Shown here: positions 1 to 25,473 of the stretch, in pieces
Position numbering within the stretch: position 1 is the first letter of the stretch
Layout of the letters: every line of letters begins with the position of its first letter
Position numbers and translations under genes: made by a program
The notes under the pieces: generated by a model
Told to the model about the DNA's origin: nothing
The model's input: only the letters and a program-made list of their open reading frames with translations
Databases searched by the model: none
DNA from: a virus
Virus record (IMG/VR): IMGVR_UViG_3300044972_002353
Span: 1 to 25,473 of that record
Strand: one strand, 5' to 3'
Length of the DNA stretch: 25,473 nucleotides

Positions 1-215
1 GAAGAATGTCCAATAATAATCTGGAGTTCCGTATAGTTTATTCGATATGATGTCGGGTCTATCTCCATCCATAATTTGATAGAACTCATACGTCGTATTA
101 TCGCTAAGTGCCGGAAGATCAGCCTGAACAAATCGAAAAATATCTGTAATCGTAGTATCGAATCCCGAATCCAGGAAATTATACGTTACTTTTGGAAATT
201 GTCTAAAGAATGACA
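1..215 (-). CDS. 53: Baseplate wedge protein gp53-like (partial, N-terminal 71 residues)
   Basis: Only the N-terminus lies in the window; the gene runs off the left edge. The ATG at 213-215 begins MSFFRQFPKVTY. The visible part ends with RPDIISNKLYGTPDYYWTFF, the conserved stretch of T4 gp53 (and of the LysM-containing or GPW-type wedge family) where a Tyr/Trp-rich segment follows 'KLYG'. In T4, gp53 holds adjacent baseplate wedges together around the hub. It lies 6 bp downstream of the tail-tube cap gene on the same strand and probably shares that gene's late promoter. No Shine-Dalgarno sequence is visible. I am confident of the family, but not of anything about the missing C-terminus. Confidence 0.85.
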
Positions 216-221
216 TAAGAA

Positions 222-1016
222 TTAGCCCAGATTGGTTTTGTCATTATATTTTGATCCGCGCAATGCCATAATTTCTTGGCGATTGAGTGGCTTGGTTTCT
301 TCGAATCCAAGAGTAATGTCTACTTCTAATGGACTACCGTCATCATGGAAAATGTTCGTGGAAGAATTGAATGTGGTGGAAAACTCTTTTAGATATGACT
401 CATAGATTCCTGGAATATATTGATTGTCATTGCCATCTCCGTCATAGAAACTAATAGCCCAGGTAGGAGGATACTTTAGGATGACGTCAGTACCTTCTGG
501 ATACATGTAATTCTGAAATAGTTCGCATATTCTTTTAATAGCATCAGTGTCCTCTTTCCGCTTGCCCACCATTTTAAACTGAAATTGGAAATTTCTGACA
601 TTACTGTTCTGGAATGTGGTACGAGTATTAGGGGCAACAACCTGTTTTGTGGCATAGTCGATCACATTGGCCACATCATCCTGTTTCATTTTTCGAGCAG
701 CAATACTTGCTACTGCTGCTGCATTCATATTCGTCGATTTCTTAATGACGTCTTCCGTCATAGCACCAATAGCATTTCCGGTCTTTCGAGCAACGCCGCT
801 GCCCTTTGGTGAGTTTGCTGCAGCGGAAAGTGCCTTGGCTCCAATATCTCCTAGAAGACCGAGGTTAATAGAACTGTAATTTATCGAATCGCTAAACGTA
901 AGTCCGGCCGGGATTGGCAGATAGATGAATTCCGGTTGAGTAGTTGGCCAAAAAGCCATAAACGACCAACCTTTCTGGGATTCTCTAAGTTCTAGTGGAA
1001 ATACGTGAATAGGCAT
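222..1016 (-). CDS. Baseplate tail-tube cap protein, gp48/gp54 family
   Basis: This protein of about 264 residues resembles the T4 tail-tube assembly family (gp48, gp54), which caps the hub and starts tail-tube polymerisation. The diagnostic part is the C-terminal half: a segment beginning NFQFQFKMVGKRKEDTDAIK, then YPEGTDVILKYPPTWAISFY, then a beta-rich end with VDITLGFEETKPLNRQEI, as in gp48 (strand, '...NGNFNGLAIAP..TLEITMREI.TLNR'). The frame is open further upstream to an ATG at 1049, but a late promoter lies at 1031-1038, downstream of that ATG. The start at 1016 (MPIHVFPLELRE) therefore fits better. gp53 follows directly. Whether it is gp48 or gp54 cannot be settled here. Confidence 0.75.
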   Translation of the reverse strand: MPIHVFPLELRESQKGWSFMAFWPTTQPEFIYLPIPAGLTFSDSINYSSINLGLLGDIGAKALSAAANSPKGSGVARKTGNAIGAMTEDVIKKSTNMNAAAVASIAARKMKQDDVANVIDYATKQVVAPNTRTTFQNSNVRNFQFQFKMVGKRKEDTDAIKRICELFQNYMYPEGTDVILKYPPTWAISFYDGDGNDNQYIPGIYESYLKEFSTTFNSSTNIFHDDGSPLEVDITLGFEETKPLNRQEIMALRGSKYNDKTNLG

Positions 1017-1030
1017 AAATACAATGTTAC

Positions 1031-1038
1031 TATTTATA
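1031..1038 (-). promoter_or_regulatory. T4-type late promoter for the tail-tube cap and gp53 genes
   Basis: Read on the minus strand this is an exact TATAAATA, the T4 late promoter recognised by sigma gp55 with coactivator gp33 and the sliding clamp. With the usual 5-nt spacing, transcription starts near 1025, giving a leader of about 9 nt before the ATG at 1016. The promoter lies within the short gap between divergent genes, 10 bp from the gp4 start. Confidence 0.8.
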
Positions 1039-1047
1039 CCATTCCCC

Positions 1048-1488
1048 ATGACTTATAAAGGACGTTTCACCCCGCAGAATCCAGCAAAATATAACGGAAA
1101 CATTCATGACATTGTGTATCGTTCGTTATGGGAGAGACAGCTATTTAAATGGCTAGACGAGAATCCGGTAATTGCAAAATGGGCATCCGAAGAGACGGTA
1201 GTACCATATAGATGTAGAACGGATAATAGAATGCATCGGTATTTTGTTGATGTTAAGTTTATAACCACTGACAATAGAACATACTTGGTTGAAGTAAAAC
1301 CAGCAAAGGAGACTAAACCACCCAAGAATCCTGGCAGAAAGACGAGAAGATATATTACCGAGGTGATGACGTATGCAAAGAATACCTCTAAATGGGAGGC
1401 TGCGAATGAGTATGCCAAAGATAGGGGATGGACGTTTGAAATATGGGATGAGAACATTCTGCGTTCCATGGGGATTAAGATACTCTAG
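1048..1488 (+). CDS. 4: Head completion nuclease, gp4-like
   Basis: The protein has 146 residues from the ATG at 1048 (MTYKGRFTPQNPAKYNG). T4 gp4 (also called gp50/65) is needed to complete filled heads and has a TnsA/PD-(D/E)XK-type nuclease fold. The catalytic pattern is visible: E29 in SLWER, D68 in FVDVKF, then E82-V-K84 in LVEVKP. The frame extends 8 codons upstream to an ATG at 1024, but MTYKGRF matches the family start. Its ATG overlaps the frame of the divergent gene's alternative start. It is followed 7 bp later by a late promoter and then the possible gp2. T4 keeps genes 2, 4 and 53 together, which agrees with this neighbourhood. Confidence 0.88.
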   Translation: MTYKGRFTPQNPAKYNGNIHDIVYRSLWERQLFKWLDENPVIAKWASEETVVPYRCRTDNRMHRYFVDVKFITTDNRTYLVEVKPAKETKPPKNPGRKTRRYITEVMTYAKNTSKWEAANEYAKDRGWTFEIWDENILRSMGIKIL

Positions 1489-1495
1489 AAAATGT

Positions 1496-1503
1496 TATAA
1501 ATA
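1496..1503 (+). promoter_or_regulatory. T4-type late promoter for the plus-strand tail gene cluster
   Basis: Exact TATAAATA located between the gp4 stop and the next gene. With the normal T4 late spacing the +1 is at 1509, one base before the ATG at 1510. The alternative in-frame GTG at 1504 would lie upstream of the transcript start. The predicted mRNA is therefore leaderless or nearly so. Confidence 0.8.
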
Positions 1504-1509
1504 GTGGCA

Positions 1510-2109
1510 ATGGCATCACTCTTCAACACGCTAAAATCTGAGCTAAACTCAAAAGGATACGAGACTCGTTCCAGAGAAGCTAAAGCATGGTTTACCGAGA
1601 GGGTCAAAGAACTCAATGGACGGATTAATCGAAAGACTCTTCTCAATGATGAGGCTCTCAAAAGTCGTTCAAAGCCTATCTTTGGCCATATGTTCATGTT
1701 TGCGTATGATCCTAAGTTCAAAGAGGAACTACCATACTACGACAGATTCCCATTGGTTATTGCCCTGCAACCTGCAGAAGGCGGATTCCTGGGACTCAAT
1801 CTTCACTATCTCCGTCCCGATATTCGCTCATTATTCCTGGATAAATTGATGGCCACGATGCCGAATAAGGATAACCTGGATGAAAAATCTAAATTGAAAC
1901 TGCGTTACGAATTGCTTGCTGGAGTTCGTCGGTTTCGTTATTTCTCGCCCTGCCTAAAACACTATCTGAATGGCCATATCAAGTCACGCATTGCTCAGGT
2001 ATATGCTCCGGATTGGGAAACAGCCATCTTCTTGCCAATCGAACAGTTCTCAAAGGCTAATAAGACAAAGGTCTGGAAAGAATCTCAGAAAATCTATCAG
2101 ACTCCATAA
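1510..2109 (+). CDS. Conserved T4-superfamily head/tail protein, possibly DNA end protector gp2
   Basis: This protein has 199 residues from the ATG at 1510. It is soluble, with no signal or membrane segment. The central part includes FGHMFMFAYDPKFKEELPYY, DRFPLVIALQP, and GFLGLNLHYLRPDIRS, followed by a basic region (RYFSPCLKHYLNGHIKSRIA) and DWETAIFLPIEQF. I recall this pattern from marine T4-like phages, where such proteins are often labelled DNA end protector (gp2), the protein that shields packaged DNA ends from RecBCD. The adjacency to gp4 and gp53 mirrors the T4 order 2-4-53. The family is likely conserved, but the gp2 name is tentative. Its stop overlaps the next ATG (TAATG). Confidence 0.55.
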   Translation: MASLFNTLKSELNSKGYETRSREAKAWFTERVKELNGRINRKTLLNDEALKSRSKPIFGHMFMFAYDPKFKEELPYYDRFPLVIALQPAEGGFLGLNLHYLRPDIRSLFLDKLMATMPNKDNLDEKSKLKLRYELLAGVRRFRYFSPCLKHYLNGHIKSRIAQVYAPDWETAIFLPIEQFSKANKTKVWKESQKIYQTP

Positions 2110-2669
2110 TGAACATCGATGATCTAAAATCAGTTATTTCGAATCGTAAAGGACTTGCTCCGGCAAATAGATTTGAAATTCATGTAACTCCTCCAGCAGG
2201 ACTGGGAATTGACACTCGCGATTTTTCGGTTCTATGTGAAAGCTGCAGTCTTCCTGGTCGTCAGATCACCACGATTGATTATCAGATTCTTCAGCAATCC
2301 TACAAGATCCCAAGTGGATTTGTCAATGAGGATGTAACATTCACGTTCCTGCTCACCAATGACTTTTACGTTAAGAAAGTGTTTGAAACCTGGGCCAGTG
2401 CGGTTGTTGATTTCGAAAATTATAAGGTGAAATACAGCAATAATTATTACGGGGAAATCAGCATTAAGCAACTGCATCGTGCTGATCGATATCAGGTCAG
2501 CGATGATAATGTTAATTCCCTTAAAGAAGCTGTAAGCTACGAAACAGTGCTGCACAACGCATTCCCATATTCACTCGGAGCTATTTCTCTGGATAACAAC
2601 TCTGAAAACACAATTCAGAAATTGACCGTGACAGTTGCCTATGAGAATTTTGAAAATATAACTAAATAA
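2109..2669 (+). CDS. Tail tube protein, gp19 family
   Basis: This 186-residue protein fits the size and pattern of the T4 gp19 tail-tube family, which stacks as hexameric rings to form the inner tube. Recognisable parts are the N-terminal N-R-F-E-I-H-V strand, the family motif LCESCSLPGRQITTIDYQ, the PSGFVNEDVTFTFLLTNDFY strand pair, and the terminal segment that starts with IQKLTVTVAYENFE. The TAATG overlap with the preceding gene suggests coupled translation. It sits directly before gp26 rather than next to a sheath gene, so it could be a gp19 paralogue used in the baseplate-proximal tube instead of the main tube subunit. Confidence 0.75.
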   Translation: MNIDDLKSVISNRKGLAPANRFEIHVTPPAGLGIDTRDFSVLCESCSLPGRQITTIDYQILQQSYKIPSGFVNEDVTFTFLLTNDFYVKKVFETWASAVVDFENYKVKYSNNYYGEISIKQLHRADRYQVSDDNVNSLKEAVSYETVLHNAFPYSLGAISLDNNSENTIQKLTVTVAYENFENITK

Positions 2670-2677
2670 CCATTATT

Positions 2678-3385
2678 ATGTCATTACCCAAACTTGAATC
2701 ACCAAAATATGAAGCCAAACTTCCTTCTACTGGAAAGAAGTTTACGTACCGTCCATACCTAGTTAAAGAGGAAAAGATCCTTATGCTAGCAATGGAGTCT
2801 GGAGAAACAAAGCAGATCATGCAGGCAGTGAAGGATGCAATCACAAGTTGTACCTTTGGAAAGGTCAATCCTGACGATATTGCAGTATTCGACCTTGAGT
2901 ATATCTTCATGAAACTGCGATCCAAGTCGGTTGGAGAAGTTTCAAAGGTAAACGTAACCTGCGAAAAATGCGAAAAGAAGACCACAGTTGAAGTCAACCT
3001 TGAAGAGATTGACGTGGATATGAAAGAAGCTCCAGCTACAAAGATTAAACTCACTGATAAGATTGGCGTCATCATGCGCTGGCCCAAGGTTGATATGATC
3101 GCGGAGATTGCAGATAAGACTCCTGAACAGCAAAAGGAAGCAGCATTCGACATCATTACGGAATGTATCGAGTCAATCTATGACGACAAGAAGGTCTATC
3201 CAACCAGCGAGTCGACGAAAGAAGAAAGACTGGAATTCATTGAGTCATTGAACCAAACACAATTTAAACTACTTCAGAACTTTATCGAAAATATGCCCAA
3301 ATTAGAGCATAAGATCGATTTTGCATGTGAACACTGCAAGGCCGAAAACTCCGTTACGGTCAAAGGATTGAAGAATTTTTTCTAA
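2678..3385 (+). CDS. 26: Baseplate hub assembly protein, gp26-like, with two CxxC pairs
   Basis: This 235-residue protein resembles the T4 baseplate protein family that includes gp26 (a hub assembly factor). The N-terminal part contains the family pattern YRPYLVKEEKILMLAMESG and a following FGKVNPDDIAVFDLEYIFMK helix region. Two cysteine pairs, C95/C98 (CEKC) and C217/C220 (CEHC), could bind one metal ion; this is inference. The gene ends ...KNFF-stop exactly at a slippery T-TTT-TTC heptamer, and the -1 frame is open for another 67 codons. Location just before the tape measure matches tail assembly chaperone genes of many tailed phages, which use a frameshift in the same place. Confidence 0.78.
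   Translation: MSLPKLESPKYEAKLPSTGKKFTYRPYLVKEEKILMLAMESGETKQIMQAVKDAITSCTFGKVNPDDIAVFDLEYIFMKLRSKSVGEVSKVNVTCEKCEKKTTVEVNLEEIDVDMKEAPATKIKLTDKIGVIMRWPKVDMIAEIADKTPEQQKEAAFDIITECIESIYDDKKVYPTSESTKEERLEFIESLNQTQFKLLQNFIENMPKLEHKIDFACEHCKAENSVTVKGLKNFF
3376..3382 (+). promoter_or_regulatory. Candidate -1 programmed ribosomal frameshift site
   Basis: The last two sense codons of the gp26-like gene plus one upstream base form T-TTT-TTC (the X-XXY-YYZ pattern), followed at once by the stop TAA at 3383-3385. Slippage by -1 re-pairs both tRNAs on TTT-TTT and continues into the open frame 3382-3585. I see no obvious downstream stimulatory stem-loop. The adjacent stop codon may itself favour pausing. 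Confidence 0.6.
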
Positions 3386-3585
3386 TAGCCCTCTCACACG
3401 ATAATCTAGCGAACCATTACCAGACCAACTTCGCCATGATGCAGCACCACAAATATAGCCTATCAGAGCTTGATTCTATGATGCCTTGGGAGAGGGAGAT
3501 CTACGTTGCAATGCTGGTTAATCACGTAAAAGAAGAAAACGAAAGAGCAAAGAAACGTACATCTCGAAAGGGAGTCACCTACTAA
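3382..3585 (+). CDS. gp51-like C-terminal extension of the gp26-like protein, read in the -1 frame
   Basis: This frame encodes 67 residues running LIALSHDNLANHYQTNFAMM..., then YSLSELDSMMPWEREIYVAM and a basic C-terminus ending RKGVTY. The pattern of a short helical module with 'L..MPWER.IYV.ML' looks like the second half of tail-assembly chaperones. It has no start codon at its 5' end; internal ATGs lie at 3436 and 3439, without a Shine-Dalgarno sequence. I therefore favour production as a frameshift fusion with the gp26-like protein (total about 300 residues). An independent 49-residue product from 3436 cannot be excluded. It ends one base before the tape-measure ATG. Confidence 0.6.
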   Translation, partial: LIALSHDNLANHYQTNFAMMQHHKYSLSELDSMMPWEREIYVAMLVNHVKEENERAKKRTSRKGVTY

Positions 3586-3586
3586 C

Positions 3587-5746
3587 ATGGCCGAATCAAA
3601 CGACAACAAGTCCACCTCAGAACTTTCAGAGGTAATCTCTCAGCTCGCTATTAGCAATAAACTGTTAGGGACACTTATTACTAATACCGAGGTGGGCACT
3701 CTTGCTGCGATTGAAAATATCGGTAATGTAATTGATCCAAAGATCTTTGAAGGAATTACTAAAGAACTCCAGAACATTTATGGAGCACTGTGCATTGAGG
3801 TGACAGGTTCGATTAATGAGGCAACTGTCGTACTTGATACGATGAATAAGCGTGTGGCAATTATCATGGAAGATATTGCCCATATGGCTTTAGTATTAAG
3901 CGAAACTGCGGAAGAAAACCAGAAATTTGTAAAGAGCGATAGCAAAAAGTCGGATAAGTTAGAAAAGAATACCAAAGCCATTTCAGATATTGATACTGAA
4001 GAAAAGGACCTTACGAAAAAGGTTTCAAATGATAGCGCCAGACAGCTAGAACACCTATTGTCAGTTCTTAAATCTGCAGGAGAAGGCAGTAAAAAGTTTG
4101 GTCAAAAGTCAATTGATCAGTTCAAGTCAATCATTGAGCTTCTTAAAGACGGTGAAAAGAAAGCCACCGTCAATAGCTTACTTTGGAATAAGACATCCCA
4201 GGAAACTTCTGCTAGAATTGGCAAGCAGCTTGGTGATATGTTCAAGAAGACTGATGATATTCGTAAAGAAGAAAAGGCTGAAGTGTCAAAAGAAATGCAG
4301 CTTGAACTGGACTTTGGCAAGGATGTTAAAGATACTAAAAAGTTAGAAGAGCAGCAGCTTAAAATTGATAAGGATCAATTAAAGGCAACTATTAGCGCTG
4401 ATAAAAAATCTGCAATTTCTGCCGAAGATCAAAGCCAGGCAGGTAAGCAGATGCAGCTTCAAGGACTAGAAGATAAGATGGAATCAAAGGCTCCTGGCAA
4501 GAGTAAGACCAGCGCTAAATTTGAAAAGGTTGGCGCAATGGAAGTTGGTTCAGTGATGCAAAAGGCATTGGGCTGGATTGGTGGATTCGTAGAAACCGTT
4601 ATGGGAGTAATAGAAGTTATTACGACCATTGGCACTGTTGTTGCAAATCTATTTTGGCCAATTGCTGCAGCAATTGCAATCATTGTGGCTATCACAGATT
4701 TCATTAGTGGATTTATTGATGGATTCAAGGATACGGAAGGAACTCTAGGTGATAAGATTATTGGTGGAATTAAACAAGGCCTCTTAACGGTTCTTGACGA
4801 TCTACTGTACCTTATTGTCGATCTTCCAAAGAAGTTGCTATCCGGATTAATGAGTATGCTTGGATTTGAAGATGCGGCAAAGGCAATTAGTGATTTTGAT
4901 CTTACTGGAATCATCAAAGATTTATTTGGTAAAGCGTTTGATTTTGTGGTTGGATTTTGGAAGAACATTATTCAAATGCCCATGGATATTGCCATGAATC
5001 TATACAAGCAACTTACTAATATGTTTTCAGGTTCTGCTGGTGAAATTGCTGAAAAGATCGGCGTATTTCTATTAGACATATTTCTCATACCACAAACACT
5101 TCTGAAGAATCTTGCAGCATGGGTTCTGGATAAATTCGGATTTACAGATATTGCAGCAAAGCTAAAGGAGATCGATATTGGTCGGATGATCATGGATGGA
5201 CTTTTAAGTGCCGTGAATATGATCCAGGATTTCTTTTCAGGTGCATTTGAAGGTGTAAAGAATCTATGGGAAAAGGTTAAGAATTTTGATCTTATTGCAT
5301 CCCTCAAAGAAGGTCTTGCTGGAGTAATTAAAACCCTGCTGCAACCATTACCATTCTCGGATAAAATTATCAAGAAGGCGTTCTCTATCCTTGGTATTGA
5401 GGATAGCGGTGGTGGAGATTCGGCAAAGCCCGAGTCTGCTTCAAAAGATAGTGCCACATCCTCCGAAGTAACTCCCGCTGATACTCAATCTGGAGCCATG
5501 GTAAGTGCACCAGAAAACAAGATTTCATCCCTAGAAACTCCTAACAATTCTGGGGCAACTATGAATGCTATGCAGTCTGATACTCAGGATGCCAACTCTG
5601 CGGCCCAGGATGCACCGGTGGTCGTTCCTGGTGGCTCTGGTGCCGGTGGAGGCACTAGCAATACCACTGTAAGTTCAGTCAGCTATGCAAGCAATAACGT
5701 CCCTGACCGGACCGCATGGCAGATGTCTCCTGCGTTTGGTTTCTAA
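3587..5746 (+). CDS. Tail tape-measure protein (gp29-like)
   Basis: This 719-residue protein is the largest in the virion block. Residues 1-310 are predominantly charged helix and coiled coil. Residues 325-380 are strongly hydrophobic (an IGGFVETVMGVIEVITTIGT-type stretch, then WPIAAAIAIIVAITDFISGF). Residues 380-620 carry repeated amphipathic helices rich in I/L/F/G, and the C-terminal 100 residues are a low-complexity Ser/Ala/Gly/Thr tail ending WQMSPAFGF. This layout, and the position after the gp26/gp51-like pair, is typical of tape measures, which set tail length and leave through the tube at DNA injection. T4 gp29 has 590 residues, so a slightly longer tail is expected if length scales. 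Sequence similarity to gp29 itself is not evident to me. Confidence 0.65.
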   Translation: MAESNDNKSTSELSEVISQLAISNKLLGTLITNTEVGTLAAIENIGNVIDPKIFEGITKELQNIYGALCIEVTGSINEATVVLDTMNKRVAIIMEDIAHMALVLSETAEENQKFVKSDSKKSDKLEKNTKAISDIDTEEKDLTKKVSNDSARQLEHLLSVLKSAGEGSKKFGQKSIDQFKSIIELLKDGEKKATVNSLLWNKTSQETSARIGKQLGDMFKKTDDIRKEEKAEVSKEMQLELDFGKDVKDTKKLEEQQLKIDKDQLKATISADKKSAISAEDQSQAGKQMQLQGLEDKMESKAPGKSKTSAKFEKVGAMEVGSVMQKALGWIGGFVETVMGVIEVITTIGTVVANLFWPIAAAIAIIVAITDFISGFIDGFKDTEGTLGDKIIGGIKQGLLTVLDDLLYLIVDLPKKLLSGLMSMLGFEDAAKAISDFDLTGIIKDLFGKAFDFVVGFWKNIIQMPMDIAMNLYKQLTNMFSGSAGEIAEKIGVFLLDIFLIPQTLLKNLAAWVLDKFGFTDIAAKLKEIDIGRMIMDGLLSAVNMIQDFFSGAFEGVKNLWEKVKNFDLIASLKEGLAGVIKTLLQPLPFSDKIIKKAFSILGIEDSGGGDSAKPESASKDSATSSEVTPADTQSGAMVSAPENKISSLETPNNSGATMNAMQSDTQDANSAAQDAPVVVPGGSGAGGGTSNTTVSSVSYASNNVPDRTAWQMSPAFGF

Positions 5747-5781
5747 AAAAGAAGGGCCGCCCCGGTAAAGGAGCGGCCCTT
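5745..5781 (-). terminator. Intrinsic terminator downstream of gp32
   Basis: The inverted repeat AAGGGCCGC (5752-5760) / GCGGCCCTT (5773-5781) forms a 9-bp GC-rich stem with a 12-nt loop. On the minus strand the stem is followed by TCTTTTTT (to 5745). It sits between the convergent tape-measure and gp32 genes. The plus-strand exit lacks a T-run, so it should be efficient for the minus-strand gp32 transcript; a block to plus-strand readthrough is possible but weaker. Confidence 0.85.
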
Positions 5782-5812
5782 GCCATGATATAATAGATGA
5801 TTTCAGGTAGGA

Positions 5813-6748
5813 TTAGTCTTCCTTTGCAAGCTTTGCAAAGTAGCTAAGGGTATCATCCTCTTTTCCTTCGTCATCGTCACTGCCTGCCTCAACAGGCTTA
5901 AATGATTCCCTCTGCGGTGCTGCTGCAGGAGTTGCGGCATACCGAGGAGCAGAAGCAGTGGTATCAAGCTCAACCGATTCAGCGGTTGAAAGAACTTGAC
6001 CTTCTTCACCCAGGACTTCAAGAAGCTTACGCTTCAATTCATCATAGGACTTGTAATTCTTTGCATCAGTGAATTCCTTCAGCTGATTCAATTGATTATA
6101 GGTCTGTTCAAGCTTTGCTTCATCACCACCAAAGAGGGGTGAAATCGAAGCGAATTCGGATTTGTCATAGTTACGGTAACCTTCGACATTACGAATCTTC
6201 AGTTTGAAATCCGCACCAGCCCAGAAGTCAAATGGATTGACTGGCTTTTCATCTTGGAAAGATGGCTGCATAAGATCCAGCATCTTGTCAAAGATTTTCT
6301 TACCGAACTTGTAAAGGAAAATCTTTCCATCATTTGCAGGGTTGGCTGGATCAGAGATTACCAAAATGTTTGTGACATAGTGGAGACGGCGCTTACGTGA
6401 ACGTACGAGATCTTGATCTTCCTGACGTCCAGTTGCCCAGAGTTTAGTATTCAGCTCGCCAACAGGATCAGGCTGGCCGATCGATGTGAGAGAATTTTCG
6501 ATGTACCAACGACCGCTTGGGCCTTTGAAGCCATGGTCCCAATAACGGACCCATGGAAGTTCTTCACCTTTTGGGGTGGGAAGGAAACGAATAACGGCAT
6601 AACCATTACCCGCCTTGTCTACGACTGGTGACCAGAAACGATCATCGTTATAGGATTTCTTCTCTTGGCTTCCTCCAACTTTTTGGGCCTGGGCGGTAAG
6701 CTTAGTGATTTCGTTTGCACGATTCTTTTTGAGATCTGCGAATGACAT
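5813..6748 (-). CDS. 32: Single-stranded DNA-binding protein gp32-like, lacking the zinc cysteines
   Basis: This 311-residue protein matches T4 gp32, the cooperative ssDNA-binding protein of the replisome. Conserved segments are DKAGNGYAVIRFLPTPKGE, H72-GFK..GRWYIE, VTNILVISDPANPANDGKIF, YKFGKKIFDKM, and the FDFWAGADFKLKIRNVEGYR block of the OB-fold core. The N-terminal basic segment (LKKNRANE) stands where T4 has its cooperativity motif, and the acidic C-terminus (SDDDEGKEDDTLSYFAKLAK) is the usual protein-interaction tail. T4 gp32 binds zinc through one His and three Cys; here the His remains, but the protein contains no cysteine at all. No clear promoter is visible in the 49-bp gap upstream. 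The gene order 33-59-32 is as in T4. Confidence 0.93.
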   Translation of the reverse strand: MSFADLKKNRANEITKLTAQAQKVGGSQEKKSYNDDRFWSPVVDKAGNGYAVIRFLPTPKGEELPWVRYWDHGFKGPSGRWYIENSLTSIGQPDPVGELNTKLWATGRQEDQDLVRSRKRRLHYVTNILVISDPANPANDGKIFLYKFGKKIFDKMLDLMQPSFQDEKPVNPFDFWAGADFKLKIRNVEGYRNYDKSEFASISPLFGGDEAKLEQTYNQLNQLKEFTDAKNYKSYDELKRKLLEVLGEEGQVLSTAESVELDTTASAPRYAATPAAAPQRESFKPVEAGSDDDEGKEDDTLSYFAKLAKED

Positions 6749-6797
6749 AGTATTTTTAGTATTGAGGTTGTATGAGTAACGTATATGATAGTATCAC

Positions 6798-7418
6798 TTA
6801 TTCCCTATTTGTAAACCCTAAAAGCACGATTTCTCGCAACTTTTTTATGTCTACTTTCTGTTTGAGGAATGGCTTGAACTTCAGAACTTTCTTGGAAAAC
6901 TCGGGCCATAGAATGGTCTCCGTAATCTTTGAGCGTTTCATAAAGCCCACCATAATGTCGAGAACTACCAAGGTTTCAAGCTCAATAGTTTTGTCCATCA
7001 CCAATGTGGCAATTCGTGGATGAGCTCCATTCTCAGACTTGAATAAGTCATCGAATGAAAGCCCACTACCCTTACATTGCCCCACCAGTCTGTCTACTTG
7101 ATCCCCAAAGAAATAACTCATCGATTCTATCCTTTTCAGATAGAACTTGTAGTTATCCTCTGCAGACTGTTCGACTAGATTGCCCGCCCAGCACTTACTC
7201 GTATCCAAGGATGCGAAGTTTGCGACCAGGAAGTCAATCAAAATCTGTTTGTCAGGATACTTCTTGGCCAATTTAGCAAAGAAGTATTTGTCCTTACGTT
7301 GAAAGAACGACTTCTGAGTTGCAGAAGTCTTAAAACTGTATTTGATCGCGTCATAAGAATCGCTCTCAAAATGTAGTTTGATACTATTATATATCAGGTA
7401 GGCGTCCCAGGGCTGCAT
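6798..7418 (-). CDS. 59: Helicase loader gp59-like
   Basis: This 206-residue protein has the size and pattern of T4 gp59 (217 residues), which loads the gp41 helicase onto gp32-coated forks. The shared N-terminal features are 'YLIYNSIKLHF..DSYDAIKYSFK' and 'QRKDKYFFAKLAKKYPDKQI', equivalent to QKRRDKYFFQKLSEKY in T4. The middle has the 'LVANFAS' and 'FYLKRIESMSYFFGDQVDRL' helices, and the C-terminal part has 'ETLVVLDIMVGF'. It overlaps the end of the upstream gene by 25 bp, suggesting coupled translation, and is 49 bp upstream of gp32, its functional partner. Confidence 0.85.
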   Translation of the reverse strand: MQPWDAYLIYNSIKLHFESDSYDAIKYSFKTSATQKSFFQRKDKYFFAKLAKKYPDKQILIDFLVANFASLDTSKCWAGNLVEQSAEDNYKFYLKRIESMSYFFGDQVDRLVGQCKGSGLSFDDLFKSENGAHPRIATLVMDKTIELETLVVLDIMVGFMKRSKITETILWPEFSKKVLKFKPFLKQKVDIKKLREIVLLGFTNRE

Positions 7419-7873
7419 TTTAGTTTGTCAATTTCCTGTCTGATATACTCTTTCATTCTGAACTCAAAGTCAAAAATTTTATCGCTAATGTGTTGTTTAA
7501 GACTGACAGAACCATAGCCGCTTGATTCTCTAATCATCATTTGATCAAGAACTGTAATACGCTTATTGTCTTCAACAATTTTCTGTACATACACGGGCAA
7601 GGGATACGTGTTACCCGCCGTGTTAATCATAAGTGAATTCTCATCATATGTGAGATACTGCGTCGTGGTACCCAGGGTAATAGCGCTATTTGTAGACTGA
7701 ATAGCGTAACTACCATTAGCGTAATTACCACCAGATGTAATGGCGCCGGTGGTAATAGTATAGTCAATATCCCATGTTTTTGCTGCAACGGGTTCTTCTT
7801 TTACAACCTCGGGCTTCGGCTTGGGATATAGCTCCTCAAGTTTTTGAGTGAGACTGTCGCTGATTGTATTCAT
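7394..7873 (-). CDS. Hypothetical protein, beta-rich centre and helical ends
   Basis: I do not recognise this 159-residue protein. The N-terminus (SLTQKLEELYPKPKPEVVKE) is helical and then Pro/Lys rich. Residues 33-95 are Thr/Ser/Gly/Asn rich and probably beta strands (TITTGAITSGG, NYANGSYAIQSTNSAITLG). The C-terminal 60 residues are charged helix. The beta part resembles small phage structural or fibre-like modules. The motif KLEELYP near the N-terminus recurs as KLNELYP in the product of 8113-8460. It lies between gp33 and gp59 in an otherwise replication/transcription block, so a virion role is not certain. Confidence 0.6.
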   Translation of the reverse strand: MNTISDSLTQKLEELYPKPKPEVVKEEPVAAKTWDIDYTITTGAITSGGNYANGSYAIQSTNSAITLGTTTQYLTYDENSLMINTAGNTYPLPVYVQKIVEDNKRITVLDQMMIRESSGYGSVSLKQHISDKIFDFEFRMKEYIRQEIDKLKCSPGTPT

Positions 7874-7874
7874 A

Positions 7875-8105
7875 TCACATGAATGAATCTAATGAATTGC
7901 TTTTGGGTAAGAGGTTTGATGACATTGCCTCTGCTTCAATCTTTGATTTTAAAGCAGGAGAAATAAGCTTGCCAATATCCAATGGATCGATCTGACGTTC
8001 CTCACAGAAATGAAGTACCGCCTCCATGTAGGTCATGTGTTCTTTAGTCACGAGACCTTCAATGATCAGAGCAAGGGATTGTTTAGTGAGGATGTTATCG
8101 AGCAT
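7875..8105 (-). CDS. 33: Late transcription coactivator gp33-like
   Basis: This small protein of 76 residues resembles gp33, which bridges RNA polymerase and the gp45 sliding clamp to switch on TATAAATA late promoters. The pattern 'EHMTYMEAVLHFCEERQID', followed by 'IGKLISPALKSKIEAEAMSS' and 'NLLPK', matches the gp33 family of T4-like phages. The C-terminus SLDSFM resembles the hydrophobic-acidic clamp-binding tails used by gp33, gp55 and gp43 (inference). Synteny is as in T4 (33, then 59, then 32), and the window holds five late promoters that would need it. Confidence 0.8.
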   Translation of the reverse strand: MLDNILTKQSLALIIEGLVTKEHMTYMEAVLHFCEERQIDPLDIGKLISPALKSKIEAEAMSSNLLPKSNSLDSFM

Positions 8106-8112
8106 GGTAGTA

Positions 8113-8460
8113 TTAGCGGTGAAGTTCTACGCGCTGAATACGGTAGTTAATAGTTTCTTCTGGAAGATTCATGTCCTTCATCAATTGGATTCGCTCAGGC
8201 GAATTATCGGATTGATAGTAGTACATGATGCCATAGACGAAAGCGCTGTTCTTGTATCGATTAAAATTGAGGAGCTTCTCAATCTGAGACTCAAAGGTCA
8301 TATCCGAATAGAACTTCGGCGTTAGATTCGTCTCACTCTTGGCTTCAAGAGGATACAATTCGTTTAGTTTTGATAGAATTGATTCTTTACTGCCGATGAT
8401 CACGGATGCCATTCGAGCAATGGCCATAACGTCGTGTGGTTGTGTTACTGGAGTATCCAT
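8113..8460 (-). CDS. Hypothetical protein in the gp33 neighbourhood
   Basis: This 115-residue protein is not one I recognise. It is soluble and mainly helical, with no signal or membrane segment. The N-terminus holds VMAIARMASVIIGSKESILS, followed by KLNELYP; the middle is aromatic rich (FNRYKNSAFVYGIMYYYQSD). The KLxELYP motif is shared with the gene at 7394-7873, on the other side of gp33, which could mark a common binding partner or a duplication. T4 has dsbA at the corresponding place, but I see no similarity to it. It starts 3 bases after the stop of the upstream gene. Confidence 0.6.
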   Translation of the reverse strand: MDTPVTQPHDVMAIARMASVIIGSKESILSKLNELYPLEAKSETNLTPKFYSDMTFESQIEKLLNFNRYKNSAFVYGIMYYYQSDNSPERIQLMKDMNLPEETINYRIQRVELHR

Positions 8461-8463
8461 AGT

Positions 8464-9711
8464 TTATAGTATTCTGAGGAGCACAATGTCATCATTGATG
8501 CGCCCATTTGGTTTTGCAATCTTTGTGGTAAGTTGAGTCCACGCCTTTTCAAGTTGTTTCTCCGTGCTTCCTACAGCAATAGGAATGAATTCATCAGGCT
8601 TACGGAGACGGATGCAGCGGGAGGCTACCTCATCATAGTTCTGGATTGTAGTACCCTTGACAATAAAACCACCTGTCACAGTGGCAACATAGTCAAACAG
8701 TATCCGCGTCTTTACGTTAAAGGCAAGTAGACGATAGGCTCCGACAATGCGAATCGGATTGATGGAGGTAATCTTAAACTCCTCGCTATGCTTAAGGTAC
8801 TGAAGCTTTGCAATCTGCTTTGTGGCAGCCGTGGGTTTCTTCTCACGTGGAGTCTTGGCAGCCTTGACGCTCGTCTTAAACATTGTGAGATCATCAATCA
8901 TTGTGGCCAGAGCATCAATGCGCATGAGCAGCTGCTTCTTGGTATAGAAGCCATAGGCCTCAGCAAGGTATTCGCTGGCGCCCGTGTGGGCATCAGTCAT
9001 TTCATTCAGCAACTTCTTAAGGTAGTCTTCCACAAAAGTGCATGCTGCAGCAGGAAGTTCATGCTGCTGCATCGTCTTATAGACTGGAATGACTCGTACC
9101 TCATTACCCGAGTCGCACCATTCGTCCATAAGCACATCAAGATCCATAATCATGGTCCTTGTGCATTTGGCTTTAAGGCGATCCATCGGAGAAATACCAG
9201 CCGGCTTTTCAGCAATAATAGTTTCCACTGCATCCCGGTGTTTTAGCTTTTTACCTTCAAAGATTGAAGTGGCAATTGCTTCTTTCACAAAAATGTCGCA
9301 GGGAATCTGAGATAATGCATCCCCACGAAGTGACTTGAGGTAGTCATTGATTCCAGGATGAAATGTTGGCATTCCTTTATTCATGCAGGTACAAAGAGTA
9401 CCTGTCGTCATACCAGGAGAATAATCTGGAGCAGCTTTCACTGCAGAAATATCTTCCTTTGTGTAATTATTGTTGACCATCCATTCTAGCACGGCTGGCT
9501 TGCTATCCTTTGCGGTGGAGTAATAGTTGTAGAAATTAAAGGACCGAGAATACTCCTTCCAGAATTGTTCAACTGGCCAGGTCTCCCAACCATCCCAAAT
9601 AGGTTCCTCACCTGTGTAGCGGGAGTCGACCGCAGCAATGCCATGGTTCGACTTGCGCCCCTTCTTGCGGTTCTTTGCCGCAGCAGATTTCAGAATGTGG
9701 TCGACAGACAT
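8464..9711 (-). CDS. Conserved phage protein of unknown function (415 aa)
   Basis: The start chosen is the ATG at 9711 (MSVDHILKSAAAKNRKKGRK), immediately downstream of the preceding gene; the longer frame would run through that gene. The N-terminus is basic. The centre has helices with a Cys pair (TGTLCTCMNKG) and a 'TRTMIMDLDVLMDEW' helix. Residues from about 290 have an Arg/Lys-rich linker (KTPREKKPTAATK), followed by a beta-rich domain that includes INPIRIVGAYRLLAFNVKTR and GFIVKGTTIQNYDEVASRCI. The last domain resembles a long conserved hypothetical protein of marine T4-like phages, as far as I recall. No enzymatic motif is evident. Nucleic-acid binding is plausible from the basic segments, but is only inference. 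Confidence 0.65.
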   Translation of the reverse strand: MSVDHILKSAAAKNRKKGRKSNHGIAAVDSRYTGEEPIWDGWETWPVEQFWKEYSRSFNFYNYYSTAKDSKPAVLEWMVNNNYTKEDISAVKAAPDYSPGMTTGTLCTCMNKGMPTFHPGINDYLKSLRGDALSQIPCDIFVKEAIATSIFEGKKLKHRDAVETIIAEKPAGISPMDRLKAKCTRTMIMDLDVLMDEWCDSGNEVRVIPVYKTMQQHELPAAACTFVEDYLKKLLNEMTDAHTGASEYLAEAYGFYTKKQLLMRIDALATMIDDLTMFKTSVKAAKTPREKKPTAATKQIAKLQYLKHSEEFKITSINPIRIVGAYRLLAFNVKTRILFDYVATVTGGFIVKGTTIQNYDEVASRCIRLRKPDEFIPIAVGSTEKQLEKAWTQLTTKIAKPNGRINDDIVLLRIL

Positions 9712-9712
9712 A

Positions 9713-9970
9713 TTAGAGGGTTTCAATAGAGGTAACTGAATCCACTCGGAACGAGCGCCAACCATCATTCTCAATGTCGTAGACTCGAACAGCATCTTCT
9801 GTCAGATTGAGTTTCTTCTCACCCTTGGGCATAAGGTTCCCGGGAATAATAGAAGCATCCAGAGTTCCACGAAGTGTCCTAGCCGTACCATCAACCTTAG
9901 TAAAGTTGATCAATACCAGCTTATTATTTTTCAGCGTATCCTTAATTTCAGCGTATGTGTATTTTTTCAT
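9713..9970 (-). CDS. SH3-barrel-like phage protein (DUF2693 type)
   Basis: This protein of 85 residues fits the small DUF2693-like family found in many phages. The shared pattern is an N-terminal helix, a strand 'LVLINFTKVDGTARTLRGTL', a 'LMPKGEKK' loop, and a C-terminal 'VRVYDIENDGWRSFRVDSVT' strand pair, as in proteins whose C-terminus reads V(W/Y)D...WRSFRVDSV. The function of the family is not known to me. It is first in its transcription unit: a TTTACA/TAATAT promoter lies 9 bp from the ATG. The ATG is followed by a Lys-rich start (MKKYTYAEIK). Confidence 0.8.
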   Translation of the reverse strand: MKKYTYAEIKDTLKNNKLVLINFTKVDGTARTLRGTLDASIIPGNLMPKGEKKLNLTEDAVRVYDIENDGWRSFRVDSVTSIETL

Positions 9971-9979
9971 TATGTAGAT

Positions 9980-10008
9980 ATATTAAAGTGAATTCAGTCA
10001 AATGTAAA
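9980..10008 (-). promoter_or_regulatory. Sigma70-like (early-type) promoter for the DUF2693 gene
   Basis: On the minus strand TTTACA (10008-10003), a 17-bp spacer and TAATAT (9985-9980) are followed after 9 bp by the ATG at 9970. The same layout occurs in the other cassettes in this window. The -35 box lies 6 bp from the foot of the large inverted repeat at 10014-10138. The predicted leader is about 3 nt. Confidence 0.65.
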
Positions 10009-10013
10009 CAACA

Positions 10014-10138
10014 AAAGCATCGTTTCAAAGGAGCCTACTCAAAGAAGATTCTTTATAAGAGATAAACCACCATAAGTGGTCGTAGTTGATCGATGATCTA
10101 CTTCTGAGTGAAAGTAAGCTCTTTTGAAACGATGCTTT
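10014..10138 (-). ncRNA. Large branched inverted-repeat structure (candidate structured RNA or unusual terminator)
   Basis: The arms 10014-10039 and 10113-10138 pair along 26 positions with one G-U and one A-C mismatch; the outer 16 bp are perfect. Inside lie a second short stem (10043-10047 with 10101-10105) and three hairpins: 10050-10060 (weak), 10066-10080 (ACCAC/GTGGT, 5-nt loop) and 10082-10101 (GTAG..CTAC). The result is cloverleaf-like and can form on either strand. On the minus strand it follows the transglycosylase gene, is followed by TTTTGTTGTTT, and stands just before an early-type promoter. Function is unknown. It could terminate transcription, act as an RNA in its own right, or form a DNA cruciform. 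Confidence 0.55.
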
Positions 10139-10151
10139 CAGAGGTTATTTA

Positions 10152-10589
10152 TTACTTTAGGTTTTTGTAGACCTTGGCCCAATAGGCTTCAAGGTTCTTT
10201 TGCTTGGTGTCGGACATTGGAGAAGCCACTCGGTGCCAAGAACCACCGCCACCGTTCCAGATGAAACCAAGCTCCTTTTCGGTGGCTTTACGGTTCATGG
10301 TTTTTTCGATGTGTTTTGCGTAAAAATTCAGAACCCCTTTGGCGACTTCACGAGAGGTGATTTCGTCAAACATGTCCGAGTGTCTGTAATTCTTACCCGT
10401 GATGCGGTTAAAGTCCTGGACCATCACCGCGTGAATCTGAAGGATTCCAAGCGCTTTACCACGGTCGCCGATGGCAGCCGCGTTACCGTTGCTTTCCGTC
10501 CGGACTAGAGCTTCCACCAGGCGGTCGATATTTTGAGCCGAAACGGTAGCAGTAAGAGCCAGGATTGCTAGGATATGTTTGACTTTCAT
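10152..10589 (-). CDS. Secreted lytic transglycosylase (SLT-type), possible endolysin
   Basis: The protein has 145 residues from the ATG at 10589. Residues 1-18 form a signal peptide (MKVKHILAILALTATVSAQ, likely cleavage after SA). The mature part has the transglycosylase signature: catalytic E32 in VRTESNGNAAAIGDRGKALG, then GILQIH, as in SLT proteins (ES.G...G..G.LQI). These enzymes cleave peptidoglycan to anhydromuramic products. It has its own early-type promoter rather than TATAAATA, and is followed by the large branched structure. Whether it serves lysis, superinfection control or host-wall remodelling is open. I favour a periplasmic enzyme with cleaved signal over a signal-arrest-release endolysin. 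Confidence 0.8.
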   Translation of the reverse strand: MKVKHILAILALTATVSAQNIDRLVEALVRTESNGNAAAIGDRGKALGILQIHAVMVQDFNRITGKNYRHSDMFDEITSREVAKGVLNFYAKHIEKTMNRKATEKELGFIWNGGGGSWHRVASPMSDTKQKNLEAYWAKVYKNLK

Positions 10590-10598
10590 TATGATACA

Positions 10599-10626
10599 AT
10601 CATACAATATCCAGCGCGAAAGTAAA
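10599..10626 (-). promoter_or_regulatory. Sigma70-like (early-type) promoter for the transglycosylase gene
   Basis: TTTACT (10626-10621), 16-bp spacer, TATGAT (10604-10599), then 9 bp to the ATG at 10589. Upstream is a conserved ACTTAG box (10646-10641) and the sequence ATTCTTTGTG directly before the -35 box. The -10 is part of a near-palindrome ATGATacaATCAT. Predicted leader is about 3 nt. Confidence 0.75.
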
Positions 10627-10657
10627 TCACAAAGAATTACCTAAGTTGTTGATATCC

Positions 10658-10933
10658 TTACATCGTCCAATAAAGTTCGCCGGAAGGGTCGCAGGAATGA
10701 GGAGTATCCACTGGAATCTTGACGATAGTACCTGTCATTAGATTTTTGACTTCCTTGTAATCCGTATGAGTCACATTCCGCTTAAGCATTTTCTGCTGGC
10801 GAGAAGAGAATTCCTTGTAACTGACGATCTGAGTGCTGCCTTTCGCATCGCCCTTTGGGACGACAATCGTGATGGCAATACCGTTGTTCTTGATGATTGG
10901 AGAATAAACTCCCTTGTAGGTGATGGCTTTCAT
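10658..10933 (-). CDS. Hypothetical small protein
   Basis: I do not recognise this 91-residue protein. It starts at the ATG at 10933 (MKAITYKGVYSPIIKNNGIA), directly behind an early-type promoter. It is soluble, beta-rich at first (GIAITIVVPKGDAKGSTQIV), then basic helix (SYKEFSSRQQKMLKRNVT), and ends LYWTM. Its stop codon is followed by the promoter cassette of the transglycosylase gene, so it may be a single-gene transcript. By position and promoter it is probably made early. Confidence 0.65.
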   Translation of the reverse strand: MKAITYKGVYSPIIKNNGIAITIVVPKGDAKGSTQIVSYKEFSSRQQKMLKRNVTHTDYKEVKNLMTGTIVKIPVDTPHSCDPSGELYWTM

Positions 10934-10942
10934 TATGATACA

Positions 10943-10970
10943 ATCATACAACACCCAGACTAAAAGTAAA
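10943..10970 (-). promoter_or_regulatory. Sigma70-like (early-type) promoter for the 91-residue protein
   Basis: TTTACT (10970-10965), 16-bp spacer, TATGAT (10948-10943), then 9 bp to the ATG at 10933. The ACTTAG box is at 10990-10985. From the cyclase stop codon at 11007 onward, the whole block closely matches the block after the DNA ligase stop codon at 23761 (TGAGTGTTGA, AATCACTTAG, TTTACTTT). Confidence 0.75.
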
Positions 10971-11006
10971 ACACTAAGAATGTCCTAAGTGATTGCTAAT
11001 CAACAC

Positions 11007-13046
11007 TCATTTTGAAGTAGCTCTAAAAACTCCATCCCAGGATGGTCCCGGATCCGCTTTTTCTAGGTCATCAATCCGTTCCAGCATCATGTCATAGTAA
11101 TCATTGAGGAAATCCATGTGAGCTTTTAAATCAACTCCTAATTCTTTTGCTTTTTTCCAATTGCGCTCCCGATAGTAAGTCATGAAACTGTCATGGGATT
11201 TGCTGTAGACGCGTGTGCCCTTTTCAAATACCGTGTAAATCTTCACACCTTCTTTCTTACCCTTTACCGCGATGCAATCTAGTTCCAGCGTGGGATACAC
11301 GTCCTTCACATATTCTTGGGTAATGGGACCAATTACAAATTTGACTCCGTAGGGCTTCGACTGACCTTCGAGACGAGAGGCAAGGTTCACCGAATCTCCG
11401 AGGCAGGTATAATCGAACCGTTGAGTCGAGCCCATATTACCCACAACAACGGTACCAGTGTTTACGCCAAGACCCATTCCGAATGCAGGAATACCTTCCT
11501 TCGTTACCTCATCATTGAATGCCTTCAGACTTCCCAGCATTGTGAGACCCGTTTCAACTGCGTGAAGAGCATGGTCCTTGTCGTCGAGTGGTGCGTTCCA
11601 GAAAGCCATCTGGGCATCACCAATGTACTTGTCCAGCGTCCCCTGACTATCTAGAATGGCCTGTGTCATTGCCGTCATGTACCGATTCATAATCTTTGTG
11701 AGACCCTGAACGTCCTTACCGTAATGTTCTGAGATTGCGGTAAATCCACGAACATCCGTAAACATAATGGAGAGCTCGCGCGACTCACCGCCCAACTGTA
11801 AGAGAGCAGGATTCTTTTGCAGTTTCTCAACCATGGCTGGCGATAGGTACGTTCCGAACTGTTTCTTGATCTGCTGCTTGAGTTTAAACTCCATGACGAA
11901 CCGCATGAAGATAGATCCGGACCAAGTAATGAAAGCAGCAATTGTTGGCCACGTATAATCTGCGAGATAGCCTTTATTAAAAAGGTCGACTCCTGCAAAG
12001 TAAGGACAGGTAAAAACTAGTATGACGATCATGCCACTTAACCAATATGGACCCCATACTGCAATACCGATTGCAATCAGGGCCATTCCAATTCCAATTG
12101 CAATCTCGTAAAGATCGAACTCTGCGGGGCGTTCAAGTCGGTTACCGTCAAGCAACATCTGAAGTGTTTGGAGGCTGAGCTCGTGTCCATAGGCAGTACC
12201 CAATGGAGTTGCAACGGTATTTGCAAGGCCCTCAGCCGTGAGAGCAATCACGACAATCTTATCCTTCACATACCAGATGTCATCGGTATATGGAATCGAT
12301 TTGAAGGTATATTTAAAGTTAATCCAGACACGGCCATTGCCATCTGTTTTAATTGGCGGAGTGCCCGGAACACGAATGGCAGACACGCCCGATTCAGTCA
12401 CCTTGACCTGAAAGCTGGGTTGATTGCCGAATACCCGGAGGATTTCCAGTGGCATTGTGGGATACTTTTCCTTTTCAATCTGAATCATGAGTGGTAATCT
12501 ACGCATCACGCCGTCAAGCTCCGGGGCGGTCAGGAGCATGCCCACGCCCGTGGAAGCCTCGCCAATTTCTTTTAAAGGTCCGATTGCAGCAGGGTAGTCA
12601 AATAACCAATCATCCGTGCTACCACCAATTGTTGCAACACCTCTTGGAATTGGAACGCCCTTACCCTTTAATGACGCCGATTGACCAGTAATTACAGGAG
12701 CCTGACTCAGCATCTCAACAAATTCTTTATCTCCACCCAAACGGTCGGGCTCAGCAAAAATAATAGGTAGCACAACACCGGTGGCTCCATATTCCATGGC
12801 TTTTTTAATTGCACTTGCAAGTTCTGTACGCTTCCAGGGCCATTGGCCGTTCTTTTCCAATGCCTTCTCATCAATCTCCACAATTACAATATTGTCCGAC
12901 ACGACCTTGTCCTGCTTTCGCTGGTAGTAATCAAGACCTTTGAGACGCATTACCTCAATGGGATATGGATTCGTGATACGGAGACTCACAGCAACCGTGA
13001 GAAGCATAAGACCAACAAGAAGGATTCTGAGTGTATGTTTGTTCAT
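11007..13046 (-). CDS. CHASE2-domain transmembrane adenylate cyclase (class III)
   Basis: This 679-residue protein has an N-terminal membrane helix (7-24), an extracytoplasmic CHASE2 sensor domain (about 25-305), three membrane helices (about 312-332, 334-352, 363-383), and a cytoplasmic class III cyclase domain (about 420-615). The active site looks complete: metal-binding D431 (FTDVRGFT) and D477 (KYIGDAQM), adenine-selecting K473, T547 in YTCLGD, and transition-state residues N554 and R558 (VNLASR). Thr at 547 is the class IIIb version, many of which respond to bicarbonate. It would make cAMP in the host in response to a periplasmic signal. It is last in the curli operon and overlaps the FecR-domain gene by 4 bp (ATGA). 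Confidence 0.9.
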   Translation of the reverse strand: MNKHTLRILLVGLMLLTVAVSLRITNPYPIEVMRLKGLDYYQRKQDKVVSDNIVIVEIDEKALEKNGQWPWKRTELASAIKKAMEYGATGVVLPIIFAEPDRLGGDKEFVEMLSQAPVITGQSASLKGKGVPIPRGVATIGGSTDDWLFDYPAAIGPLKEIGEASTGVGMLLTAPELDGVMRRLPLMIQIEKEKYPTMPLEILRVFGNQPSFQVKVTESGVSAIRVPGTPPIKTDGNGRVWINFKYTFKSIPYTDDIWYVKDKIVVIALTAEGLANTVATPLGTAYGHELSLQTLQMLLDGNRLERPAEFDLYEIAIGIGMALIAIGIAVWGPYWLSGMIVILVFTCPYFAGVDLFNKGYLADYTWPTIAAFITWSGSIFMRFVMEFKLKQQIKKQFGTYLSPAMVEKLQKNPALLQLGGESRELSIMFTDVRGFTAISEHYGKDVQGLTKIMNRYMTAMTQAILDSQGTLDKYIGDAQMAFWNAPLDDKDHALHAVETGLTMLGSLKAFNDEVTKEGIPAFGMGLGVNTGTVVVGNMGSTQRFDYTCLGDSVNLASRLEGQSKPYGVKFVIGPITQEYVKDVYPTLELDCIAVKGKKEGVKIYTVFEKGTRVYSKSHDSFMTYYRERNWKKAKELGVDLKAHMDFLNDYYDMMLERIDDLEKADPGPSWDGVFRATSK

Positions 13047-14197
13047 TTTTGAATGATGTTTACCTTGAGTTTGTCTCCGAAGTTGAGTGGGTATACCGTG
13101 GTTCCATTCGAGTCGGTAATCTTAAACGTTGCGCTCGTGTCCGCTTTTAATTTGTATTGAATGACTCCTTTGGATGTAGAGAGATTCATTATTGCGTTTG
13201 TGCCGTCGGTTGTAAACCCATTATTGACCGTTGCCGTAACAATCAAGGTGGGTGATATATTTGCCGGGGTTGCAACTGTGACCTCTGGATTTTTTAAAAT
13301 GACTTCTGCTACGGCCTGAAGTAGCTCGGGCTGCATTGCCTTTACGTCAATGATGGCGGTTTTAGTTTCTTCCACAGGCTTTTCTTCAGCCTTAACCTGA
13401 GTAGACGTACTAGGTTCAACCTGAGCAACCGCAGTAGCGGAATCACTCTTGCCGCTTGATTTTTTGTTTGGTTTATCATCGGCCGATTCGGATGTGTTTG
13501 CCTGTGTCTGCTTTTTGGCTTCCTTTACCGCACTTGTGACGGGTTTCGGAGTCTCAACAAGAATCAGGTTATTGATTTTGCTTTCATCTTGAAAGTTAAG
13601 TATGACGGGATTTGTAGGAGCGGACTGCATTGACGCAATAAAGGTCGCCTGATATGCCTGAGTCATAAGGACACTTCCTGCTACATTTGACACCTCGATA
13701 ACTCCTACGATTCCAGGAGTTGCGCTATATTCGGGCCGCGAAGGAAGTAGAATGATGAGACTCTTACCATCCTCAGAGACAGTCATCGAAAAGTCCGTAC
13801 CACGAACAGAAATCTTTGCGGTAGGAGTTTGGACCTTAATGTTTTCTTTGCTATTCTTAGCAATTATACCCGATGCATAACGAACGGTACCGAATGCAGT
13901 CTTCATTGAGACCTTACCCTTACCGCTCGCAGGATCATACACAAATTCATCGATCTTGAGCTTCGAGAACTCGGTGATCTGCATTACCGTATGATCCTCA
14001 AATTCAATGGATACCCGAGCCTTTAAGGTCTCGATGGTATCATCCTGCTCTATCTCCGTGCCAACCTTACCTTCCAACTTATCCTTACCACGAACAATCT
14101 GAGTGGGACCAGTAACCTCGGTCAGTTTTCCGACCGAGGCACCGGCTTCAGATATAAAAATAGCCGCAAACAAAAACAGTGCTGCGGCTATGCGCAT
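13043..14197 (-). CDS. FecR-domain periplasmic protein
   Basis: This 384-residue protein starts with a signal peptide (about 1-20, ending SEAGAS). Residues 22-150 form a FecR domain: VGKLTEVTGPTQIVRG, then a TIETLKARVSIEFEDHTVMQ segment, GTVRYASGIIAKNSKENIKV and TPTAKISVRGTDFSM, the family end motif. A Lys/Ser/Glu-rich linker (about 215-270) leads to a C-terminal beta domain of unknown type. FecR domains in other systems bind or sense ligands in the periplasm, and in bacterial genomes they often neighbour CHASE2 proteins. Here the two genes overlap by ATGA, suggesting a sensor partner for the cyclase. No FecI-type sigma gene is in the window. Confidence 0.85.
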   Translation of the reverse strand: MRIAAALFLFAAIFISEAGASVGKLTEVTGPTQIVRGKDKLEGKVGTEIEQDDTIETLKARVSIEFEDHTVMQITEFSKLKIDEFVYDPASGKGKVSMKTAFGTVRYASGIIAKNSKENIKVQTPTAKISVRGTDFSMTVSEDGKSLIILLPSRPEYSATPGIVGVIEVSNVAGSVLMTQAYQATFIASMQSAPTNPVILNFQDESKINNLILVETPKPVTSAVKEAKKQTQANTSESADDKPNKKSSGKSDSATAVAQVEPSTSTQVKAEEKPVEETKTAIIDVKAMQPELLQAVAEVILKNPEVTVATPANISPTLIVTATVNNGFTTDGTNAIMNLSTSKGVIQYKLKADTSATFKITDSNGTTVYPLNFGDKLKVNIIQK

Positions 14198-14200
14198 ACA

Positions 14201-15001
14201 TTAGGGAGTCGGAGGCGAAATCGTCGCTGTTGGATTTGCGGCACCGTAATTCGATGTACCCGTAGTCATGATAGGAGCAGCAGCCGCTGTGGTCTGGATA
14301 ATCTGAACGGTGTTATTACTACCCGTTAAGTTATAGACGAGCTTCTGCTGTTCTATTCCAGCCTGATAGACGGTGAGGTTATTCGTGCTACCCAGGATGG
14401 TAACATCTTGATAATGTCCGCCTTTCTGAGTTGATGCGCCAACGCTTCCGATCTGAGTTGATTTTACGATATTTGAACTACCGGTAATATTATAATCAAT
14501 CCAGTTAAATGAAGCATTCTCAAATCCGAATTTCATCGTGTTCGAACTACCAACAACATCAATGGTGACATCGCTGTCCGCAATGGTCGCCTTTGACGTA
14601 TCGACCTCGGAGGTATGATCCACGGTCACATCTTTATTCACGGTTATTGAATTCGTGCTTCCGACCAATGACACATTGAATGTGTTGTTGGCACCATTCA
14701 TGAAGTATTTCTGAGTGTTCGTATTACCAGTGGCAACAGCAAGCAAGCTCAGGTTGTTGGCTCCGATAATAGAGAAGTCGGTACTGTTGCTATTTCCCAT
14801 CTGGCGCGTTTCAAAGGTGATGTTATCGCCGGTGATGTCACTTGCAACTCCAGAGGAGCCGATTCGATTCAGGCTGCCGACCTGAATTAGGGTTGTGGAA
14901 CCCGCTGTTGTGATTTGATTCACATATATCTGATTCTGAGCAAAGGCTGGAGTTAATAGCATAAGCCCAAGAATGAATCCTAGTTTTAGTTTTGTTTTCA
15001 T
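14201..15001 (-). CDS. Curlin-repeat secreted protein (candidate amyloid subunit)
   Basis: This protein has 266 residues and a signal peptide (cleavage near AFA-QNQ, residue 21). The rest carries ten G-x-x-N motifs, for example VGSLN 41-45, MGNSN 68-72, IGANN 79-83, TGNTN 91-95, NGANN 102-106 and VGSTN 113-117, the middle ones 11-12 residues apart. That is the half-repeat of curlins (Q-x-G-x-x-N). Many of the Gln positions have been replaced, so it is a divergent curlin; the C-terminal 25 residues are Thr/Pro-rich. It overlaps the csgG-like gene by ATGA and would be the substrate exported by the CsgG pore. Amyloid formation is inferred, not seen. Confidence 0.75.
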   Translation of the reverse strand: MKTKLKLGFILGLMLLTPAFAQNQIYVNQITTAGSTTLIQVGSLNRIGSSGVASDITGDNITFETRQMGNSNSTDFSIIGANNLSLLAVATGNTNTQKYFMNGANNTFNVSLVGSTNSITVNKDVTVDHTSEVDTSKATIADSDVTIDVVGSSNTMKFGFENASFNWIDYNITGSSNIVKSTQIGSVGASTQKGGHYQDVTILGSTNNLTVYQAGIEQQKLVYNLTGSNNTVQIIQTTAAAAPIMTTGTSNYGAANPTATISPPTP

Positions 15002-15813
15002 TTCTTTTTAGCGTTATTGTTGGTTATGTCTTTGAATTGCCAAAGACCTGCTGTTTGCCCCTGTTTTACGATTTCGATGACTGCCTGATCAATAGCGCTC
15101 CGTACGGCGATGCCGTTGGGTTCATTTGCAGTGAGACCAAGTTCTGACTCAATCGGGGTTGTTCCGTGATCATAAAATTTAAATAGATTGCCCGAGAGGG
15201 CAATACTCGTAATGGTTTTAGTAACAGCCACGCTCAAGAGGACCTCTCCAGTTTGAACGCTTACGAGTCTCAGTGACACTGTTACTACGTCCTTACGATA
15301 TTGAGTGCTGCTGGAGATGCCAAGAATACTGGCACCCGCGCCTCCCGTAAGGATATTGCTATCATATCCGATGATGCCGCCCTGCGCAATAACGCCGGCA
15401 AATAACATCGGGGTGAGTTTCTCGGCGTCTTTACCGAGGAAAGTTTCTCTTGTCTGGGAAATAAGTTGGCGTTCCTTGATAATGTCATCAAGGCTCGCGC
15501 GTTCAAGTACCTGGAACCATACGCCATTTCCTGCAAGGCGTAGTGCATCGATGAGCCAGCTCTCTGCGCCCTGCGTGACGGCAGAAGAGAATGTGGCATA
15601 CGCGTCTGCGGTCTTTCTCTGGCCCGTTTTATCAGCAAAGCCATAGACCGCAATTGTCATCCGAGGACCATCAATTGGAGGAAGTTCCGATAGCTGTTTT
15701 GCCATCGGAGACATCTGTACCTTCGGCGTCTCGATGATGCCGGGCTTGGATGGAACCGAAGCACAACCCCCGAACAACAAAGATAGTAAGAGTATGGAGA
15801 TAAATTTTACCAT
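14998..15813 (-). CDS. csgG: Curli secretion channel, CsgG-like outer-membrane lipoprotein
   Basis: This 271-residue protein has a lipoprotein signal peptide with the lipobox FGGC (C17). The sequence follows the CsgG family: 'MTIAVYGFADKTGQRKTADAYATFSSAVTQGAESWLIDAL' with its conserved DxTGQ pattern, 'WFQVLERASLDDIIKERQLI', and 'FAGVIAQGGIIGYDSNILTGGAGASILGISSSTQYRKDVVTVSLRL' with the transmembrane hairpin region, and 'VQTGEVLLSVAVTKTI'. CsgG forms the nonameric outer-membrane pore that exports curli subunits. Length matches the family (about 277). It lies between the csgF-like and curlin-like genes. No csgE, csgD, csgB or csgC is found nearby. Confidence 0.93.
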   Translation of the reverse strand: MVKFISILLLSLLFGGCASVPSKPGIIETPKVQMSPMAKQLSELPPIDGPRMTIAVYGFADKTGQRKTADAYATFSSAVTQGAESWLIDALRLAGNGVWFQVLERASLDDIIKERQLISQTRETFLGKDAEKLTPMLFAGVIAQGGIIGYDSNILTGGAGASILGISSSTQYRKDVVTVSLRLVSVQTGEVLLSVAVTKTITSIALSGNLFKFYDHGTTPIESELGLTANEPNGIAVRSAIDQAVIEIVKQGQTAGLWQFKDITNNNAKKK

Positions 15814-15816
15814 TGA

Positions 15817-16278
15817 TCAACCACCGCCTGGATTCAATGTTCCTACGGGAACTTGAATAGTTGTAGTATTGCCCGTTGCAGGATCAACAATGTAAAGAGT
15901 CACCATATCGCCATTCTTTTGCCATGTGACGGTAGATCCGCCCTGAAGATTAATGATGCCAAAGTTGGCTCCGTTAGAGTTAAAGATGGCATCAGTGACC
16001 TGAGAAGCTAATTGAGAATAGATTCGAGCCTGCAGGTTATTAATGAATGCATTAAGCGGGGTGTTCTGTGCCGTAACTTTTGCAGTTTCAGCGTCGGCTT
16101 TTGCCTGATCTTTAAATGATTGCTTTCGGGTTCTTGCAAGATTCTCAATGGTGATTTCATGGGAAGAAAACCCAATGCCGTTAAACATTGGAGACTTAAA
16201 ACCATGCACCATATCAGATGCAACGACAACCTTATTGAATAGGAGGCTGAGGAGTAGAAGTAGGAGCAGGTTTTTCAT
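15817..16278 (-). CDS. csgF: Curli secretion accessory protein, CsgF-like
   Basis: The start chosen is the ATG at 16278 (MKNLLLLLLLSLLFNKVVVA), giving 153 residues and a clear signal peptide; an ATG at 16302 would put eight residues before it. The mature N-terminus (HGFKSPMFNGIGFSS) corresponds to the CsgF segment 'F.F.NP.FGG.P' that enters the CsgG pore. The helix 'LNAFINNLQARIYSQLASQV' and the C-terminal strands 'DMVTLYIVDPATGNTTTIQV' match the CsgF core. The C-terminus ends in NPGGG. It is 3 bp upstream of csgG and overlaps the upstream membrane-protein gene by 47 bp. Confidence 0.88.
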   Translation of the reverse strand: MKNLLLLLLLSLLFNKVVVASDMVHGFKSPMFNGIGFSSHEITIENLARTRKQSFKDQAKADAETAKVTAQNTPLNAFINNLQARIYSQLASQVTDAIFNSNGANFGIINLQGGSTVTWQKNGDMVTLYIVDPATGNTTTIQVPVGTLNPGGG

Positions 16279-16549
16279 TGGTGATTGGTGCGGGTGGCAC
16301 AATATGTGGACCCCCGCGTTGCATTTCGATAGCTGTATTAATTTTTTGTTCTAGTCTAATTAAATCATTATCAAGCATACGAATTCGGTCAATCAGCGCA
16401 ATCATAGTTTTCTTTGCTTCGGACAGCTCAGAATTAATGTTCTCCGTCACAAATTTCCAAACAAAGTAAATAAAGTAACCCATACCAGCGGCAGCCATCA
16501 TTGGCATCCCGTACTGGTTGATCATCTGTTTTAGTTCAATAGGATCCAT
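16232..16549 (-). CDS. Small membrane protein with coiled coil (paralogue of the next gene upstream)
   Basis: This 105-residue protein has one probable membrane helix (residues about 16-36, MMAAAGMGYFIYFVWKFV), then a helical segment ALIDRIRMLDNDLIRLEQKI, and a Pro-rich end (PPAPITNEKPAPTSTPQPP). The helix after the membrane segment resembles the corresponding part of the upstream gene product (NRVRTMNNDLVRIDALI). Both could be holin-like or help the curli apparatus. An AAAGGA sequence 6 bp before the ATG is one of the few credible Shine-Dalgarno sites here. Its end overlaps the csgF-like gene. Confidence 0.65.
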   Translation of the reverse strand: MDPIELKQMINQYGMPMMAAAGMGYFIYFVWKFVTENINSELSEAKKTMIALIDRIRMLDNDLIRLEQKINTAIEMQRGGPHIVPPAPITNEKPAPTSTPQPPIQ

Positions 16550-16551
16550 AA

Positions 16552-16836
16552 TTAATCCTTTCTTGCATCCGTTTTACCATCACTACGTGCAAGACGTTCA
16601 AGGTCGACACGTAATCCGAATCGTGATGAGATGAGTGCATCAATCCGAACAAGATCATTGTTCATTGTACGCACTCGGTTGTTCAACATACCCGCAAGAC
16701 CATTCAAAGATTTTACATCGTCAACAACTCCAGCAAGAATATACTTGAGGAGAATAACAATGAAGACTCCGCCAGCAATAACTGCTGCAACTGAGAATCC
16801 AAGGTCCGCAAATGATTTAAGTGTTTCAAAACTCAT
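16552..16836 (-). CDS. Small membrane protein (paralogue of the downstream gene)
   Basis: This 94-residue protein has an N-terminal amphipathic part, one membrane helix (about residues 14-37, FSVAAVIAGGVFIVILLKYI), and a coiled segment GMLNNRVRTMNNDLVRIDAL, with a charged end. It resembles the product of 16232-16549 in layout and in the 'R.R..(D/N)NDL.R' segment, so the two probably arose by duplication. Size and topology are those of a class III-like holin, but the lysis role is unproven. The start overlaps the stop of the upstream gene (TAATG). Confidence 0.65.
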   Translation of the reverse strand: MSFETLKSFADLGFSVAAVIAGGVFIVILLKYILAGVVDDVKSLNGLAGMLNNRVRTMNNDLVRIDALISSRFGLRVDLERLARSDGKTDARKD

Positions 16837-17099
16837 TAGCCGTTCACAATTCGGTCAATCTGAGCTTCGAATTCCTCAACCTTTTTAATTCGATTGGGCC
16901 ATTTAATGTATTCCTTCTCAGGGTTCTTTTTGAGATTCTGAAGGAGTGGACGAATCGCTTCATATAAACGATTCAGTTTATCTTCATGGTGAGCCGCAGC
17001 CCTCTCGGCTACGTCTACCTGTTTTGTAACGTCAAGTTCGTCCTCGTCGACGGCTGTAAAACCGAAATCAAAGGTTGGTGTAGAATTATTTGTGGCCAT
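16836..17099 (-). CDS. Conserved small protein of T4-like phages, function unknown
   Basis: The start at 17099 (MATNNSTPTFDFGFTAVDED) is preferred; an upstream TTG at 17111 is less likely. The 87-residue product has the pattern 'FDFGFTAVDEDEL' followed by 'AAHHEDKLNRLYEAIRPLLQNLKKNPEKEYIKWPNRIKKVEEFEAQIDRI', which I recall as a short conserved hypothetical protein of marine T4-like phages. It is acidic at the N-terminus and helical after that. It has no signal or membrane segment. It is not obviously related to curli, so it may be a phage core gene inside this operon. Confidence 0.75.
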   Translation of the reverse strand: MATNNSTPTFDFGFTAVDEDELDVTKQVDVAERAAAHHEDKLNRLYEAIRPLLQNLKKNPEKEYIKWPNRIKKVEEFEAQIDRIVNG

Positions 17100-17253
17100 A
17101 TTCAAAAGCAAGGATAATGATAGATGCGATAGTGGATCCCAGAAATATTCCGATTAATAGACACCAGAACATATTACAGTTGGTCCATATACGACCTTGC
17201 AATGAAGTAATCGCATACTTCTCAGCTAGACATGTTGGTACCGACTGTTTCAT
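17086..17253 (-). CDS. Small single-pass membrane protein (55 aa)
   Basis: A short frame from the ATG at 17253 (MKQSVPTCLAEKYAITSLQG) to a TAA at 17086. The C-terminal half is a strong membrane helix (NMFWCLLIGIFLGSTIASII), and it ends FEYGHK. It overlaps the start of the next gene by 14 bp, is first in the late operon, and lies right after the hairpin and T-run. It has no recognised family. Size and overlap with the next gene support it, but coding is not certain. Confidence 0.55.
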   Translation of the reverse strand: MKQSVPTCLAEKYAITSLQGRIWTNCNMFWCLLIGIFLGSTIASIIILAFEYGHK

Positions 17254-17262
17254 AGGATGTAA

Positions 17263-17300
17263 ATAAAAAATGCCGCCTCATCATAAGATAAAGCAGCATT
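17263..17300 (-). terminator. Terminator-like hairpin right behind a late promoter
   Basis: On the minus strand AATGCTGC (17300-17293) pairs with GCGGCATT (17276-17269), 8 bp including one G-U, with a 16-nt loop, followed by a run TTTTTTATTT. It could end transcripts coming from the beta-helix genes. It also lies between the late promoter at 17310-17317 and the first gene of the curli operon, so it would be at the very 5' end of that mRNA. Confidence 0.65.
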
Positions 17301-17309
17301 CAGTATGGC

Positions 17310-17317
17310 TATTTATA
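17310..17317 (-). promoter_or_regulatory. T4-type late promoter for the curli/cyclase operon
   Basis: Exact TATAAATA on the minus strand. With normal spacing +1 falls at 17304, four bases before the hairpin 17269-17300. The first gene starts at 17253 and the operon runs to 11007 with overlaps or gaps of a few bases. A 12-bp palindrome, ACCAGATCTGGT, lies just upstream at 17322-17333. No other promoter is apparent in the operon. Confidence 0.75.
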
Positions 17318-17426
17318 TGAAACCAGATCTGGTAATCCTAGGAGTAACTAACTATCCTTGACCCAAATAGTCTTTGTTGGTCTGCAGAGATAGATTATAC
17401 CGCCCCGCAGCCCAAAAGTACATCCT

Positions 17427-18011
17427 TTATTTAGTCTTAATGAAAGTACCAGCCTCTACAGGTTTGAATATGTTTTTGAAACCGCGGGTTTGAATGGCGC
17501 GGAAAACGAAATATGGCCACCAAATGATCTTTGGAATCTTGACGACCTTAATGTTGGAGTCCGTAATGTCTGGCATTTCTGCATCCCACAGTTTGAGAAC
17601 GAGCGGAGCTCCACCTACAGACTTAGTAAGGCTGATTTTACCGTTACGGGTTGGTTTGCGACCGATGTACCAATAGTTATCGTATTGGCCAAATTCCATA
17701 TCACAGTCATCACCATTTACAATGAATGACACGTCGCGGATAATATATCCATCGACGGAACCCTTAATGGTAATACCATTCTTGCGAGGAGCAAGGACTG
17801 TATTGTTGAACGTATAGTTCGAACCTCTTACGGCGTCAATACAGTCTTCCTTGCCCCCTTCAATGGTACAACCATCAACGACGATATTCGTGCAGTTGGA
17901 GAACTTAAGGACATCGGAGGTTTGAGTCCAATCAGCCGGTGCAATGACCCGGTTGGAAATTACTGTTCCGTCCTCACCCGCGTGGGACTCTAGGTTTTTA
18001 TCGGCAGCCAT
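17427..18011 (-). CDS. Right-handed beta-helix-like protein, probable virion or adhesin component
   Basis: This 194-residue protein has the ladder pattern of a parallel beta-helix: CTNIVVDGCTIEGGKEDCID, SNYTFNNTVLAPRKNGITIK, VDGYIIRDVSFIVNGDDCDM, with regularly placed Asn/Gly/Val. Such folds occur in tail spikes and pectate-lyase-like proteins. No catalytic residue set is clear to me, and it is much shorter than a typical spike. The C-terminal 50 residues are hydrophobic/aromatic (PKIIWWPYFVFRAI) and then basic. It has no signal peptide. It is 2 bp behind the small protein at 18014-18268, and both depend on the late promoter at 18298-18305. Confidence 0.55.
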   Translation of the reverse strand: MAADKNLESHAGEDGTVISNRVIAPADWTQTSDVLKFSNCTNIVVDGCTIEGGKEDCIDAVRGSNYTFNNTVLAPRKNGITIKGSVDGYIIRDVSFIVNGDDCDMEFGQYDNYWYIGRKPTRNGKISLTKSVGGAPLVLKLWDAEMPDITDSNIKVVKIPKIIWWPYFVFRAIQTRGFKNIFKPVEAGTFIKTK

Positions 18012-18013
18012 GG

Positions 18014-18268
18014 TTAGAATGATACGGGGACCATACGAAGGTTAACAGTACCGAAGATGTTTTCGGCTGGTAGTTTTCTGACAAATACAGTTTCGTATGA
18101 ACGAAGGGTGAAGCTACCAGTGATATTTGCGCCAGCATCTTTTACGAGAACAGAAACATCTGAAGCAGTGTTATTGTATACTCTGATAAGAGTGTTTCCG
18201 TTGAAATTTTCACCGCCAGTTCCCACCGCGGATTCCTGTGCTAATACTTTGAGAATTGTTGAGACCAT
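18014..18268 (-). CDS. Small probable virion protein (84 aa)
   Basis: I recall similar short, beta-rich proteins as common conserved hypotheticals of marine T4-like phages. Features are an N-terminal helix (VSTILKVLAQESAVG), then strands in NTLIRVYNNTASDVSVLVKD, TGSFTLRSYETVFVRKLPAE and GTVNLRMVPVSF. It has no signal or membrane segment. A late promoter lies about 30 bp upstream, with a predicted leader of about 24 nt, which supports a structural role. It probably forms a two-gene unit with the beta-helix gene. Confidence 0.65.
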   Translation of the reverse strand: MVSTILKVLAQESAVGTGGENFNGNTLIRVYNNTASDVSVLVKDAGANITGSFTLRSYETVFVRKLPAENIFGTVNLRMVPVSF

Positions 18269-18297
18269 AGAATTAATTGTTTGGGGTTAAGTCTATC

Positions 18298-18305
18298 TAT
18301 TTATA
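18298..18305 (-). promoter_or_regulatory. T4-type late promoter for the beta-helix gene pair
   Basis: Exact TATAAATA on the minus strand, 29 bp before the ATG at 18268. It is one of a divergent pair, with a plus-strand late promoter 12 bp away at 18318-18325. Confidence 0.8.
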
Positions 18306-18317
18306 ACTTTCATGTAT

Positions 18318-18325
18318 TATAAATA
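18318..18325 (+). promoter_or_regulatory. T4-type late promoter for the spanin-like gene
   Basis: Exact TATAAATA followed by 5 bp and ATG at 18331. With T4 late spacing +1 is the A of the ATG, so the mRNA is predicted to be leaderless. Confidence 0.8.
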
Positions 18326-18330
18326 GCCAT

Positions 18331-19290
18331 ATGCGTTTTGTAATTATATTCTGTATGTCACTGATTTTGACTGGATGCAGCATGATGGGTGGCTTTAAAC
18401 TCCCAAGTCTTAACTCTAATAAGACAGGAGACAGCGCTGGAACCGTAGCCGCAGCAACCGCAACATCAGCAGCTGTGGATCGTATGGCAGAAATTAATAG
18501 ACGGAATGAAGAGACCCGGGCGGCAATGGAACTAGAATATGCCAAGTTCCGGGAACAGCTCACGGCTGCATATAACAATCGAGAGAAGCTCGATAACGAT
18601 AACTTTGATCGGATCTCCGAGATTAATTATGGCATTTTTAAAGCCACTGAAGAACTTGTAAGTGTAGACACTCGCGTCCTCATTGCAAATCTAAAGTCCA
18701 AGGAGAATATGGCTCGCCTTATGCCGATCACCGAGGCAATGAAGAAGACAATTATTGCTGAAATTGAAGCGGACCGTAAAAAACTAGAAGTAGACATCGT
18801 GAAGAAATACGAAGCGCGAGTCAAGGAAGGCGAAGCGGCTGCAGCTGCGTTTGAAGCTGCGGATAAACTCGTCAAGGAGAAAGAAGCCGAAAAGGCTAAA
18901 CTCCGAGACCAGCAGTCTGAACTTTTAGCTAAGCTCAAGGCGAGTCAGGATGCTGAGCGAGCAAAGCTTCAGAAGGAAGCAGCAGATGCTGTGGCAGTTG
19001 CCAAAGAGAAGCAACGCCTCGAGATGGTTGGCTGGATTGTCAAAGCCTTATTAGGTGTGGGCATAGTAATCCTTGTGATCGGCTTCCTGATGAAGTCTCC
19101 CACATTTATTGTGTCAGGCATTGCAATGCTAGGACTCGCCTACGTTGCAGCAACCATTCCATTCTGGGTCGTGGCAAGTATCATGGGTGTCTTTGTAATC
19201 GTGATGGTAATGATGGATCCAAAGACTGGCAAGATCTCAATGCTTGGTAAAAAGAAAGAGGAGCCAGTAACGGCTCCTCCGAGTGCTTAA
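18331..19290 (+). CDS. Coiled-coil lipoprotein with C-terminal membrane helices (unimolecular spanin-like)
   Basis: The product has 319 residues. Residues 1-16 are a lipoprotein signal with lipobox LTGC (C16). Residues about 50-232 are a long charged helix with heptad character, rich in Ala, Lys and Glu. Three hydrophobic helices follow (about 233-254, 257-276, 278-296), then a basic tail with GKKKEEP. Unimolecular spanins (as phage T1 gp11) also have an outer-membrane lipid anchor, a periplasmic helix, and a C-terminal inner-membrane anchor. This protein is over twice as long and has three membrane helices, so the assignment is inference. A late promoter in front suits a lysis role. An alternative is an envelope-remodelling or scaffold protein. 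It is alone on the plus strand between minus-strand blocks. Confidence 0.6.
   Translation: MRFVIIFCMSLILTGCSMMGGFKLPSLNSNKTGDSAGTVAAATATSAAVDRMAEINRRNEETRAAMELEYAKFREQLTAAYNNREKLDNDNFDRISEINYGIFKATEELVSVDTRVLIANLKSKENMARLMPITEAMKKTIIAEIEADRKKLEVDIVKKYEARVKEGEAAAAAFEAADKLVKEKEAEKAKLRDQQSELLAKLKASQDAERAKLQKEAADAVAVAKEKQRLEMVGWIVKALLGVGIVILVIGFLMKSPTFIVSGIAMLGLAYVAATIPFWVVASIMGVFVIVMVMMDPKTGKISMLGKKKEEPVTAPPSA
19258..19279 (+). repeat. Perfect 8-bp inverted repeat within the end of the spanin-like gene
   Basis: GAGGAGCC (19258-19265) and GGCTCCTC (19272-19279) flank a 6-nt loop in the last codons of the gene. It has no T-run, so it may protect the mRNA 3' end together with the hairpin just downstream at 19294-19310. 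Confidence 0.5.
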
Positions 19291-19293
19291 TTT

Positions 19294-19310
19294 ATTACCT
19301 TTTAGGTAAT
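19294..19310 (+). terminator. Weak hairpin between convergent genes
   Basis: ATTACC (19294-19299) pairs with GGTAAT (19305-19310) across a 5-nt loop, followed on the plus strand by TATTTGTTG. It overlaps the stop codon of the minus-strand gene. The stem is AT-rich, so termination is uncertain. Confidence 0.4.
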
Positions 19311-19789
19311 TATTTGTTGTCTACCAGTGCAGCAACAATCTTCTCTGCATTCTCCTGGATAGATGGATAGTGAAGAGTATTAAACGAGTCACCGTGTTTT
19401 GCAATGAATTTATCCCAATCTTTCTTTTCTTCGGGAGTAAGAGCAATTTTGGTAGGACGAGCCGCTGATGCCTCGCGAATAATTTTAATAAGTTTTTCTT
19501 CCATAAGACGAGCGGCAGCAGTAATTGCAGACTTTTCTGGATGAATTTGCTGACGAATAGAAGTGCATCCTTCTTTAATATGAATGAGCCAAAAGCCTTC
19601 GCGCAGACCATCGTAGCTGTAAGGATCGTTTGCAGGAATGAACTTCTTGCCCACCTTGCGGTAAAGGCGCTGATCTTCTTTGCTGGCTGCGCTTGCGGTT
19701 ACAGGGTCAGACTGGAACTTATAGTGAAGCTGGAAACGAAGACGCTCGCATTCATTCTTGTAATGTTCTAAATCTTTATTCTTTTTCAT
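19310..19789 (-). CDS. Hypothetical protein (159 aa)
   Basis: The start chosen is the ATG at 19789 (MKKNKDLEHYKNECERLRFQ); an upstream start would overlap the previous gene for longer. The protein is basic and helical. It contains EGFWLIHIKEGCTSIRQQIH, HPEKSAITAAARLMEEKLIK, and a C-terminal DKFIAKHGDSFNTLHYPSIQ segment. It has no signal or membrane segment, and I recognise no family. It is the last gene of a run of small minus-strand genes that begins at 22086. Its end abuts the convergent spanin-like gene. Confidence 0.6.
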   Translation of the reverse strand: MKKNKDLEHYKNECERLRFQLHYKFQSDPVTASAASKEDQRLYRKVGKKFIPANDPYSYDGLREGFWLIHIKEGCTSIRQQIHPEKSAITAAARLMEEKLIKIIREASAARPTKIALTPEEKKDWDKFIAKHGDSFNTLHYPSIQENAEKIVAALVDNK

Positions 19790-19793
19790 TTTA

Positions 19794-20003
19794 TTAAGTA
19801 AACATTGGCATTTTCGAGCGGTCATAATCACTCGGACCCTTAATGTAAGGTTCGTGCAGAGGAGTTATAACAGGTGTGCTGTATGTAATTACAGATATTT
19901 TACCGAGTTCTTCTCTTAAAATATCGGTTTCCTTCGTGCAAAGGTATTCTTTGCCAGCAATAAAACCTCGAAGCCAATAGATGAATTGTTCTTGCGACAT
20001 CAT
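19794..20003 (-). CDS. Small conserved phage protein (69 aa)
   Basis: The protein begins MMSQEQFIYWLRGFIAGKEY. The start 'QFIYWLxGF' is familiar from a short protein present in many phages, function unknown to me. It continues with CTKETDILREELGKI, and the tail is PLHEPYIKGPSDYDRSKMPM. A strong Shine-Dalgarno sequence (GGAGGT) lies 8 bp before the ATG, so the host ribosome recognises such sites. It lies in an operon with overlapping or closely packed neighbours. Confidence 0.7.
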   Translation of the reverse strand: MMSQEQFIYWLRGFIAGKEYLCTKETDILREELGKISVITYSTPVITPLHEPYIKGPSDYDRSKMPMFT

Positions 20004-20227
20004 TTTAAGTTACCTCCGTAATAGTCGAACACTTCTTCCATAGCATCTAAGGTGCGAATCTGTTCGGCTAGATCACGTTTTTGGTAATCTTCGGCTTTCT
20101 TTACCTTCTTAAGGACGGCAATGTCTTTGCGAAGGTATTCAATGGTTTGTTTTACGGAAGCGCGAACAATACCATCGGCTGTTTCCGGGTCAATTTCTAC
20201 ATTCATATTTACATTTTTAATTTTCAT
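20000..20227 (-). CDS. Hypothetical coiled-coil-like protein (75 aa)
   Basis: The start chosen is the ATG at 20227 (MKIKNVNMNVEIDPETADGI), because the frame upstream of it lies within the preceding gene. The first strand is followed by helices (IVRASVKQTIEYLRKDIAVL, EQIRTLDAMEEVFDYYGG). It ends at 20000, overlapping the ATG of the next gene. Similar small proteins with an 'EIDPETADGIV...L' pattern occur in phages, but I know no function. Confidence 0.65.
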   Translation of the reverse strand: MKIKNVNMNVEIDPETADGIVRASVKQTIEYLRKDIAVLKKVKKAEDYQKRDLAEQIRTLDAMEEVFDYYGGNLK

Positions 20228-20228
20228 A

Positions 20229-20504
20229 TTAGTTCCAAGTTCTGTGTTTTTCTGCAACCCATTCGTCTCCGTCATATTCTTGAATCATCCATTCAACATC
20301 GCCGGGAATCTTTACAACTTTAAGTTCGGCATAAGAACCGTTTGCAGCTTCACCCAGTTGTTCCACAATTTCTACTAGAATAGGATTGTTGCGCTTGATG
20401 TCATCTTCATTGGTAATAATCGCACCGGCACGTTCATTAAAAAGAGCAAGAGCAGTCTTAGAAAGCCCAAAGGCACCGTGGCAATCATTAATTACAATTT
20501 TCAT
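20229..20504 (-). CDS. Conserved small phage protein (91 aa)
   Basis: The N-terminus MKIVINDCHGAFGLSKTALA is the hallmark of a small protein found widely in phages and prophages (often MKIVIN.C.GGFGLS). The middle reads IKRNNPILVEIVEQLGEAAN, and the end has 'VEWMIQEYDGDEWVAEKHRTW', also typical of this family. Its function is not known to me. It is 4 bp from the end of the previous gene and precedes the 75-residue protein by 1 bp. Confidence 0.75.
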   Translation of the reverse strand: MKIVINDCHGAFGLSKTALALFNERAGAIITNEDDIKRNNPILVEIVEQLGEAANGSYAELKVVKIPGDVEWMIQEYDGDEWVAEKHRTWN

Positions 20505-20821
20505 TTTTTATGACGTATGTCTAATTTTACAGCTATAGCGGCCGCGCACGGAAACTGTTCGCCTTTCTTAAAACTAAGTTTGTTAAGTTTAAATGGTTTC
20601 AGAACTCTATCTCCGTTCCAGTATGTAGGCTCGATAAAGATATAACCCAGCTCACAAAGTTTATTGCGCAACTTTGTAAATTCTGGATGATCCTTGCAGG
20701 CATATGAATCACCTTGAAAGATAATTTTACCAACCAGATCGCTCAGAACCATATACCTGTCATCTGATACTGAAGTGATGTATTCTTTCTTGAGTCTAAA
20801 CTGTTTAATCGGCTTATTCAT
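20501..20821 (-). CDS. Hypothetical protein (106 aa)
   Basis: The start at 20821 (MNKPIKQFRLKKEYITSVSD) avoids a long overlap with the upstream gene. The product is basic and soluble, with 'KLRNKLCELGYIFIEPTYWN' in the middle and a Lys/Phe-rich end (FKLNKLSFKKGEQFPCAAA). No family is recognised. It overlaps the neighbours on both sides by a few bases, so it is probably translated by coupling. Confidence 0.6.
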   Translation of the reverse strand: MNKPIKQFRLKKEYITSVSDDRYMVLSDLVGKIIFQGDSYACKDHPEFTKLRNKLCELGYIFIEPTYWNGDRVLKPFKLNKLSFKKGEQFPCAAAIAVKLDIRHKK

Positions 20822-21401
20822 TTTTAGGAATCTCAGAGAAAGGAACGTAGTTGCGGTCCGCCAAAACAGTCTTAGCATGTTCTTTGTTCACAGTCTTTAC
20901 CCACCCATTCCGAGTACCTCCAGATGCGTGCAGTTCGCCGGGCTGACCGGTGTCTTCACAAGTTCTACCAGAAGCAGTTTCGGCAAAGTGAACAATACCA
21001 TTAATATAGTCCGAATAGCGATCAATAATCCTTTGAAGATCGGGATACTTTCCAGTCTCAATAAGAGACATGATTTCTTCATTATACTCTTCACGATAAT
21101 AAAACCGGAGCGTGCCATACTTTTCTTTGACCTGAGTAGCGATCACTTGTGGTGGCTCTACGCAAAAGTAATAGCTGTCTGCGTATGGTTTAACACCAAG
21201 ACGCTTACCATCTTCTTCGTCCACCTGTACGCTTGTACTATAAGTGTATGTAAGAGCTTCACAGAGCGTATCAATAAGATTGTACCAACCATCGCCAACT
21301 TCAAGACCCCAGCACATACACGTCTCGTTCATTGGCTTGGTGCGGTCTCCAAACATTTTCGGATACTTGGCAAAAATCTGCTGTTGTAGTTCTGCTTTCA
21401 T
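20814..21401 (-). CDS. Conserved phage protein of unknown function with paired Cys (195 aa)
   Basis: The 195-residue product has the pattern ETCMCWGLEVGDGWYNLIDT, then PPQVIATQVKEKYGTLRFYY, and a C-terminal 'ASGRTCEDTGQPGEL' segment. This sequence layout ('GDGWY..I..LC...VKEKYG.LRFY...C..(C/T)G.PG') is common in phages of many hosts. The Cys residues in CMC and the later Cys might once have bound a metal, but only one Cys remains in the C-terminal part. Function is unknown to me. The end overlaps the next gene by 8 bp. Confidence 0.75.
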   Translation of the reverse strand: MKAELQQQIFAKYPKMFGDRTKPMNETCMCWGLEVGDGWYNLIDTLCEALTYTYSTSVQVDEEDGKRLGVKPYADSYYFCVEPPQVIATQVKEKYGTLRFYYREEYNEEIMSLIETGKYPDLQRIIDRYSDYINGIVHFAETASGRTCEDTGQPGELHASGGTRNGWVKTVNKEHAKTVLADRNYVPFSEIPKNE

Positions 21402-21598
21402 TGGAATAATGTAGTGGTATTTAAAAATTTAGCAAGAGGTTTAAACCAAAAAGGAAGAGCCAGTATAAAAAGCCAGATCATTTGAATAACGATAATATCT
21501 GTAAACCTATAGATGAATCCGTTATAGAGACCTACACAAAGGTATATGAATGTAACCCAAACGGCGTAACTAACTAGAGAGCGTTGAAATAGTTTCAT
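21398..21598 (-). CDS. Small two-helix membrane protein (66 aa)
   Basis: The start at 21598 (MKLFQRSLVSYAVWVTFIYL) follows the upstream stop by a few bases, with GAGG about 9 bp before it. Two hydrophobic segments are visible (residues about 8-26 and 33-50, TDIIVIQMIWLFILALPFWF). The end is basic and polar (KPLAKFLNTTTLFQ). It probably sits in the inner membrane. No family is recognised. A role in superinfection exclusion would be guesswork. It overlaps the next gene by 4 bp. Confidence 0.6.
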   Translation of the reverse strand: MKLFQRSLVSYAVWVTFIYLCVGLYNGFIYRFTDIIVIQMIWLFILALPFWFKPLAKFLNTTTLFQ

Positions 21599-21602
21599 AC
21601 AA

Positions 21603-21815
21603 TCATTCCTCGACCTGATGAAGAGCATTTCCTGCTTCAGTGCGAATATATTGTGCTAGTTGTTCTACGGTTTTATAATCACTGGTACCATGCTTCAATA
21701 TATTGCGACACAAGGAATCAATTTCATACAATGACGCCCAGGCTTGATTGCAATGAACGGCTCGCATATGCTCATAGTTATCTTCGGGTAGGTTGAATTC
21801 CAGTATTGCTTTCAT
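21603..21815 (-). CDS. Conserved small phage protein (70 aa)
   Basis: It starts at the ATG at 21815 (MKAILEFNLPEDNYEHMRAV). Phage proteins beginning 'MKA.LEFNLPED...' and continuing '..A..L..ID...R...KHG', here SLYEIDSLCRNILKHGTSDY, are common; their function is unknown to me. The C-terminus is 'LAQYIRTEAGNALHQVEE'. The gene overlaps the stop of the upstream frame and precedes the small membrane protein. Confidence 0.75.
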   Translation of the reverse strand: MKAILEFNLPEDNYEHMRAVHCNQAWASLYEIDSLCRNILKHGTSDYKTVEQLAQYIRTEAGNALHQVEE

Positions 21816-21819
21816 AGGG

Positions 21820-22086
21820 TTATTCCAGTTCAACCATCCATTTTGAATCATTGTAAATGTAGTCCCATACGATGGTATCTTCTGGTTCTTTACCCAAGAA
21901 TCCCATAGACTCAATGAAACCATCAACAAGTTTATCTTGCTCTGCGAGATGAGCAAAAATTATCTTGCGAATCTTTGCGATTTCCTTCTGCTGCTTTTTA
22001 GTGAATTTGACTTTTAGTTTATGGTCCATTGCTGAAACGGAATACATTTGGTCGATTGCTTTTTGCTGGTTTTTAGTGGTTTTCAT
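21820..22086 (-). CDS. Hypothetical protein (88 aa), first gene of an early-type unit
   Basis: The protein starts at 22086 (MKTTKNQQKAIDQMYSVSAM). It is very basic in the first 45 residues (KLKVKFTKKQQKEIAKIRKI) and acidic later (EPEDTIVWDYIYNDSKW). It has no membrane segment or recognised family. A perfect early-type promoter ends 6 bp before the ATG, and the predicted +1 is the first base of the ATG. It heads the run of eight small genes down to 19310. Confidence 0.65.
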   Translation of the reverse strand: MKTTKNQQKAIDQMYSVSAMDHKLKVKFTKKQQKEIAKIRKIIFAHLAEQDKLVDGFIESMGFLGKEPEDTIVWDYIYNDSKWMVELE

Positions 22087-22092
22087 AATACA

Positions 22093-22120
22093 ATCCTATA
22101 TTGAATTGGGTCAAAGTAAA
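22093..22120 (-). promoter_or_regulatory. Sigma70-like (early-type) promoter, leaderless arrangement
   Basis: TTTACT (22120-22115), 16-bp spacer, TAGGAT (22098-22093), then 6 bp to the ATG at 22086, so +1 is expected at the A of ATG. It starts a few bases after the stop of the upstream gene. CTTTGTTG precedes the -35 box, as in the other cassettes. Confidence 0.75.
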
Positions 22121-22128
22121 CAACAAAG

Positions 22129-22365
22129 TTATTTTTTCGTGAGCCAATTGGTAATTCTATTTGATAATGACAGGAAGATACATTTTACAATAGGGAAGAT
22201 GGGTATTAAAACCCACATAATAGGTCCGCTAAGAATAAATAAAGAAATTTTCTGAAGTTTCCGGGTTACCCTATTGGCAAGATCATAATACAATATGCAG
22301 CCCAAGTACGACCACGTTACAAACGTAACAAGTATAAAAAGAAATTGTTCAAAAGTTAAATTCAT
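22129..22365 (-). CDS. Small membrane protein (78 aa)
   Basis: The start is the ATG at 22365 (MNLTFEQFLFILVTFVTWSY). Two long hydrophobic segments are visible (residues about 7-25 and 38-62, KISLFILSGPIMWVLIPIFP), joined by a basic loop (LANRVTRKLQK). It is 4 bp behind the metallophosphoesterase gene. Topology could suit an inner-membrane effector, but I recognise no family. Confidence 0.65.
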   Translation of the reverse strand: MNLTFEQFLFILVTFVTWSYLGCILYYDLANRVTRKLQKISLFILSGPIMWVLIPIFPIVKCIFLSLSNRITNWLTKK

Positions 22366-22369
22366 AAAA

Positions 22370-22975
22370 TTACGTTGTTTGTGGACCGTGATGGTCAACG
22401 GGGTTATAGGTCTTGGTTTTCATCTTAGCCCGAAGCTGCTCCATAGATACTGGAAAATAGTTCCAGCAATCCACGCCAACATCGCAGCTAAGAACAGTAG
22501 GATCATCCGGAAGAGTGCCATGCGAGTGTCCATAAAGTTGCCAGCTACCTTTGTGACTACCGTTCCATACCTTCATGGCATAGTGGCAGAGAACTATTTC
22601 TTGTTTTTCAACAGTGACCTCTCGGAGATATGGTATACCAAACTTGACCTTGTCATCATTTAAATAGCTCCCCGCTAAATGATCTTGAAGCTCTAGTTCA
22701 ATATCCAGATATGCTTTGATGAAACGGAGACGTTTATCGTGATTGCCTAGGCAAAAATAAATTGTACCATTCAAGCGCCGGAGATAAGGAGCAGCAGGAC
22801 CACCGCCCACGGCAAAGTCTCCGAGATGGTACACGGTATCTTCTGGACGAACAACAGCATTCCAATTATGGATGAGCGTGTTGTCCATCTCTTCTACCGA
22901 AGCAAACGGACGATTACAGTACTTAATGATGTTGGCGTGCCCAAAGTGGGTATCGCTTGTGAAAAATGTTTTCAT
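22370..22975 (-). CDS. Calcineurin-like metallophosphoesterase
   Basis: This 201-residue protein has the full metal-binding motif set of the family: D8-x-H10 (SDTHFGH), G-D53 (HLGDF), GNHD with N78/H79, H131 (LCHYAMKVW), and GH150-x-H152 (YGHSHG). It resembles small phage and bacterial phosphoesterases starting 'MKTFFTSDTHFGHANII' that are often annotated as phosphohydrolases. Likely substrates are phosphodiesters or nucleotides such as 2',3'-cyclic forms; the true one cannot be inferred. Given the cyclase gene in this genome, cAMP hydrolysis is possible but unsupported. It is in an early-type unit with 22978-23484 and 23486-23686. Confidence 0.88.
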   Translation of the reverse strand: MKTFFTSDTHFGHANIIKYCNRPFASVEEMDNTLIHNWNAVVRPEDTVYHLGDFAVGGGPAAPYLRRLNGTIYFCLGNHDKRLRFIKAYLDIELELQDHLAGSYLNDDKVKFGIPYLREVTVEKQEIVLCHYAMKVWNGSHKGSWQLYGHSHGTLPDDPTVLSCDVGVDCWNYFPVSMEQLRAKMKTKTYNPVDHHGPQTT

Positions 22976-22977
22976 TG

Positions 22978-23484
22978 TTAAAATACAATTCGGCGAGCCT
23001 CAACAAGAATCTCATTGAGTCTTTTACCGTCGATTGCACGACAGCTGCTGATTTTGTTGGGATTGAACTCATAACCGGAATCGCTTTCCTCGGTAATTTC
23101 TAGCAAGGTAATGAACTCCTTCCAGAGTTTCTCCGCTTCGCGCTTGTAGCGCATTTGCTCGTCGGCTGAACGATCGGCGATTTCCAGTGCGGTTATGTGA
23201 TCGGCAAGAGCAGCCTCCGCTTTTTCGGCGCGGGCGTTGGCTTCGTTGCATCGTGGTTCTTGTCTTTCAATGATGTCGTATCGGTGCGCCATAACAAATT
23301 CACAATCGGCAATTCGTTTCTTTGCGGCGGCGAGTTCAGCCTCGGCTTTCTCGGCGCGGAATGTCATAGCGGCGAGTTCGGTTTCGAGCTTCGCCATATC
23401 TTCAGCAGAAACCGCAGTGTCCATGTCGTGAAATCCTCGCGCTGCGTCTGTTCGTGGTGTGGTGCTTTGTGGTATGGTGCTCAT
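22978..23484 (-). CDS. Coiled-coil phage protein (168 aa)
   Basis: The N-terminus TTPRTDAARGFHDMDTAVSA followed by a long helix rich in Ala/Glu/Lys (KLETELAAMTFRAEKAEAEL) is a common architecture in phage early regions, whose function is unclear. Two heptad-containing segments are separated by ADCEFVMAHRYDIIERQEP. The C-terminal part (ISSCRAIDGKRLNEILVEAR) is helical. It has a higher GC content and more CG dinucleotides than its neighbours, which might reflect recent acquisition. It is linked with the gene at 23486-23686. Confidence 0.65.
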   Translation of the reverse strand: MSTIPQSTTPRTDAARGFHDMDTAVSAEDMAKLETELAAMTFRAEKAEAELAAAKKRIADCEFVMAHRYDIIERQEPRCNEANARAEKAEAALADHITALEIADRSADEQMRYKREAEKLWKEFITLLEITEESDSGYEFNPNKISSCRAIDGKRLNEILVEARRIVF

Positions 23485-23485
23485 T

Positions 23486-23686
23486 TTAGTTAGGATTGTT
23501 TTTAGAGAATTCCATAGTGTCTTTATTCACCCGAGTAATTTCGTCGGCAATGAACTGTTCGAAGGCTTGGGGGTCGGTGATTTCCACACCAGGAAGGGAA
23601 AAGCGATAGGTTAGAGCCTTGAGGACGCCTTCCATGGCGCCAGATTTATAAGCGTAGTTGACGGAGTAATTAGTAGTGTTATTCAT
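23486..23686 (-). CDS. Conserved small phage protein (66 aa)
   Basis: The start at 23686 (MNNTTNYSVNYAYKSGAMEG) is fixed by the promoter at 23696-23723, which leaves a leader of only 3 nt. The product reads AYKSGAMEGVLKALTYRFSL, then QAFEQFIADEITRVNKDTME. I recall small phage proteins with this 'Y..G.MEG.LK' pattern, but not a function. It is soluble and mainly helical. Confidence 0.65.
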   Translation of the reverse strand: MNNTTNYSVNYAYKSGAMEGVLKALTYRFSLPGVEITDPQAFEQFIADEITRVNKDTMEFSKNNPN

Positions 23687-23695
23687 TATGGTACA

Positions 23696-23723
23696 ATCAT
23701 ACCAAAAACACCTAGAAAGTAAA
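23696..23723 (-). promoter_or_regulatory. Sigma70-like (early-type) promoter for 23686 and downstream genes
   Basis: TTTACT (23723-23718), 16-bp spacer, TATGAT (23701-23696), then 9 bp to the ATG at 23686. An ACTTAG box lies at 23744-23739. The block begins right after the ligase stop codon and closely matches the block after the cyclase stop codon near 11007. Confidence 0.75.
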
Positions 23724-23760
23724 TCACAAAGATGCGGTCTAAGTGATTGGCCCTCAACAC

Positions 23761-24852
23761 TCACTCATAATTTCTGATAGAAATGACGTACGGAAACCGC
23801 GGAACTCCTCCAGGAGTGAGATTAAAGAACTGAACCGTGGCTTTTTCACCCACAAGTTTAGTTTTATGGGTCAAGAGTTCTGTCAGAAAATCGTGGCTTC
23901 CTTTAATGTTAGATTTGAATTCAGATCCATCATTGTTTTTAAGAATTGCAAATCCTGCCATTCCTGTACGGTTACCAGTGCCTTCACAGATTTCAATGAT
24001 TTCGTATTCTGCGTCCTGAAACTCCTTGCGCTTTAAAAGTGTCTTTGACCGCTTTTGCTCGTAGCATCCATTCGTGCGTACCATCTGACCTTCGTATCCA
24101 GCAGCAAGAAACCCTTCATACAATCGATCCAATTGCTCGATCGATTCGACTCGTGCAGTCATGACAAGGCGAATTACAAGTGTTGTTACAATACGGCTTT
24201 CAAGCCAATGTGACCGCTCGGGGAAAGCCTTTGAGGTATCCACAATGTCGTAGATGTGATATTGGATCGTCTTCTCAGACTCTTCAAGATCCTTTGTGGA
24301 TGGTTTGGTTTTCTTTACCAAAGAGGTGATCTTGTTGAAATCATTTGCGAGTTTATCGCAGTACAACTCTCCATCAAGCATTGCATCAGGATTCTCCTTG
24401 AAGAAATCCTGAAGCGCGACAGACACATGAGGTACAGACTTGAACTGTTTGCCAGCACGACTAAAGAGACCTTTTGCAGTTGCGATACACCGAATGCCGT
24501 CTAGCTTTGGCTGAGTCCATACTGGCCATTCAATTTCATCCTTGCGGTCCTCATACTTCTGAGCAAGCATCGGTTCAATAAAGGCTGGACGATCGATGTC
24601 CTTGATGTTCTCGTAGTAACCAGCTTCCGACTTCTTTTTCCAGATGGCCTTTGCCTCAAACTCAGCCTGAGCATTAATGTCACGTTGGTTCGCCCTACCA
24701 ACGTTGGTAGATTCTGCAACCATCCATTCCGTCGTGGTTTTCTTACCATCGATCTGACCGTATTCTGTACGGTACCGGCCACCATCAATTTCGATGGTCC
24801 AGGTCTGAGTGGCACCCGTGGAAGTGCGGGAATAAAGTGTTGGAAGTTTCAT
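23761..24852 (-). CDS. ATP-dependent DNA ligase with N-terminal WGR-like domain
   Basis: The 363-residue protein has a complete ligase core: motif I with nucleophile K116 (QPKLDGIR), E162 in LDGELY, motif III YHIYDI (about 198-203), motif IV YEGQMVR (E254), and motif V with K274 (LLKRKEF), then a short OB-fold domain ending in TPGGVPRFP. The first 80 residues (TWTIEIDGGRYRTEYGQIDG, NVGRANQRDINAQAEFEAKA) look like a WGR domain, which binds nucleic acids in PARP2 and in some phage/bacterial ligases. It should join nicks during replication or repair. T4 gp30 lacks WGR, so this is a different ligase type. It overlaps the next upstream gene by ATGA. Confidence 0.9.
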   Translation of the reverse strand: MKLPTLYSRTSTGATQTWTIEIDGGRYRTEYGQIDGKKTTTEWMVAESTNVGRANQRDINAQAEFEAKAIWKKKSEAGYYENIKDIDRPAFIEPMLAQKYEDRKDEIEWPVWTQPKLDGIRCIATAKGLFSRAGKQFKSVPHVSVALQDFFKENPDAMLDGELYCDKLANDFNKITSLVKKTKPSTKDLEESEKTIQYHIYDIVDTSKAFPERSHWLESRIVTTLVIRLVMTARVESIEQLDRLYEGFLAAGYEGQMVRTNGCYEQKRSKTLLKRKEFQDAEYEIIEICEGTGNRTGMAGFAILKNNDGSEFKSNIKGSHDFLTELLTHKTKLVGEKATVQFFNLTPGGVPRFPYVISIRNYE

Positions 24853-25070
24853 AAATTGGCAAAGAGGGCGTCGCCTGCTTCTTTTGGAAATCGTGAACCA
24901 TAGTCAGCAACGAACTCAATGTCTTCGCTTTCACTGTGGCCTGCAACCGCGGCAATGTAGTATTGGACTTCATCGCCGGTTACAAGAGGAGGAACCTTAA
25001 CGATTCCAACGTTCGTCCTTCCGCAAAACCAAGCAACTTCATATTTCCTGACTATGTCGTAGTTATTCAT
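24849..25070 (-). CDS. Hypothetical small protein (73 aa)
   Basis: This protein (MNNYDIVRKYEVAWFCGRTN) has 73 residues, with strands at VAWFCGRTNVGIVKVPP and VQYYIAAVAGHSE, and ends DYGSRFPKEAGDALFANL. Its function is unknown. It overlaps the ligase ATG by 4 bases, which suggests coupled expression. A weak promoter match lies directly upstream (25077-25104). Confidence 0.65.
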   Translation of the reverse strand: MNNYDIVRKYEVAWFCGRTNVGIVKVPPLVTGDEVQYYIAAVAGHSESEDIEFVADYGSRFPKEAGDALFANL

Positions 25071-25076
25071 TATGGT

Positions 25077-25104
25077 ATATTAAGCCGCGTAGGCGTTCTG
25101 TAAT
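25077..25104 (-). promoter_or_regulatory. Possible weak early-type promoter before the ligase pair
   Basis: TAATAT (25082-25077) lies 6 bp before the ATG at 25070, the same spacing as the leaderless cassettes. The -35 region (ATTACA, 25104-25099) is poor. Readthrough from 25439 is an alternative. Confidence 0.35.
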
Positions 25105-25439
25105 TTATAGGGAGACTTGGTTGGCTCCTTGACGGAACCATGCCACTCAACCTGTTGCTTCTCCTCGTGGGTCAGCTCGCCCACGGGAAGGAAGTACCAA
25201 TCAATGACGTACTCCTGCCACGAGTCATCGTTGCGGGTCACCGCGGTGCGAAGCTCTTCCACAAAGGAATTGACCTTTGACCGATCCTGGACCTCACCGA
25301 GGTCTAGCGCAATCGGATGGCGGTACTCATAACCACCCTTGGCTTTCCAGTACTGAGGGCACTGGCCTTTGCCGTCCCAATCATGGGCTCCGTAGTTTTC
25401 GTGAACCTGAGTGGAAATAACGATATTGAACTTGATCAT
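25080..25439 (-). CDS. Conserved phage protein of unknown function (119 aa)
   Basis: The pattern STQVHENYGAHDWDGKGQCP followed by QYWKAKGGYEYRH is familiar from many phage genomes; the function is unknown to me. The middle part has VNSFVEELRTAVTRNDDSWQ, then 'YVIDWYFLPVGELTHEE'. It is a soluble protein. A promoter ends 6 bp before its ATG at 25439, so the predicted transcript is leaderless. It is the first gene of the visible minus-strand set. Confidence 0.75.
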   Translation of the reverse strand: MIKFNIVISTQVHENYGAHDWDGKGQCPQYWKAKGGYEYRHPIALDLGEVQDRSKVNSFVEELRTAVTRNDDSWQEYVIDWYFLPVGELTHEEKQQVEWHGSVKEPTKSPYKLQNAYAA

Positions 25440-25445
25440 GCATAT

Positions 25446-25473
25446 ATCCTACATCAATCCACTCAAAAGTAAA
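25446..25473 (-). promoter_or_regulatory. Sigma70-like (early-type) promoter at the window edge, leaderless arrangement
   Basis: TTTACT (25473-25468), 16-bp spacer, TAGGAT (25451-25446), then 6 bp to the ATG at 25439, so +1 should be the A of ATG. Sequence upstream of the -35 box is outside the window. Confidence 0.7.

Follow-up and report, generated by a model that had tools for sequence, protein, structure and literature searches.

Do curli secretion genes that lie beside a FecR-domain gene and a CHASE2-adenylate cyclase gene in a phage form one system, and what might such a system do? The locus that raises this question resides in a 25-kb linear IMG/VR virus fragment of 25,473 nucleotides (hereafter the window). 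The fragment is from a T4-like myophage and carries genes for head closure, DNA end protector, tail tube, baseplate hub, gp32 SSB, gp59 loader and DNA ligase. No near relative was found among 50,697 phage records, short gp32 matches apart, and there are no Rfam elements in the window. A 140-kb relative encodes a one-piece tmRNA and ∼23 tRNAs and has a GC content near 43%, unlike HTVC008M (33.5% in the stretch examined).

Composition of the cluster and its promoter

The whole cluster is on the minus strand, from 17253 to 11007, upstream of gp59 and gp32. It comprises two small ORFs, the small proteins tm1 and tm2, CsgF, CsgG, a curlin-like protein, a FecR-domain protein and a CHASE2-adenylate cyclase (Table 1). 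A preliminary description had named the main parts, and its list is borne out by Pfam matches for CsgF, CsgG, FecR and CHASE2/Guanylate_cyc and, for the curlin-like protein, by homologues. An ORF check also confirmed the coordinates that it gave. The overlapping or nearly touching genes that it noted are mostly few-base overlaps or gaps of 2–3 bases: 4-base overlaps join CsgG to curlin and FecR to cyclase, and 3-base gaps separate CsgF from CsgG and curlin from FecR. The 71-base overlap between the tm2 gene and the CsgF ORF as listed arises from the upstream TTG with which this ORF begins. An SLT transglycosylase gene (10152–10607) lies a short way downstream of the cyclase gene.

Table 1. Features of the cluster and the matches or observations that identify them
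Feature	Position	Strand	Basis or remark
T4-type late promoter-like octamer TATAAATA	17310..17317	-	Exact match
55-aa ORF	17086..17253	-	Window-type clade only; seen in relatives L005 and L013; no Pfam or PHROG match
91-aa ORF (ATG at 17099)	16836..17111	-	Window-type clade only; no family match
tm1, single-TM coiled-coil protein, 94 aa	16552..16836	-	phrog_18771, 4.4e-24; at the published ‘histidine kinase’ place
tm2, diverged tm1 paralogue, 105 aa, one TM and coiled coil	16232..16549	-	phrog_18771, 1.7e-30; alignment
CsgF	15817..16302	-	PF10614, 1.5e-16; likely start is internal ATG at 16278, ahead of signal peptide
CsgG, outer-membrane secretion pore lipoprotein, lipobox LFGGC	14998..15813	-	PF03783, 2.8e-49
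Curlin-like repeat protein, likely T8SS substrate	14201..15001	-	G-x-N motifs, homologue matches, AlphaFold model
FecR-domain protein, signal peptide-like N-terminus	13043..14197	-	PF04773, 8.6e-10
Curlin-like C-terminal segment of FecR, ∼residues 334–384, ends VNIIQK	13046..13198	-	Profile match to last curlin repeats
CHASE2-class III adenylate cyclase	11007..13046	-	PF05226, 9.3e-41; Guanylate_cyc PF00211, 7.8e-19
CHASE2 extracytoplasmic sensor domain, residues 19–323	12078..12992	-	Pfam
Cyclase catalytic domain, residues 423–605	11232..11780	-	Pfam and catalytic residues

The octamer TATAAATA occurs as five exact copies in the window, versus ∼1 by Markov-1 chance, and each of the 12 close relatives inspected has a copy a short way upstream of the cluster. 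This conservation bears out the earlier suggestion of a late promoter and supports the view that the cluster is probably a late unit.

Three components place the cluster among type VIII (curli) secretion systems: a CsgG pore lipoprotein, a CsgF adaptor and a curlin-repeat substrate. The NCBIfam CsgG match (4.1e-46) falls under the curated cut-off of that model, and the lipobox cysteine, Cys17, is invariant in the homologue alignment. For the curlin-like protein of the window itself, Pfam gave no direct match; Curlin_rpt (PF07012) is matched by 40 of its 50 aligned homologues, with a best value of 2.5e-9. Its 12 G-x(1-2)-N motifs compare with 2.5 expected by shuffling (maximum 10 in 2,000 shuffles), and the phage curlin profile picks up curlins that adjoin CsgG in alphaproteobacteria. 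An AlphaFold model is an all-beta repeat (pLDDT 82) with no significant fold match among solved PDB structures (best E 0.03). Pfam and NCBIfam searches of the cluster proteins gave no match for the CsgE gate, the CsgC chaperone or the CsgD regulator; these are not required for membership, since alphaproteobacterial systems are also stated to lack them (PMC9599517). The cluster has CsgF, CsgG and a curlin-repeat substrate in common with enterobacterial csgBAC/csgDEFG and alphaproteobacterial curli operons. Relative to csgBAC/csgDEFG, it lacks CsgC, CsgD and CsgE and adds FecR and the CHASE2 cyclase.

Linkage in phages and a mobile unit in bacteria

CsgF and CsgG were found in pelagimyophages by Zaragoza-Solas et al. 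in 2020 (PMC7029224), and a complete HK-CsgF-CsgG-CsgA/B-FecR-(CsgA/B)-adenylate cyclase module with metatranscriptomic expression was described in podophages and myophages by Wittmers et al. in 2022 (PMC9599517). Because of this second report, the gene combination is not new as such, and the novelty that the preliminary description saw in the full set does not hold. The Pelagiphage T8SS module has the same order, with one or two small proteins ahead. The window clade differs in having no second curlin, a GC content of 43% and small proteins without a kinase match. To the published description our analysis adds the naming of CHASE2, recognition of the FecR tail and bacterial loci that include FecR and the cyclase.

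By position, tm1 and tm2 are probably the proteins called ‘HK’ in that study (PMC9599517). Pfam, PHROGs, NCBIfam and a PDB sequence search yielded no kinase match for either, and a histidine kinase upstream of CsgF was rejected on the grounds that these are 94- and 105-aa one-TM coiled-coil proteins without a kinase match in the four libraries.

The CsgF-CsgG-CsgA/B-FecR-AC order of the window recurs in Pelagibacter phage HTVC008M (KC465899) and in Methylophilales phage Melnitz (MZ577097). Both have the eight-gene arrangement tm1-tm2-CsgF-CsgG-curlin-FecR-curlin-cyclase, with cyclases that are 41–43% identical to that of the window, and differ from the window in having a second curlin gene and in carrying the cluster directly after gp32.

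FecR-anchored scans, read with profiles built in this analysis, yielded 95 phage loci. Scans anchored on CsgG and on the cyclase were added to avoid anchoring bias, and their counts are restricted to loci flanked by 7 kb or more on each side. All 30 CsgG loci of this kind also have CsgF, curlin and FecR, and 29 of the 30 have the cyclase; all 18 cyclase-anchored loci are complete, including the tm pair; each count comes from the best 80 of more than 500 matches, and the loci are therefore not random samples. A scan for the tm pair recovered at least 80 loci, all in phage-like contigs, with CsgG in view in 57 and most others cut off. Five loci from bacterial MAGs (L026, L028, L030, L031 and L059) were treated as misbinned phage contigs, since they show either a tm pair or the gene layout of phages. 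Many contigs have the cyclase or the tm pair encoded on the opposite strand. The parts of the module are near-obligately linked, even across differing gene order and strand, which supports the earlier idea of a dedicated system.

Phage curli modules are common in virus collections. Module-bearing contigs reach 364 kb, and Gp23, the capsid protein of T4 type, is encoded in all seven that were tested (286–364 kb). This work extends the module to a divergent T4-like clade (GC 43%) and to Gp23-bearing contigs of up to 364 kb.

A six-gene unit, CsgF-CsgG-curlin-curlin-FecR-CHASE2/cyclase, is also present in 2 of 199 genomes of Caulobacteraceae, both of them MAGs. One locus that was read has the chromosomal neighbours Vgb-like lyase, metallophosphoesterase, TetR, amidohydrolase and acyl-CoA dehydrogenase. 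When the two loci are compared, alignment is confined to the unit (5,990 bp, 87.4%); the flanks are unrelated and higher in GC. The unit is probably a mobile insert that moves as a block between bacterial loci. Because it sits at unrelated chromosomal sites in the two MAGs, FecR and the cyclase are not phage-only additions, and they belong to the unit outside phages as well. Five other alphaproteobacterial curli operons examined lack both genes. Trees do not tell transfer from bacteria to phages from the reverse (CsgG phage clade 90/45; AU p 0.25 for FecR and 0.39 for AC for holding phages together).

These insertions, at unrelated sites and with GC below that of their flanks, could mean that phages captured a mobile bacterial curli operon and retained the sensor merely as part of the block. 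Yet phages that have diverged widely keep the module whole, even where its order and strand have been rearranged, and phages normally lose genes that serve no purpose. We consider such a passenger origin the least probable of the readings weighed here.

The FecR protein and its curlin-like tail

The N-terminal part of the FecR AlphaFold model is of the FecR/PupR type (PupR C-terminal signalling domain 6ovk, E 7.7e-4). It is followed by a low-confidence linker (residues 238–324) and a separate five-stranded C-terminal segment with pLDDT values of ∼83–91. The end strand of this segment follows a hydrophobic-x-hydrophobic-x-Q pattern, as in curlins. The pattern recurs in both Caulobacteraceae proteins and in 71 of the 73 unique FecR C-termini from phages, whereas among 80 FecR proteins of curli-free bacterial loci only 8 have it. 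A fresh set of 70 FecR tails contains 57 that fit the motif, and in nearly all the others it lies slightly further in, a few residues short of the C-terminus.

A profile built on the final 70 residues of FecR matches the last two curlin repeats over 41 columns with a score of 28.2 (E 3.2e-4). Controls scored lower: 13.9 for reversed curlin, at most 15.0 for 60 column-shuffled curlin profiles, at most 17.5 for 60 shuffled FecR profiles, at most 13.1 for the C-termini of CsgG, CsgF and the cyclase, and 13.9 for non-curli bacterial FecR. Because the match is short, descent of the FecR tail in common with curlin is likely rather than proved. Full curlin repeats (QxGxxN) within FecR were considered and rejected; only six scattered matches are present, leaving the C-terminal segment as the only curlin-like part. 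The curlin-like tail of the module FecR is new here, and it might provide a physical link between an exported fibre and the sensor. It thereby ties the genes for secretion to those for sensing in a concrete way that can be tested.

This protein does not fit the FecI/FecR/FecA type of anti-sigma regulator: where such a regulator has a cytoplasmic anti-sigma N-terminus, it has a signal-peptide-like helix, and PF04773 is its sole domain. The cluster was found to contain neither a sigma factor (FecI) gene nor one for a TonB receptor. The same features bear on the proposal, put forward in PMC7029224 and PMC9599517, that CsgG is a large open pore for uptake of small molecules such as cofactors, siderophores or nutrients, with FecR as an iron-type regulator. 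A cluster without the CsgE gate would suit an open pore. However, uptake has no need of curlin, CsgF or a cyclase, and a FecR that lacks an anti-sigma part and starts with a signal peptide-like stretch, in a cluster without FecI or a TonB receptor gene, is a poor fit. We regard this explanation as very unlikely.

FecR genes adjoin CHASE2 cyclase genes in Sinorhizobium and Campylobacterota also (PMC5498481, PMC9239204). The S. meliloti SMc02177/CyaD1 pair and the Campylobacterota cluster resemble the window in this respect, but no curli genes are reported there, and FecR tails from bacterial loci that lack curli do not resemble curlin.

The cyclase and candidate roles of the module

The cyclase of the window retains D431, K473, D477, N554 and R558, which supply the two metal-binding Asp, the substrate Lys and the Asn/Arg of a class III enzyme. 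Across 65 module cyclases, the two Asp, the Lys and the Arg are invariant (65/65) and the catalytic Asn is replaced by Ser in 25. The cNMP-binding domain (PF00027) is found in none of 23 phage records, the window included and some of them fragments, and a phage-encoded cAMP receptor is rejected on this basis. The domain is present in only 2 of 60 SAR11-family genomes, some of them incomplete, with E. coli and Caulobacter controls positive. These two counts make a classical cAMP-CRP route doubtful for SAR11 phages, and the earlier suggestion that raised cAMP acts on the host finds no support for them.

These components are consistent with a late-expressed type VIII secretion unit that carries its own FecR-CHASE2 membrane sensor and places amyloid on the infected cell, the most likely reading, to which we give an even chance. 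It builds on the observed gene content, linkage, conserved late promoter, intact cyclase residues and curlin-like tail, and it predicts secretion, fibre formation, the contacts of FecR and a benefit to the phage. In this proposal, CsgG would form the outer-membrane pore and CsgF would cap it. The curlin-like protein would undergo Sec export and secretion, and might then assemble as surface amyloid on the infected cell. FecR would be exported to the periplasm, where its FecR domain probably pairs with the CHASE2 domain that belongs to the inner-membrane cyclase. The curlin-like C-terminal strand could bind or report curlin subunits or fibres, such that cAMP output tracks the secretion state. 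The altered surface might benefit the phage by keeping out superinfecting phages or by capturing hosts nearby. Amyloid coating or altered adsorption, both raised in the preliminary description, are plausible roles.

More tentatively, and with a probability that we place short of even, FecR might act as a fibre-coupled receptor that docks curlin by its own curlin-like C-terminal strand and relays the state of secretion or of the fibre across the periplasm to the CHASE2 cyclase. It would then be a built-in feedback sensor for amyloid secretion both in phages and in the mobile bacterial operon, and the cAMP reader in SAR11-type hosts would be something other than classical CRP.

Several points count against the secretion unit with its own sensor. 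These are the curlin model without a fold match, the absence of cAMP readers from the 23 phage records and their scarcity in the SAR11-family genomes, the Asn-to-Ser replacement, the short match of the FecR tail, the finding that the FecR gene adjoining CyaD1 in S. meliloti is dispensable for signal perception (PMC5498481), and the report that no clumping was observed in Melnitz infections (PMC9004378).

It is also conceivable, if quite unlikely in our judgment, that the cyclase is itself the effector. It might drain ATP, flood the cell with cAMP or disturb cyclic-nucleotide defence signalling, with FecR and curlin holding it back until late. Invariant metal-binding Asp, Lys and Arg agree with such an activity, as does the scarcity of cAMP readers in the phage records and in most SAR11-family genomes. 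The loss of the catalytic Asn in 25 of 65 cyclases does not, and the fixed linkage to CsgG, CsgF and curlin would be left unexplained.

A last alternative, which we consider unlikely, holds that CsgG and CsgF are a repurposed pinholin-like pore that times lysis, with curlin, FecR and the cyclase as accessory timing or gating parts. In size and layout, tm1 and tm2 beside csgF resemble small holin-type membrane proteins, and the SLT transglycosylase gene lies just beyond the cyclase. However, the inner membrane is where the time of lysis is set, and the CsgG pore is in the outer membrane. A lysis-timing pore was discussed for Melnitz CsgGF by Buchholz et al. in 2022, who stated that csgA was lacking (PMC9004378), and the proposal relied on this absence. 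Curlin-repeat genes are nonetheless present in all 30 well-flanked CsgG loci (from the best 80 of more than 500 matches) and in Melnitz, where the annotation of the record lists two proteins with curlin repeats along with a FecR protein and a cyclase. The second of these curlins has an NCBIfam CsgA match at 1.3e-5, which does not reach the cut-off of that model.

Cyclase active site and bacterial copies of the unit

In the alignment of module cyclases, the catalytic Asn is replaced by Ser in 25 of the 65 enzymes, those of the type found in the Methylophilales phage Melnitz (catalytic domain at 11232-11780 in the window). These cyclases may have a different activity or product. The six-gene units of the two Caulobacteraceae MAGs are 87.4% identical, occupy unrelated chromosomal sites and have no flanks in common.

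Neighboring genes and related records

The transglycosylase gene lies directly downstream of the cyclase and is retained in close relatives. The beta-helix fragment is perhaps a portion of a tail-spike or receptor-binding protein. The lipoprotein-like gene has its own TATAAATA, 6 bases upstream of its start. The unverified record OR851715.1 is probably bacterial DNA. About 23 tRNA genes accompany the tmRNA in the window's 140-kb relative (L318).

Features of the window and of related loci
Feature	Position	Strand	Remarks
SLT transglycosylase, signal-peptide-like N-terminus	window 10152-10607	-	PF01464, 4.5e-6
Right-handed beta-helix/GH28-like fragment, 194 aa	window 17427-18011	-	upstream of late promoter
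Lipoprotein-like protein with coiled coil and TM, 319 aa	window 18331-19290	+	
Six-gene curli-FecR-cyclase unit	L027:5110-11048		Caulobacteraceae MAG
Six-gene curli-FecR-cyclase unit	L029:5094-11048		Caulobacteraceae MAG
CsgG gene	L004:232-954 (OR851715.1)		1.5-kb contig labeled Salmonella phage
One-piece tmRNA	L318:5854-6222		140-kb relative
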